Shown here piece after piece: positions 1 through 51,136 of a DNA stretch of 51,136 nucleotides. The notes beneath the pieces were generated by a model that was not told the DNA's origin, searched no databases, and was given only the letters and a program-made list of their open reading frames with translations. How positions within the stretch are numbered: the stretch's first letter is position 1; each line of letters begins with the position of its first letter. The position numbers and the translations under genes are program-made. Source of the DNA: Candidatus Eiseniibacteriota bacterium (GTDB taxonomy: Bacteria > Orphanbacterota > Orphanbacteria > Orphanbacterales > Orphanbacteraceae); the NCBI GenBank assembly GCA_024276995.1, contig JAJRWB010000057.1, positions 1 through 51,136 of the forward strand, written 5' to 3'.

Positions 1-1340
1 AAGAACGGTTCGTCCACTTCGAGATCCCTCACGCCCGGGTTGTACCGGGCGAGCCCCTCGCGGTCGATCAGTGCGTTCTCGAACACGAGGAGGACGGGGA
101 CGCCGGCGCGGCGACACGATTCGACGAACCGGTCGAGAAGCTCCTCGGTCCGTGCGAGGGCCTCCTCGATGCCGGGCGGCGGCGGCACGATGTATCCCCG
201 CAGATCGACACGCACCGTTTCGATCCGAAGCGCCGGATCGACGAGGTAACCGTAGCGTCGGATCAGCGTGTTGATCCGTCCCGTGAGGAAACGATCGGCG
301 GGAAAACGGGGAAAGAACGTAGCCCGCGGCGACCGGGGCAGGGGAGACCACCGGCGGAGGTAATGTTTCGCCTTCGCCTTCAGCTCGGGACTGTTATCGG
401 TCAGGTCGTTCGTCCCCCACAGGAGGATCACCAGCTCGGGACCGTAGCGCAGCCCTTCCCGATCGAGAAGCTCGATCTCCTCCTCCTGGCCCGCGCCTCC
501 CCGGCCGAGGGGAATCACCTCGAATGAATCGTTATCCTGCGCGGCGGTGTTGAGGAGGCGTTCGAGCACGGCGGGGAACGCCGATCCGCGGGGCACTTGG
601 AGCGCCTCGACGAATGAATCACCGATCACCACGATCCTCCGTCTTCCGGCGCTGTTTTCGTACGTTCTCTCCACGTCGTTGAAGCCGTGGGAGTTGTTCT
701 CGATGCGCAGGGCGAATTCCCGGATTCTCCCCGGCTGGCCGGTATAGATGAACCGGGCGCTCGGCTTTCTCACCAAGGGCTGAATGGCGCGGAATTCGTC
801 GCGACCGACCCGCTTCGCTCCGCCGGTCGCCGCGTCGATCAGCAGAAGCGCTCCGGAAAGGAGAAAGAGCGCGGCGGTGAGAGCGCCCATCAGGAGGATC
901 CTATCGGCCAACCAGGAAGAAAGCGCCTTTTCGCCCTTCCGGGCCGCCTTCGTCCAAGCGAGAAGAAAGAAGGCGGCGCCGAGAAGGAAAAGCGCGAGCA
1001 TCCGGATCACATCGAGGCCGGACGGTTCGCGGAACCATCGCGCCGCCACGAGTACGGCGGGCACAACGAAGAAAAGGAGCGCCGCGCCGAGACGACCCGA
1101 TCGAAAGAGGGGCGACAGCGCCCGGGTGGGCCGGACGCCCCAAACCGCGAAGAAGAGCGCCGCGCCGAGAAAGAGGGCGTAGCAGATGAGAAGTGCGGTG
1201 TATTCGAGGGACCACCGCCCGAACAGGTCCGCCTCCTCGCTCCGCCGGCCGGCAAGGAAGAAGGCGAACAGAAGCGGCACCGCGCCGATCACCGCGCGAA
1301 CGGGAAAGTCGAGAGAATCGACACCTTTTTCCGGTTTCAT
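1..1340 (-). CDS. SGNH/GDSL-type hydrolase with N-terminal membrane segments (3' end outside window)
   Basis: The frame is open from an ATG at 1340 to the left edge, so the C-terminus is missing. The first ~165 residues hold about five hydrophobic stretches, including AVIGAVPLLFAFFLAG and YTALLICYALFLGAALFF. An SGNH hydrolase domain follows. The block I motif VVIGDSF places the nucleophile at about Ser242, and block III LLWGTNDL places the oxyanion-hole Asn at about 311. The catalytic Asp/His block lies beyond the window. Membrane-anchored SGNH proteins often add or remove acyl groups on surface polysaccharide, which would suit the glycosyltransferases and sulfotransferase nearby, but the substrate is unknown. 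It is divergent from the M16 protease gene, with 69 nt between the starts. The family call is firm; the role is inference. Confidence 0.85.
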   Translation of the reverse strand, partial: MKPEKGVDSLDFPVRAVIGAVPLLFAFFLAGRRSEEADLFGRWSLEYTALLICYALFLGAALFFAVWGVRPTRALSPLFRSGRLGAALLFFVVPAVLVAARWFREPSGLDVIRMLALFLLGAAFFLLAWTKAARKGEKALSSWLADRILLMGALTAALFLLSGALLLIDAATGGAKRVGRDEFRAIQPLVRKPSARFIYTGQPGRIREFALRIENNSHGFNDVERTYENSAGRRRIVVIGDSFVEALQVPRGSAFPAVLERLLNTAAQDNDSFEVIPLGRGGAGQEEEIELLDREGLRYGPELVILLWGTNDLTDNSPELKAKAKHYLRRWSPLPRSPRATFFPRFPADRFLTGRINTLIRRYGYLVDPALRIETVRVDLRGYIVPPPPGIEEALARTEELLDRFVESCRRAGVPVLLVFENALIDREGLARYNPGVRDLEVDEPF

Positions 1341-1375
1341 CGCTCAATAGTACAGAGGAACTTCGCGCGATGGGA

Positions 1376-1381
1376 TATAAT
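1376..1381 (+). promoter_or_regulatory. -10 box TATAAT upstream of the M16 protease
   Basis: A perfect TATAAT lies 29 nt before the TTG start at 1410, so transcription would start near 1388, just ahead of the ribosome binding site AGGAGG at 1398-1403. I see no good -35 hexamer at the usual spacing. It may depend on an activator. Confidence 0.45.
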
Positions 1382-1409
1382 TCACGCGGCTTTCAGCAGG
1401 AGGATTTCC

Positions 1410-4097
1410 TTGGCCGGTCGGTTCGGTTCATTTGTCGCTCTGCTGGCGCTTTTCGCCCCGCCCGTCGCGGCGGCGGCGGCGGACGCCACGGTGGCGGTTC
1501 TCGAAAACGGCATGAAGGTGGGTCTCATGGAGAACCACGGGAGCGAGATGATCGCCTCCACGGCGATCGTCGGGGCGGGCGCCGACTGGGAGACCGCCGC
1601 CACCGCCGGGTCGAGCCATATGCTCGAGCACCTGCTCTTCAATGGGACGGCGCGGCGCACCCAGAAGGAGCTGTACGATGATACCGATTTCTACGGCATC
1701 TACAGTAACGCCACCACGCGGCGCTCCCACACCGTCTATTTCGTTCTCGTATCGAAAGACCATATCGCCGAAGCCCTCGACATCCAGGAGGACATGCTCT
1801 TCCACTCGATTCTACCGGAGGACAAGTTCGAGAAAGAGCGGGGCATCGTCATCGAGGAGATCGGCAAGGACGAACAGAACCCGGCGGTTATCGCCGACAG
1901 GCTCTTCCGCGCCGCGGCGTTCCGCGGTTCACCGTACGGCAGGGAGGTGCTCGGCTCACGGGAGACGATCCGCGCACTCTCACGGGAGACGGTGCTCGAG
2001 TATTACCACGCCACATATGTACCCGACAACATGACCCTTCTCGTGGCGGGTGATTTCGACACCGATGCGATGCTCGATCTCGTGCGCGAACGATTCGGCG
2101 CGAACAACGGCCGGTCGGCTTCGCCCGTCCCGCCGGCGGCGCCCCCGCTTCCTCCTTCTCCCGGCGAGACGATCGTGCATCACGGCGTCGTCGACAAAGG
2201 GTATCTCTCCATCGCCCTCACCGCCCCGGCGATCGGATCGGAGGGAAGCCTTCTCTTCCCGGTGATCGCCGACCTTCTCGCCGACCGGTTGAACGAGCGG
2301 TTCGTTCTGGCGCGGGACGTCGAGCTCTTCTCCGTGGAATGTTCGTATGAGCGGAGGAAGACTTTCGGCCGCCTCCTCGTGTCGTGCACATTCGATCCTT
2401 CCCGTGACGCGAAGAAGATCGTCGCGGAAGTGCTCGAAGAGACGAGGCGATTCGCGGACGAAGGAGTGGACGCCGATCACTTCACGCGCAAGATGGTGTC
2501 GAGGAAGACGGGTGACATCTACCTGTCGGAAAAGCTTCATTATTACGGGATGATGATGGCGGAAGAGTACGCGTTGATCGGGCAAGAGGGTCTCGACGAG
2601 ACGAGGCGGCTTCTCGACGCGATCGACGCCGGCGGCGTTTCCGCCGAGGCGAAAAAGCGGATTCGCACCGACCGTTGGTTCGCGGCGATCCTCCTGCCGG
2701 GACCGGCGGACTACGACGACGAGGACTTCGCCGTCCACGTACCCGGAGAGACGAACGGATGGGAAACGGCCGGGCGGACCGGAGAGAGCACGGGCGGTTT
2801 CCGCGTGATCCGAAGGGCGCGGCGCCCCGGCGGAGAGGGCGGCGACGCGGGCCACGCGGGAAGCGTCCTCGACACCACTCTTTCGAACGGGTTGCGAATT
2901 CTCGTCGATTCGAACGATGATTCGGAGGTGTTCGCCGTTCATCTTCTCCTGAAGAACCGTTCGTGGCAGGAGCCGGAGGGGAAGGCGGGGATCGCCGATT
3001 TTCTCCACCGCCTCCTGCCACGCCGCGGCGGCGGGAAGGACGCGGCGGAGCTGCGCGTCGCTCTCGACAGGATCGGCGCCGAACTGAAGGTGAGCGACGC
3101 GGCGTATATTCCGTATGACGATTACTACACGACGCCCGATTTCTCGTTCATCCGGTTCACCACGATCGACGAGTTCATCGACCCGGGTCTCGACATCCTC
3201 GCCGATCTCGTCATCCGGCCCGATCTGGCGCCCGAGGACGTCGAAACCGTGAGGGAGGAGAAGCTCGCCATCGCCAGGGGGAAGGAAGAGACCCCTTCCG
3301 ATCTTTCAAGGGCTCTCTTCTATCGGCTCGTCTACGGAGACCATCCCCTCGCCGCCCCTCCCGAAGGGACGCCGACAACGATTCGAGGAATCACGGCGGA
3401 TGAGATCGCGTCGTTCCACAAGCTTTACATGGCAAGCGACAACATGATCATCTCGGTGGTGACCTCTCTTGACGGCCGGCGGGTCGTCTCCGCCCTGGCG
3501 GAGCGCTTCGGCGGCATGGAAAAGATGGGGAAAAGAAAACCGCCCCCCCCACCCATCCCCCTCACCGTGCGGGACAGTCTCGTCGCCGTCGACCACGGCG
3601 CGTCGCAGGCATACATCCGCACCGGCTACACGACGATCGTCTCCCCCGAAGAGAGACCCGCCCTCCAGGTGGCGGTGGCCCTCCTTTCAGGAGACCTCGC
3701 TTTCGACCTGAGGGAGACGCGTGGTCTCGCCTATTCGATCGGCGCCGGGGTATTCTACCGCAAGGAGCGCGCCACGGTGGTCGCCGCCATGGGCACGGCG
3801 CCGGATAACGTCGACGACGCGCTCGGCGCGATCCGTGAACATCTCGACACATACGCAAAACTCGACTCCATCCATGAGCGGGCGGTGGAGCGGACGGTGA
3901 ATTCCCTCATCGGCCGCGACCTGATGCGGCGCCTCTCGCGACCGAACCAGGCTTTCCGCCTCGGCATGAGCGCGTTCCGCGGCGAGACGGGGAGCGATCC
4001 GGTGGAGGCTCTTCGCGCGGTAACGAGGGAAGACGTGCTTCGAGCTGCGCGCAAGTATATCCGCTCCATGCCGGCTCGCACCGTCCTCGTCCGCTGA
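1410..4097 (+). CDS. Secreted two-domain M16 (pitrilysin/insulinase) family metallopeptidase
   Basis: This 895-aa zinc protease is exported by an N-terminal signal (AGRFGSFVALLALFAPPVAAAAA). The inverted zinc motif HxxEH is intact as HMLEH at residues 70-74, with the distal ligand Glu about 76 residues on in IVIEEIGKDE. The second M16 domain begins near residue 490. Its equivalent motif has decayed (IADFLHRLLP), which is normal for two-domain members, where the C-terminal half only helps to bind peptides. The start is the TTG at 1410 because AGGAGG sits 6 nt upstream. The frame stays open upstream to about 687, but that part is arginine-rich, lies opposite the SGNH gene and does not look like protein. 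It probably degrades peptides or proteins in the periplasm or at the surface. Confidence 0.93.
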   Translation: MAGRFGSFVALLALFAPPVAAAAADATVAVLENGMKVGLMENHGSEMIASTAIVGAGADWETAATAGSSHMLEHLLFNGTARRTQKELYDDTDFYGIYSNATTRRSHTVYFVLVSKDHIAEALDIQEDMLFHSILPEDKFEKERGIVIEEIGKDEQNPAVIADRLFRAAAFRGSPYGREVLGSRETIRALSRETVLEYYHATYVPDNMTLLVAGDFDTDAMLDLVRERFGANNGRSASPVPPAAPPLPPSPGETIVHHGVVDKGYLSIALTAPAIGSEGSLLFPVIADLLADRLNERFVLARDVELFSVECSYERRKTFGRLLVSCTFDPSRDAKKIVAEVLEETRRFADEGVDADHFTRKMVSRKTGDIYLSEKLHYYGMMMAEEYALIGQEGLDETRRLLDAIDAGGVSAEAKKRIRTDRWFAAILLPGPADYDDEDFAVHVPGETNGWETAGRTGESTGGFRVIRRARRPGGEGGDAGHAGSVLDTTLSNGLRILVDSNDDSEVFAVHLLLKNRSWQEPEGKAGIADFLHRLLPRRGGGKDAAELRVALDRIGAELKVSDAAYIPYDDYYTTPDFSFIRFTTIDEFIDPGLDILADLVIRPDLAPEDVETVREEKLAIARGKEETPSDLSRALFYRLVYGDHPLAAPPEGTPTTIRGITADEIASFHKLYMASDNMIISVVTSLDGRRVVSALAERFGGMEKMGKRKPPPPPIPLTVRDSLVAVDHGASQAYIRTGYTTIVSPEERPALQVAVALLSGDLAFDLRETRGLAYSIGAGVFYRKERATVVAAMGTAPDNVDDALGAIREHLDTYAKLDSIHERAVERTVNSLIGRDLMRRLSRPNQAFRLGMSAFRGETGSDPVEALRAVTREDVLRAARKYIRSMPARTVLVR

Positions 4098-4130
4098 TAC
4101 CGGCCGAGAATCGACACGGCCCGCGTCTTC

Positions 4131-4946
4131 CTACCGGTCGCGCCACACATCGAGCGATCGGCCGAGGATCTCCTCGAGCGCCTTCACATCGTCCTCCACG
4201 AACCGCCACAAAAGCGCCCGAAGCTCCTCCGGAAAAACCGGTTTCTCCTCGATACGGCGCACGAGCGCCTTCTCGCCCACCCTGCGAATCGGCGCGGGCG
4301 CCCCGTCGAGCAGCCGCCGCGCCGTTCTCGATCCGGGGAAGTTCCTGAAGAAACCGGTGCGGGCGGAAACGGTTCTCGGCGAGAGATCGACCCGGTCGAA
4401 CGGTTCGTCGGCCACCGAAAGGTGCCTCGCCACGGCGCGGAGCGTCCCACGGGGATCGGCGGTGTAGTCGTCGAAAAGAAGGATGGCGATCTGTTCGCGG
4501 GGAAAACGCTCGAGGTAGGGACGCAGCTGGAGGGCGTAGCGGGAACGATTGATATACATGGGGTCGCGAAGCACCTGTTCGGCCGGAGGGCGGCGGGTGT
4601 AGGCACGGATGAAGTCGTGGGCGTAGTGCGAGACGATCCGATCCACCGGGTGCCTGACGATATAGATCAGCCGGAGGCGGGGATTGTATTCATGGAGCCG
4701 TCCCGCCACATCGCCGTGTTCCGGAAGGAAAGTGTACGACGTGGACGCCTCTCCGCGAAGAGCACCGGGCCGATCGTCCCACATCGCGTCGTACTCTTCC
4801 GTCGCCGAGCGCCAGTCGCGCCGGGTGCTGAAGAAGTGGGGCTCCTTTTCGCGGCAGAACGACACGGCGGGGTGGGCGGCGATCTGCGCGGCGAGGCTGG
4901 TGGTGCCGCATTTCTGGGCACCGATGATCATGAAGTCCGCAGGCAT
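4131..4946 (-). CDS. PAPS-dependent sulfotransferase
   Basis: This 271-aa cytosolic-type sulfotransferase transfers sulfate from PAPS to an acceptor. The 5'-phosphosulfate loop is IGAQKCGTTSL (residues 8-18, Lys12 as the catalytic base/phosphate ligand). The 3'-phosphate site is IYIVRHPVDRIVSHY, with Arg98 and Ser106. This matches the Sulfotransfer_1/heparan-sulfate-sulfotransferase-like group. The ATG at 4946 is preceded by GGGGGAGAG. The frame stays open upstream, but it then runs antisense through the aminotransferase gene and is not coding. The acceptor cannot be told from sequence; a surface glycan or lipid is likely given the nearby membrane glycosyltransferases. It converges on the M16 gene, 33 nt away. 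Confidence 0.88.
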   Translation of the reverse strand: MPADFMIIGAQKCGTTSLAAQIAAHPAVSFCREKEPHFFSTRRDWRSATEEYDAMWDDRPGALRGEASTSYTFLPEHGDVAGRLHEYNPRLRLIYIVRHPVDRIVSHYAHDFIRAYTRRPPAEQVLRDPMYINRSRYALQLRPYLERFPREQIAILLFDDYTADPRGTLRAVARHLSVADEPFDRVDLSPRTVSARTGFFRNFPGSRTARRLLDGAPAPIRRVGEKALVRRIEEKPVFPEELRALLWRFVEDDVKALEEILGRSLDVWRDR

Positions 4947-5005
4947 CGTCTCTCCCCCGCCGCCGCTGTCACGGAGTCTCACGCTCTGTCGCGGAGCGCC
5001 CGGCC

Positions 5006-5015
5006 ATGGTACCAT
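5006..5015. repeat. 10-bp perfect palindrome between divergent genes
   Basis: ATGGTACCAT is self-complementary, and part of it (GTACCAT) recurs at 5023-5029. It lies in the 114-bp space between the divergent sulfotransferase and aminotransferase genes, where an operator or promoter would sit. TACCAT at 5010-5015 also resembles a weak -10 box. The function is speculative. Confidence 0.3.
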
Positions 5016-5060
5016 ACGCGATGTACCATCGGACAACGATCGGAATGAACGGCGGGCCGA

Positions 5061-6194
5061 ATGAGAATCGAACCTTTTCGCATGGAACGGTGGCAATCGG
5101 TTCACGAGCATCGCGTGGCGTATAACCTCTCCGAAAGCGGGGTCGCGCCGATGACGGTGGGCGACCTTCTCGCCGCCGGTGACGTGGAAGAAGCGGCCCT
5201 GTCGCTCGAGGAAATCGCCCTCGGCTACGCCCAGGGAAACGGCGAGGAACTCCTCCGCCGGAGGATTGCCGCCCTCTACCCGGGCGCCGGCGCACAGAAC
5301 GTGCTGATCACCCACGGCGGCGCGGAGGCGAACTTCCTCACCACCCTCACCCTTCTCGAACCGGGCGACGACGCGGTGATCATGATGCCCAACTACATGC
5401 AGATCCCCGGGCTGATCGCTCCGTGGGGCGGCCGGGCGCTTTTCTGGAACCTTGACGAAGAGCGCGGTTGGGACGCGGACGTGGAATCGCTTCACGCCCT
5501 CATTACCGAACGGACGAAACTCATTCTCCTCACGAACCCCAACAACCCGACCGGCCGCGCCTTTGACGACGATCTTCTCGACGCGGTGGCGGACGCGGCG
5601 CGCCGGTGCGGTGCGTGGGTGATCGCCGACGAGATCTACCGGGGCGCCGAGGTGAGCGGCCCGGAAACCGCCTCGTTCTGGGGGCGGTATGAAAAGACGG
5701 TGATCACCTCCGGGTTGTCGAAGGCGTACGGCCTCCCCGGTCTTCGCACCGGCTGGGCCGCCTCTCCCGACAGATCGATGATCGAGAAACTCTGGGCGAA
5801 CCACGACTATTCCACCATATGCTCGTCACCGCTCACCCAGGCACTCGCCGCCGAAGCGCTTCACCCACGCCGCCGGAACGCGCTCCTCGCCAGGACAAGA
5901 AAGATCATCGGCGAGAATCTTCCCGTGATCCGCGCCTGGGCGGACAGCCGGCCCGGCCGCTTCGTCTACCGCGCTCCCGACGCCGGCGCGATCCTCTGGC
6001 TTCGCTGCGCCGGCGACATCCCCTCCCTTCGCCTCGCGGAAGAACTTCTCCGGCACGAAGACACGCTCATCCTGCCCGGCGCCCACTTCGGAATCGAAGG
6101 GCACATCCGTCTCGGTTTCGGCTCGTCCCGAACGGACCTCGAAGAGGGCCTCGCCCGGGTCGGCGCCGGGATCGACCGCCTCGCTGCATCGTGA
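5061..6194 (+). CDS. PLP-dependent class I/II aminotransferase
   Basis: This 377-aa fold-type I enzyme carries the aspartate-aminotransferase-family signatures: the PLP phosphate region THGGAEA (84-90), TNPNNPTG (158-165), ADEIY with Asp190 and Tyr193 that contact PLP, and the Schiff-base lysine Lys221 in SGLSKAYGLPGLRTGW, where Arg229 binds the phosphate. It lacks the usual N-terminal arm and is slightly short. Substrate choice cannot be read from sequence; capreomycidine-synthase-like and general amino-acid transaminases share this look. The ATG at 5061 has only a weak ribosome site, and the ATG at 5082 is an alternative. Its TGA overlaps the GTG start of the NUDIX gene, so the two are translationally coupled. 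Confidence 0.88.
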   Translation: MRIEPFRMERWQSVHEHRVAYNLSESGVAPMTVGDLLAAGDVEEAALSLEEIALGYAQGNGEELLRRRIAALYPGAGAQNVLITHGGAEANFLTTLTLLEPGDDAVIMMPNYMQIPGLIAPWGGRALFWNLDEERGWDADVESLHALITERTKLILLTNPNNPTGRAFDDDLLDAVADAARRCGAWVIADEIYRGAEVSGPETASFWGRYEKTVITSGLSKAYGLPGLRTGWAASPDRSMIEKLWANHDYSTICSSPLTQALAAEALHPRRRNALLARTRKIIGENLPVIRAWADSRPGRFVYRAPDAGAILWLRCAGDIPSLRLAEELLRHEDTLILPGAHFGIEGHIRLGFGSSRTDLEEGLARVGAGIDRLAAS

Positions 6195-6793
6195 CCGGCG
6201 AAGATCTCTTCTCGCCGGTGAACGAAAAGCGTCTGCGCGAACTCCTGCGAATGAATGCGGTCCGAAACGACACCCTCGAGGATCGTCCTCGAAGGGCGGC
6301 CGCGTTTCTCACGCTCTTCGACAGGGAGGAAACGAAACTCCTTCTGATCCGCAAGAAGATCTCCCCCGGTTACCCGTGGAGCGGGCAAGTCGGTATGCCT
6401 GGCGGCTTCGTCGAGAAAGCGGATCGCGATGATCTTTCCACCGCCCGCAGGGAGCTGGAGGAAGAACTCGGCATCCCTCCTTCCGATGTGAACTGTCTCG
6501 GCGACCTCGGCTTCTTCCCGACCCGGATCACCGTTGTTTCGCTCCACGTATTTGTCGGGGTGTGGAACGGCGAAAAACCCCTGCGCATCGACGCGGGGGA
6601 GATCGCCGCCATCGTGGAGATTCCGGTGAACGAGCTTCTTCGCACCCACGAACGGAAAGGTTTCCCCGGGGGCGACCCCATGAAGATCGGTGTGGGGCGT
6701 CTTCGCTACCCGGCCGAGGGGACCACCGTCTGGGGCGTCACGGCACGGGTCCTTTTCGCCTTCAGCGAGATGGCGCTCGGCCGATCACGCTGA
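6191..6793 (+). CDS. NUDIX hydrolase, CoA-pyrophosphatase (NudL)-like
   Basis: This 200-aa protein begins with a GTG that overlaps the stop of the preceding aminotransferase (GTGA). The NUDIX box spans residues 71-95 and ends in RRELEEELGI, with the metal-binding glutamates present. The stretch SGQVGMPGG just before it resembles the UPF0035/NudL branch, which cleaves coenzyme A to 3',5'-ADP and phosphopantetheine. The overall layout (LLIRK, a box near the centre, FFPTRITVVSLHVFVG) also fits that branch. Other diphosphate substrates are possible. The 3' end overlaps the convergent spermidine-synthase-like gene by 32 nt. Confidence 0.82.
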   Translation: MTGEDLFSPVNEKRLRELLRMNAVRNDTLEDRPRRAAAFLTLFDREETKLLLIRKKISPGYPWSGQVGMPGGFVEKADRDDLSTARRELEEELGIPPSDVNCLGDLGFFPTRITVVSLHVFVGVWNGEKPLRIDAGEIAAIVEIPVNELLRTHERKGFPGGDPMKIGVGRLRYPAEGTTVWGVTARVLFAFSEMALGRSR

Positions 6794-9167
6794 TCGCGCC
6801 GAACGCCGCGCCGTAGGCAAGCGCTCCGCCGAGAAGCACGGCACCGTACCCGGCGGTGATGGCGAAAAGTGTGGCGAACACCGATGCGAAAACGGATGTG
6901 GCGCCGTTCACCGCCCACACCCACGGCATCATTCCCTCCCTCGCCCCACCGAGAGCGCGCACGCCGGCGGGAAAGGGCATCCCCATCAGCACGGCGGGAG
7001 GCGTGAGCACCGCCACGGAAAGAATCACACGCAGCACGAACGGCAGGCCGATGGCCGCATCGAAAAGATGAGGAAGGAGGAAGCGATATCCCACCGCGAC
7101 GAGACCGGCGGCGATCGCCGGGACGGCGCTCCATCGAACCGGCACTTTATCGGACAGGAAGCTTCCCGCGCCGCTCCCCGCGAGAAGAGAGAAGAGCACC
7201 ACGGTGAGCGCGTGCACCGGATGGCCGAGAAAGAGAATGAACCTCTGCACCAAGGGAATCTCCACGAGGAGGTAGGCGACGCCGAGGCAGAAGAAGTAGA
7301 AGAGGAAGACGCCGTTCCGCCCCCCGGCCGGTATCGTTTCGCCCCGCCGGATCACGAGGGGAAGAAAGAGACACGCCGCCGTGAGGATCCCGACGATCAC
7401 GAGAAGGGCGACGAGGACGAACACGGCGCGCACATTATTTTGCATCACGCCCTGCTCCAGCTCGCCGCCGAAAAGCGACCGGAGCGCGTCGGCCGGACGA
7501 AGCATATAGAAGAAGAACGGCCTGTCGTCGGTGGGAGGAGAGATATCGACCGGGTACGAGTGAATGAACTCATCGTGGTCCGGACCGAGAAGCTCTTCGA
7601 AATCGGGATGGTTCGTGCCGGGCGCGCCGCCGGGGGCGTACACCACGCCGAACTCGAGTTCCCGCGCGATCCGCCGCACATGCTCCACTTCGCCCGGCAG
7701 CCAAGGGGTGCGCTTCACAAGCAGCGTTCCCACACCGTCGCGGAACTCCTGCAGCTTGTACGCCCAGTCCCACGTCGACCGCTTGAACACCATGATGTGG
7801 GGGCCGACGTCCTCCACGCCGATGTTTCGGAGCGCCTTCGCCGCCACCGCCGTGAGTCGCAGCGTCTCGATCGGCCGTCCCTTGAAGAACCAGCGGGACA
7901 TGGTGAGAATCCCGTCTTCGTTCAGGTGGTCGAGAAACTCCGTGAAAGCTTCGTCTGTATACAGATTGCTTTCCGAAAGAACATACGCGCCCGCCGAGGA
8001 AGCGGCCCACGTGTCGATGAGCGACGCCTGAATTATATCGAACTTCTCGGGCGACCGGCGGACGTAACTTCGTCCCTCGTCATGGACGATCGTCACATCG
8101 GGCCTAGAATAGAGCCCCCCCGTGTAATCGCCGAACACGTCGTTCACCGTGTGAATGATCGCCGGGTTGATCTCCACGGCGGTCACGTCCCTGCTGCTCA
8201 TCGACAGCGCGGTGAGCACGTCCCTCCCCCCGCCCGGTCCGATGATCAACACCTTCGGTTCGTTCCGCAACGTGTACGCGAGCGATGAGACATCGTACTG
8301 CAGCGCCAGAACCTTCTTGAAATCACCGTCGAAACGAACGAGGGGCGTTCCCGCTTCCGCGTCGATTTTCAACCAGAGCGTCTCCGGTTTCGGCCCGGTG
8401 TACACCTTGCTGGTCGCCCAGTTCGGCGTTCCCTTCCGGAGCACGGTGATCCTGGCGAGAGCGTTCCATTCCTCATGAAGGATTTCCTCTTCGAGGTGAT
8501 CCTTGGTGAAATCGATCCGGAGCAGTCCCGTCCTCTCATGAACCAGGAGGAGGAGTGCGAGCGCCAAGAGGGCGCCCGTGCCCGGCCGCAGACCGGTTCG
8601 CGGAGGCGCGCAGGCGAAGAGGATCGACGAAAGCGCCGCGATGCAGCCGGAAGCGACCACTACCCCCGGGCCGCTCAATACGCCGAGGAGGGGCACCACC
8701 AGGGCGCAGCCGGCGCCCGCGCCGAGAAGATCGACGCCGTACACCGCACCGATTCGGTCTTTGAAACGGCTGAGGGCGAGGGCGATCACTACGCCGCCGA
8801 GGAAGAAGGGGATCGCCGCGAAGAGGTAGATCAGGAAGAGCGACACCGCCGCGGGAAGGGAAACGCGGTAGATGAACGGCACCCCCAGGACAAGCACGTA
8901 GGAAACGGGGATCGAAAGGGCGAAGAAGAACGCGCCTTTCGCCATCTGCCGGTGAACCCTTTCCCGGGGGAAGAGGTCGGGGCGGAAATGGAGAAGCATC
9001 CCCCCGGCGGCGAGACCGAAAAGGGCGAGGCTGATGGCGAGAAACGCGAAATGATACCAGAGAAGTACCGAGAAGATCCGGGTGAGCGCCACCTCGAGGG
9101 TGAGCAGCGAGAACGACGCGGTGAACACGCCGAGAAGGGTGGTCCGGTGGAGCGGCGGGCGGCTCAC
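6762..9167 (-). CDS. Membrane-embedded spermidine-synthase-like protein
   Basis: This 801-aa fusion has an N-terminal block of membrane segments (residues ~10-215, LEVALTRIFSVLLWYHFAFLAISLAL at its start, written here in part). A Rossmann SAM/dcSAM-binding domain like spermidine synthase lies at ~290-530, with LIIGPGGGRDVLTAL near residue 305 and VTAVEINP after it. A second membrane block lies at ~570-795. This architecture is common in environmental Gram-negatives; whether it makes polyamine or transfers something else is unknown. The start is a GTG with GAGGAGG just upstream. The stop codon lies inside the 3' end of the NUDIX gene. Confidence 0.85.
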   Translation of the reverse strand: MSRPPLHRTTLLGVFTASFSLLTLEVALTRIFSVLLWYHFAFLAISLALFGLAAGGMLLHFRPDLFPRERVHRQMAKGAFFFALSIPVSYVLVLGVPFIYRVSLPAAVSLFLIYLFAAIPFFLGGVVIALALSRFKDRIGAVYGVDLLGAGAGCALVVPLLGVLSGPGVVVASGCIAALSSILFACAPPRTGLRPGTGALLALALLLLVHERTGLLRIDFTKDHLEEEILHEEWNALARITVLRKGTPNWATSKVYTGPKPETLWLKIDAEAGTPLVRFDGDFKKVLALQYDVSSLAYTLRNEPKVLIIGPGGGRDVLTALSMSSRDVTAVEINPAIIHTVNDVFGDYTGGLYSRPDVTIVHDEGRSYVRRSPEKFDIIQASLIDTWAASSAGAYVLSESNLYTDEAFTEFLDHLNEDGILTMSRWFFKGRPIETLRLTAVAAKALRNIGVEDVGPHIMVFKRSTWDWAYKLQEFRDGVGTLLVKRTPWLPGEVEHVRRIARELEFGVVYAPGGAPGTNHPDFEELLGPDHDEFIHSYPVDISPPTDDRPFFFYMLRPADALRSLFGGELEQGVMQNNVRAVFVLVALLVIVGILTAACLFLPLVIRRGETIPAGGRNGVFLFYFFCLGVAYLLVEIPLVQRFILFLGHPVHALTVVLFSLLAGSGAGSFLSDKVPVRWSAVPAIAAGLVAVGYRFLLPHLFDAAIGLPFVLRVILSVAVLTPPAVLMGMPFPAGVRALGGAREGMMPWVWAVNGATSVFASVFATLFAITAGYGAVLLGGALAYGAAFGAISVIGRAPSR

Positions 9168-9551
9168 ACCGCCTCCTCGGGGCGGAGGGTTTCGTCCCCT
9201 ACCGACCGGGGAAGGGGTGCCCTGGAGGGGATCGGACCGGCGGCGCGTATGGCGATGCGGATCATGGCCTCATGATAGCGGCAGGCGCCTCTTCTTTCCA
9301 GGTATTGCGCCGTCGAAACGCTCACGATGTGGGCGGAGGACGCTCACCGCATGGACGGCAAAAGGGCGCGGGGACCTGTTGCCGCGCGCGGAAGACGGTC
9401 TACTTCGGCACGGTTCGTGCAAGTTCTTCCTTCGAACGGCGATGTGCCGTGTGTGCGCCGCGCCGGGACCGGCGGAGGCGTCCCCCTTCCGAAGGCGGTG
9501 GATGGGCGGTGTGGTGAGAGGAAGGGGGGCGCGGTTCCCGCCGGGAGGCGG
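9168..9551. other. Intergenic stretch without a recognisable gene
   Basis: About 380 bp separate the spermidine-synthase-like gene from the DUF302 promoter. Open frames here are short, arginine-rich and start without ribosome sites, so I call none of them. No strong hairpin or RNA gene was seen. Confidence 0.5.
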
Positions 9552-9580
9552 TTGCCCCCCCCGGAGGATCCGCGTATAAT
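9552..9580 (+). promoter_or_regulatory. Sigma70 promoter of the DUF302 operon
   Basis: TTGCCC (9552-9557) and a perfect TATAAT (9575-9580) are 17 bp apart. Transcription would begin near 9587, leaving a 29-nt leader that contains AGGAGG at 9604-9609 before the ATG at 9616. Confidence 0.8.
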
Positions 9581-9615
9581 GCGGGCGTTGAAACAACCCC
9601 TCCAGGAGGTTTGAC

Positions 9616-10014
9616 ATGAGTGAAGAGGCGGCCCCGCTCGGAATGGAAAGAAAAGTCGACCTGTCCTACGAACAGGCGGTGGAAAAGATCCGCGACACAT
9701 TGAAAGCGGAAGGTTTCGGTGTGCTCACGGAGATCGATGTACGAAACACGCTGCGGGAAAAGCTCGATCTCGAGTTCCGGCGATACATCATCCTCGGCGC
9801 CTGCAATCCCCCGCTCGCCCATCGTGCTCTCTCCTCCGATCTCGACGTCGGTCTCTTTCTCCCGTGCAATGTGATCGTGTACGAGGAGGGAAACGGGGCG
9901 GTGATCTCCGCCATCGACCCCGCCATCATGGCCCGGTTCTTCGACACGAAGGAGATGAGAGCGGTCGCCGCCGAGGCGGCCGAGAAGATGCGTCGCGCCG
10001 TGGACGCCGTATGA
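9616..10014 (+). CDS. DUF302 domain protein
   Basis: This 132-aa soluble protein matches the DUF302 pattern: an N-terminal SYEQAVEKIRDTLKAEGFGVLTEID, an ACNPPLAHRAL core, LPCNVIVYEE, and ISAIDP near the C-terminus. The molecular role of DUF302 is not known; the fold is compact alpha/beta. There is a strong ribosome site (AGGAGG) and a clear promoter 36 nt upstream, so it is probably well expressed. Its TGA overlaps the ATG of the next gene (ATGA), which indicates coupling. The Cys and His of ACNPPLAH are the residues to watch if it binds a metal or a ligand. Confidence 0.88.
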   Translation: MSEEAAPLGMERKVDLSYEQAVEKIRDTLKAEGFGVLTEIDVRNTLREKLDLEFRRYIILGACNPPLAHRALSSDLDVGLFLPCNVIVYEEGNGAVISAIDPAIMARFFDTKEMRAVAAEAAEKMRRAVDAV

Positions 10015-10466
10015 TCGGACGGGGAGAAACATTTCCTGCCACGGGAGGACGAAGAGGGGAGAGGGGGCGCGCGACGATGACACTCGTCGCGCTTCTCGCC
10101 CTCGTTCTCTTCCCGGCCGGCGGCTTTGCCCAGGTCGAGGTTCAGCGCCGGGGGGAAGAGAACCCGGTGCTCACCGTATCGAAGTCGACGATCTACGGCG
10201 GTCTCGCCGGTCTCGTTCTCGGGGGCGCGCTCGCGCTGGCGGTAAACGAGAATGAAGGGGATATCGTGAAGTGGTTCTTCGTGGCGGGAACATTCGGCGG
10301 TTTCGGCGCGGGCGTTTACCACGTGACCCACCGCCCGGCACCTTCGTCGGCGCTTTTTTCCATCTCATCCGGAAGGGTCGACGTCGCCATGCCGGCCCCG
10401 TGGTTCTCGGCCTCCGGCCCGAAAGAGCGAACCGTCCGGGTCCCGCTGCTCGATATCGGGTACTGA
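10011..10466 (+). CDS. Small membrane or exported protein of unknown function
   Basis: I do not recognise this 151-aa protein. Its ATG overlaps the stop of the DUF302 gene. The first 22 residues are Arg/Gly-rich and are followed by a signal-like stretch, TLVALLALVLFPAGGFAQ. The ATG at 10077 would give a cleaner 129-aa signal-peptide start, so the true start is uncertain. Two more hydrophobic, glycine-rich segments follow (YGGLAGLVLGGALALAV and WFFVAGTFGGFGAGVY), with a short soluble tail. It probably sits in the envelope and shares transcription with the DUF302 gene. Confidence 0.6.
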   Translation: MIGRGETFPATGGRRGERGRATMTLVALLALVLFPAGGFAQVEVQRRGEENPVLTVSKSTIYGGLAGLVLGGALALAVNENEGDIVKWFFVAGTFGGFGAGVYHVTHRPAPSSALFSISSGRVDVAMPAPWFSASGPKERTVRVPLLDIGY

Positions 10467-10476
10467 CGACGAAGCG

Positions 10477-11802
10477 TCAGCCGGCGGCGCGCGGCGCCAC
10501 CGGGTCGCGAAGAAGCCTCACCCGGACGATTCTCTGGTCCACAATATCCTCGACGATGAGCGTTCCTCCGTCGATTTCCACCCGCTCTCCGGGTGCCGGC
10601 AGGTCGCCCGAAGTGTCGAGCATCACACCCGCCACGGTGTCGGCGCCCGTTTCGGGAAGAGGAACGCCGGTCATCTCCTCGAACTGCGACACCGCACAGC
10701 TCCCGTCGAGGAGGAACTCATCCTTCCCCACCCGCCGCACCGGGGGAAGCTCCCGGTCGAACTCGTCCTGGATTTCTCCGACCACTTCCTCGATCACGTC
10801 CTCGAGGGTCAGCATGCCGAGGGTGCCGCCGTACTCGTCGATCACGATGGCGAGGTGGACCTTCTTCGACTGGAATTCCTTGAGCACCCTGTCAAGGGTG
10901 ATGTGCTCGGGGAAGAAGAGAATATCCCTCCTGAGGTCGGTCATCTTCACCGGGCCGTTTTCAGACCGCACGGCGCGATAGAGATCCTTCACGTGGACGA
11001 ATCCGATCACGCGATCGATACTCTCCTCGCAGAGGGGAAATCGGGTGAACCCGCACTTCTCAGCAACGAGAAGGTTCTCGACGGCGTCCGATCCGGTGGA
11101 AAGGTATACGATATCCGGCCGCGGTACGATGATCTGGTGCGCTTCTTTCTCGTGGAACTCGAAAACCCTGTCGAGCATTTTCGACTCCCCTTCGCTCAAC
11201 GCGCCCGTCTTCCCCGAGTGATTCAGCATGGCGCGCAGCTCCACATCGCTGTGCGAGTGGAGAACACTCTCCTCGGTGTCGACGCCGACAAGCCTGACGA
11301 AGAAATTCGCCGACTGGTTCAACGCCTGGATCACCGGGTACCCGGCGATGTAGAAAAAGCGCAGCGGAACGGCGCAGTTGAGCGCCGCATCGAGAGGACG
11401 TCGTATGGCGAACGATTTCGGCGCCATTTCCCCCAGAACGATGTGCAGAAACGTGATGATCGAAAAGGCGATCACCAGTGCGGTGGCGTGAACCACCGCC
11501 TCGGAGGAGATGCCGGCGAAGAAGAGGAGGGGGCGCAGGTAGTGCGCGATGAACGGTTCTCCCACCCAGCCGAGGGCGAGACTCGCGATGGTGATGCCGA
11601 TCTGACAAGCGGAGAGATACGCGTCGAGATGGTTCGCGATGTGAAGGGCCACCCGCGCACGGCGGCTTCCCTTTTCGATATACTCGTCGAACCGAGCGAG
11701 CTGCACCTTGACGAATGCGAATTCGGCGGTGACGAAAAACCCGTTCAGACAGACGAGAAAAAGAACCGTGAGGAATTGAGATACAGGTTCCATCTGGCTC
11801 AC
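10477..11802 (-). CDS. CNNM/CorC-type membrane protein (DUF21 + CBS pair + CorC_HlyC)
   Basis: This 441-aa protein has the full hemolysin-C/CNNM layout. The DUF21 membrane domain (residues ~5-190) includes FFVTAEFAFVKV and the conserved LGEMAPKSFAI. Two CBS domains (~205-325) include IVPRPDIV and VIDEYGGTLGMLTLEDVIEEVVGEI (quoted in part). The C-terminal CorC_HlyC domain (~340-435) contains GADTVAGVMLD. Relatives export Mg2+ or Co2+ or regulate such transport, with the CBS pair sensing ATP-Mg. It starts 10 nt after the CoA-binding gene, so the two form an operon. The ATG at 11793 is a possible alternative start. Confidence 0.9.
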   Translation of the reverse strand: MSQMEPVSQFLTVLFLVCLNGFFVTAEFAFVKVQLARFDEYIEKGSRRARVALHIANHLDAYLSACQIGITIASLALGWVGEPFIAHYLRPLLFFAGISSEAVVHATALVIAFSIITFLHIVLGEMAPKSFAIRRPLDAALNCAVPLRFFYIAGYPVIQALNQSANFFVRLVGVDTEESVLHSHSDVELRAMLNHSGKTGALSEGESKMLDRVFEFHEKEAHQIIVPRPDIVYLSTGSDAVENLLVAEKCGFTRFPLCEESIDRVIGFVHVKDLYRAVRSENGPVKMTDLRRDILFFPEHITLDRVLKEFQSKKVHLAIVIDEYGGTLGMLTLEDVIEEVVGEIQDEFDRELPPVRRVGKDEFLLDGSCAVSQFEEMTGVPLPETGADTVAGVMLDTSGDLPAPGERVEIDGGTLIVEDIVDQRIVRVRLLRDPVAPRAAG

Positions 11803-11811
11803 TTGGAGCCG

Positions 11812-12183
11812 CTACACCTCCTCCGGCCTCAGTCCGACGGCGAGAATGCTGCACGCAAGAATGGGAGACAGACCGAGGTCCCGGGCCTTTTTCACTAATT
11901 CGTCACTTTCGGCCCCCGGGTTTAGATATAATTCGGAAGGTCGCTTCTTCGCTATATCCGCCAGCAGGTCGATGCCCACCGCCGGGGGAACGTACATCAG
12001 CACGGCATCCACCTTCCCCGGGATATCGAGAATCGAACGGTACGCCGAAATACCCTCGACCGAATCGACGCGCCGGTTTACCGGGTAGACCCGGTATCCC
12101 TTCTGCACATACGCACGCACCGCCTTATTCGAATACTTCGATCGGTCGTTCGAAGCGCCGATCACCGCCACCGTTTTCGCCAT
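11812..12183 (-). CDS. CoA-binding domain protein (CoA_binding_2 / YccU-like)
   Basis: This 123-aa single-domain Rossmann protein resembles the CoA-binding part of succinyl-CoA synthetase. The N-terminal nucleotide loop is AVIGASNDRSKYSNKAV, followed by GYRVYPVNRR, VDAVLMYVPP and LYLNPGAES, all typical of the family. Homologues are small cytosolic proteins that bind CoA or acyl-CoA; some are themselves acylated. The role is unproven. A strong Shine-Dalgarno (GGAGGTGAG) precedes the ATG. It is the first gene of a two-gene operon with the CNNM protein and has its own sigma70 promoter at 12227-12255. Confidence 0.88.
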   Translation of the reverse strand: MAKTVAVIGASNDRSKYSNKAVRAYVQKGYRVYPVNRRVDSVEGISAYRSILDIPGKVDAVLMYVPPAVGIDLLADIAKKRPSELYLNPGAESDELVKKARDLGLSPILACSILAVGLRPEEV

Positions 12184-12226
12184 GTCCTCTCACCTCCCGC
12201 CCCGGGAACGCCGGGGCGATATCCCG

Positions 12227-12255
12227 ATCATAGCCAATGACCCGCCGGCGGTAAA
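12227..12255 (-). promoter_or_regulatory. Sigma70 promoter of the CoA-binding/CNNM operon
   Basis: Read on the minus strand, TTTACC (12250-12255) and TATGAT (12227-12232) are 17 bp apart. Transcription would begin near 12220 and run into the CoA-binding gene at 12183. Confidence 0.6.
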
Positions 12256-12384
12256 GCCTCGATTCAGGAGGGGGCGGCCTCGAAACTTTGATTCATACAT
12301 CAAGCGCACTCGTCCGGTCCTCGTCCGGAAGAACCGGGACTTGTTCGTCGCCGGGATGACGCGCAATTTTCGTCAAGAATATGG

Positions 12385-12413
12385 TTGCCCCCGGCGGGGC
12401 GTGGCGGTACTAT
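12385..12413 (+). promoter_or_regulatory. Probable sigma70 promoter of the TPR-glycosyltransferase gene
   Basis: TTGCCC (12385-12390), 17 bp, then TACTAT (12408-12413); TATAGT overlaps it 3 bp later. The -35 is the same hexamer as in the DUF302 promoter. The proposed start codon lies ~20 nt beyond the expected transcription start. Confidence 0.5.
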
Positions 12414-12439
12414 AGTCCGCGTCGCGCGGCATCGGGTAA

Positions 12440-14677
12440 ATGACGGAAGCGCGACACATAGATTCCTTTGTTGCGGGGCAGGTCCGGGCTGGCGATCGTT
12501 CGATCGATCGATCGCCCGGCGGACGTAGCTCGGACCGCCCTTTACTCTTTCGCTTCGGAACGGAAATCGCGACACCGCCCACCAGGTTGTTCCGACCCCC
12601 CCCGATCATCGCGCTTCTCCTTCTCTGCGTCGCACTCCTTCGCGTCGCCTTCGTGATTAACACGGAACGATACCCCTATATCGATGACATGGCCGGAGAC
12701 ATCCGTCCCTACAGGGAGAGGGCGGCCGCCATCGCCGCCGGTGATGTCATCGGGACGGAGGTCTTCTTCGACGCCCCTCTTTATCCTTATTTTCTCGCTC
12801 TTTCCGGAGGGCGCGCCGGAACGTCCGGAATGACAACAAAAATAGCGCAGGCGCTGATCGACACGGCAACCGCCTTTCTCGTCTATCGCATCACGCTCAC
12901 CATCTTCGGTGCCGGTCCGGCGCTGATCGCGCTTCTCCTCTACGGCCTCTATGGGTTCGTTCTCTTCTATTGCGGTATCCTCCTGAAGCCGGTTATCGCC
13001 ATCTTCGCACTCGTCGCGGCGTTTTCTCTTCTCCTCGGACACCGGTGGAAATCGGCCGGCTTTCTTCTCGGCCTCGGTGCGCTCTTCCGCGGGAATTTCG
13101 TCTTCTTGGCGCCCCTTTTTCTTCTCTATGCCGCGAAAGGGCGCGGCGGCAACCGGCGCGCGGGTATCGCCCTCCTTGCCGCCTTCGCCCTTCCCATCTT
13201 CTCGGTGACCATCCGAAATGCCGTGGTGGGCGGGGACTTCGTCCTTCTCACGTACCACGCGGGGCCGACGTTCTACCACGGAAACCATCCGGGGGCGGAC
13301 GGAACGTACGCGCCGATCGTTCCGGGTCGCCAGAACGCCGGCTACGAGAAGAGCGACGCCGTTCGACTGGCGGAAGAAAAACGCGGGCGGCCGTTGAAAC
13401 CCTCCGAAATCAACCGGTTCTGGTTCGGCGAGGCGTTTCGGTTCATCGGTGCCGACCCGATTCGTTTCGCGCGACTCTCCGCCCGACGGGCCTTCCTCTT
13501 CTGGAGCGGCCGGGAGATTCCCGATACATTCGATTTTTATCTCTACAGGAATCTCTTCCCCCTTCTCAACGTCGCGATCGTCCCGTTCGGCATTCTCGCC
13601 CCCCTCGCGCTGCTCGGATGGTTCATCCCTTCGCCTCTTCGTGGTCGCGCCCTCCTTCTTCCCGGCGCCGTGCTCTCCTTGTTCCTCTCCCTCGTCTTCC
13701 TCTTCGTCTTCGGCCGGTATCGCCTTCCGGCCGTGCCGTTTCTCGTGCCTCCCGCGGCACGGTTTCTTTTTTTCGCCGGGCGGCGCGCCTCGCGGTCATC
13801 CGGCCGTGCGACGGCCCTCCTTATCGTGCTCCTCGCGCTCGCCGCCATGGCGGTGGCGAACGGCTTCTCCCCCGTCGAGGACCGCGCCACCGGTCTTTAC
13901 AATCTCGGTATCCGGATGGAGCGGCTCGGCCGTCTCTCCGAGGCGGAGGCGCTCTACCGGGACGCCGTCGAGGAGTCCCCCCGTTTCGCCGGCGCCTGGA
14001 ACAATCTCGGGGCGCTTCTCCTACGTGCCGGTGCGCGGGAGGAAGCGGAAGATGCGTTCCGGAAAGCCCTTGCCGCGGACGGAGGGCATCATCTCGCCAC
14101 GCGGAACCTCGCGGTGATTCTCCGCGGGCGCAGAGAATACGACGAGGCGCGCCGCCTTCTCGAAGCGAGCCTGCGGCGGGAACGCTCCGCCGCCACGCTC
14201 GCCGAGATCGGCGTGGTGGATGAGCTTTCCGGCCGGAAGGAGGAGGCGATCCGCGTGTACGACGATGCGGTCCGCCTCGATTCCACCGAGGCGACGGCAT
14301 GCGCCAACCTCGGCAGGCTGCTCTACGAAAAGGGGGATGTCCGCCGGGCGATTCCCCTTTTGCGAAGAGGCGCCGCCCGCCTCGCCGGCGAGGCGCTTCC
14401 CGCCGTCTATCTCGCCCTCGCCCACCTCGCCGCCGGTGACACCGTTTCCGCCATGGAGGTAGTTGACCGCCGCCTCGCGGGCGGTCCCGGAACCGGCGAG
14501 TGCGCGGGCGATTCGTCACTCCTCCTGCTGAAGGCGCGCCTCCTCGCCCTCCGGGGCGATGGCGATGGAGCGCGCGATGCGCTTCGCGCCGCCCGCGGGG
14601 GAAAAATGCCGTCGGGCGAGCTTCTTCGCCGGATCACCGGGGGGGAGAATCTGGACGATTGGGGGTTACGGAAGTGA
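12440..14677 (+). CDS. Polytopic GT39/PMT-type glycosyltransferase fused to C-terminal TPRs
   Basis: The 745-aa frame has three parts. Residues 1-50 are Arg/Ser-rich and not convincing as protein. Residues ~52-480 hold ten or more membrane segments, with the periplasmic loop YPYIDDMAGDIRPYRERAAAI and acidic residues expected of polyprenyl-phosphate-sugar-dependent transferases (PMT/ArnT group). Residues ~490-720 hold about six TPRs (LYNLGIRMERLGRLSEAEAL, then AWNNLGALLLRAGAREEAEDAF). It probably moves a sugar from a lipid carrier onto a protein or glycan at the outer face of the inner membrane, and the TPRs could hold the acceptor. No ribosome site precedes the ATG at 12440, so the true start may lie further in. 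Confidence 0.78.
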   Translation: MTEARHIDSFVAGQVRAGDRSIDRSPGGRSSDRPLLFRFGTEIATPPTRLFRPPPIIALLLLCVALLRVAFVINTERYPYIDDMAGDIRPYRERAAAIAAGDVIGTEVFFDAPLYPYFLALSGGRAGTSGMTTKIAQALIDTATAFLVYRITLTIFGAGPALIALLLYGLYGFVLFYCGILLKPVIAIFALVAAFSLLLGHRWKSAGFLLGLGALFRGNFVFLAPLFLLYAAKGRGGNRRAGIALLAAFALPIFSVTIRNAVVGGDFVLLTYHAGPTFYHGNHPGADGTYAPIVPGRQNAGYEKSDAVRLAEEKRGRPLKPSEINRFWFGEAFRFIGADPIRFARLSARRAFLFWSGREIPDTFDFYLYRNLFPLLNVAIVPFGILAPLALLGWFIPSPLRGRALLLPGAVLSLFLSLVFLFVFGRYRLPAVPFLVPPAARFLFFAGRRASRSSGRATALLIVLLALAAMAVANGFSPVEDRATGLYNLGIRMERLGRLSEAEALYRDAVEESPRFAGAWNNLGALLLRAGAREEAEDAFRKALAADGGHHLATRNLAVILRGRREYDEARRLLEASLRRERSAATLAEIGVVDELSGRKEEAIRVYDDAVRLDSTEATACANLGRLLYEKGDVRRAIPLLRRGAARLAGEALPAVYLALAHLAAGDTVSAMEVVDRRLAGGPGTGECAGDSSLLLLKARLLALRGDGDGARDALRAARGGKMPSGELLRRITGGENLDDWGLRK

Positions 14678-14756
14678 CGCCGAACCGCTACCATCGGGCA
14701 AGAGCGGGTTGGATCGCGCCCGCACCATCCATCGAACGGCAATAAGGAGAAGCGAA

Positions 14757-15965
14757 TTGGACACGAAAGGTTTCATCGATCTCGAAGACCGTCACGGCGC
14801 TCACAACTACCATCCTCTCGACGTGGTGATTCATCGGGCGGAGGGGGTGTGGGTCTACGACGTGGACGGGAAGAAATACCTCGACTGCCTGGCAGCCTAT
14901 TCCGCGGTGAACCAAGGGCATTGCCATCCCAGGATCGTGGCGGCGTTGCAGCAACAGGCAAGCACCCTGGCACTCACGTCGCGCGCTTTCCGGAACGACC
15001 GGCTCGGTCCGTATTGCGCCATGCTTTCCGACCTCACCGGCATGGACCGCGTCCTCCCGATGAACACCGGCGCCGAGGCGGTGGAAACCGCCATCAAGGC
15101 GGCACGCAAGTGGGGTTACACCGTCAAGGGGATCGAGAAGGACACGGCGGAGATCATCGTGTTCGACCAGAACTTCCACGGCCGGACGACGACGATCGTC
15201 GGCTTCTCCACCGACCCCCAGTCGCGCGACGGCTTCGGTCCGTTCACCCCCGGCTTTCGCGTGGTGAAATACAACGATCTCTCCGCCGTGCGTGAGGCCA
15301 TGAACGACCGGACGTGCGCCGTGATCATCGAGCCGATCCAGGGAGAGGGAGGTATCATCATCCCCGACGAGGGGTATCTCCGCGACGTGTGGGATCTGTG
15401 CCGCGAAAGGAACGTCCTATTCATAGCCGACGAGATCCAGTCGGGCCTCGGCCGTACGGGAAAGATGTTTTGCTACCAGTGGGACGGCATCGAGCCGGAC
15501 GGCGTGATCATCGGCAAGGCGCTTTCCGGGGGCATGTATCCCGTCTCCGCCTTCGTCGCCCGGGAAGAGGTGATGAACGTGTTCACGCCGGGCGACCATG
15601 GAAGCACGTACGGCGGCAATCCGCTCGCATGCGCCGTGGCGATCGAGGCACTCGCCGTTCTCACGGAAGATAAGCTCGTGGAGCGCTCCGCCGAACTCGG
15701 CCCCTACTTTCTCGAAAGGCTTCGATCGATCCGCTCCGACAGGGTGAAGGAGGTTCGCGGCAAGGGTCTTTGGATCGCCGTCGTTCTCGACCGCGCCGCC
15801 CGGACCGACTGCGAGGCGCTCAAGGAGCGCGGCATGCTCTGCAAGGAGACCCACGAGAATATCATCCGGATCGCCCCGCCCCTGGTGATCACCCGGGAAG
15901 AGGTCGACTGGGCGGCCGAGCAACTGCGATCGGTGCTCGAAACCCCGGCCGACGACAACGTGTAG
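14757..15965 (+). CDS. rocD: Ornithine--oxo-acid aminotransferase
   Basis: This 402-aa class III PLP transaminase converts ornithine plus 2-oxoglutarate to glutamate semialdehyde plus glutamate. The features are NYHPLDVVIHRAEGVWVYDVDG at the N-terminus (quoted in part), the PLP motif MNTGAEAVETAIK (102-114), FHGRT, EPIQGEGGI, ADEIQSGLGRTG (Asp225 and Gln228 hold the PLP ring), and the Schiff-base Lys254 in IGKALSGG. Length and motifs match RocD rather than ArgD/acetylornithine aminotransferases. The start is the TTG at 14757, with AAGGAG 7 nt upstream; the longer open frame overlaps the preceding gene and lacks a ribosome site. Confidence 0.92.
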   Translation: MDTKGFIDLEDRHGAHNYHPLDVVIHRAEGVWVYDVDGKKYLDCLAAYSAVNQGHCHPRIVAALQQQASTLALTSRAFRNDRLGPYCAMLSDLTGMDRVLPMNTGAEAVETAIKAARKWGYTVKGIEKDTAEIIVFDQNFHGRTTTIVGFSTDPQSRDGFGPFTPGFRVVKYNDLSAVREAMNDRTCAVIIEPIQGEGGIIIPDEGYLRDVWDLCRERNVLFIADEIQSGLGRTGKMFCYQWDGIEPDGVIIGKALSGGMYPVSAFVAREEVMNVFTPGDHGSTYGGNPLACAVAIEALAVLTEDKLVERSAELGPYFLERLRSIRSDRVKEVRGKGLWIAVVLDRAARTDCEALKERGMLCKETHENIIRIAPPLVITREEVDWAAEQLRSVLETPADDNV

Positions 15966-16110
15966 CAGCCCACCGGAGACCCTCGTTGGGCCATTTCCAC
16001 CTATTCTGACGGTTTCTCTACAGTTTTTACCCGAAGTGCCGATCATCGGGAAAGACCCAGATCGCCGGCGGCGGGTGTAAGATTCCCCCGCCCCGGAGAG
16101 AGGAGGAGCC

Positions 16111-16791
16111 GTGTCGCCCCTGAAGCCGGATCTCGAATATTTCGTGGTGCGCGATTGCGCCTTGTCGGCGATCGCCACGGGGCAGAAAGCACAGAACCTG
16201 AAGGAGTTGAGATACACCCTCCTCTCCGTCGACGCGGACTGCATCTATTACCACTTCTGGGGGGGGCTGCTCCGCCCCACATTCGACGATCCCGAGTTCA
16301 ACAACGATTTCGCTTCGTGGGCAAAACATTCCCTGCACGATCTTCCCCTCGCCGAGAGGCTCGGAGTGATCGATCCGACCGACTATTCCGATCTCGAAGC
16401 GCTCCGCGATGAACTGATCGAGGTCCTGGAGGAACGGCTCGACGAAAGCGAAGGGGTCACCTGGGCGCGCGCGGATGAACAGTTTCACTTCATCAAATCG
16501 AAAATCGTCGTCTTTCGGACCGGCCTGATCCTGAAAAGTCCGGAAGAACTCGCCGAGGCGATTCCCGCCATGTCGGTGAGCAGTATCTTCTATCACGTCA
16601 TCGATGCGCGGCGGAGAAACGAGGGGGGACGGGACGACCTGTCCAACTGGCTGTGCGGCGGCATGGACAGGCAATACGACGACCTCGGGGAGAAGCTCTT
16701 CGCCGTCGAACCATTCTTCGGCTCTCTCTTCGATCTACGCGACGAACTGGCCGATCTTTTCCGGCATCACTTCCGTGGAGGCGCATCGTGA
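16111..16791 (+). CDS. DUF5752 family protein, first gene of the trehalose operon
   Basis: This 226-aa soluble protein has no known function; it matches the DUF5752 pattern (EYFVVRDCALSAIATGQKAQNL, in part, then CIYYHFWGGLL and a second similar element SSIFYHVIDARRR). The two YYH/FYH blocks look like an internal duplication. The GTG start follows AGGAGGAG. Its TGA overlaps the GTG start of the trehalose synthase gene, so the two products are made together. From this, I infer an accessory or regulatory partner of TreT or of the trehalose pathway. The His residues of FYH/YYHF could be ligands or catalytic. Confidence 0.82.
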   Translation: MSPLKPDLEYFVVRDCALSAIATGQKAQNLKELRYTLLSVDADCIYYHFWGGLLRPTFDDPEFNNDFASWAKHSLHDLPLAERLGVIDPTDYSDLEALRDELIEVLEERLDESEGVTWARADEQFHFIKSKIVVFRTGLILKSPEELAEAIPAMSVSSIFYHVIDARRRNEGGRDDLSNWLCGGMDRQYDDLGEKLFAVEPFFGSLFDLRDELADLFRHHFRGGAS

Positions 16792-18029
16792 ACTCACTTC
16801 TCGAATCGTACGTGCCGATCACAGGCGGCGAGGTGATCGACCAACTCCACCAACTCGCGCGGCCCCTGCGGGGGAAGTGTGTGGTCCACGTGAACTCCAC
16901 GCGCGTGGGCGGCGGCGTCGCCGAGATCCTGGCGAAGCTCGTCCCGCTGAAACGTGAACTCGGCATCGACGCCCGGTGGGAAGTGATCGCCGGCGACGCC
17001 GACTTCTACATGTGCACCAAGAGTTTCCACAACGCGCTGCAGGGGGCGCACGCGCCGATACCGGCCGATCTCCTCCGTCATTACGAGGAGGTCAACCGGG
17101 AAAACGCCGAATCGCTCCGCCCTGTTCTCGAGGAAGCGGATATCGTCGTGATCCACGATCCCCAGCCCGCCCCGCTTCTTCGCTTCTTTCCGAAACGGAA
17201 AGGAAAGTGGTTCTGGAGATGCCACATCGACGTGAGCACGCCGTATCGCCCCGTGTGGAAGTACCTCCGCCGGTTCGTCGGCGAATACGACGCGAGCATC
17301 TTCTCCCTCCCGGTGTTCTCCCAGGCCCTCCCCCACCCGGAATATCTGATTCCCCCGAGTATCGATCCTTTGAGCGATAAGAATCGAGATCTCACCGACT
17401 CCGAGAGGGAAGCGGTCTGCTCCGACTTCGGCCTCGACCGAAACAGGCCGCTCATCACGCAAGTGTCGCGGTACGACCGATTCAAGGATCCGGTCGGTGT
17501 GATCGAGGCGTACAAGCTCGCGAAGAGCTTCGCCCCCGGCCTGCAGCTCGTTCTCGCCGGCGGCGGCGCCGACGACGACCCCGAGGGCGAGGCGGTGCTC
17601 GACGAGGTTCGCGCCGCCGCGAAGGGCGATCCCGATATCCACGTCCTCCTCCTCCCTCCCGACGCCCACGTGACGATCAACGCCCTTCAGCGTTCTTCGG
17701 ACATCGTGATCCAGAAATCGACCCGCGAAGGGTTCGGGCTCACCGTGTCGGAGGCGATGTGGAAGGGCCGGCCGGTAATCGGCGGCAACACGGGAGGGAT
17801 CCGGCTGCAGGTGATCAACCAGCACACCGGTTTTCTCGTCAACACGCCGGAAGGGGCCGCCCTGAGAATCCGCTATCTTCTGAGCCACCGGGATCGGCTC
17901 GAGGAGATGGGGCGCAAGGCGAAAGAGTTCGTTCGTCAGAACTTCCTCCTCACCCGCCATCTTCGCGAATATCTGAGCGCCATGCTCGCCGTGACGATCG
18001 AGGCGGGGGAAAGGCTGGAGCTGGAATGA
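16788..18029 (+). CDS. treT: Trehalose synthase, glycosyltransferring (TreT, GT4)
   Basis: This 413-aa GT-B enzyme forms trehalose from NDP-glucose and glucose in one reversible step. The N-terminal acceptor domain contains VVHVNSTRVGGGVAEIL, and HDPQPAPL and WRCHIDVSTPY are typical of TreT. The donor domain has SRYDRFKDPVGVIEAY, the LVLAGGGADDDPEG region and the retaining-GT4 motif REGFGLTVSEAMWKGRPVIG (near residue 315). The start is the GTG overlapping the DUF5752 stop, with GGAGG 6 nt upstream. Its own stop overlaps the otsB ATG. It gives a one-step route beside the OtsA/OtsB route encoded just downstream. Confidence 0.9.
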   Translation: MNSLLESYVPITGGEVIDQLHQLARPLRGKCVVHVNSTRVGGGVAEILAKLVPLKRELGIDARWEVIAGDADFYMCTKSFHNALQGAHAPIPADLLRHYEEVNRENAESLRPVLEEADIVVIHDPQPAPLLRFFPKRKGKWFWRCHIDVSTPYRPVWKYLRRFVGEYDASIFSLPVFSQALPHPEYLIPPSIDPLSDKNRDLTDSEREAVCSDFGLDRNRPLITQVSRYDRFKDPVGVIEAYKLAKSFAPGLQLVLAGGGADDDPEGEAVLDEVRAAAKGDPDIHVLLLPPDAHVTINALQRSSDIVIQKSTREGFGLTVSEAMWKGRPVIGGNTGGIRLQVINQHTGFLVNTPEGAALRIRYLLSHRDRLEEMGRKAKEFVRQNFLLTRHLREYLSAMLAVTIEAGERLELE

Positions 18030-18811
18030 AAACCCTCGTCAAGAGCGTCGACGTCGACGTTTTCTTCGATCGGCTTGCCGAGGCGCGGAACCGTGTTCTC
18101 TTCCTCGATTACGACGGAACGCTCGCACCCTTCACGGAGGAGCGCGATCGGGCCGTGGTCTACCCGGGGGTGACCGACCGTCTCCGGGCGCTCATCGATA
18201 TTCCTTCGGTCCGCTTGGTGATCGTATCGGGGCGGGGGGTGAAGGACGTGCGTCCGCTCCTGCGCCTGGCGGCGACACCCGAAATCTGGGGGAGCCACGG
18301 CTGGGAACGTCTCCTTCCGGGGGGCGACCGGATCGCCTTCCCCATCGAGCGACGGGCGGCGGAAGGCCTCGCCCGGACATGGGAGTGGGTGAAGAAGAAC
18401 CGACTCGATCGTCGGGCGGAACGGAAAGTCGCCTCCGTGGCGCTTCACTGGAGAGACGCCGCGGCGCCGGAAGCGGAATCTCTCTGCCGGCGGGCGGCGG
18501 AAGACCTCGCGCCGATCGCGGCGATCGCCGGTCTCCATTTCCGGCCCTTCGACGGCGGCATCGAGGTGATCTCCCCCGGAAGGAACAAGGGGGACGCGGT
18601 GACAACCGTACTCGATGAATTCGCCGATCCGGTCGTTTCATCTTATCTTGGAGATGACGAGACGGACGAGGACGCCTTCCTCGCCCTCGGCGAAGGGGGG
18701 CTCGGTGTGCTCGTGCGGAAGGAGTACCGCGACACCGCCGCAAAGCTCTGGATCGAGCCGCCGGGGGAACTGCTCGACTATCTCGACCGTTGGATCGAAG
18801 TATGCTCGTGA
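18026..18811 (+). CDS. otsB: Trehalose-6-phosphate phosphatase
   Basis: This 261-aa HAD-superfamily phosphatase removes phosphate from trehalose-6-phosphate. Motif I is FLDYDGTLAP, with Asp28 as nucleophile and Asp30 as acid/base. VIVSGR supplies motif II, and the late Lys/Asp motifs lie in RNKGDAV and YLGDDETDEDAF. GSHGWER is a trehalose-phosphatase-type cap motif. The ATG overlaps the treT stop (ATGA). Its last ten bases overlap the start of otsA. The order treT-otsB-otsA, with every junction overlapping, argues for co-expression. Confidence 0.93.
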   Translation: MKTLVKSVDVDVFFDRLAEARNRVLFLDYDGTLAPFTEERDRAVVYPGVTDRLRALIDIPSVRLVIVSGRGVKDVRPLLRLAATPEIWGSHGWERLLPGGDRIAFPIERRAAEGLARTWEWVKKNRLDRRAERKVASVALHWRDAAAPEAESLCRRAAEDLAPIAAIAGLHFRPFDGGIEVISPGRNKGDAVTTVLDEFADPVVSSYLGDDETDEDAFLALGEGGLGVLVRKEYRDTAAKLWIEPPGELLDYLDRWIEVCS

Positions 18812-20346
18812 AGGAACCGGACAGGGGCGTACACGGAGAGACTCCGGGCGGACGCCTGGTGATCGTCTCGAACCGCCTGCCCGTAATGATCAGCAAGGGC
18901 AAAACCTCGGGATGGGATGTGAGTCCCGGAACGGGGGGGCTCGTCACCGCCCTCGCCCCGATCCTGAGAGACCGCGGCGGCATCTGGATCGGCTGGCCCG
19001 GCTCCCCCGGCGTCGACGCCGTCGAGCTCGATCATCTACTGCGAAGCGGCGGCGCGCAGGCGGGCTATGAACTAAAGCCGGTGGCCCTTTCCCGAAGGGA
19101 AGTGTCCGGCTACTACCGGGGTTTTTCCAACGAAATCCTCTGGCCTCTTTTCCACGATCTCCAAACGCGCTGCAACATGGACCCCGACAACTGGTGGGCA
19201 TACCAGGAGGCGAACCGCCGCTTCGCCGCCGAGGTGGTGGAATGCTCCGGCCCGAGCGACACGATTTGGATTCACGACTATCACCTCCTCCTCGTGGGAA
19301 GTTACCTCCGCGCCATGGGTGTCGAGAGGAAGACGAACTTCTTTCTTCACACCCCTTTTCCCTCACCCGACATCTTCATGAAACTGCCGTGGCGGGATCG
19401 GCTCGTTCGTGCGATGCTCGATTACGACCTGATCGGTTTCCAGACCCAAAGAGACAGGAGTCATTTCATCCGGTGCGTGCGCGTGCTTGCCCGCGACGTG
19501 GCGGTGCGTGGGAGGGGGCGGGTGGTGACGGTGCCGTGGGCGGGAAGGGGCGGAAAGGTAGGCGTCTTCCCGGTGAGCATCGACTTCGATTTCTTCGCCG
19601 AAACCGCTACCTCGGACGAGGTTTCCGACGCCGCTTGGTTTCTTCACGAGAGCCTTCCCGACAGGCAGATCGTCCTGAGTGTCGACCGCCTCGACTACAC
19701 GAAGGGGATTCCGAACCGGCTCGAGGCGATTCGAGCGGCGCTCCACCGCCACCCGGAGATGATCGGAAAGGTCACCTTCGTCCAGGTCGTCGTGCCGAGC
19801 AGGAGAAACATCCCCGAATACGAAGAGCTGAAGACGGAGATCGAAGGGCTCGTGGGCGAGATCAACGGTGAGTTTACACGCTCCGGGTGGGTCCCGATCC
19901 ACTATCTCTTCCGGAGCCTTACCACGCGGGAATTGGTCGCCTACTACCGGGCGTCCGAGATCATGCTCGTCACCCCGCTCAAGGACGGCATGAATCTCGT
20001 GGCGAAGGAATACTGCGCCGCCGACATCGATGAGGCGGGGGCGCTCATTTTGAGCGAATTCGCCGGGGCGGCCGCACAGATGAAACGGGGGGCGCTTCTC
20101 GTCAACCCGTACGACAGGAACGGCGTGGCCGACGCGATTCACAGGGCTTTCGTCATGGATCGGCGGGAGAGACGTTCCCGCATGAAGCAGCTTCGCCGGT
20201 CGATTCGCACGCACGACGTGTTCTGGTGGGTCGACTCGTTCCTCGAGTGCGCGGCAGGGAGAAAGCTCGACGCCTTCCCATCACGCGACACCCTTCCGGG
20301 CGACGAGCCGGCGGTCATGGGGGAATCTCCTCTCATCCCCGGTTGA
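18802..20346 (+). CDS. otsA: Alpha,alpha-trehalose-phosphate synthase (UDP/ADP-forming)
   Basis: This 514-aa GT20 enzyme joins NDP-glucose and glucose-6-phosphate. Family signatures are VIVSNRLPV (20-28), GTGGLVTAL (44-52), IWIHDYHLLLV, HTPFPSPDIF, the donor-site SVDRLDYTKGIPNRLEA and VTPLKDGMNLVAKEY. The usual DPAG-type acceptor elements are present. I chose the ATG at 18802 inside the otsB 3' end; an in-frame TTG at 18790 is less likely. There is no fused phosphatase domain, which fits the separate otsB. The C-terminal ~25 residues are low-complexity. Confidence 0.93.
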   Translation: MLVKEPDRGVHGETPGGRLVIVSNRLPVMISKGKTSGWDVSPGTGGLVTALAPILRDRGGIWIGWPGSPGVDAVELDHLLRSGGAQAGYELKPVALSRREVSGYYRGFSNEILWPLFHDLQTRCNMDPDNWWAYQEANRRFAAEVVECSGPSDTIWIHDYHLLLVGSYLRAMGVERKTNFFLHTPFPSPDIFMKLPWRDRLVRAMLDYDLIGFQTQRDRSHFIRCVRVLARDVAVRGRGRVVTVPWAGRGGKVGVFPVSIDFDFFAETATSDEVSDAAWFLHESLPDRQIVLSVDRLDYTKGIPNRLEAIRAALHRHPEMIGKVTFVQVVVPSRRNIPEYEELKTEIEGLVGEINGEFTRSGWVPIHYLFRSLTTRELVAYYRASEIMLVTPLKDGMNLVAKEYCAADIDEAGALILSEFAGAAAQMKRGALLVNPYDRNGVADAIHRAFVMDRRERRSRMKQLRRSIRTHDVFWWVDSFLECAAGRKLDAFPSRDTLPGDEPAVMGESPLIPG

Positions 20347-20365
20347 CCGCCGTGCGGCGCGGACC

Positions 20366-20394
20366 TTGACGCGGCGGTCGCTCCATCATACGAT
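20366..20394 (+). promoter_or_regulatory. Sigma70 promoter of the DUF4230 gene
   Basis: TTGACG (20366-20371), 17 bp, then TACGAT (20389-20394). The expected transcription start (~20401) is only ~7 nt before the ATG at 20408, so the message would be nearly leaderless. This fits the lack of a ribosome site there. Confidence 0.6.
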
Positions 20395-20407
20395 TCCACG
20401 CGAAAAC

Positions 20408-21127
20408 ATGGAAACTTTCATTGTCGGACTTTTCATCGGCGTCGCTCTCGCGGCGATCTTCTATCTCTCCCTCCGGAAAACCCGCGCGCGGCGGGCTTCG
20501 GCGCCTGCGACGACGCAGGTCCATTCGTTCGTCACCGACCTTCGCGCCGTGGGCGAGCTGTCGGTCTACAGGGCACGCACGAAGGAGATCATCACCGCGT
20601 CCGACCACTGGTTCGGCGAGTTCGGGAAGAAGTATCTTTCGTGGCTTCTCTCGACGAAGCAGATGACCATGATCTTCGAGTTCGATGTCGATTTTCGTTA
20701 CGACCTTCTCAGCCCCGAACTCGAAGTGACCCACGACCACACCGGCACGTACTTCATCACACTCCCCCCGTGTCGCTACGAGGTCCGCATTATCGATATG
20801 CGCGTGCACAGCGAGGGGAAGACGGAGTTCCTTCCCTGGCTGCTGCCCGACCTGGTGGGGCGGTTCCTCACAGGCGGGTTCTCGGTGGAAGCGAAGAACC
20901 AGCTCATCGCCGAGGCGAAGCAGGAAGCCACCCGCCTCGCGGGGAACCTCGTGGGGGCCGCACAGATGGACGCGCAAAAGTCCGCCCGGAAGACGATCGA
21001 AGTGCTCTCCCGCGGCTTCGGCGCACCCCGCATCGCCGTCCATTTCCTTCCTACCATCGAATTCAAGCCGAGTGTCGACGCGTCGGTGATCGAGAGAATC
21101 GCCGAATCTCCCGGCGAAGAGAGCTGA
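20408..21127 (+). CDS. DUF4230 family membrane-anchored protein
   Basis: This 239-aa protein has one N-terminal membrane anchor (ETFIVGLFIGVALAAIFYLSL), then a soluble domain with the DUF4230 pattern: an ELSVYRARTKEII-type strand, IFEFDVDFRYDL, ITLPPCRYEVRIID and a C-terminal helical part rich in Ala/Glu (LIAEAKQEATRLAGNLVGAAQ, in part). The function of DUF4230 is unknown. The start at 20408 lacks a Shine-Dalgarno sequence but sits right after a good promoter. It follows the trehalose operon in the same direction but probably has its own transcript. Confidence 0.75.
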   Translation: METFIVGLFIGVALAAIFYLSLRKTRARRASAPATTQVHSFVTDLRAVGELSVYRARTKEIITASDHWFGEFGKKYLSWLLSTKQMTMIFEFDVDFRYDLLSPELEVTHDHTGTYFITLPPCRYEVRIIDMRVHSEGKTEFLPWLLPDLVGRFLTGGFSVEAKNQLIAEAKQEATRLAGNLVGAAQMDAQKSARKTIEVLSRGFGAPRIAVHFLPTIEFKPSVDASVIERIAESPGEES

Positions 21128-21270
21128 CCCCACAAGGGCGCGTTCCTCCCTCGGCACGGCATTCCCGCCCACATCGATCAAGGATCACCCCGTTTCGCCG
21201 ACAAGTGGAATACGCGGGCGCGGTGTGTCACGCGAAAGAGAAACCTCGTTGCCGGGCGGAGTAGTTCCAC

Positions 21271-21951
21271 GTGAACGATCAAACACGGGTGTGTCGGCGT
21301 GATCGGACGGTGCGGATCGTTTTCCTCCTCCTCGGGGCATTGCTCGTGATGCTCGTCACCCTCTCCCCTTACGACGAAGACGGTTCTTCGGAGAGGGTCG
21401 TCTCGCGAGAACCCTCCCCCCCACCGGCCGATCCGATGCCCTCACCGCCGCTCACGGCGTCGGGCATCGTCGAGGGCGTGGTGGAGGCGTACGTAGTCGC
21501 GAAAAACGGCGCGCCCATCGAAGGGGCGCCCGTCCTTTTTTCGGCGAGTGCGGGAACGATCGACGGACGGGTGTCGACCGACGTGAACGGTCGGGCCGCC
21601 TCCCCGTTCGCGCCCCCCCGGTCGGCGGAGAACCTCGACGTGGTGATCCGTGCCGTCGTTCCTTTCCACGACGATTCTCTCTTTCTCGCCGGTGCCGCCC
21701 CGGCCGCCCCCGCCGCGGCGCTCCGGTGGAAGGACGCCCGTATCGCCATTCTTCGGACCGCTCCTGAAAACGGGCCGCTCCTCGACGGCGGCGATCTCAG
21801 GCAGCTTTCCATCGCCGCGGTTTCCCGCTCGGAGACGATCGTCGAACCACTTCGCGGCGAGCCGTTTTCCGGTGCGGAAACGGGAGTCGCGCCCGGGATC
21901 TCTCCCGGCGCCGACCGGCCGGCCGGCGAAACGCTCAGCGCTTCACGGTGA
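21271..21951 (+). CDS. Exported or membrane-anchored protein with an Ig-like (Big_1-type) domain
   Basis: This 226-aa protein has an uncleaved-looking signal anchor (TVRIVFLLLGALLVMLVTLSP), a Pro/Ser linker and one bacterial Ig-like domain (~68-130). The latter shows the Big_1 pattern GAPIEGAPVLFSASAGTIDG followed by TDVNGRA. The remainder is Ala/Pro-rich and not recognisable. It is likely periplasmic. The start is a GTG. The stop overlaps the convergent FAH-family gene by 17 nt. The specific function is unknown. Confidence 0.62.
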   Translation: MNDQTRVCRRDRTVRIVFLLLGALLVMLVTLSPYDEDGSSERVVSREPSPPPADPMPSPPLTASGIVEGVVEAYVVAKNGAPIEGAPVLFSASAGTIDGRVSTDVNGRAASPFAPPRSAENLDVVIRAVVPFHDDSLFLAGAAPAAPAAALRWKDARIAILRTAPENGPLLDGGDLRQLSIAAVSRSETIVEPLRGEPFSGAETGVAPGISPGADRPAGETLSASR

Positions 21952-22594
21952 AGGAAAGTTCCGGAACGCCGGCGACGGCGGCAACCACTTCGTCGCCGTC
22001 CTCGAGAGGACCCACACCGGGAGGCGTTCCGGTGAATAGAAGATCGCCACGCTCGAGAGTGAAGTAGCGGGTGGCGAACGAAACGACGGCGGCAACCGTG
22101 AAGATCATGTCGGTCGTGTTTCCCTCTTGGCGCTTCGACCCGTTCACGTGAAGGCTCATCGCACGGGCGCCGATATCCGCGCCGTCGCACCGGATGAAGT
22201 CCCCCACCGGCGCGCTCGAATCGAAACCCTTCGCCACCGCCCACGGAGAACGGGTCTCCTTCGCTCTTGCCTGGATCGCCCGAAGGGTGAGATCGACGCC
22301 CACGGCGATCCCGGCGACGGCGCGCGACGCGTCCTCCGTGGAGAGATTCTTTCCGCCGGCGCCGAGCAGGCAGACGAGTTCCACTTCGTGGTGCAACTCC
22401 CCGAACGCACGGGGCACGAAAAGATCGTCTCCGTGCGGGAAAGCAAGGGCGGTGGCGGGTTTGAAGAAGAGAATCGGTTCGGCCGGGACGACCGTTCCCA
22501 TCTCCTTCGCATGGGCTGCGTAGTTTCTTCCCACACAAAGGATCTTTCCCGCCGGGATTACTTCACCGGCGAGATGGATCGCGCGGAGGCTCAT
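21935..22594 (-). CDS. Fumarylacetoacetate hydrolase (FAH) family protein
   Basis: This 219-aa single-domain member of the FAH superfamily covers acylpyruvate hydrolases, oxaloacetate decarboxylases and 2-hydroxyhepta-2,4-diene-1,7-dioate isomerases. Signatures are KILCVGRNYAAHAKEMG, PILFFKPATAL, the metal ligands in HHEVELVCLLG, GVDLTLRAIQ, AKGFDSSAPVG and the C-terminal LLFTGTPPGVGPLEDGD. The length fits the YcgM/FAHD1 group. The ATG overlaps the stop of the upstream lipoprotein gene by 4 nt, so it is co-transcribed with an unrelated surface lipoprotein. Confidence 0.9.
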   Translation of the reverse strand: MSLRAIHLAGEVIPAGKILCVGRNYAAHAKEMGTVVPAEPILFFKPATALAFPHGDDLFVPRAFGELHHEVELVCLLGAGGKNLSTEDASRAVAGIAVGVDLTLRAIQARAKETRSPWAVAKGFDSSAPVGDFIRCDGADIGARAMSLHVNGSKRQEGNTTDMIFTVAAVVSFATRYFTLERGDLLFTGTPPGVGPLEDGDEVVAAVAGVPELSFTVKR

Positions 22595-24099
22595 TCGGAG
22601 GGGAAGACGACCACCTGGGCGGCGGCTTCGATCGTAATGCCCGCGCCCGGATCGGTGACGCTCACCCGGACCGTTCCCTCGCCGGGACGATCGGGGAGGA
22701 AAAGGCGTGCCATCGGCCCGCCGGGAAGGGGCCGGCCCGTTTCATCGCCCATGGGAGGAGGAGGCGTTTCTCCTTCGCCACCGTCTTCCATGCCCGGATT
22801 GTCGGGCCAGTCGGGCCAGTCGGGCCAGTCGCCGACGAGCATCCCGAGATCCGGCGGGACGAGTTCCCAGGCGTATTCCAAGTTGCCCATCGGCCGGTCG
22901 AAACGGTTGAAGCCCGCCGCCACGAAGAGAGCGGCGCCTCCCGTTTCGATCTCCGCATCGCCGGGAACGATCTCCACGCGGAGAAGCTCCCCGCGGGGAA
23001 TCACCTCGACCGGCACCGTCTCGCCGTAATCGCCCACCGATGCCCGGATCTCGCCGCGAATCCCGTCGTCGGGCGGACCGCCCGTCGCGTGAAATCGCGC
23101 GATGCTGTACTTCTCCAAAAGTGGTGCCCCTCCTTCAGGCACCATGCCTCCGCCGTGCATCGGGGGGCCGTCGTCGGTCGGCCGCAGGCCGAATAGGATC
23201 TCTTCCCGCTCCCCGGCGGTGAGATCGTCCGCTCTTTCGATCGACCCGAGAACGCTTGGTACGAGCGACCATTCGATTTCGTTCGCCGAAAGAAACGATC
23301 CCGCGCCGGTGATCGCCGAGGCGACGAAATAAAAATCGCGCCCCGACTCCATCGTGAAAGGTCTGTGCGGCACGACGAAGATCCGGGCAACCTCGTTGTC
23401 GGACACCACCTCGATCCGGGCGATGGCGACGTTGTCGTTGTTGAACGTCGCCACGATTTCACCGCGGCCCGGAGCGGTACCGATGAAGATTCCTTCGCGG
23501 GAGATGACGCCGATCGGCTTTTCGGAGCGGATCGTCCACGTGGGGCGAAAAGGTACGGGATAGTCGCCGTCCGGTCCGGGACCGGTGGCTCCGCCGTCGG
23601 CGCCGATCTCCGACTCGTCCGTCCACTCCGGTCCGTCGAAGCCGAGGGAAACATAGTAATGAACACTTTCGAGAATCCCCACGCGGGCGCGGCGCGGTTC
23701 GATGTCGAGCCGGTCGGGATGGAAACCGCCGGGAAGCACCGCCACGTCCATGTCGACCGTCTCGCCGTCGTGGATGGAGACTTCGACGCGGCTCTCCTGG
23801 TAGTCGAGTCCCTCGGGAATGTCGATCACCACGGCGCGATCGCCGCTCTCGACGGAGGAGAATTCGAAGTTCCCGTTCGCGTCGGTCACGGCGACGAGGT
23901 CCGTTCCCTCCACGCGCACGGTGACACCGGCGAGTCCCGTCTCCGGGTCGGCCGAGTCGACCACACGGCCCTTGAGGACGCCCGCGGTCGGATCGTCATC
24001 GGTACCGCTGGGAGGGCCTGCCCCGCAGCCGGCGAGCAGAAGGAGCATGACAAAGAGGAACGCGGCGGACCGGTTCGGCGCATGGAAGCAGGACGTCAT
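22591..24099 (-). CDS. Large lipoprotein with carboxypeptidase-regulatory-like and Ig-like domains
   Basis: This 502-aa lipoprotein has a signal peptide ending in the lipobox LLAGC (Cys25). Residues ~42-115 form a CarboxypepD_reg-like beta-sandwich (LKGRVVDSADPETGLAGVTV, then TDANGNFEF). Further beta-rich repeats follow, of the bacterial Ig type (ARIEVVSDNEVARIFVVP). Near residue 430 lies a short hinge of WPD repeats, then a Gly/Pro-rich linker and a final beta segment. It is probably anchored in the outer membrane. AGGAGG lies 10 nt before the ATG, and a strong promoter lies at 24132-24161. It heads an operon with the FAH gene. Confidence 0.75.
   Translation of the reverse strand: MTSCFHAPNRSAAFLFVMLLLLAGCGAGPPSGTDDDPTAGVLKGRVVDSADPETGLAGVTVRVEGTDLVAVTDANGNFEFSSVESGDRAVVIDIPEGLDYQESRVEVSIHDGETVDMDVAVLPGGFHPDRLDIEPRRARVGILESVHYYVSLGFDGPEWTDESEIGADGGATGPGPDGDYPVPFRPTWTIRSEKPIGVISREGIFIGTAPGRGEIVATFNNDNVAIARIEVVSDNEVARIFVVPHRPFTMESGRDFYFVASAITGAGSFLSANEIEWSLVPSVLGSIERADDLTAGEREEILFGLRPTDDGPPMHGGGMVPEGGAPLLEKYSIARFHATGGPPDDGIRGEIRASVGDYGETVPVEVIPRGELLRVEIVPGDAEIETGGAALFVAAGFNRFDRPMGNLEYAWELVPPDLGMLVGDWPDWPDWPDNPGMEDGGEGETPPPPMGDETGRPLPGGPMARLFLPDRPGEGTVRVSVTDPGAGITIEAAAQVVVFPSE
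22801..22827. repeat. 9-bp tandem repeat (3 copies) inside the lipoprotein gene
   Basis: Three perfect copies of GTCGGGCCA run head to tail, followed by a partial fourth. On the coding strand they give repeated Trp-Pro-Asp triplets. As a multiple of three, copy-number change would keep the frame. Confidence 0.8.
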
Positions 24100-24131
24100 G
24101 AAAACGGGGCCTCCTCTAGTGAGACCCTCTC

Positions 24132-24161
24132 ATTATACGCTCGCTTGCACGGCGGCGTCAA
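24132..24161 (-). promoter_or_regulatory. Strong sigma70 promoter of the lipoprotein/FAH operon
   Basis: On the minus strand TTGACG (24156-24161) and TATAAT (24132-24137) are separated by 18 bp. This is the best consensus match in the window. The rest of the 364-bp gap (24100-24463) holds no gene that I can support. Confidence 0.85.
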
Positions 24162-24463
24162 ATCACCCGCCCGTGGTCGTTGTCGCGCAATTCGACTCGA
24201 TCTTTCCAAAAACTTCTTGAATCGGATCAAAGCTGTTTGTTCACCGGGCAGATAGCCGTCTCTCCCGCCCCGGGGACGGAAGAGGCCGAGTGACCGCCGG
24301 GGCCCTCCGGCGAGTCCCCTTGCACGAGTATTCGAAACCGCGAGAGGAGGAGAGATGTCACGCGGAAACCGGGGACGCTCGGGCCGGTCCCCCCCGTCAC
24401 GATTCGGATCGAACAGCCCATTGGAACCGAAAGGACAGACACGTCTTACACTGGAGAAGATCC

Positions 24464-24841
24464 ATGCTGCAAAGAATGCTTCTGATACTTGTTTCTCTTT
24501 CGTTGTTCATTCTCGTCGGGTGCCAGGTCACCGCTCACGTGGAGGCTCCCGGAATCTCGGTCGACTACGAAGGAACGCTGGATGAAAACAGCGGACAGCC
24601 CGACGACGGCAGCGGCACGTCCCTTGGAAGAGGGACGGTCACGATGGAGAACGGCGACACTCTCGAGGGCGAGTTCTTCGACACCGACGGCGACGGGAAG
24701 CCGGACAAGTTCAAGCCGGACGCCGGACAGAGCGGTAGCGGCGCCTACGGCGAGACGAACGGAACCGACTGGTACGACGTCGACCTTAACAGGGTCAATC
24801 AGCCGAAACCCGTCCAGCCGATCGGGCTGAATCTTCGGTAA
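24464..24841 (+). CDS. Small Asp-rich lipoprotein
   Basis: This 125-aa protein has a signal peptide LILVSLSLFILVGC, with the lipidated Cys at about residue 20. The mature part is acidic and contains DTDGDGKPDKFKPD, similar to the Asp-rich calcium-binding repeats of thrombospondin type 3 and dockerin-like modules. I do not recognise a family beyond that. GGAG lies 7 nt before the ATG. It is followed by a strong inverted repeat at 24865-24916 and then by the FN3 surface protein. It is probably a surface or periplasmic lipoprotein. Confidence 0.65.
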   Translation: MLQRMLLILVSLSLFILVGCQVTAHVEAPGISVDYEGTLDENSGQPDDGSGTSLGRGTVTMENGDTLEGEFFDTDGDGKPDKFKPDAGQSGSGAYGETNGTDWYDVDLNRVNQPKPVQPIGLNLR

Positions 24842-24864
24842 GCAGGCCGGATCGAGCACATGAT

Positions 24865-24916
24865 GCACTCGGGGAGTGGACGACGCCCTTCGGGCCGAGG
24901 CGCACTCCCCGAGTGC
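24865..24916. terminator. Perfect 14-bp inverted repeat with an inner hairpin; probable terminator
   Basis: GCACTCGGGGAGTG (24865-24878) is exactly complementary to CACTCCCCGAGTGC (24903-24916). The 24-nt loop contains a second hairpin, GCCC-TTC-GGGC. No long T-run follows (GCTCGTTTGT), so a terminator role is likely but not certain. Confidence 0.6.
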
Positions 24917-25019
24917 GCTCGTTTGTAATCGATGAGCTCTCCACCACGGCTCGAGTTGCTGGTCGGGAAAGGAACCGGACGGGATGCGAAGGTGGTGGAT
25001 GAAGTGAACCGGGGGCGAC

Positions 25020-26690
25020 ATGATGGGCAGGACCCTACTTTGCACCGGGCTGCTCTTCGCCATGAGCGGCTGCGGCGGCATTCGCATGACGGGTATCGAC
25101 CCGGCGCCGTTTCCGTTGACCGAATTCAACGTGCAGGCATTGGATGAAGTAATCGTTCTCAGCTGGACCAATCCCAATGGTCTTAGCGGAACTCTGATCC
25201 GGTATTCCGAGAAGGAAACGCCGGCGGGCCCTTTCGACGGCTATCCTCCTCCGAACGGGAATGCCGGTCGATTCACGGTCTCTTCGGGACGGACCGGGTC
25301 TTTCCGTCATACCGACCTGTCGAATGGCACCACCTACTATTATGCCGCCTTTGCCTATGACGAATCGGCGCACTACTCGAAGGCGGTCACGGGAAGCGGT
25401 ATCCCGCGTGACGGGACCGCGCCGGGCGCGCCGATATTCTTCTCCGCCCGCGCCGGCGAAGGACTGGTTTCTCTGCGTTGGGCCCAGGGGGTCGACGACG
25501 ATGCGGCGGGCACGCTGATTCGCTTTTCGACGGCGGGTTTCCCGAAATGTCCGACAGACGGGGCGGTCCTGCCGGGCGACGCCCGCGGCATCTTTCCGGG
25601 AAGCCCGGCAAGTCGCCGTTCCTTCCTGCACGCGAATCTCATGAACGGCTCAATATACTACTATGCCGCCTTTACCTATGATGAGGTGCCGAACTACTCG
25701 GCCCCGATGTTCGCCTCCGCACTTCCGGGGGATTCGACACCACCCTCCCTGGCGATCGACATCCTTCAGAACACCCTCACAACCTCCCGGCTGGATTTCT
25801 TTCTCCGAGCATCGGAGCCGCTCGACCCAGAAAGCGTGGAGCTTTCGGCAAACGGGGATCGTGTCGCCATGAAGCCGGTCGATTCGAAGAAGAATCTCTG
25901 GCGGGGGGGGTATCTGCTGACCGGGACGGGCACGGTCTTTCTGGCCGCTTCCGCCAGAGATCCCGCGGGACTCGCCGGAAGCGCGAACTCGACCTTCGCC
26001 GCCACGCTGCTGCCTGCAGGCCGTGGCGGATCGGCCGTCAGTCCCGATAAGATTCTCGAGATTCGATTCCCGCCGGACGCCCTGCCGGAGAGTACGTATA
26101 TCATTGTCCGGACGGTGGAACAATCGACTCCCTTCGGAAAGATCCGGGCGGGTGGAAGCCATCGCATATCTTACCGGGTCTCCCCCGAAGGTCTTCTCGG
26201 GGGGGGGGAGGCGGAGGTCGCCGTCCGGTACGATTCGCTGGACTTATTGGAAATAAACCCGGGCCGGCTTCGTATTCGGGATGATGAATTCGGGGTGCCG
26301 CTCCGGCCGCATATCGATCCTGAACGAAGGACCGCATCGGTGAACGTCACCCGCCTGGGAGGAATCTCGATCGCCCTCGAAGATGCGCCACCGGGCGACG
26401 GCGGGGACACTTCCTTCGTGGTTCTCGAGCAGAACCGGCCGAATCCATTCAATCCGACCACCGCGATCCGCTTCGACCTTCCGTCGCCCCAACAGGTACG
26501 GCTCGACATATTCGGCGTCTCGGGCAGGCGCGTGCGCACGCTGTTGGACCAGCACTTGACGGCGGGAAGACATTCGGTCACGTGGAACGGGACGGATGAA
26601 AGCGGCGTCCCTCTCGCCGGCGGCGTCTATTTCTGCCGACTCCAGGCCCAGCATCGTACGGTCACGGGAAAGATGGTTCTTCTTCGCTAG
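25020..26690 (+). CDS. FN3-repeat surface protein with C-terminal FlgD-like/T9SS-like sorting domain
   Basis: This 556-aa exported protein has a signal with a lipobox-like end (LLFAMSGC). Two fibronectin type III domains occupy ~38-128 and ~135-230. Both end with the same motif, NGTTYYYAAFAYDE or NGSIYYYAAFTYDE. Further beta domains follow (~240-440). The C-terminal ~85 residues form a FlgD-Ig-like unit (NRPNPFNPTTAIRFDLPSP, then GRHSVTWNGTDESG and GGVYFCRL, ending KMVLLR). In FCB bacteria such ends direct proteins to the type IX or a similar secretion route. A lipobox together with such a tail is unusual. An ATG three bases later is equally possible. Confidence 0.78.
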   Translation: MMGRTLLCTGLLFAMSGCGGIRMTGIDPAPFPLTEFNVQALDEVIVLSWTNPNGLSGTLIRYSEKETPAGPFDGYPPPNGNAGRFTVSSGRTGSFRHTDLSNGTTYYYAAFAYDESAHYSKAVTGSGIPRDGTAPGAPIFFSARAGEGLVSLRWAQGVDDDAAGTLIRFSTAGFPKCPTDGAVLPGDARGIFPGSPASRRSFLHANLMNGSIYYYAAFTYDEVPNYSAPMFASALPGDSTPPSLAIDILQNTLTTSRLDFFLRASEPLDPESVELSANGDRVAMKPVDSKKNLWRGGYLLTGTGTVFLAASARDPAGLAGSANSTFAATLLPAGRGGSAVSPDKILEIRFPPDALPESTYIIVRTVEQSTPFGKIRAGGSHRISYRVSPEGLLGGGEAEVAVRYDSLDLLEINPGRLRIRDDEFGVPLRPHIDPERRTASVNVTRLGGISIALEDAPPGDGGDTSFVVLEQNRPNPFNPTTAIRFDLPSPQQVRLDIFGVSGRRVRTLLDQHLTAGRHSVTWNGTDESGVPLAGGVYFCRLQAQHRTVTGKMVLLR

Positions 26691-26736
26691 ACCGACCCCT
26701 CGTCGAAAAAGGTCCCTGGAGCGGGTCGTCACCGGA

Positions 26737-27324
26737 TCATCTCACCAGGCGTTCCCGTAGAATGCCGGCCACCCGGTCGAGGCACACCGATCTCCGGTAA
26801 TACACGCCTTGAACCGTTTTCAGCCCCGTCTTCCTCTGAATGGCCCTGATCGAACGCCCTTCGATATAGAAGGCGCGGAGGAGGAAACGGCAGATCCGGT
26901 CGAGCTTGTCGATCGCGTCCTGGATGATCCGCCTGATATCCTTCTCCTCGACGAGGTCGAGGGGGCTTCTCTCCTGGTCGGCGATCCACTCGGCCAACGG
27001 TTCGATCGAGATCGAGGGGTGTCTCTTTCTCGCGCTGAGCAGGTTTCTGCACCGGTTTCGGGCTATGGTGACGGCGAAACGAACCAAGTCCCCTTCGAAC
27101 CCCCCTTTCTTCCGGATGTACTCAAGGGTGGCGATGAGTGTCTCCTGGATCACGTCATCCCGGTCGGGGTGTTCATCCCGTAGGAAGCGAACCGTTGAAA
27201 CACGAACAGGGCGCTCGAGTTTCCGGTAGAGAAAAACCTCGGCGGCCTTGTTGCCGGCGGCGCACAGGCGGATCTGCTCGGCCAGTCTCTCGTCCTCGCC
27301 GCCCGGCTCTTCCGATGCTTGCAT
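26737..27324 (-). CDS. ECF-type RNA polymerase sigma factor
   Basis: This 195-aa protein has the two-domain ECF layout. Region 2 (~25-95) includes DRDDVIQETLIATLEYIRKKGG (in part) and FAVTIARNRCRNLLSARKRH for -10 recognition. Region 4 (~125-185) has the helix-turn-helix GRSIRAIQRKTGLKTVQGVYYR. There is no region 1 or 3. The gene is divergent from the TPR-CHAT gene, with 211 nt between. The cognate anti-sigma is not adjacent; a membrane zinc-finger protein 4.2 kb away on the same strand is a candidate. An AT-rich CATAAT on the minus strand at ~27347-27352 could be its -10. Confidence 0.85.
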   Translation of the reverse strand: MQASEEPGGEDERLAEQIRLCAAGNKAAEVFLYRKLERPVRVSTVRFLRDEHPDRDDVIQETLIATLEYIRKKGGFEGDLVRFAVTIARNRCRNLLSARKRHPSISIEPLAEWIADQERSPLDLVEEKDIRRIIQDAIDKLDRICRFLLRAFYIEGRSIRAIQRKTGLKTVQGVYYRRSVCLDRVAGILRERLVR

Positions 27325-27535
27325 GGTAACCTCGACCCGGAGTACTATTATGATACGGACAAATCAACCGGCGGCGATTCTCACGGCTCCCGCGGCGACC
27401 GGATGATTGTATCGGGGAGCGAATGGCCTGTCCAGAAGCCCGGCGGAAAACCCGACCCGTGTTCGACCCTATTTCCGAGGTTCCGGTCCTGCCGGATTCC
27501 CCGGGCGGTTTCGCGCTTTCGAAGGGGTGGAGCGA

Positions 27536-30500
27536 ATGGGGTGGAACATCCGAACATCTCCCCCGCTACTTCTTGTTTTAATTGTTTTTCTCCTTCTATC
27601 TTCCGGATGCTCTTCCCGGGAAAAGACGGCTACCGGCTCCATCTATGATCTGCGCGGCGTCCGTCTTTCCGATGATCTCCGGCCTGCTCTCGAGGAAGCG
27701 CGCGACGCTCTCACAAAACCGGAGCCAACGAATCGGGCGGTAAAGGATATTGCCCTCTTCAACGACCTTACCGTCCGGATCAAGCGCCCGGAGACCCGGG
27801 AAGAAGCCGGAGATGAGCTCTATCGTCTCTGGTCCGAAGAGCCGGACCAGTTCCTCTGGATTATCGCCGCCGCCAAGAACGAATACCTTCTCGGGCGGGG
27901 GTCCGAATTCGAGGAGATGCTCCGCCGTCCCGTGTTCGCCGATTCGACCGGCCCGGTGGCCGCCTTCGCCGCGGGATGTCGCAATTACGGCTACGGATCA
28001 CGGGGAGAACATTTTCTTCGCGCCGGCGCCCGGATGGCGGAGCTCGATTCGCTCCAGCAGGTTCTGCTCTCTTTGAAGATCGCCGCCGCCGTCGGCGACG
28101 GGGGAGACAGGCTCGGTGCCGTTCAGAGGCTGCTCGCCTTGGTCCCGATGGCCAGGGCAACCGGCGGACACGGACTCGAGATGTTTCCCTGGTACTATGC
28201 CGGGCTGTTCCTGAGACAGGATGATCGCCTCGACGATGCGCTTCATATAGCGGTTTTCGGAGAGGAGATGGCGCTTGCCCTGGAAGATCGTTCCTGGGAA
28301 GTCCGCTTCCGGATCCTGCTCGCCGGAATAGTGCAGGCGCGCCGGGAATACGACATCTCCCTCGCGATGTTCGACGAGTGCGCCCGCGACGCCATGGAAG
28401 CGAATCTTCCATGGCTCTTCGCGGACAGCATGGATCGGGCCGCCGCGCTCTGCAGCGCTCTCGGCGATCCGGCGAAATCCCTTCGCTTCGACCGTCGCAA
28501 CCTGGAACGTGCCGTCGCGGGCGGCGACTCCTTGAACGCTCCTCGAAATATGATGAACGTAGCAAACGATTTTCGGTTGCTGGGAGAACTCGATTCTTGT
28601 CTCACGTACCAGACGCGAGCCCGGGCCTGGGTGGAGGCATATGGGGATGAGCGAAACAAGACGATGCTCCCTCTCCTGGAAGCGGAATACTTCTGCCAGG
28701 TCGGAGAATACGCCGTCGCCGAATCTCTCCTCGCAGAAGCCGCCGGGAAATCCCGGGGGGCGACCCTCGCCGTCGATGAGGCGCGCATCCTTATCGGCTT
28801 GATCCGGCAGGGTTTGGAAATGGGGCAGCCCGATATCGCCTACGGAGCGATCGGCCGGCTGAATGATCTTCGGAAAACGCTTCACGACAACCAGCCGGAC
28901 CAGAATTTCGTTGCCGATTTCGAAATCGCCGTTGCGAAGTTCCTCGCGGGCCGGGGCGAGTTCCGTCGCGCCCGGAAAGCGCTCGACCGGGCAAAAACAG
29001 CGGTCGATGCCGGTGGCGGTGTGGAGAAAGAGTGGCAGTACTTCCTGGCGGAAGGGGAGTTGGCCCGGCTCCGGGGAGACCTCGTTTCAGCGGTCGATGC
29101 GTTCCGTGCTTCTCTCGTGATCGCAAAAAGTTCGCCCAACCCCGATTGGGTCGTGACGAGTCGCTTTTCTCTCGCCCACGCCCTCCTCGAGGAGGAACGT
29201 TACAAAGAGGCGCGCGCACTCTTCGAAGCGGTGCCGTTGAACGAATCGTTCGGGGGTCGGTTCCGGACTCGGCTGAGTTGTGCAATTTTTCTCGGGATCA
29301 CTCATCGGCGTGAAGGATCTTTCGAAGAAGCTCTCCGCCAATTCCGCCGCGCGGACCGGATGCTGACGTCGAACTCACCTCCCGACCTGGTGGCGCGCCT
29401 GCGAATCGAGGAAGGCCGCACTTTCGCCGGTCTCAACCGACCGGACGAGGCGCACCACTCGCTCCTAGAAGCCCTTGAAATCTTGAAACAGAAGGGAAAC
29501 CGCGCGGTAGTTGACGAGCTGCGGGCCTTTCAGGAAGAGGCCCTTCGAGACGCGACGGAGGCTCTCGTCGGTCTATACTACGATCATCCTTCTCTTGTGG
29601 GTGGGGAGATGCCTCGCCGTACGTTCCTGCTCGTGGAGGAGAATCGCTGGGATGGCGGCGGAGCGGCCGAGGCCGGTGAATATCTCGACCGCTATCTCGT
29701 GCCCGGCGCCGGCCCGATCGCGGCATACTTCATCGGCCGCGAGCGATCCTTCACCTGGGTCTGCTCATCGGGGAAGGTGGATATTTTCCCTCTTCCCGGC
29801 CGTTCCGTTCTTCGTCGGGAATTGTTGCCGGTTCTCTCCGATATGGAGGTGCCGACTCGACTGCCGGACGCAGGGGCCGTGGAACATCTCACAAGACTCC
29901 TGCTCGGATCTTTGATTCCCCGCTGGAACGATGGCGCCACCCTTCACATCATTCCCGACGACATCCTCTTCTTCGTCCCATGGGCCGCTCTCTTTCTGAA
30001 CGAAGGCGGTGAACCGTTGCTGGAACGGGGGCCGATCGTCGAAGGCCCGAGTATCGTGTTCCTGGATGATCGACTCTCCCCTTCCGGATCGGCACGGAAC
30101 GGATCTCTTCTGTCGATCGGGGCCAACGGTAACGCCGACGATACGATTGGTAATAAGCTGCGCTTCGCCGAAGAGGAAGCCCGCCGGGTTGCGGCGCTCT
30201 GGCCTTCCGGGCCGTCGCTTCTCCGGACCGAGAGTGATGCTTTATGGACCGGGCCGGATGCAGCCATGCTCGACACGTTTCGTGTAATTCACATCGCCTC
30301 CCACGCGGTGGTGCGCCGGGGGCTCCCCTCCAGCGCTTCGCTGCAGATCGCCGGTGACGGGGGGGGCGCACCCATCACGATCTCCTCTCTTCGCCCTCTC
30401 AGGCTGACTGCGGACTTGATCTATCTTTCCTGCTGCGAGACGGCGATGAGGCATTCCGGGGGGGATGCGCTTCTTGATTTCGCCCGCGCATTTCTCGCGG

Positions 30501-30709
30501 CGGGCGCCCGGTCGGTGATCGCCTCGACGATCCGGGTGGACGACGAGGCATCTCTCTTCCTGGCGGTCCATTTCTACCGCTATTGGCTCGAAGGGAAAGG
30601 AAAGGCGGCCGCTCTCAGGGCCGCCCAACTCGATCTTCGCGCCTCCGGACCGAAGTGGCGGCACCCCTACTACTGGGCCTTTTACCGGACCTTCGGTTCC
30701 TCGCTGTAG
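27536..30709 (+). CDS. TPR-CHAT lipoprotein (caspase-like protease domain)
   Basis: This 1057-aa protein starts with a lipoprotein signal (LLLVLIVFLLLSSGC). A long alpha-helical TPR-type region (~90-660) follows, for example ARDAMEANLPWLFADSMDRA. The C-terminal CHAT domain (~740-1057) is a clan CD cysteine peptidase. The catalytic dyad looks intact: His923 in IHIASHAV and Cys967 in LSCCET, followed by FLAAGARSVIASTIRVDDEA and WAFYRTFG. CHAT proteins cleave target proteins when their sensor regions are triggered. Being lipid-anchored, this one would act in the periplasm or at the surface rather than in the cytoplasm. The ATG at 27536 is preceded by AAGGGGTGGAG. Confidence 0.88.
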   Translation: MGWNIRTSPPLLLVLIVFLLLSSGCSSREKTATGSIYDLRGVRLSDDLRPALEEARDALTKPEPTNRAVKDIALFNDLTVRIKRPETREEAGDELYRLWSEEPDQFLWIIAAAKNEYLLGRGSEFEEMLRRPVFADSTGPVAAFAAGCRNYGYGSRGEHFLRAGARMAELDSLQQVLLSLKIAAAVGDGGDRLGAVQRLLALVPMARATGGHGLEMFPWYYAGLFLRQDDRLDDALHIAVFGEEMALALEDRSWEVRFRILLAGIVQARREYDISLAMFDECARDAMEANLPWLFADSMDRAAALCSALGDPAKSLRFDRRNLERAVAGGDSLNAPRNMMNVANDFRLLGELDSCLTYQTRARAWVEAYGDERNKTMLPLLEAEYFCQVGEYAVAESLLAEAAGKSRGATLAVDEARILIGLIRQGLEMGQPDIAYGAIGRLNDLRKTLHDNQPDQNFVADFEIAVAKFLAGRGEFRRARKALDRAKTAVDAGGGVEKEWQYFLAEGELARLRGDLVSAVDAFRASLVIAKSSPNPDWVVTSRFSLAHALLEEERYKEARALFEAVPLNESFGGRFRTRLSCAIFLGITHRREGSFEEALRQFRRADRMLTSNSPPDLVARLRIEEGRTFAGLNRPDEAHHSLLEALEILKQKGNRAVVDELRAFQEEALRDATEALVGLYYDHPSLVGGEMPRRTFLLVEENRWDGGGAAEAGEYLDRYLVPGAGPIAAYFIGRERSFTWVCSSGKVDIFPLPGRSVLRRELLPVLSDMEVPTRLPDAGAVEHLTRLLLGSLIPRWNDGATLHIIPDDILFFVPWAALFLNEGGEPLLERGPIVEGPSIVFLDDRLSPSGSARNGSLLSIGANGNADDTIGNKLRFAEEEARRVAALWPSGPSLLRTESDALWTGPDAAMLDTFRVIHIASHAVVRRGLPSSASLQIAGDGGGAPITISSLRPLRLTADLIYLSCCETAMRHSGGDALLDFARAFLAAGARSVIASTIRVDDEASLFLAVHFYRYWLEGKGKAAALRAAQLDLRASGPKWRHPYYWAFYRTFGSSL

Positions 30710-31458
30710 GTATTGTGCCGCCCCCCCCTGCCTCCACTGGCACCTGCGCCGTTGCCGGGAGGGGGGTCCGGGGGAAGCGGCCCGCCGCCACCCCCGCCAT
30801 TTTCCAGGCCCCAGCGAGAAAAATGCGTGGTTTCGAACTCGATATCTTTTCTAAGGTCCTGCCCGCCGGGGTAGATCGTATCCAGATCGGAATAGCCGAA
30901 AACCTCCGGGTCCTGGGAGATCATGAAGAAGCAGAACTTCGAGTATGAACTACCCCCCTCCAGCCAGGGAGGATAACAAAAGGCGACCGAAACAGGTTGG
31001 TCGAACCGGAGACCGTCCGGCTCGAGTTTGAATACCGCCGGGTAACCTTCCCCGGGCGGCCATCCCGGGTCCATTTGGGGGACATGAATCTGGATTTCGA
31101 TAGTATTCCCCCCCTGCTTGCCGACCGGCCGCTCGATATTACCCAGCACCTGAACGCCGGGGGGGACCTCGACGGAGAATTGGTATCCGGGGGGCCACGT
31201 CGCCGGTTCGCCCGAAACGATTCCGCCCGTCCCAAGATCGATCACCCCGGAAATCACATCCCAATCCGGATGATCGCTCGCATACCAGAGATTGCGCAGG
31301 TAATCCTGGCTCAAGACACGGGCTGGGTCGGCCGCCTGTCTCCTTGCCTGGTCCTGGAACTCTTCAGAGCCGGGTTGGGCGACGTTGCTGTTGCATGAGA
31401 GAATCGATAGAAGAAGGATGGTCGGGGTGATTTGAAGAACGGCACGGTTTCGTGTCAT
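30682..31458 (-). CDS. Lipoprotein of unknown function (ZU5-like beta domain)
   Basis: This 258-aa protein has a signal ending in ILSC (Cys22). The middle (~75-215) contains GGIVSGEPATWPPGYQFSVE, VAFCYPPW and THFSRWG. This order is reminiscent of ZU5-type beta-sandwiches, which are associated with autoproteolysis and protein-protein contacts. The tail is a Gly/Pro linker. I do not recognise a defined family. Its 3' end overlaps the 3' end of the TPR-CHAT gene by 28 nt. It lies 106 nt downstream of the zinc-finger membrane protein and may share its transcript. It could be a partner or substrate of the CHAT lipoprotein; this is inference. Confidence 0.6.
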   Translation of the reverse strand: MTRNRAVLQITPTILLLSILSCNSNVAQPGSEEFQDQARRQAADPARVLSQDYLRNLWYASDHPDWDVISGVIDLGTGGIVSGEPATWPPGYQFSVEVPPGVQVLGNIERPVGKQGGNTIEIQIHVPQMDPGWPPGEGYPAVFKLEPDGLRFDQPVSVAFCYPPWLEGGSSYSKFCFFMISQDPEVFGYSDLDTIYPGGQDLRKDIEFETTHFSRWGLENGGGGGGPLPPDPPPGNGAGASGGRGGRHNTYSEEPKVR

Positions 31459-31564
31459 GACATTTTCCCCCAGTTTCTGAGCCGAAAAACACGGGGAAGC
31501 GCGTGATCAGGGACTGAATCAACGGAGACCGCCACGGGACCATCATCTGCCTGAAGCGATCGTA

Positions 31565-32356
31565 TCAGACTTTTCCGCTTCCCGTCAAGCCTCCGGAGAA
31601 GGGAACGGTCTTCACGATTGACAGGAGAACGAGTAGAAGACCGACCGCTCCGAGGAGCCGGACAGGCGCCGGAGACACGGAGACACGGTAGAGAAAAACC
31701 GCTCTTCTCGTCCCGGTACGAAAGGAGACGCTGGCGCCGCCGGGGCGCGCCAGATCGGAGGGGATCGTCTCCAGAACGGCCCGGAAACTTTTCCCGGCCG
31801 GAAGGGGGTTTTCCGCGGGAGTGCGCAGTTCGGTGTGTCCCGTTTCACCGCTCCACTCGTATGGCCCCCCGATTTCGTGCACGGTGACCCTGTATCGTGT
31901 CGCCTGTTCCACCGGATACCAGGAAAGACGCACGCTTCCCCCTCTCAGGACTTCCTGCTCGACAGGTCGCTCGAAGGCCGGGCGGAAGAGGGGCGAACGG
32001 CTTCTTCCCTCGAGGCCGGGGGGTGAAGGGGAAAGCAGGTAGAGAAGAAGAAAAGCCGCCGCCGTGGCGAGAAAACCGGTTGCTCCCAGTAGCCTTCCTG
32101 GAGTGGCCCGCACGAATCCCGCTCGTTCGCGGCCGGCCGGGTCCCCCTCGATTCGCAATCGGCCCGCCCGGAGCCCGGCCGCCACGTTTCGTTCGGTGGC
32201 ACGCCGGAGACGACAGGCGTCACAAACAGCGAGATGCAGCTTGAGCCGCTCCCGAAGAACCGGGTCGACTCCCGGCATGTCGTATTGCCAGAATTCGCTT
32301 CCGACTTCCGGTTCGACACACTCGTAGCCGCCCGCCGTTTCGTCTCGATCATTCAT
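31565..32356 (-). CDS. Transmembrane zinc-finger (anti-sigma-like) protein with an extracytoplasmic FN3-like domain
   Basis: This 263-aa protein begins with a cytoplasmic zf-HC2-type motif HLAVCDAC (His41, Cys45, Cys48), typical of ZAS-domain anti-sigma factors. A membrane helix follows (~85-106, GATGFLATAAAFLLLYLL). An extracytoplasmic beta domain (~130-220, VRLSWYPVEQATRYRVTV) resembles fibronectin type III. A second helix (~235-252, LLGAVGLLLVLLSIV) lies near the C-terminus. This fits a sensor that releases an ECF sigma on an envelope signal. The ECF gene at 26737-27324 is the only sigma in the window. The ATG at 32356 is preferred over an in-frame TTG at 32377. Confidence 0.7.
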   Translation of the reverse strand: MNDRDETAGGYECVEPEVGSEFWQYDMPGVDPVLRERLKLHLAVCDACRLRRATERNVAAGLRAGRLRIEGDPAGRERAGFVRATPGRLLGATGFLATAAAFLLLYLLSPSPPGLEGRSRSPLFRPAFERPVEQEVLRGGSVRLSWYPVEQATRYRVTVHEIGGPYEWSGETGHTELRTPAENPLPAGKSFRAVLETIPSDLARPGGASVSFRTGTRRAVFLYRVSVSPAPVRLLGAVGLLLVLLSIVKTVPFSGGLTGSGKV

Positions 32357-32430
32357 CTTGCCGTTTTTTCTCGTCAATCGCCGCCGAAGCCCGGGCGCAG
32401 GATCCGCCCGGGTGCCTCGGCGGACTATCT

Positions 32431-32453
32431 AGCCCCGGAACAGATCCGGGGCT
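32431..32453. terminator. 9-bp perfect hairpin, possible terminator of the RND operon
   Basis: AGCCCCGGA (32431-32439), a 5-nt loop ACAGA and TCCGGGGCT (32445-32453). It lies between the end of the minus-strand RND operon and the zinc-finger gene. No T-run follows on either strand. Confidence 0.4.
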
Positions 32454-32556
32454 TCATCTTCAAGTGACCCCCGAAGCCGACCCTCCTTTTTCAGCCGGTG
32501 ACCGCCCCTCCGATTCTACCCGCCGCGGGCAACCGGGTCACGAGAAAGCCGGTTCT

Positions 32557-32588
32557 CCCGTTGCCCGTTGCCCGTTGCCCGTTGCCCG
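32557..32588. repeat. Heptanucleotide tandem repeat (TTGCCCG, about 4.6 copies)
   Basis: CCCG is followed by four perfect TTGCCCG units. An inverted partner, GCGGGCAAC at 32525-32533, is complementary to GTTGCCCGC at 32581-32589. The repeat lies in a gene-free stretch of about 300 bp (32357-32654), where I see only this repeat and the hairpin at 32431-32453. Confidence 0.85.
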
Positions 32589-32710
32589 CAAGGGGAATCA
32601 ATCGTGTGAAATCCGGTTGTCTTTGTGGAGAAAGTTGTTGCCCGGGTCGGGAGGCTATTGTCCGTCCGGACGCGGTTTTTTTCCCTCGGTGAGATCCTTC
32701 TTCCCATCGG

Positions 32711-32727
32711 TCCGGCAACCTGCCGGA
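32711..32727 (-). promoter_or_regulatory. SECIS-like hairpin just downstream of an in-frame UGA
   Basis: On the minus strand TCCGGCA-GGT-TGCCGGA forms a perfect 7-bp stem with a GGU loop. It starts 11 nt after the TGA at 32739-32741, so the loop is 18 nt after the UGA. Bacterial SECIS elements have a short stem with a GU-containing loop at about this distance. It lacks the bulged U seen in the E. coli element, and it has no T-run that would make it a terminator. Confidence 0.4.
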
Positions 32728-32738
32728 TCAGGATCGGC

Positions 32739-32825
32739 TCACGTGGGGACGCCGAGCTTCGGAAGAATGAAGAAATTAAGCACTCCGTAGAGAACGAGAA
32801 TACCGATGAGAACATAGCCGCTCAT
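32739..32825 (-). CDS. 28-aa membrane microprotein, possibly the N-terminal part of a 56-aa selenoprotein
   Basis: The ATG at 32825 opens a single-helix peptide (GYVLIGILVLYGVLNFFILP, then KLGVPT) that stops at TGA. It lies 28 nt downstream of the DUF2892 gene on the same strand, with an AAGAAGG ribosome site. If the TGA were read as selenocysteine, the frame would continue for 27 more codons (ADPDPAGC, then a charged tail) to a TAG at 32655-32657. The hairpin at 32711-32727 lies where a SECIS should. Against this, third-position GC in the extension is only about half, lower than in neighbouring genes. The short reading needs nothing special; the long one is a hypothesis. Confidence 0.5.
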   Translation of the reverse strand: MSGYVLIGILVLYGVLNFFILPKLGVPT

Positions 32826-32853
32826 GTCGCTTCGCCTTCTTTCTTTTCGTCTC

Positions 32854-33078
32854 TCAGGAGCGCCGGCCGTCCGATTTCATCGGTGTCTTCGTTTCCGGCC
32901 TTCCGCCGAGACGGAGCATCATATCCATGGGGCAGAACCCGGTGAATGCCGACTGGAGCATGTTCGCTCCGATGAAGACGGTGAATAGAAGCCACCACCG
33001 GCTCACGAATACGGTGAGCGCCACGCTCGCGAGGATCATCAACCCCACGATGATCCTGAACAGTTCCTTCTGTGCCAT
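32854..33078 (-). CDS. DUF2892 (YgaP-type) inner-membrane protein
   Basis: This 74-aa protein has two membrane helices and the DUF2892 pattern: FRIIVGLMILASVALTVFV, a central RWW, then GANMLQSAFTGFCPMDMMLRLGG, of which GFCPMDMML is diagnostic. The same module is the membrane part of E. coli YgaP, where it is joined to a rhodanese; here it stands alone. The conserved Cys may take part in sulfur or redox chemistry. GAAGGAGAT precedes the ATG. It is the fourth gene of the RND-LolA-barrel operon. Confidence 0.85.
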   Translation of the reverse strand: MAQKELFRIIVGLMILASVALTVFVSRWWLLFTVFIGANMLQSAFTGFCPMDMMLRLGGRPETKTPMKSDGRRS

Positions 33079-33126
33079 GAGTGATCTCCTTCCCCTCTTT
33101 GTTACACTTCCCGCGGCCGTGCCCGG

Positions 33127-34383
33127 TCAGAAAGTGTAGCGGACACGGGTGAAAACGTTGTCATTGCCGTCCAACTGACCGAAGAGTGTCTGGTTGCTGT
33201 TCCCCTCGAACACGTTCGCCCCGGCGGCGACCTCCACGTCATCGGTCACCTTGTAGCTCGCCAACGCCCTGGCGTGCATGTCCTCGTCGGTGGGGGAATA
33301 GAACGTGAAAAGGGAAAGTCGTACGGTCTGGTAGTTCATCATCTTCTCGAGGCGCATCGTAACGATCTGGCGCAGCTCATCCGCCGCCCACGCTCCCGCC
33401 GGAAGTCCGGCGGCATAGCTGTCGTGGTCGACCATCCATTCGCCGTACCATTGGAGGCTCACGTTGAAGTCGGTGGCCACCTGCCGCTCGAACCCGGCGA
33501 GGAACCGCCCCGACGAGTTCGCCACCATCGGGTCGTCGCCGTCCGGATCGTCCCTCGAATCGTAGTAGCCCCCCTCGAGCCAGGCGACGCCGCCCGCCAG
33601 TCCGCCGCGGAGACTCGCGCCCGCCACGGAAAGCTTCGGGTAAAAGGGGATTCCATCCGTCCCCATGCCCGCCGGTGTCTTGAAGAAACCGCGATAGCCG
33701 TAGAGCGATGCGGTGAAGTTTCCCACGTAACGGGAGAGGCGGATCGCCGTCTCGCCGTTTTCGAGCACGTTCGCCGGCATCCCCGGAGGCCCCGCCGTCC
33801 CGGGGGGCGTGTAAAATGAAAGCCTCTCCCCGGTGGGGATCCGGTCCGGCGTAAACTCCGGCATAAGCACCAGGTCGACGTCGAAGGGAAGGCCGAAAAA
33901 CCCGAGCCGCACCGCATCGGCCGGCGCCTTGAGATACTGATCCTCCCGGCCGACGAAGAACGATACCCAGTCCTTGGGAAAGAGATCGTTGATGAAAATC
34001 AGATCGCCCGTTCCCCAGGTGAGCGCCTGGCGCCCCATTTTCACGTCGACGTGGTCGCCGAAGGTGGAGAACTTCAGGTATCCATCCCGCACTTCCAACC
34101 CCGTTCCTCCTCCGGAGATCTGGTCGTCGAGAATGTCGAGACGGAGAAACACCTCGCCTTGCTCTCCGTACGCGCCGAGCCGCAGCTGGGTGCGCGTCTC
34201 TTCAAGGGTGTAGTCCTGCATGCCGTCGAAAGCGGCATCCTCCGCGGTGCGCACGCCGACAGCACCCTCCACGAAGCCGTGCCATTCCACCTCGCCGGCG
34301 AAGGCGCCGGTCACCGCGAAGGCGAAGAAAAGGGCCGCCCCGAAAATGCCGGGGCCCAACGAATATCGTCTTTTCGGATTCAT
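33127..34383 (-). CDS. Outer-membrane beta-barrel protein (DUF1302-like)
   Basis: This 418-aa protein has a signal peptide (IFGAALFFAFAVTGAFA) and a mature part made of alternating amphipathic strands. It ends in RVRYTF, the C-terminal aromatic signature recognised by the BAM machinery. VKMGRQALTWGTGDLIFINDLFP is typical of DUF1302-type and related TonB-independent barrels. It starts at the ATG at 34383, 14 nt after the LolA-like gene, with a GGGAAGAG ribosome site. With the RND protein and the periplasmic LolA-like protein it would complete a path across the envelope. Confidence 0.82.
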   Translation of the reverse strand: MNPKRRYSLGPGIFGAALFFAFAVTGAFAGEVEWHGFVEGAVGVRTAEDAAFDGMQDYTLEETRTQLRLGAYGEQGEVFLRLDILDDQISGGGTGLEVRDGYLKFSTFGDHVDVKMGRQALTWGTGDLIFINDLFPKDWVSFFVGREDQYLKAPADAVRLGFFGLPFDVDLVLMPEFTPDRIPTGERLSFYTPPGTAGPPGMPANVLENGETAIRLSRYVGNFTASLYGYRGFFKTPAGMGTDGIPFYPKLSVAGASLRGGLAGGVAWLEGGYYDSRDDPDGDDPMVANSSGRFLAGFERQVATDFNVSLQWYGEWMVDHDSYAAGLPAGAWAADELRQIVTMRLEKMMNYQTVRLSLFTFYSPTDEDMHARALASYKVTDDVEVAAGANVFEGNSNQTLFGQLDGNDNVFTRVRYTF

Positions 34384-34397
34384 CGCTCTTCCCCCCC

Positions 34398-35210
34398 TCA
34401 CTCGGCGATGTACTTCTTCGGCGGCGCCTTCAAGTAGCGCTCGGTGAACAGGTCATCCCCGACACCCACGTCGTACTCCACCTTCGAGAAGGAGACGGTG
34501 GTGGAGCTCTTCTTCTTCTTGTTCTCCATGCTCCGTACCGTCACCGTCTGGATGCCGTCGATCTCCTCGATCTTCTCCGCCTTGAACACGCGGACGAGTT
34601 CGCCCTTTTTATCGTAGTACTCCTCCCGCTCCGGGAGTATCCTGTCGACACTCACCCACGTGATCTTCTTCGCGAACGAATCCTTCTGTTTCGGCACGCT
34701 TTCGATCACGTAGAAATCGCGCCCCTCCACCGTTTCATTCCTCAGAAGTTTATGATTGTCGTCGGTCCAGTGACGTCCGGAGACGTCTTCGTAGGTGAAG
34801 TCGCTTCCCACGAAGGAAGACCCCTTGTCTTTCGCCGAAATTCTTCTCACCAAGTCGAGCGCCGGAATGTAGATCCAACGCGAATCGTCGGCATCCGGAT
34901 TCTTCCACACCATGAAGCTCGTGCGCCGCACGTCGCCCGGTGCGGTGAAATAGGTGAAGTATTTCTGCGCGCCGCCGTCCTCCACATCGAGGCGGAGCAT
35001 GATGAAACTCCTCTTCCTCGTCTTGCCGCGCTTATCGGTGAGTTCCATGTCCACCTGCGCCCTTCCGTCGGTGGCGGCGTAGTAGAGGTTCAGGTGCGCT
35101 TCCTTCATGATCTCCTCGGCGCTCTTCTCGGCCGCCCCCACAAGGGAGACCCCTGCGAGGAGCGCCGCCGAGGCGACGATAAGTGCGAGCGCGTTTCCGG
35201 ATCTCTTCAT
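34398..35210 (-). CDS. LolA-like periplasmic protein (outer membrane lipoprotein-sorting protein family, COG2834)
   Basis: This 270-aa protein has a signal peptide (LIVASAALLAGVSLVGAA) and a LolA/LppX-like half-barrel fold. EIMKEAHLNLYYAATDGRAQ is followed by strands such as SFIMLRLDVEDGGAQKYFTYF, SRWIYIPALDLVRRISAKD and TYEDVSGRHW, which are hallmarks of this COG. Family members carry lipids or hydrophobic ligands in the periplasm and are usually encoded next to MMPL/RND proteins, as here. The gaps are 20 nt to the RND gene and 14 nt to the barrel gene. The start codon at 35210 follows AGAGAGGA. Confidence 0.88.
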   Translation of the reverse strand: MKRSGNALALIVASAALLAGVSLVGAAEKSAEEIMKEAHLNLYYAATDGRAQVDMELTDKRGKTRKRSFIMLRLDVEDGGAQKYFTYFTAPGDVRRTSFMVWKNPDADDSRWIYIPALDLVRRISAKDKGSSFVGSDFTYEDVSGRHWTDDNHKLLRNETVEGRDFYVIESVPKQKDSFAKKITWVSVDRILPEREEYYDKKGELVRVFKAEKIEEIDGIQTVTVRSMENKKKKSSTTVSFSKVEYDVGVGDDLFTERYLKAPPKKYIAE

Positions 35211-35230
35211 AACGGTCCTCTCTTTCGTTT

Positions 35231-37540
35231 TCACTGTCTCGCCCCTTTCCCGCCGGCGAGAAACGCCGGGTTCATGAGCGACAGGATTGCGGGAAACGTG
35301 AACAGCGTTGTGAACCCGCTGATCACCATGATGGCGAAGAAAAAGGCGCCCACCGTGATGTAGGGCACCAGGTTCGCGAAGAACATCGGGACGAAACCGA
35401 CGGCGATCACCAGGATGTTCCGCGTGATCGCCCTCGCCGGCGTCTGGAAAAGCCGCTCCATCGCCAGCGGGAAGTCGCCCGTTTCCCGGTAGATCTCCCT
35501 CGTTCGCTGCAGGAAGTGGATGGCGAAATCGATCGAAAGACCGAGGGTGAGCGACGAGAGTATGGCGATCGGCATGTCGTACGGCTTCCCGCCGAACCCG
35601 ATCGCCCCGTACACCATGGCGATCGTCACGGTGAGCGGAATCATCGAGATCAATCCGAGCCGGACCGAGCGGAAGAGGCCGATCATCATGAGAAGGACGA
35701 CGACGAAACTGCCGATCAACGCCTTCGACATCCCCTTCACCATTTTCTCCTGCCACACGACGTTGATATACGGAAGCCCCGCCCACCCGGCGGTCACCCC
35801 GGCGGGGGGCGGGTTCTCTTCCATGTACTTCCGCGCCGATTCCACGACGCTGCTCACGGCGCGGTTCTCCCCTTCCTTCATCTGCACCCAGATGTTCATC
35901 CTGTCCGCCTCGGGGGTGATGAACTTGAACAAGTCCGCCGGATCGCCGCCCGATATTTCATAGAGAAAGAGATACTGGGCGATCTCGTCCCGCGAGTCGG
36001 GGATGACGCCTTGTGCCGGATCGCCCTTCAGCTCTTCGCCCATTTTCTTGATCACGTCGGTCACGCCGGTGGTGGCACCGACGTTCGGGTGCTCGAGGAG
36101 GTGTTCCTGCAGCGCCTCCGCGTATTTCATCACCGCCGGATCCTTCAGTCCGCCTTCTTCGGGAACGGAAAGGACGAGGTAGGCGATGTACGTGCCCGCG
36201 AGGTGCTTGTTCATCTCACGGTCGGCGATGCGGAGAGGGTGATCCGCCTTGAACCAGTTCACCGGGTTGTCGCTCACCACGATCCGCGTGAGTCCCCAAA
36301 CGGAAAGGGCGAGCACGAGAACGCCGCCCGCGACGATCGGCACCCTGTGGCGGAGCGATGTGGTGCGGATGAACCGCATCGTGGCGTTCATCATCGAGCC
36401 GCCGTCCTCTGCACCGCCGAAGGTTTCGAACGTCTTCTTCGGAATGAGCATCACGTACGCCGGGACGAAGAGGATCGAAAGGAGCCAGGCGACGAAGATG
36501 CCGAACGCCACGAATGCGCCGAAAACCTGCACGGGCGGAATCGGCGTGAACATGAGCGATGCGAAGCCGACCACCGTGGTGATCGATGTGAACGCCATCG
36601 GCACGAACAGCTCGTCCATGGTATCCACCACGGTGCGCCGCATGTCGCGGGTCTGGTGGTAGCGGTCGTGGAACTCGCTCAGCACGTGGATCGAGTTGAG
36701 CACGGCGATCGGGATCAAAAAGATCGGGATCATGGAACTCATGATATGAACCGTGAAGCCGAGACCGATGAGAAGCCCCATCGACCAGATGACGCTCATC
36801 ATGGCGACGATCATCGGCCCGAGCACCACGAGCGCCTTGCGGAAGAAGAAGAGCATGAGGAGGAAGATCAGCAGAAAGGCCATCGGCGCGGAGATCGCCA
36901 TCTGTTTGAACATCTCTGCACCGAACGTCGATTCCGCCACGGGGATCCCGGCGAGGTGGTACGTCTCGTCGCCCCCCACCTCATCAACGATACGGCCCAA
37001 TTCGAGGGACACACGGTGCGCGATCTCCTTGTTCTCGATGGGGAAGAAGATGGCGCTCGTCGTGCCGTCATCCGACGCGAGCTTCCCGCGAAGGATCGGG
37101 TTCGCCAAGATCTGCCGGAGCACCCGGTCCGCCCCCTCCTGTGTTTCCGGGGGCTCCTCCATGAGCGTTTCCACGCGGAGGATTCCCTCGTCGGTGGTGA
37201 AGATATCGTCCACCTCGGTGGGCGCGAGGATGTCGTAGTCGATCACCCCATCGATTTCGCTCCCCCGCCGGGTGATCTCCGCGATCCGTGCAAGCGACAC
37301 CGGGTTGAAGAGCCCCTCGTCGCGGACCACCCCGAGCACGATCCAGTCGTGAATCCCGAATGCCTCCATCACCCCATGGTGAAACAGACGCACCTCCTCA
37401 TTTTCAAGAAGCATGTTCTCCGGGTCGGTGTCGATGTGGATCTTCGGCATCTGCCAACCGAAGAAGAGCGTGATCAGCACGCTCACGAGGACCACCAGCT
37501 TCGGGTGGTTGATCGAAATACCTACCAGTGTGTGCTTCAC
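35231..37540 (-). CDS. RND superfamily (MMPL/SSD-type) exporter
   Basis: This 769-aa pump has twelve predicted helices in the 1+5+1+5 RND pattern. The first is at ~13-30 (LVVLVSVLITLFFGWQMP), the first periplasmic loop covers ~35-205, helices 2-6 cover ~210-380 and the rest follow a second loop. SLTLGLSIDFAIHFLQRTRE is the charged RND helix-4/10 motif. This is the COG1033 group, which often moves lipids or hydrophobic molecules. I prefer the GTG at 37540 to the ATG at 37555, because the AATGGAGG around that ATG is itself a good ribosome site 8 nt before the GTG. It heads a five-gene operon. Confidence 0.9.
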   Translation of the reverse strand: MKHTLVGISINHPKLVVLVSVLITLFFGWQMPKIHIDTDPENMLLENEEVRLFHHGVMEAFGIHDWIVLGVVRDEGLFNPVSLARIAEITRRGSEIDGVIDYDILAPTEVDDIFTTDEGILRVETLMEEPPETQEGADRVLRQILANPILRGKLASDDGTTSAIFFPIENKEIAHRVSLELGRIVDEVGGDETYHLAGIPVAESTFGAEMFKQMAISAPMAFLLIFLLMLFFFRKALVVLGPMIVAMMSVIWSMGLLIGLGFTVHIMSSMIPIFLIPIAVLNSIHVLSEFHDRYHQTRDMRRTVVDTMDELFVPMAFTSITTVVGFASLMFTPIPPVQVFGAFVAFGIFVAWLLSILFVPAYVMLIPKKTFETFGGAEDGGSMMNATMRFIRTTSLRHRVPIVAGGVLVLALSVWGLTRIVVSDNPVNWFKADHPLRIADREMNKHLAGTYIAYLVLSVPEEGGLKDPAVMKYAEALQEHLLEHPNVGATTGVTDVIKKMGEELKGDPAQGVIPDSRDEIAQYLFLYEISGGDPADLFKFITPEADRMNIWVQMKEGENRAVSSVVESARKYMEENPPPAGVTAGWAGLPYINVVWQEKMVKGMSKALIGSFVVVLLMMIGLFRSVRLGLISMIPLTVTIAMVYGAIGFGGKPYDMPIAILSSLTLGLSIDFAIHFLQRTREIYRETGDFPLAMERLFQTPARAITRNILVIAVGFVPMFFANLVPYITVGAFFFAIMVISGFTTLFTFPAILSLMNPAFLAGGKGARQ

Positions 37541-37604
37541 TTTCCGGGCCTCCATTATTAAGAAACGCTGGAAACGTCGATTCCCTCACTTCCCGTGGAC
37601 CATT

Positions 37605-37620
37605 GCAACCTTCGGACCCT
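37605..37620 (-). promoter_or_regulatory. Candidate sigma54 (-24/-12) promoter of the RND operon
   Basis: On the minus strand GGGTCCGAAGGTTGCA keeps the invariant GG (37618-37619) and GC (37606-37607) exactly 10 bp apart, with the consensus TTGCA at -12. The -24 part is only a partial match (GGGTCCG against TGGCACG). The expected transcript start is near 37594. A sigma54 activator gene is divergent, right next to it. Confidence 0.45.
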
Positions 37621-37748
37621 TTAGGGCGACTTTTTTAGTCGAACCGTAACCAAAATATATTCAACGTGTTGTCGGCCTTCTCCACGTTGCGCGGCGACCC
37701 GCGCTTTGGTTTCTTGTTGCACCAACCCGTGTTAGCGTGCAATATTTC

Positions 37749-37775
37749 GTTGCAGGTCGTCTCTTGCGCTGCAAC
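37749..37775. promoter_or_regulatory. Inverted repeat GTTGCAG-N13-CTGCAAC before the sigma54 activator
   Basis: The 7-bp arms (37749-37755 and 37769-37775) are perfect, with centres 20 bp apart. They end right at the AAGGAG ribosome site (37776-37781). They could be a dimer operator for autoregulation, or an RNA hairpin that controls translation. TTGCA or TGCAA recurs five times between 37605 and 37775. Confidence 0.5.
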
Positions 37776-37787
37776 AAGGAGTTTACA

Positions 37788-39179
37788 TTGTCCTCGCCGC
37801 CGATCCACGGAAATCTGGAAATCTGTCTCGCCCAGAAGGCGAACATGGAGGCGATCTTTCACAGCGTCGCCGACGGCATCATCCCGGTGGACACCGAATC
37901 GCGGATCACCAATCTGAACCGCGCCGCCCGGGAGATGCTCCTCGCCAAGCCGGAGGAGGCGATCGGCCGGCCGGTGGAGGAGATCTGCCGGTGCCGGTTG
38001 TGGAAGCTCGAAACGCTGATCGCACGCACGCTGAAGCGGCGCGAATCGATCCGCGAAAGGGAAAACATCGTCGTGTGCGGCGACGGGTGCGAGCGGCGGG
38101 TTCTCGTCGGCATGAGCCATCTTCTCGACATGGCGAACGAACTCGCTGGCGCCGTGATCGTTCTTCGCGACATCACCTACGTCCGGGAGATGGAGCGCCT
38201 TCTCGAGAACAGGGCGTCGCTCCACAACATCGTGGGGAAGTCCCATCCGATGCAGGTCATTTTCGCCCTTATCGAGCAGGTGGCGCCCACCGATTCCACC
38301 GTGCTGATCCTCGGAGATAGCGGCACGGGAAAGGAGCTGGTCGCCGACGCGATCCACAGGAGCAGCGGAAGGCAGAAGGGCCCGTTCATCAAGGTGAACT
38401 GCTCCGCCTTGTCGGAAACGCTCCTCGAAAGCGAGCTTTTCGGCCATGTGCGCGGGGCCTTCACCGGCGCGATGCACGATAGGAAGGGGCGCTTCGAGCT
38501 GGCCGACGGCGGCACGATCTTTCTCGATGAAATCGGCGATCTCAGCCCGCGGATCCAGGTGAAACTCCTTCGCGTGCTGCAGGAAAGAGAGATCGAGCGC
38601 GTGGGCGACACGAAGACGATCCCCATCGACACGAGAATCCTCACCGCCACCCACCAGCCCCTCGGTCGCCTGGTGGAGGAGGGGCGCTTCCGGGAAGACC
38701 TCTACTACCGGCTCAACGTGATCCCCCTCCACCTCCCACCGCTCCGGGAACGGAAAGAAGACATCCCCGCCCTCGCCTCGGTCTTTCTCGACCAGGTGGT
38801 CGACCAGATCGGGAAAGAAGTGATGAAGATTTCTCCCGACGCCCTCCGGTGCATGATGGATTATCGCTGGCCGGGAAACGTGAGGGAGTTGAGGAACGCC
38901 ATCGAACACGGCGTGGTGAAGGCACGGGGGAAGGCGATTCTCCTTGAGGATCTTCCCAGGGAAATCGCCGGAGCGACCGCCGGATCGGCCGGCCCGACAA
39001 GCATGGGCACGACCGGCGGCGGACAAGCCACCCCGCAGGAGCGCCAGAGCGAGGAGGAAGCGATCCGCGAAGCTCTCGACACCACGGGCTGGAACCGCGG
39101 TCGCGCCGCCGCCCTCCTCGGCATCGACCGCACCACGTTGTGGCGAAAGATGAAGCGCCTCGGGATCGCCGCGCCTTGA
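37788..39179 (+). CDS. Sigma54-dependent transcriptional activator (PAS-AAA+-Fis)
   Basis: This 463-aa enhancer-binding protein has a PAS sensor (~18-132), an AAA+ domain (~145-375) with Walker A GDSGTGKE (176-183), the sigma54-contacting GAFTGA loop (223-228) and Walker B GTIFLDEIGDL (242-252), and a Fis-type helix-turn-helix at the C-terminus (GWNRGRAAALLGIDRTTLWR). The PAS domain has a Cys cluster (Cys67, Cys69, Cys97, Cys101) that could bind metal or sense redox. There is no receiver domain, so it is not a response regulator. The TTG start at 37788 follows AAGGAG by 6 nt. It is divergent from the RND operon, which it probably controls. Confidence 0.92.
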   Translation: MSSPPIHGNLEICLAQKANMEAIFHSVADGIIPVDTESRITNLNRAAREMLLAKPEEAIGRPVEEICRCRLWKLETLIARTLKRRESIRERENIVVCGDGCERRVLVGMSHLLDMANELAGAVIVLRDITYVREMERLLENRASLHNIVGKSHPMQVIFALIEQVAPTDSTVLILGDSGTGKELVADAIHRSSGRQKGPFIKVNCSALSETLLESELFGHVRGAFTGAMHDRKGRFELADGGTIFLDEIGDLSPRIQVKLLRVLQEREIERVGDTKTIPIDTRILTATHQPLGRLVEEGRFREDLYYRLNVIPLHLPPLRERKEDIPALASVFLDQVVDQIGKEVMKISPDALRCMMDYRWPGNVRELRNAIEHGVVKARGKAILLEDLPREIAGATAGSAGPTSMGTTGGGQATPQERQSEEEAIREALDTTGWNRGRAAALLGIDRTTLWRKMKRLGIAAP

Positions 39180-39389
39180 CGCCCCGGCCGGATCGGAACG
39201 CCCCCTCTTCGGCCGGCCCCGCCGTTGCATCGCCGTTGCACACAGTCCGTCCGGAGCACCCCACCCACCCGTAATCGCTTCATTCCCAGCCGCTTATTCT
39301 CTTCGCGGCGAATGTGTCACGATTATTGCTTGCTCTCCCCGGTAAGAACGGCACCCGCCGCGACACGAACAGGCGAAAGGAGATACACG

Positions 39390-39731
39390 ATGTCAGCGCC
39401 TATCAATATTCAGGATGATCAGTTCGAAGAAATGGTCGAGAAGTCCGACATACCCGTGGTGGTCGATTTCTGGGCTCCCTGGTGCGGCCCGTGCCGCGTG
39501 GTCGGACCGGTTCTCGAGCGTCTCGCCGCAGAGTACGACGGCACGGTCCGCTTCGTGAAGCTCAACGTCGACGAAAACCCGCTGAAGGCGGCCCAATATC
39601 GCGTCCAGGGAATCCCGACGCTTCTGTTCTTCCGCGACGGGAACCTGGCGCAGACGGTGGTCGGCGCTCAGCCGGAGGATGCTCTCCGGTCGGTGATCAC
39701 CGAATCGCTCGGCGTGAACACCCCCTCCTGA
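39390..39731 (+). CDS. trxA: Thioredoxin
   Basis: This 113-aa thioredoxin has the canonical active site WCGPC (31-35) in VVVDFWAPWCGPC, the buried Asp26, and the cis-Pro in GIPTLLFF. It reduces disulfides in cytosolic proteins. It has no signal peptide. AAAGGAG precedes the ATG. The frame stays open upstream to about 39225, but that part lacks similarity. Its 3' end overlaps the convergent glycosyltransferase gene by 64 nt, which is large for two real genes; the tail of the latter (39668-39731) is low-complexity and probably read-through. The 210 bp between the activator gene and trxA hold no gene. Confidence 0.95.
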   Translation: MSAPINIQDDQFEEMVEKSDIPVVVDFWAPWCGPCRVVGPVLERLAAEYDGTVRFVKLNVDENPLKAAQYRVQGIPTLLFFRDGNLAQTVVGAQPEDALRSVITESLGVNTPS

Positions 39732-41167
39732 GGGGAAGGGACGCCGCCTCTTTCGGGGAAACCGCGAAGCCGCCCGGAGAGACTCGCCGCGGCGAGAAGG
39801 AAAAAGACCGCGCCGAGATAGTTGAGGTGAAAGATCCTCGAGCAGTAAAGGAAGATCATCAGAAAGAGAGAAAACGCCGCCGCCGCCCTCGCGGCGGTGT
39901 TTTCGTTCCTCTGCCGGCGCAGCAGAAGAAAGAGCGCCGGCGCGACGATCAGAACCTGGAAGATCCAGAAGGGAAAGTAGTTGTATCGGCTTTCGACGAG
40001 GCCGAAGATGTTCACCCAGTTCGCCCCGCCGTAGCCGGGCGTACCGCCCAGAGGATAGCTCACCACCGGCGATGATCCCGTATTGAAGGCCACCGTATCG
40101 TCGAAGAATGACGCCGGATTCCAAAGGACGAAGGGGATGATGAAAAGACCGGCCGCCAGGGCGGCGGGCCACAATCTTCGCGCGCCCCGGCCGAGAGCGC
40201 CCGCCATCGAGGGCGCGCCCCCACCGAGGAGGAGGAGCAGGAAGGGCGTGAACAAGAGGGCGAACTGTTTCGTCGCGCACGCCGCGCCGAAAAGAAGCGC
40301 CGCCGTCACGGTTCGCCGCGCCATGAGAAGGTGGAGTGTTCCGACGAGTACCGCGAGAACGACCACGTCATTTCTTCCCTGGACGACGAAAGGGGCGAGA
40401 AACGGGTTGAGCCCCCACAGCGCGACAAGCATCAGCTTCGTCTCCCCCTTTCGCGACCAGCGCCACACGAGGGGGAAGGGGGCGAGATAGACAAGCAGGT
40501 AGAGGAATCGCGCATCATAGCCGCCGAACAGTGCTTTGCCGGCGGCGAAGAACGGGGCGTGGGCGAGAAAGGAGAGGGGAAAGTACGGATGGTGGATGAT
40601 CGCCGGGTTCCCGGGACCCCACTCGAGCGATGCCATCGGGGTGGAACGGTAATCGGCGCCGTACGGATCGACCCCGCGGAGGAAGAACTTGAGCGCCTCT
40701 TCGGTCTGGATCACGCCGCCGTCGTGGGCGTGTCCCTTCGGCCCGGCGGCGAAGCGGAGGTACACCTCCCCCGTCAGGGGGAGGATGACGAAGATCGAGA
40801 CAAGCGCCGCGAGGAGGAGGACGCGCACGCGGATCGAGCTGCGGGCGCCCTGGGCGATCACCCCCGTCGCCGCAAGCCCGTAAACGATCAGAAGCGCCAC
40901 GGCGAGGGCCGCCTGGGCGGATCCGATCGGGTTGTCCACGAGGCTCCGCGCGAAGAAAGCGGCTCCCGGCGCGCCCGCGGCGCCGAGATCGGCCATCATC
41001 CGCCCGAATTCTAGGTCACGCTCCCCCGGCAGGTTCGCGAAGACGAGAAGAAAAAGAAGGAGGAGATCGCCGGGAAAGGGCCGCCCGCTCTTGCCGGCGG
41101 ACGACGGAGTTGCGGCGGGGGACGTCCCGCCGTCGAAAGTTCCGCTCTTCTCCCGATCGATGGCCAT
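39668..41167 (-). CDS. Polytopic membrane glycosyltransferase (GT87/DUF2029-like)
   Basis: This 499-aa protein has ten or more membrane helices. The first periplasmic loop (~115-165) contains TEEALKFFLRGVDPYGADY, and the region WGLNPFLAPFVVQGRNDVVV is characteristic of the DUF2029/GT-C polyprenol-dependent mannosyl- or arabinosyltransferase-like group. Acidic residues of the loop (GVDPYGADY) are probable catalytic residues. Sugar and acceptor are unknown. It follows the sulfatase-like and GT39 genes on the same strand (71-nt gap), which suggests a surface-glycan operon. The final ~35 residues overlap trxA and look non-conserved. Confidence 0.8.
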   Translation of the reverse strand: MAIDREKSGTFDGGTSPAATPSSAGKSGRPFPGDLLLLFLLVFANLPGERDLEFGRMMADLGAAGAPGAAFFARSLVDNPIGSAQAALAVALLIVYGLAATGVIAQGARSSIRVRVLLLAALVSIFVILPLTGEVYLRFAAGPKGHAHDGGVIQTEEALKFFLRGVDPYGADYRSTPMASLEWGPGNPAIIHHPYFPLSFLAHAPFFAAGKALFGGYDARFLYLLVYLAPFPLVWRWSRKGETKLMLVALWGLNPFLAPFVVQGRNDVVVLAVLVGTLHLLMARRTVTAALLFGAACATKQFALLFTPFLLLLLGGGAPSMAGALGRGARRLWPAALAAGLFIIPFVLWNPASFFDDTVAFNTGSSPVVSYPLGGTPGYGGANWVNIFGLVESRYNYFPFWIFQVLIVAPALFLLLRRQRNENTAARAAAAFSLFLMIFLYCSRIFHLNYLGAVFFLLAAASLSGRLRGFPERGGVPSPQEGVFTPSDSVITDRRASSG

Positions 41168-41238
41168 AAAGATCAGCCTAGCCCCGCCGGGGTAAGAAAT
41201 CCCGGCTAAAATCCCGGCGCCCGAGCGAAGCGGTTCGC

Positions 41239-42621
41239 TCAGCGGATATATCCGAGCGCCTCGAGTTTTTTCCGTTCCACGGGAGAGAGTTCGATTTTTT
41301 CCTGCTCTCCCCGGGGGATCTCTCTCTCCCAGCGCGCGATCCGCGCCTCCATCTCCCGGAGACGCTCCGTCGTCTCTTCCCGTCCGGCAAGATCTTTCAT
41401 CTCGGCGCCGTCATCGGCGAGGCGATAGAGTTCCGCCGTGCCGGCGGCGCGATTCTCGATCGCCTTCCAGTCGCCGGCGATGACCGAACGAAGATGGGCC
41501 GTTTTCTGCATCTTCCTGCGCATCCTCGGCACGCCACCCTCTTCGTCGTTCGGATCGTAGTCGACCTCCGAAAAAAGAGGCCTGTCCCCCATGACGCGGT
41601 CGAAAAGCGCCGTCCCGGGGAGGTTCTGCGGCATGTCGCTCTTCTTCACGCCGGCGAGACGGAGAATCGTCGGCACCACGTCGACGAGCATGGCGGCATC
41701 TTCACGCACCGCCGGTTCGAGGCGGCCGGGCGCGCGGACGATGAGTGGAACGGCGAGCAGGTTCTGATAGAGGTTGCGTGTGTGGCCGAGCCAGCCGTGC
41801 TCCAGAAACTCCTCGCCATGGTCGGCGGTGAGAAGAATGACGGTGGCGCCGTCGAGGCCGGTCTCCTCCAGATGCGCCGCCAAGCGCCCGATCTCCTTGT
41901 CGGTGAAACGGACCTCGCCGGCGTAGAGACGGCGGAGATAGTCGATGTCGTCCCGCCCCAGCGTCTCCGCCTCGTCCCGGATCTTCCATATGTTCATCCC
42001 CGGACGAAGAGGTCCGTCATACGGCGCGTCGGGCGTCAGCCCCTCGTGCTCCACCCAGACGAAATGGGGGTCGAAGTAGTGAACGAAAAGAAAGAACGGT
42101 TCCCCGCCCCGATCGATCCAGTCGAGAGCGATATCGGTGACGCTCTTCGAACTCACGTACGTGTGGCCCCGGGCATTCGATTCGTCGAAGAAATCGAATC
42201 CCCGCTCGAACCCCCGCCCCGAGCCGACGAGGTCGTGGCTCACCACGGCGCCCGTCCGGTAGCCGAGCTTCTTCATCCGTCCCGCCAGAAGAGGAACCGA
42301 CGACGGGATCCTCGATGGGATGTTCGTCGTCCCGTGGGAGGTCGGGTAGAGACCGGAGAGAATCGTCGTCGTCGACGGGAGTGTCCACGGCGCCTGGGAG
42401 ATGCACGTGCTGAAACGGACGCCCCCGGCGGCGAGAGCGTCGATCGCGTCGGACGATCCCGCCGGCGCTCCGTAGCAGCCGAGGGCGTCCCTCCGGAGAG
42501 AGTCGACAACGATGAGAATCACGTTCGGCCGTGGCTCCTCCCCCGGCCGCGATGCGCACGATGCGAAGAGGAGCATCCCCGCCAGAAGAACGACACCCGG
42601 TTTTCCCCCCGGCCTGATCAC
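41239..42621 (-). CDS. Sulfatase-like lipoprotein of the alkaline-phosphatase superfamily
   Basis: This 460-aa protein has a lipobox FASC (about Cys21) and the sulfatase fold: metal site ILIVVDSLRRDALG, LTADHGEEFLEHG and FVHYFDPH. The usual formylglycine core (Cys/Ser-x-Pro-Ser-Arg) is replaced by Thr80-Leu-Pro-Ser-Thr in APWTLPSTTTILSG. It therefore cannot be a classical FGly sulfatase; Thr could act as a nucleophile as in phosphoryl-transfer relatives. It is probably a phosphotransferase or phosphodiesterase acting on surface glycans or lipids. The start is a GTG with GGGAGGG upstream. It lies 4 nt after the GT39 gene. Confidence 0.85.
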   Translation of the reverse strand: MIRPGGKPGVVLLAGMLLFASCASRPGEEPRPNVILIVVDSLRRDALGCYGAPAGSSDAIDALAAGGVRFSTCISQAPWTLPSTTTILSGLYPTSHGTTNIPSRIPSSVPLLAGRMKKLGYRTGAVVSHDLVGSGRGFERGFDFFDESNARGHTYVSSKSVTDIALDWIDRGGEPFFLFVHYFDPHFVWVEHEGLTPDAPYDGPLRPGMNIWKIRDEAETLGRDDIDYLRRLYAGEVRFTDKEIGRLAAHLEETGLDGATVILLTADHGEEFLEHGWLGHTRNLYQNLLAVPLIVRAPGRLEPAVREDAAMLVDVVPTILRLAGVKKSDMPQNLPGTALFDRVMGDRPLFSEVDYDPNDEEGGVPRMRRKMQKTAHLRSVIAGDWKAIENRAAGTAELYRLADDGAEMKDLAGREETTERLREMEARIARWEREIPRGEQEKIELSPVERKKLEALGYIR

Positions 42622-42625
42622 GACG

Positions 42626-44212
42626 TCAACCCTCCCCCTTTTCCCGGGCCGACCCGGAGTCCTTTCGAATCCAGTAACGGATCTTATAGGAACGGCGGCT
42701 CGACGCCAACGACCGCTCGACGTAATGCTTTTCGAGCCACGCGCGGAACGGGGCGCCGTATTCGCGGCTCAGGTCGCTCCCCTTCGGGAGAATCGCCTCG
42801 GGTGCCGCTTCATCGAGTCGCCGGACGAGAAGATCGAACACGCCGACACCCTTTTCGTCGGCGCGCCGGGACCCCTCGCAGGTCGCCCGGTTCCAGTAGG
42901 TGAAAGGGACGGCGTTACGCGCGCCGCCGAGGTAAAGGATCTCCCACCGGTACAAGACGGCGGCGCGACCCTTTTCCACTTTTTCGAAGAAGCGCGTCGC
43001 CACCTCCCTTTGGTCGGCGAGAAGGTGCCGGGCGCGATGGATCCTCGGGATGTCGACCCGCATTCCGCCCCGCAAAAAGGAGGGCCTCGCGGCGAGGATG
43101 ATCGCGACGACGGCAAGCGTGGTCACCAGGTTCTTCCCCCGCGGGCCGGCACGTTTCACCGCGACGGCCCCCGCGAAACGGACCGCCGCCGCCGCCGGAA
43201 TCGCGGCGAAAAGAGCCATCGTGACGAGAAGCGGGTAGGCATCGCCGTGTCCCTGGAAATCGTAGAGACTGAAAAGGAGAATGCCTCCCTGATAGACGAG
43301 AAGGGTCACCGCCAGGCCGCGCGTCCTTCGCCGGAAGAGAGGCCGCGCGATAAGCGGTGCGAGAACGATTCCCGCGAACGAAAGGGCGAGAATCCACTCC
43401 TCGCCGGCGCAGTCGGCCCGGACGGTCCGGACGATCCTATGGCTCCATCGCTCCGCCGGCGACGTCGCTACGAGAGGATCGGCCGCCTTCGAGAGGGAGG
43501 AGATCACCGTCATGCGGAAGAAATCGGCCAGCCCGTGGTGAAGAAGGAAGTAGATCACGAACGGGGCGATTCCCGCGCACAGACCGGCGCCGAGACCCGC
43601 GAGCCGGTATCGGCGCCGGCCGGGCGGCTCCACGGCGAAAGAGACGAGCAGCGCAACGAGCGCCACCGCCCCGATCACCTGCCAATCCATGGCGGCGAGG
43701 GAGAGGCAGACGCCGGCGATGACCGTCCGGCCCCGGTGGGCGGCGAGAAAGGCGAGGAAGGCGAACACCATGGCGGCGAGTTTCGGCACATTTCCTATGG
43801 CCGGCAAGAGGCCGATCAGGGAGAAGCCGCTCATCAGCGCGAGGGCGACCCACGCCGCCGGTCGATCTTCCGGGAAGAGCCTTCGGACAAGGGCGAAAAC
43901 CGTGCTCAGCAAGATCGCCGCGAGGAGGAGGTAGCCGCCGCGGATCACCAGGAGCGGCTCGACGCCCGCCGTTTCTCCCGCCCGCTGGAGCGCCGCACCG
44001 GCGAAGATCGAAAAAGGCGTTTTATGTTCAAAGAAATCCCGGTACGGAACATCCCCCGCGGCCGTCCTCGCCGCGAAATAGAGATAGAAACCTTCGTCCT
44101 TGCTGATCGGCTGGCGAACGATGTCGTACGAGGCGAAATGGAGCAAAGAGAAGAGGAGCGCGGCGAGAAGAATCCGTTTTTCTCCGCGCCCCGCGGGGGC
44201 GCCGGTTTCCAT
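42626..44212 (-). CDS. GT39/ArnT-type membrane glycosyltransferase
   Basis: This 528-aa protein has about eleven helices followed by a soluble C-terminal domain (~390-528). The N-terminal loop PISKDEGFYLYFAARTAAGD with DVPYRDFFEHKTPFSIF carries the acidic residues and the Lys/His pattern of GT-C PMT-type transferases that use polyprenyl-phosphate sugars. Substrate unknown. I prefer the ATG at 44212, which has GGGAG 8 nt upstream; the frame runs on to a TTG at 44287 that sits right after a TATAAT and lacks a ribosome site. It is the first gene of the surface-glycan operon with the sulfatase-like protein. Confidence 0.82.
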   Translation of the reverse strand: METGAPAGRGEKRILLAALLFSLLHFASYDIVRQPISKDEGFYLYFAARTAAGDVPYRDFFEHKTPFSIFAGAALQRAGETAGVEPLLVIRGGYLLLAAILLSTVFALVRRLFPEDRPAAWVALALMSGFSLIGLLPAIGNVPKLAAMVFAFLAFLAAHRGRTVIAGVCLSLAAMDWQVIGAVALVALLVSFAVEPPGRRRYRLAGLGAGLCAGIAPFVIYFLLHHGLADFFRMTVISSLSKAADPLVATSPAERWSHRIVRTVRADCAGEEWILALSFAGIVLAPLIARPLFRRRTRGLAVTLLVYQGGILLFSLYDFQGHGDAYPLLVTMALFAAIPAAAAVRFAGAVAVKRAGPRGKNLVTTLAVVAIILAARPSFLRGGMRVDIPRIHRARHLLADQREVATRFFEKVEKGRAAVLYRWEILYLGGARNAVPFTYWNRATCEGSRRADEKGVGVFDLLVRRLDEAAPEAILPKGSDLSREYGAPFRAWLEKHYVERSLASSRRSYKIRYWIRKDSGSAREKGEG

Positions 44213-44293
44213 GGTGTCGCTCCCGTGGGGGTGATCGCTCCCGGTCGCCGGCAGGCGCGGCGCCGAATCCGCCGGGACGGTACTCAAGGCAGA

Positions 44294-44299
44294 ATTATA
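44294..44299 (-). promoter_or_regulatory. -10 box TATAAT upstream of the GT39 operon
   Basis: A perfect TATAAT on the minus strand lies between the rsbU-like gene end (44315) and the GT39 start. Transcription would start near 44287 with a 75-nt leader to the ATG at 44212. No clear -35 was found. Confidence 0.45.
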
Positions 44300-44314
44300 G
44301 CATTCCCGGGCGGG

Positions 44315-45904
44315 TCATTCGTCGACCTTCAGCGCGAGCGACGTGATGTCGTCGGTCGCCTTCCCGTTTCCGATCCACTCCTTCACGGCCTCGGACACGG
44401 CGTCGATCACCCCCGCGGCCGATCGCCCGGTGTTTCGAGCGAGCACGGAACAAAGGCGCTCCTCGCCGAACTGGTTTCTCTCGGCGTCCATCGCCTCGGT
44501 GACGCCGTCGGTGTAGAAGAAAACCACGTCTCCCGGCTCGAGGACCACCTCCTTCAGCTCGTACTCCGTGTCGGGAAGAACGCCGAGAATAATGCCCGTC
44601 GGACCGAGCGATTCCACGGCAACGCCTCCTCGGCGGATCACGAAAGGAGGATTGTGCCCGGCGTTCGCGTACGAGAGCCGTCTTGTGCCGGGAACGTAGC
44701 GCGCCACGAAGAGGGAGATCATCAGGTCGGAGCGGTCGAGGTCGTCGTAAAGAAGGGTGTTCGACCGGCGTGCCACCGTGTCGGGGCCCGGCGAGTCGGA
44801 GACGATCGAGCGGAGCGTAGCGCGGGCGGCGGTCATCATGAGTGCCGCGCCGAGACTATGCCCGGTGACGTCGCCGAGGAGAATGTCGACATCGCCTTCG
44901 GCGTTCACCACGTAGTCGTAGTAGTCACCGCCCACGTTGACCGCCGTTTCGCACCGCCCGGCGAGCTGCGCCCCCTCGATGCTCGGCGCCCGCGCGGGGA
45001 GCATCGAGCTTTGTATCTGCTCCGCCAGTTCCATGTCCCTCTTGAAGCGGGTGCTCTCTTTCAGCTCCTCCACGAGACGGGTATTGTAGATCGCCGTCGC
45101 CGCCTGGGAAGAGATCGCTCCGATCAGCTTCTCGTCGCCGCTTCGGAAGGGTCCGGCCGTTTTCCCGTGAAAGAGCGCCGCGCCGAGAAGAACCTCCTCG
45201 GGGGTGTCGGGGGAGTGGAGGAGCGGTACGGCGAGAAGCCCGCTCGTGGGGAATCGTTTCTCTTCCGCGCGAACCTTTTTCGGGAGCTCCCCTTCGCCGT
45301 TCGCGACGATCGATTTCCGCTGGGCGGAAATTTCGCCGAGGAGGCCGGTCTTCCCGTCGGCCGCGAAGGTCGTGTCGATTTCGGGCGCCGTCCCGGCCAC
45401 GGCCGCGGCGGTGAACCGCCCGGTCTTTTCGTCGCACACCAGAAAGGCGGCGGTTTTCACTTCCATGATCTGAAGCGCCGTTTCGAGAGAGCGGCGGGCG
45501 ATCTCCTCCACATCGAAGAGAACCCCCAGTTCGGCGCTCAAGTCGTAGAGGAGATTAACCTCCTCGTAGCGCTCGACGATTTCCTGGGTGAGGCTCTCGA
45601 ACTGCCGTTCGGCATCGAGGTGGTTCTCGAGACACGCCGCGGCCGCCTGTGCGGCCAACTCCGTCGTCCCACCGTCACCGCCTGAAACCTCCACGCTCCC
45701 CACCTCTTCCCCTGCGACGGTGATCGCCTTCCGCCCGATCTTTCCCGCGGAAGCGCCTACAGCCGATTCCTCCCCGGGGGAGAGGAGGTTCCCGTCCGCG
45801 CCGCGGACGTGAACGGCGCAACCCGAAACGGTCGAAAGCGCCTCGAGCACTTCCTTCACTCCGGGGGCGGCAACTGCTTCGACGAGCGCTTCGTTCGACT
45901 CCAT
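44315..45904 (-). CDS. GAF-containing PP2C/SpoIIE-type serine phosphatase (RsbU-like)
   Basis: This 529-aa protein has an N-terminal region of unclear fold (1-105), a GAF domain (~125-275, including NLLYDLSAELGVLFDVEEIA, then TAAFLVCDEKTGRF and SSQAATAIYNTRL), a coiled linker, and a SpoIIE/RsbU phosphatase domain (~300-529). The latter shows AEQIQSSMLPARAP, VGGDYYDYV, LLGDVTGHSLGAALMM and YTDGVTEAMD, with the metal-binding Asp residues. Such enzymes dephosphorylate anti-sigma-factor antagonists in partner-switching pathways. No kinase or antagonist gene is seen nearby. The 160 bp upstream hold no gene. Confidence 0.9.
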   Translation of the reverse strand: MESNEALVEAVAAPGVKEVLEALSTVSGCAVHVRGADGNLLSPGEESAVGASAGKIGRKAITVAGEEVGSVEVSGGDGGTTELAAQAAAACLENHLDAERQFESLTQEIVERYEEVNLLYDLSAELGVLFDVEEIARRSLETALQIMEVKTAAFLVCDEKTGRFTAAAVAGTAPEIDTTFAADGKTGLLGEISAQRKSIVANGEGELPKKVRAEEKRFPTSGLLAVPLLHSPDTPEEVLLGAALFHGKTAGPFRSGDEKLIGAISSQAATAIYNTRLVEELKESTRFKRDMELAEQIQSSMLPARAPSIEGAQLAGRCETAVNVGGDYYDYVVNAEGDVDILLGDVTGHSLGAALMMTAARATLRSIVSDSPGPDTVARRSNTLLYDDLDRSDLMISLFVARYVPGTRRLSYANAGHNPPFVIRRGGVAVESLGPTGIILGVLPDTEYELKEVVLEPGDVVFFYTDGVTEAMDAERNQFGEERLCSVLARNTGRSAAGVIDAVSEAVKEWIGNGKATDDITSLALKVDE

Positions 45905-46064
45905 CGTACCCGGTTCCTCCGTCCGGAAGAGCGTTCCCGGCGGGGAGCGGGGATCTTCCGATTATCCGGAGTATCGGCGGGGCCGGACCGGGACTTGACC
46001 GCTCATTCCGAATGCAACCGCATCGGAAACATAGGGTTATCCGGGCGGGGCACCGTGTGACGCA

Positions 46065-47414
46065 TCAGGTATCGCCGTGTGGGGCGGTGAAACCAAGGGC
46101 CCGAAATCGTGCGGCCCCCGGGAGGGGGAGTCTCGCGCGGAGGAGCACCCGGTCGCCGACGAATTCCTTCTCGAGCACTTCGCCCTCCCGGTGGACCCTC
46201 GCGACGGCCGCCGAGTCCGCCGCCGGGATGTCGAGGTCGATCACGACGCCGCGGGAGGCCACCTCGCGGCGGATCGCCTCGCGCAGTTCATCGATACCGG
46301 CGCCATTGCGCGCACTCACCGCCAAGCCGGGACCGTGCCGGTTCAGCAGCTCGCTCAGCGCCAGGGGGTCGTCGATGCGATCCTCCTTATTCAGGACGAG
46401 CATGATCGGCTTCTCCCGAACACCGAGTTCCCCGAGCACACCCTTCACCGTTTCGATCTGTTGCTCGGCGTCGTCGCTCGACGCGTCGACCACGTGAAGA
46501 AGAAAATCGGATTCCCGCACTTCGGAGAGGGTCGCCTTGAATGATTCCACCAGGCCGTGGGGCAACTTCCTGATGAAGCCGACGGTGTCGCTCAGCACGA
46601 AGCGGTAGTCCTTGTCGAGATCGATCACCCGGCTCGTGGTATCGAGTGTGGCGAACAGCTCGTCGGCCACGTAAACTCCGCTTCCGGCAAGACGGTTCAG
46701 CAGCGTCGACTTCCCCGCGTTCGTGTAGCCCACGAGCGACGCCGTGACCCCCGCGCGACGAGCCTTGCGCTGCACCGCCCGGCTCTTCTCGATCCGCGCA
46801 AGATGCTTGCGCAGCCGTGTGATCCTCTCGCGGACCTTTCGCCGGTCCACTTCGAGCTGCGTTTCGCCGGGGCCACGCGTTCCGATTCCGCCTCCGAGAC
46901 GCGAAAGATGATCCCACAGCCGTGTAAGCCGGGGGAGTGCGTACTCGAGTTGCGCCAACTCCACCTGGAGCTTCGCCGTTTCGGTCCTGGCATGGGTGGC
47001 GAAAATATCGAGAATCAGTTCGCTCCGATCGATCACCTTGATCCGGAGGAACTTCTCGAGGTTTTTTCCCTGGCCCGGGGAGAGGTCGTTGTCGAAAATC
47101 ACCAGCTTCGCGCCGAGTTCCGCCGCCGTCTCGCCGAGTTCCTCGAGTTTTCCCTTCCCGATGTAGGTGGAGCCGACGATTCGTGTGCGCCGTTGCACCA
47201 CGCGACCCGCCACTTCGGCGCCGGCCGTGCGGGCGAGTTCCGCCAGCTCCGCCATGGAGCGGGTGATCGAGGCGTGGGTGTCGTCGGGAAGGCCCACCGC
47301 CACCAGGATCGCCGTCTCGGCGTTGGCGCCGCCTTCCCCGGTGGGAGAGAAGAGTGATTTCGTCTCGTCGTAAGAGCGGTTTTGCGTGCGGTTCCTGTGG
47401 CGGTACTTCGTCAA
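46065..47414 (-). CDS. hflX: Ribosome-associated GTPase HflX
   Basis: This 449-aa GTPase has the HflX N-terminal domain (VVQRRTRIVGSTYIGKGKLEEL, in part), the glycine-rich linker motif RLGGGIGTRGPGETQLE, and a G domain with G1 GYTNAGKST, G3 DTVGF and G4 NKED. HflX splits stalled or heat-damaged 70S ribosomes. The start is a TTG that overlaps the gyrA stop (TTGA), so it is translationally coupled to gyrA. The N-terminal ~20 residues are Arg/Lys-rich. The 5' coupling to gyrase genes rather than hfq is unusual compared with proteobacteria. Confidence 0.93.
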   Translation of the reverse strand: MTKYRHRNRTQNRSYDETKSLFSPTGEGGANAETAILVAVGLPDDTHASITRSMAELAELARTAGAEVAGRVVQRRTRIVGSTYIGKGKLEELGETAAELGAKLVIFDNDLSPGQGKNLEKFLRIKVIDRSELILDIFATHARTETAKLQVELAQLEYALPRLTRLWDHLSRLGGGIGTRGPGETQLEVDRRKVRERITRLRKHLARIEKSRAVQRKARRAGVTASLVGYTNAGKSTLLNRLAGSGVYVADELFATLDTTSRVIDLDKDYRFVLSDTVGFIRKLPHGLVESFKATLSEVRESDFLLHVVDASSDDAEQQIETVKGVLGELGVREKPIMLVLNKEDRIDDPLALSELLNRHGPGLAVSARNGAGIDELREAIRREVASRGVVIDLDIPAADSAAVARVHREGEVLEKEFVGDRVLLRARLPLPGAARFRALGFTAPHGDT

Positions 47415-49894
47415 GCCGACCCGTTCCCGCCGTTTTCCGGTTCGCCGCCGCCGTTGCCATCCGCTTCGGCCGCATCGTCATCGACGACGAGCTTCGCCAC
47501 GTCGACCACAACGTCCCCTTCGTCGAGGTTCACCACGCGGACACCTTGGGTGTTCCGACCCATGGTGGAGATTCCTTCCACCGGCATTCGGATCACGATT
47601 CCCTTGCGGGTGATGATCATCAGCTCGTCGTCGTCGAGCACTTCCTTGATCGACACGAGGCGCCCATTCCGTTCGTTCGCCTTGATAGTGATGATCCCCT
47701 TCCCGCCGCGCCGGGTGACGCGGTACGCGTCTACCTCGGTCCGCTTGCCGTAGCCGTTCTCGGCGACCACGAGGATCGAGCCGTTCCGCTCGAGGGTGAT
47801 CATGCCCACCACCTCGTCGCCCTTTTCGAGATTCACGCCCCGCACGCCCCGCGCCGTGCGCCCCATGGAGCGAACATCCTTCTCGGAGAAGCGGATCGCC
47901 TTTCCGAGCGCCTTGGCGATGATGATCTCTCTCGTTCCGTCGGTGACCTTCGCTTCGATCAGGCGGTCCCCTTCTTCCATGCGGATCGCGTAAATCCCCA
48001 CTTTCCGCACATTGCCGAAATCGGAAAGAGGCGTTTTCTTGATGTAGCCGAATTTCGTGGCGAGAACGAGATACCGGTCCGACGGGAAATCGTCGGTCGG
48101 AATAACGGCGGAGATCTTCTCTCCCTCCTGGAGCTGGAGAAGGTTGACGAGCGATTTTCCCCGGGCGGTCCGGCTCGCCGGCGGGATTCGGTACGTCTTC
48201 AACCAATAGCAGCGTCCCTGATCGGTGAAGAACATGAGATATGAATGGGTGGAAGCGACGAAGAGGTGGTCGAGGAAGTCGTTTTCGCGCACCGACGCGC
48301 CGGCGATGCCCCGGCCCCCGCGTCGCTGCCGGCGATATGTATCCATCGGAAGACGCTTGATGTATCCCGCGTGGGAGATGGTGACCACCACGTCCTCTTC
48401 GGCGATCAGGTCCTCCGTGCCCAGCTCCACGACGGCGTCGATGATGTCCGTCCGCCGGTCGTCGCCGTACCGTTCGCGAAGTTCCTCGAGCTCCTCCCGG
48501 ATGATGGCGCGGATCTTCGCCTCGCTCGCAAGGATGCTGCGCAGCTTCTCGATCAGCCGGATCAGCTCGAGGTACTCCCCCTCGATCTTCTCCCGCTCGA
48601 GGCCGGTGAGACGCTGGAGGCGCATGTCGAGGATCGCCTGCGCCTGCTCGGCGCTCAGGTCGAAGCTCTCGACGAGTCCCGCCTTCGCCGCCGCCGGGTC
48701 CTTCGAGGCGCGAATCAGCTCGATCACGGCGTCGAGATTGTCGAGGGCGATCCGGAGTCCCTCGAGAATGTGGGCGCGCGCCTCCGCCTTCTTCAGGTCG
48801 AACTCCGTCCGCCGGCGCACCACGGCGATGCGGTGACGCACGTATTCCGAGAGCATCTCCTTGAGTGTGAGCACCCGCGGCTCGCCGTCCACCAGCGCGA
48901 GAAGGATGATGCTCATGGTGTGCTGCATCTGGCTCCGCTGAAAGAGCTGGTTGAGGATCACCGCGGTGGGTGCTTCCTTCTTTAGCTCCACCGCGATTCG
49001 CATCCCGTTGCGATCCGATTCGTCCCTCAGGTCGGAGATCCCCTCCACCTGGCCCTGCCGGACGAGATCGGCGATCCTCTCGATCAGCGCGGTTTTATTC
49101 ACCTGGTAAGGAATTTCAGTGATAACGATCCGTTCGCGCCCCCCTTTGAACTCCTCCACCTCCGTGCGCGCCCGGATCACCACCTTGCCGTGGCCCGTCA
49201 GGTAGGCCGTGCGGATTCCCGCTTTGCCGTGGATAATTCCTCCGGTGGGGAAATCGGGGGCGAGCACCTTGTCGAGGATCGCCGCGTCGCTCAGGTCGGG
49301 ATCCTCGATCAGCGCGATCAGCGCGTCGGCGATCTCCCTGAAGTTGTGCGGGGGAATGCTCGTCGCCATGCCGACGGCGATGCCCGTCGCGCCGTTGACG
49401 ATGAGGTTCGGAAACTTCGAGGGAAGAACGCGGGGCTCTTCCTTCGTCTCGTCGTAGTTCGGCTGGAAATCGACCGTTTCCTTGTCGATGTCGGAGAGGA
49501 TGTCGAGGGCGGCGGTCGCCATGCGCGCCTCGGTGTAGCGCATCGCCGCGGGCGGATCGCCGTCGATCGAGCCGAAGTTGCCCTGCCCCTGGATGAGGGG
49601 ATAGCGCATGTTGAAATCCTGCGCGAGCCTCACGAGCGTCGGATAGATCACCTGCTCGCCGTGGGGATGGTAGTTTCCCGACGTGTCGCCCGCGATCTTC
49701 GCGCACTTCCTCGGGTGGGCGCCCGGGCTGAGATTAAGGTCGTTCATCGCCACCAAGATGCGGCGCTGCGACGGCTTCAGCCCGTCCCTCACGTCGGGAA
49801 GCGCCCGCTGTATGATCACGCTCATGGCGTACGTCATATACGACGTGCGCATCTCCTGTTCGATATTCGTTGGAAGAATCGTTCCTTCCGCCAT
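47411..49894 (-). CDS. gyrA: DNA gyrase subunit A
   Basis: This 827-aa type IIA topoisomerase subunit forms the breakage-reunion part of gyrase. The catalytic Tyr is Tyr120 in AAMRYTEAR, and the GyrA box that wraps DNA is QRRGGRG, in [17 protein letters not shown]-terminal beta-pinwheel blades follow. In the quinolone region the sequence is [15 protein letters not shown]: Gln81 and Pro85 stand where E. coli has Ser83 and Asp87. The acidic C-terminal tail ([12 protein letters not shown]) is typical. The start at 49894 is 48 nt after gyrB. Confidence 0.97.
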
Positions 49895-49942
49895 GGTTCT
49901 CTCCGGCCCCAGGGGGGCTGTTCCGCCGCTGTCGGCGCGGGC

Positions 49943-51136
<1,194 letters not shown>

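Follow-up and report, generated by a model that had tools for sequence, protein, structure and literature searches.

A predicted family of very small single-helix membrane selenoproteins in bacteria, recognized from an in-frame UGA in a Candidatus Eiseniibacteriota contig

The eukaryotic selenoproteins SELENOK and SELENOS consist of a single membrane helix with selenocysteine (Sec, U) in a short tail, and their SECIS element lies in the 3' UTR. The bacterial proteins described here share with them the single helix and the Sec in the tail, a likeness meant as an analogy of how such proteins may work and not as a claim of sequence relationship, and they differ in the position of the SECIS, which in the eukaryotic genes is outside the coding region. 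The SECIS of Escherichia coli fdhF has a G-rich apical loop and a short stem. The hairpin of the present gene is similar in these two respects and in its distance from the UGA, whereas it has no bulged U and its stem sequence is unrelated. It has been observed for bacterial selenoproteins that an in-frame UGA is immediately followed on its 3' side by a SECIS-like hairpin, that SelA, SelB, SelC and SelD co-occur and that Cys homologues exist (PMC13188914). The general model of the bacterial SECIS (bSECIS) specifies a loop of 3-9 nt with a G in its first two positions, a stem of 4-16 bp, a location of the loop 16-37 nt after the UGA and a minimum free energy of <= -7.5 kcal/mol, and it contains no requirement for a bulged U (PMC13188914). 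The in-frame UGA, the hairpin behind it, the occurrence with the Sec machinery and the Cys homologues recur in the family reported here, which in contrast to the described ones is single-helix and mostly 45-75 residues long, carries U directly behind the helix and has only rare Cys homologues.

An inventory of 2026 comprises 119 prokaryotic selenoprotein families and subfamilies (PMC13188914), and no family of such architecture was found in it by name or by motif. None of the families of Haft and Tolstoy (2025) fits in the form in which they are entered in that inventory, the family is not reported in the accessible part of a deep-learning survey of 2025, and motif text searches of the open-access literature did not find it, although an earlier description elsewhere is possible. 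The UXX-star, KCU-star, CC/Se motif and Dual CXXC motif families of NCBIfam are likewise small and UGA-recoded, but no meaningful match to their models was obtained with 45 members of the present family; with the same members no model of NCBIfam 20.0 matched, apart from one chance match (E=0.075). Pfam-A offered no consistent model, and the sporadic weak matches to Pfam-A and NCBIfam reached at best 0.0011 in one member. The decoding mechanism appears to be standard; what seems to be new is the protein family, together with its architecture.

The window (the whole analysed stretch of 51,136 nt) is contig C39 of a 3.76-Mb assembly that is 96% complete. On its minus strand a reading frame starts with the ATG at 32825 and runs through 28 codons (MSGYVLIGILVLYGVLNFFILPKLGVPT) to a UGA at 32739..32741, after which the frame stays open for another 27 codons (ADPDPAGCRTDGKKDLTEGKKPRPDGQ) up to the TAG at 32655..32657 (minus), visible in the sequence as the true stop of the extended frame. 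The arrangement of 28 codons, TGA and 27 open codons had been described in an earlier note on this DNA, and its coordinates were confirmed. With the UGA read as U the product of the gene (32658..32825, minus) has 56 residues, MSGYVLIGILVLYGVLNFFILPKLGVPT-U-ADPDPAGCRTDGKKDLTEGKKPRPDGQ, with U at position 29. A single membrane helix is predicted, from hydrophobicity judged by eye, to be encoded by 32757..32816 (minus). In this gene a Cys is located at +8 from U, and the codon following the UGA is GCC rather than a Met codon. The proposal of the earlier note that the locus is a candidate selenoprotein gene is now strongly supported by the conservation of the TGA and of the tail in homologues (alignment A3, see below), by covariation in the hairpin and by the co-occurrence with SelB, and it is very probable that the locus encodes a SelB-decoded membrane selenoprotein of 56 residues.

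The putative SECIS occupies positions 32711..32727 (minus). As the earlier note had stated, it consists of a perfect 7-bp stem (UCCGGCA/UGCCGGA, 32727-32721 paired with 32717-32711) closed by a GGU loop (32720-32718), with a spacer of 11 nt (32738-32728) between the UGA and the stem and a distance of 18 nt between the UGA and the loop. The hairpin was recovered by RNA folding (-16.6 kcal/mol), and its properties (loop 3, stem 7, GGU, 18 nt, hairpin energy -10.5 kcal/mol) are all within the thresholds of the bSECIS model, scored here with a simple in-house implementation of the SECIS geometry. Comparable hairpins were found at 11 of the 1155 TGA triplets in all frames of both strands of the window, and the z-score relative to dinucleotide shuffles was between -1.7 and -2.0. 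Taken alone, the hairpin in the window is weak evidence; it is through its conservation in homologues that it stands far beyond what chance would give.

Homologues with TGA at the equivalent place were identified in three further genomes of the window's phylum (seven genomes searched), and all of them share a Cys-Arg pair located eight residues behind the TGA. A domain-wide search yielded 42 genes in 41 of 386 genomes, belonging to 31 families, and TGA occupied the site in 42/42. A profile (A3), the alignment built from these domain-wide homologues, gave matches in 269 of 391 relatives of one carrier (G314); all of the about 155 matches listed had TGA at the site, and no other stop occurred among them. 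The earlier note had regarded as contrary to a selenoprotein that homologues should end at the same place with different stop codons, or that the downstream sequence should not be conserved. Neither TAA nor TAG was ever seen at the Sec site among the homologues inspected, and the peptide after the UGA is conserved. Searches of plasmids, phages and IMG/VR gave no homologues. Weak matches in G022, G030, G151 and G133:C147 proved on inspection to be unrelated and were discarded. In one SelB-positive genome the homologue (L112, G251:C168:3078-3194) has CGA (Arg) in place of the TGA and a truncated tail, which may mean either that Sec has been lost here or that the gene is decaying.

A hairpin with the loop size, loop G and distance of the bSECIS model and a stem of at least 4 bp followed the UGA in 41 of the 42 homologues. 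The mean best energy was -8.5 kcal/mol, as compared with -2.9 kcal/mol behind 537 ordinary TGA stop codons that terminate long ORFs in the loci of the homologues (Mann-Whitney p=1.6e-16) and -2.1 kcal/mol for codon shuffles, and energies <= -7.5 kcal/mol were reached by 24/42 homologues versus at most 6/42 in any shuffle. Most loops lie 16-24 nt behind the UGA, and GGA, GGC, GUU, GUC, GGU, GUG and similar sequences predominate among them. Covariation was evaluated in 20 homologues picked for a common geometry of the predicted hairpin. In this set 97.5% of the cells were paired (63.6% after shuffling), a percentage that is favoured by the selection because it was the hairpin geometry by which the set was chosen. 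All six stem pairs showed compensatory changes on both sides, and the covariation score was 0.862 versus 0.220 for shuffled alignments and <=0.229 when the columns were slid by 1-3; the diversity of pair types is unaffected by the geometry-based selection.

SelB, called at a threshold of E <= 1e-60, was present in 176 of the 386 genomes: in 41/41 of those bearing a homologue and in 135/345 of the others (Fisher p=6e-16; p=9e-15 without the window's own family). This co-occurrence and the TGA-only site are the grounds on which the UGA at 32739..32741 is assigned to selenocysteine. The genome of the window encodes SelB (359 bits) and tRNA-Sec (71 bits, gathering score 47), so that a genome without selB and selC, which the earlier note regarded as contrary to a selenoprotein, is not what was found. 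SelD (380 bits; L154, G000:C49:5158-6081) has an in-frame TGA (YAAKAGU) at the known Sec site KAGU, and it is predicted to be a selenoprotein itself. SelA was found in two pieces that are in different frames and share about 16 nt (L121, G000:C12:38652-39739). The interruption is probably an assembly error or indel; a real frameshift is possible, and a real loss of SelA would stop Sec synthesis in this genome. Formate dehydrogenase as a second Sec marker was uninformative in this genome, with matches that lack TGA and are below the cut-off. Given SelA, SelB, SelD and tRNA-Sec, the organism is probably capable of selenocysteine synthesis. The earlier note was right that the window contains no selenocysteine machinery and that the hairpin has no bulged U, yet these doubts carry little weight because the machinery is located on other contigs and the general bacterial model does without a bulged U (PMC13188914). 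The GC content of about 50% at third codon positions of the tail, raised as a further doubt, carries little weight as well.

The consensus of the family consists of a short N-terminus, a hydrophobic helix, the motif [VIL][LF]P[KR][LM]G[VI]xT-U-[MAL]xxxC and a short charged tail. Directly behind the helix LP[KR]xG[VI]xT-U is near-invariant, and the surroundings of U are typically GV-x-T-U-M-S-x-x-C. Among 70 homologues Thr precedes U in 69, Cys is found five residues after U in 51 and Met follows U directly in 43; in seven the nearest Cys, if there is one, is more than 15 residues away from U, therefore a resolving Cys is not universal. The comparison of similar tails, in which differences at codon positions 1, 2 and 3 numbered 510:351:953 (the pairs being non-independent), points to a tail that is under constraint at the protein level. 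In two homologues from different families, L095 (G225, E=3.9e-29) and L113 (G083, E=5.5e-29), the reading frame crosses the UGA and continues into a complete thioredoxin domain. In the case of L095 a Cys close to U is missing from the tail.

Homologues with Cys in place of U, which a selenoprotein family is expected to have and which the earlier note had suggested looking for, were found but are rare (L042, L043 and L044). The Cys form is LPRMGVPTCGSGEC in two Kuenenia-labelled MAG contigs and LPRMGVPTCMGGSC in a Planctomycetales MAG. Behind the TGC of the Planctomycetales form (L044:1523-1585) there is still a strong hairpin of the SECIS type (gtgcggt-GTC-accgcac, 20 nt, -9.7 kcal/mol); it may be left over from a recent change of Sec to Cys, or it may be due to chance.

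Were the UGA an ordinary stop, the gene would specify a membrane peptide of 28 residues, which is a feasible length, and the hairpin would be a chance structure or a terminator; a similar hairpin does accompany about 1% of the TGA triplets in this GC-rich window. Such a stop would not explain why the site is only TGA and never TAA or TAG in the homologues inspected, why the tail is conserved and is continued into by the Cys homologues, why the hairpin covaries within a narrow range of distances, why co-occurrence with SelB is absolute, or why thioredoxin is fused through the UGA, and we consider this reading very improbable. Even less probable, in our judgement, is termination at the UGA with re-initiation at an adjacent ATG, which would yield a membrane peptide and a small soluble Cys-containing peptide. 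The Met after the UGA in 43/70 homologues would agree with it, as would the fusion L095, in which the ATG right after the UGA is the sole start codon before the thioredoxin core. However, 27/70 homologues, the window gene with its GCC among them, have no Met in this position (in the fusion L113 the codon is CTA), the Cys forms are continuous proteins, and re-initiation needs neither a preference for TGA over TAA or TAG, nor a hairpin, nor SelB.

The shortness of the ORF, and the co-directional gene that in some genomes lies close behind it (e.g. one for an FmdB-type zinc ribbon in G012), could suggest a selenium-sensing leader, in which the UGA and the SECIS control the downstream gene and the peptide has no function. 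In many genomes, however, the next gene is convergent or distant, the downstream genes differ from genome to genome, the gene in the window is the last of its run, and the motif is conserved across 31 families and has twice been fused to thioredoxin; a leader is thus still less credible than re-initiation. The open frame after the UGA would also be compatible with its reading as tryptophan or with a reassigned code, but TGA commonly serves as the true stop of the homologues, the residue that substitutes for U is Cys and not Trp, and the presence of the gene tracks SelB, which makes this the least probable of the alternatives. Decoding of the UGA as selenocysteine by SelB is the reading adopted in what follows.

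The selenoprotein gene is the last in a run of minus-strand genes in the order MMPL transporter - LolA_like - DUF1302-like barrel - YgaP-TM - selenoprotein. The LolA_like protein and the MMPL-family RND transporter are encoded at 34398..37555 (Pfam E=7.3e-58 and 2.6e-29), the DUF1302-like outer-membrane-type protein at 33127..34401 (E=1.6e-4, below the curated cut-off) and the YgaP-like_TM (DUF2892) protein at 32854..33078 (E=2.8e-12). The DUF2892 neighbour mentioned in the earlier note is thereby real; its gene lies 28 nt upstream of the selenoprotein gene, and the two are probably co-transcribed. YgaP-like / DUF2892 (PF11127) matches this neighbour alone and not the selenoprotein peptide. 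LolA_like/MMPL genes, a DUF1302-like homologue and YgaP-TM are likewise found in G004, with the order kept for the latter two. YgaP-TM is a neighbour also in G199 (directly upstream) and G181, and AcrB/MMPL RND transporters are neighbours in the window, G004, G199, G370 and others. Further neighbours in individual genomes are ArsR-type regulators, OsmC (G110, G359), a CMD-domain protein (G126), a peroxiredoxin (G696) and rubrerythrin (G696, G541). The Planctomycetales Cys form adjoins genes for ArsR, DsrE, a rhodanese-YgaP protein and a metallo-beta-lactamase-rhodanese protein that resembles persulfide dioxygenases, a set typical of sulfide/persulfide detoxification. YgaP (rhodanese-DUF2892) and operons of the persulfide-dioxygenase type are recurrent neighbours, and the Cys form lies inside such an operon, whereas neither a rhodanese nor a YgaP domain is present in the selenoprotein. 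No operon partner common to all genomes was found, and neighbourhoods vary; within one large lineage the gene is often solitary, therefore a fixed partner is not needed. Genes for FmdB-type zinc ribbons seem to lie directly behind the selenoprotein gene in L101, L068 and L073, with confirmation by Pfam for L101.

According to established biology, SelB and Sec-tRNA-Sec would bind the hairpin and the UGA would be read as selenocysteine. Charge counts in 71 members gave 0.32 Lys/Arg versus 0.92 Asp/Glu for residues 1-6, whereas the nine residues before U contain about one Lys/Arg and almost no Asp/Glu. Taking into account the positive-inside rule, this bias suggests that U is at the cytoplasmic face. 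We propose with moderate confidence that the helix is oriented N-out/C-in, which would place the selenol on the cytoplasmic side of the inner membrane, and, with similar confidence, that the selenol may pair with the tail Cys as a selenenylsulfide, which could be reduced by thioredoxin, as the thioredoxin fusions suggest. The protein would then be a relay for redox or sulfur transfer, tethered to the membrane and serving its neighbours (YgaP-TM/rhodanese, RND transporters, OsmC, peroxide or persulfide enzymes). The fusions, the charge bias, the neighbours and the operon of the Cys form together favour a membrane-tethered Sec/Cys redox or sulfur relay, and a cytoplasm-facing Sec/Cys redox relay is what we consider the probable role of the family; our confidence in any particular substrate is low. 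A broader reading, offered tentatively, is that these proteins are among the most widespread bacterial selenoproteins and form a general membrane-tethered selenol/thiol relay, a functional counterpart of the eukaryotic single-helix selenoproteins, which might couple cytoplasmic thioredoxin to inner-membrane proteins of transport and of sulfur or peroxide handling; the family would have been overlooked because only about 28 residues remain if the UGA is taken for a stop.

The gene, which is missing from the inventory and profiles searched, occurs in about 10% of the broadly sampled bacterial genomes and in about 70% of the relatives of one carrier. If the prediction is correct, the selenoproteomes of many bacteria, and their selenium requirements as well, would have to be recounted, and very small recoded genes would still be able to escape annotation. 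With its rare Cys replacements the family could also serve as a compact, testable membrane system for the question why Sec is kept over Cys.

Two minor features of the window may be mentioned. An ORF of 1100 residues is present at 27407-30709 on the plus strand, and its C-terminal part, located behind repeats, appears by eye to be CHAT-type caspase-like. Just downstream of the selenoprotein gene, at 32560-32590, the seven-base unit GCCCGTT forms a short tandem array.
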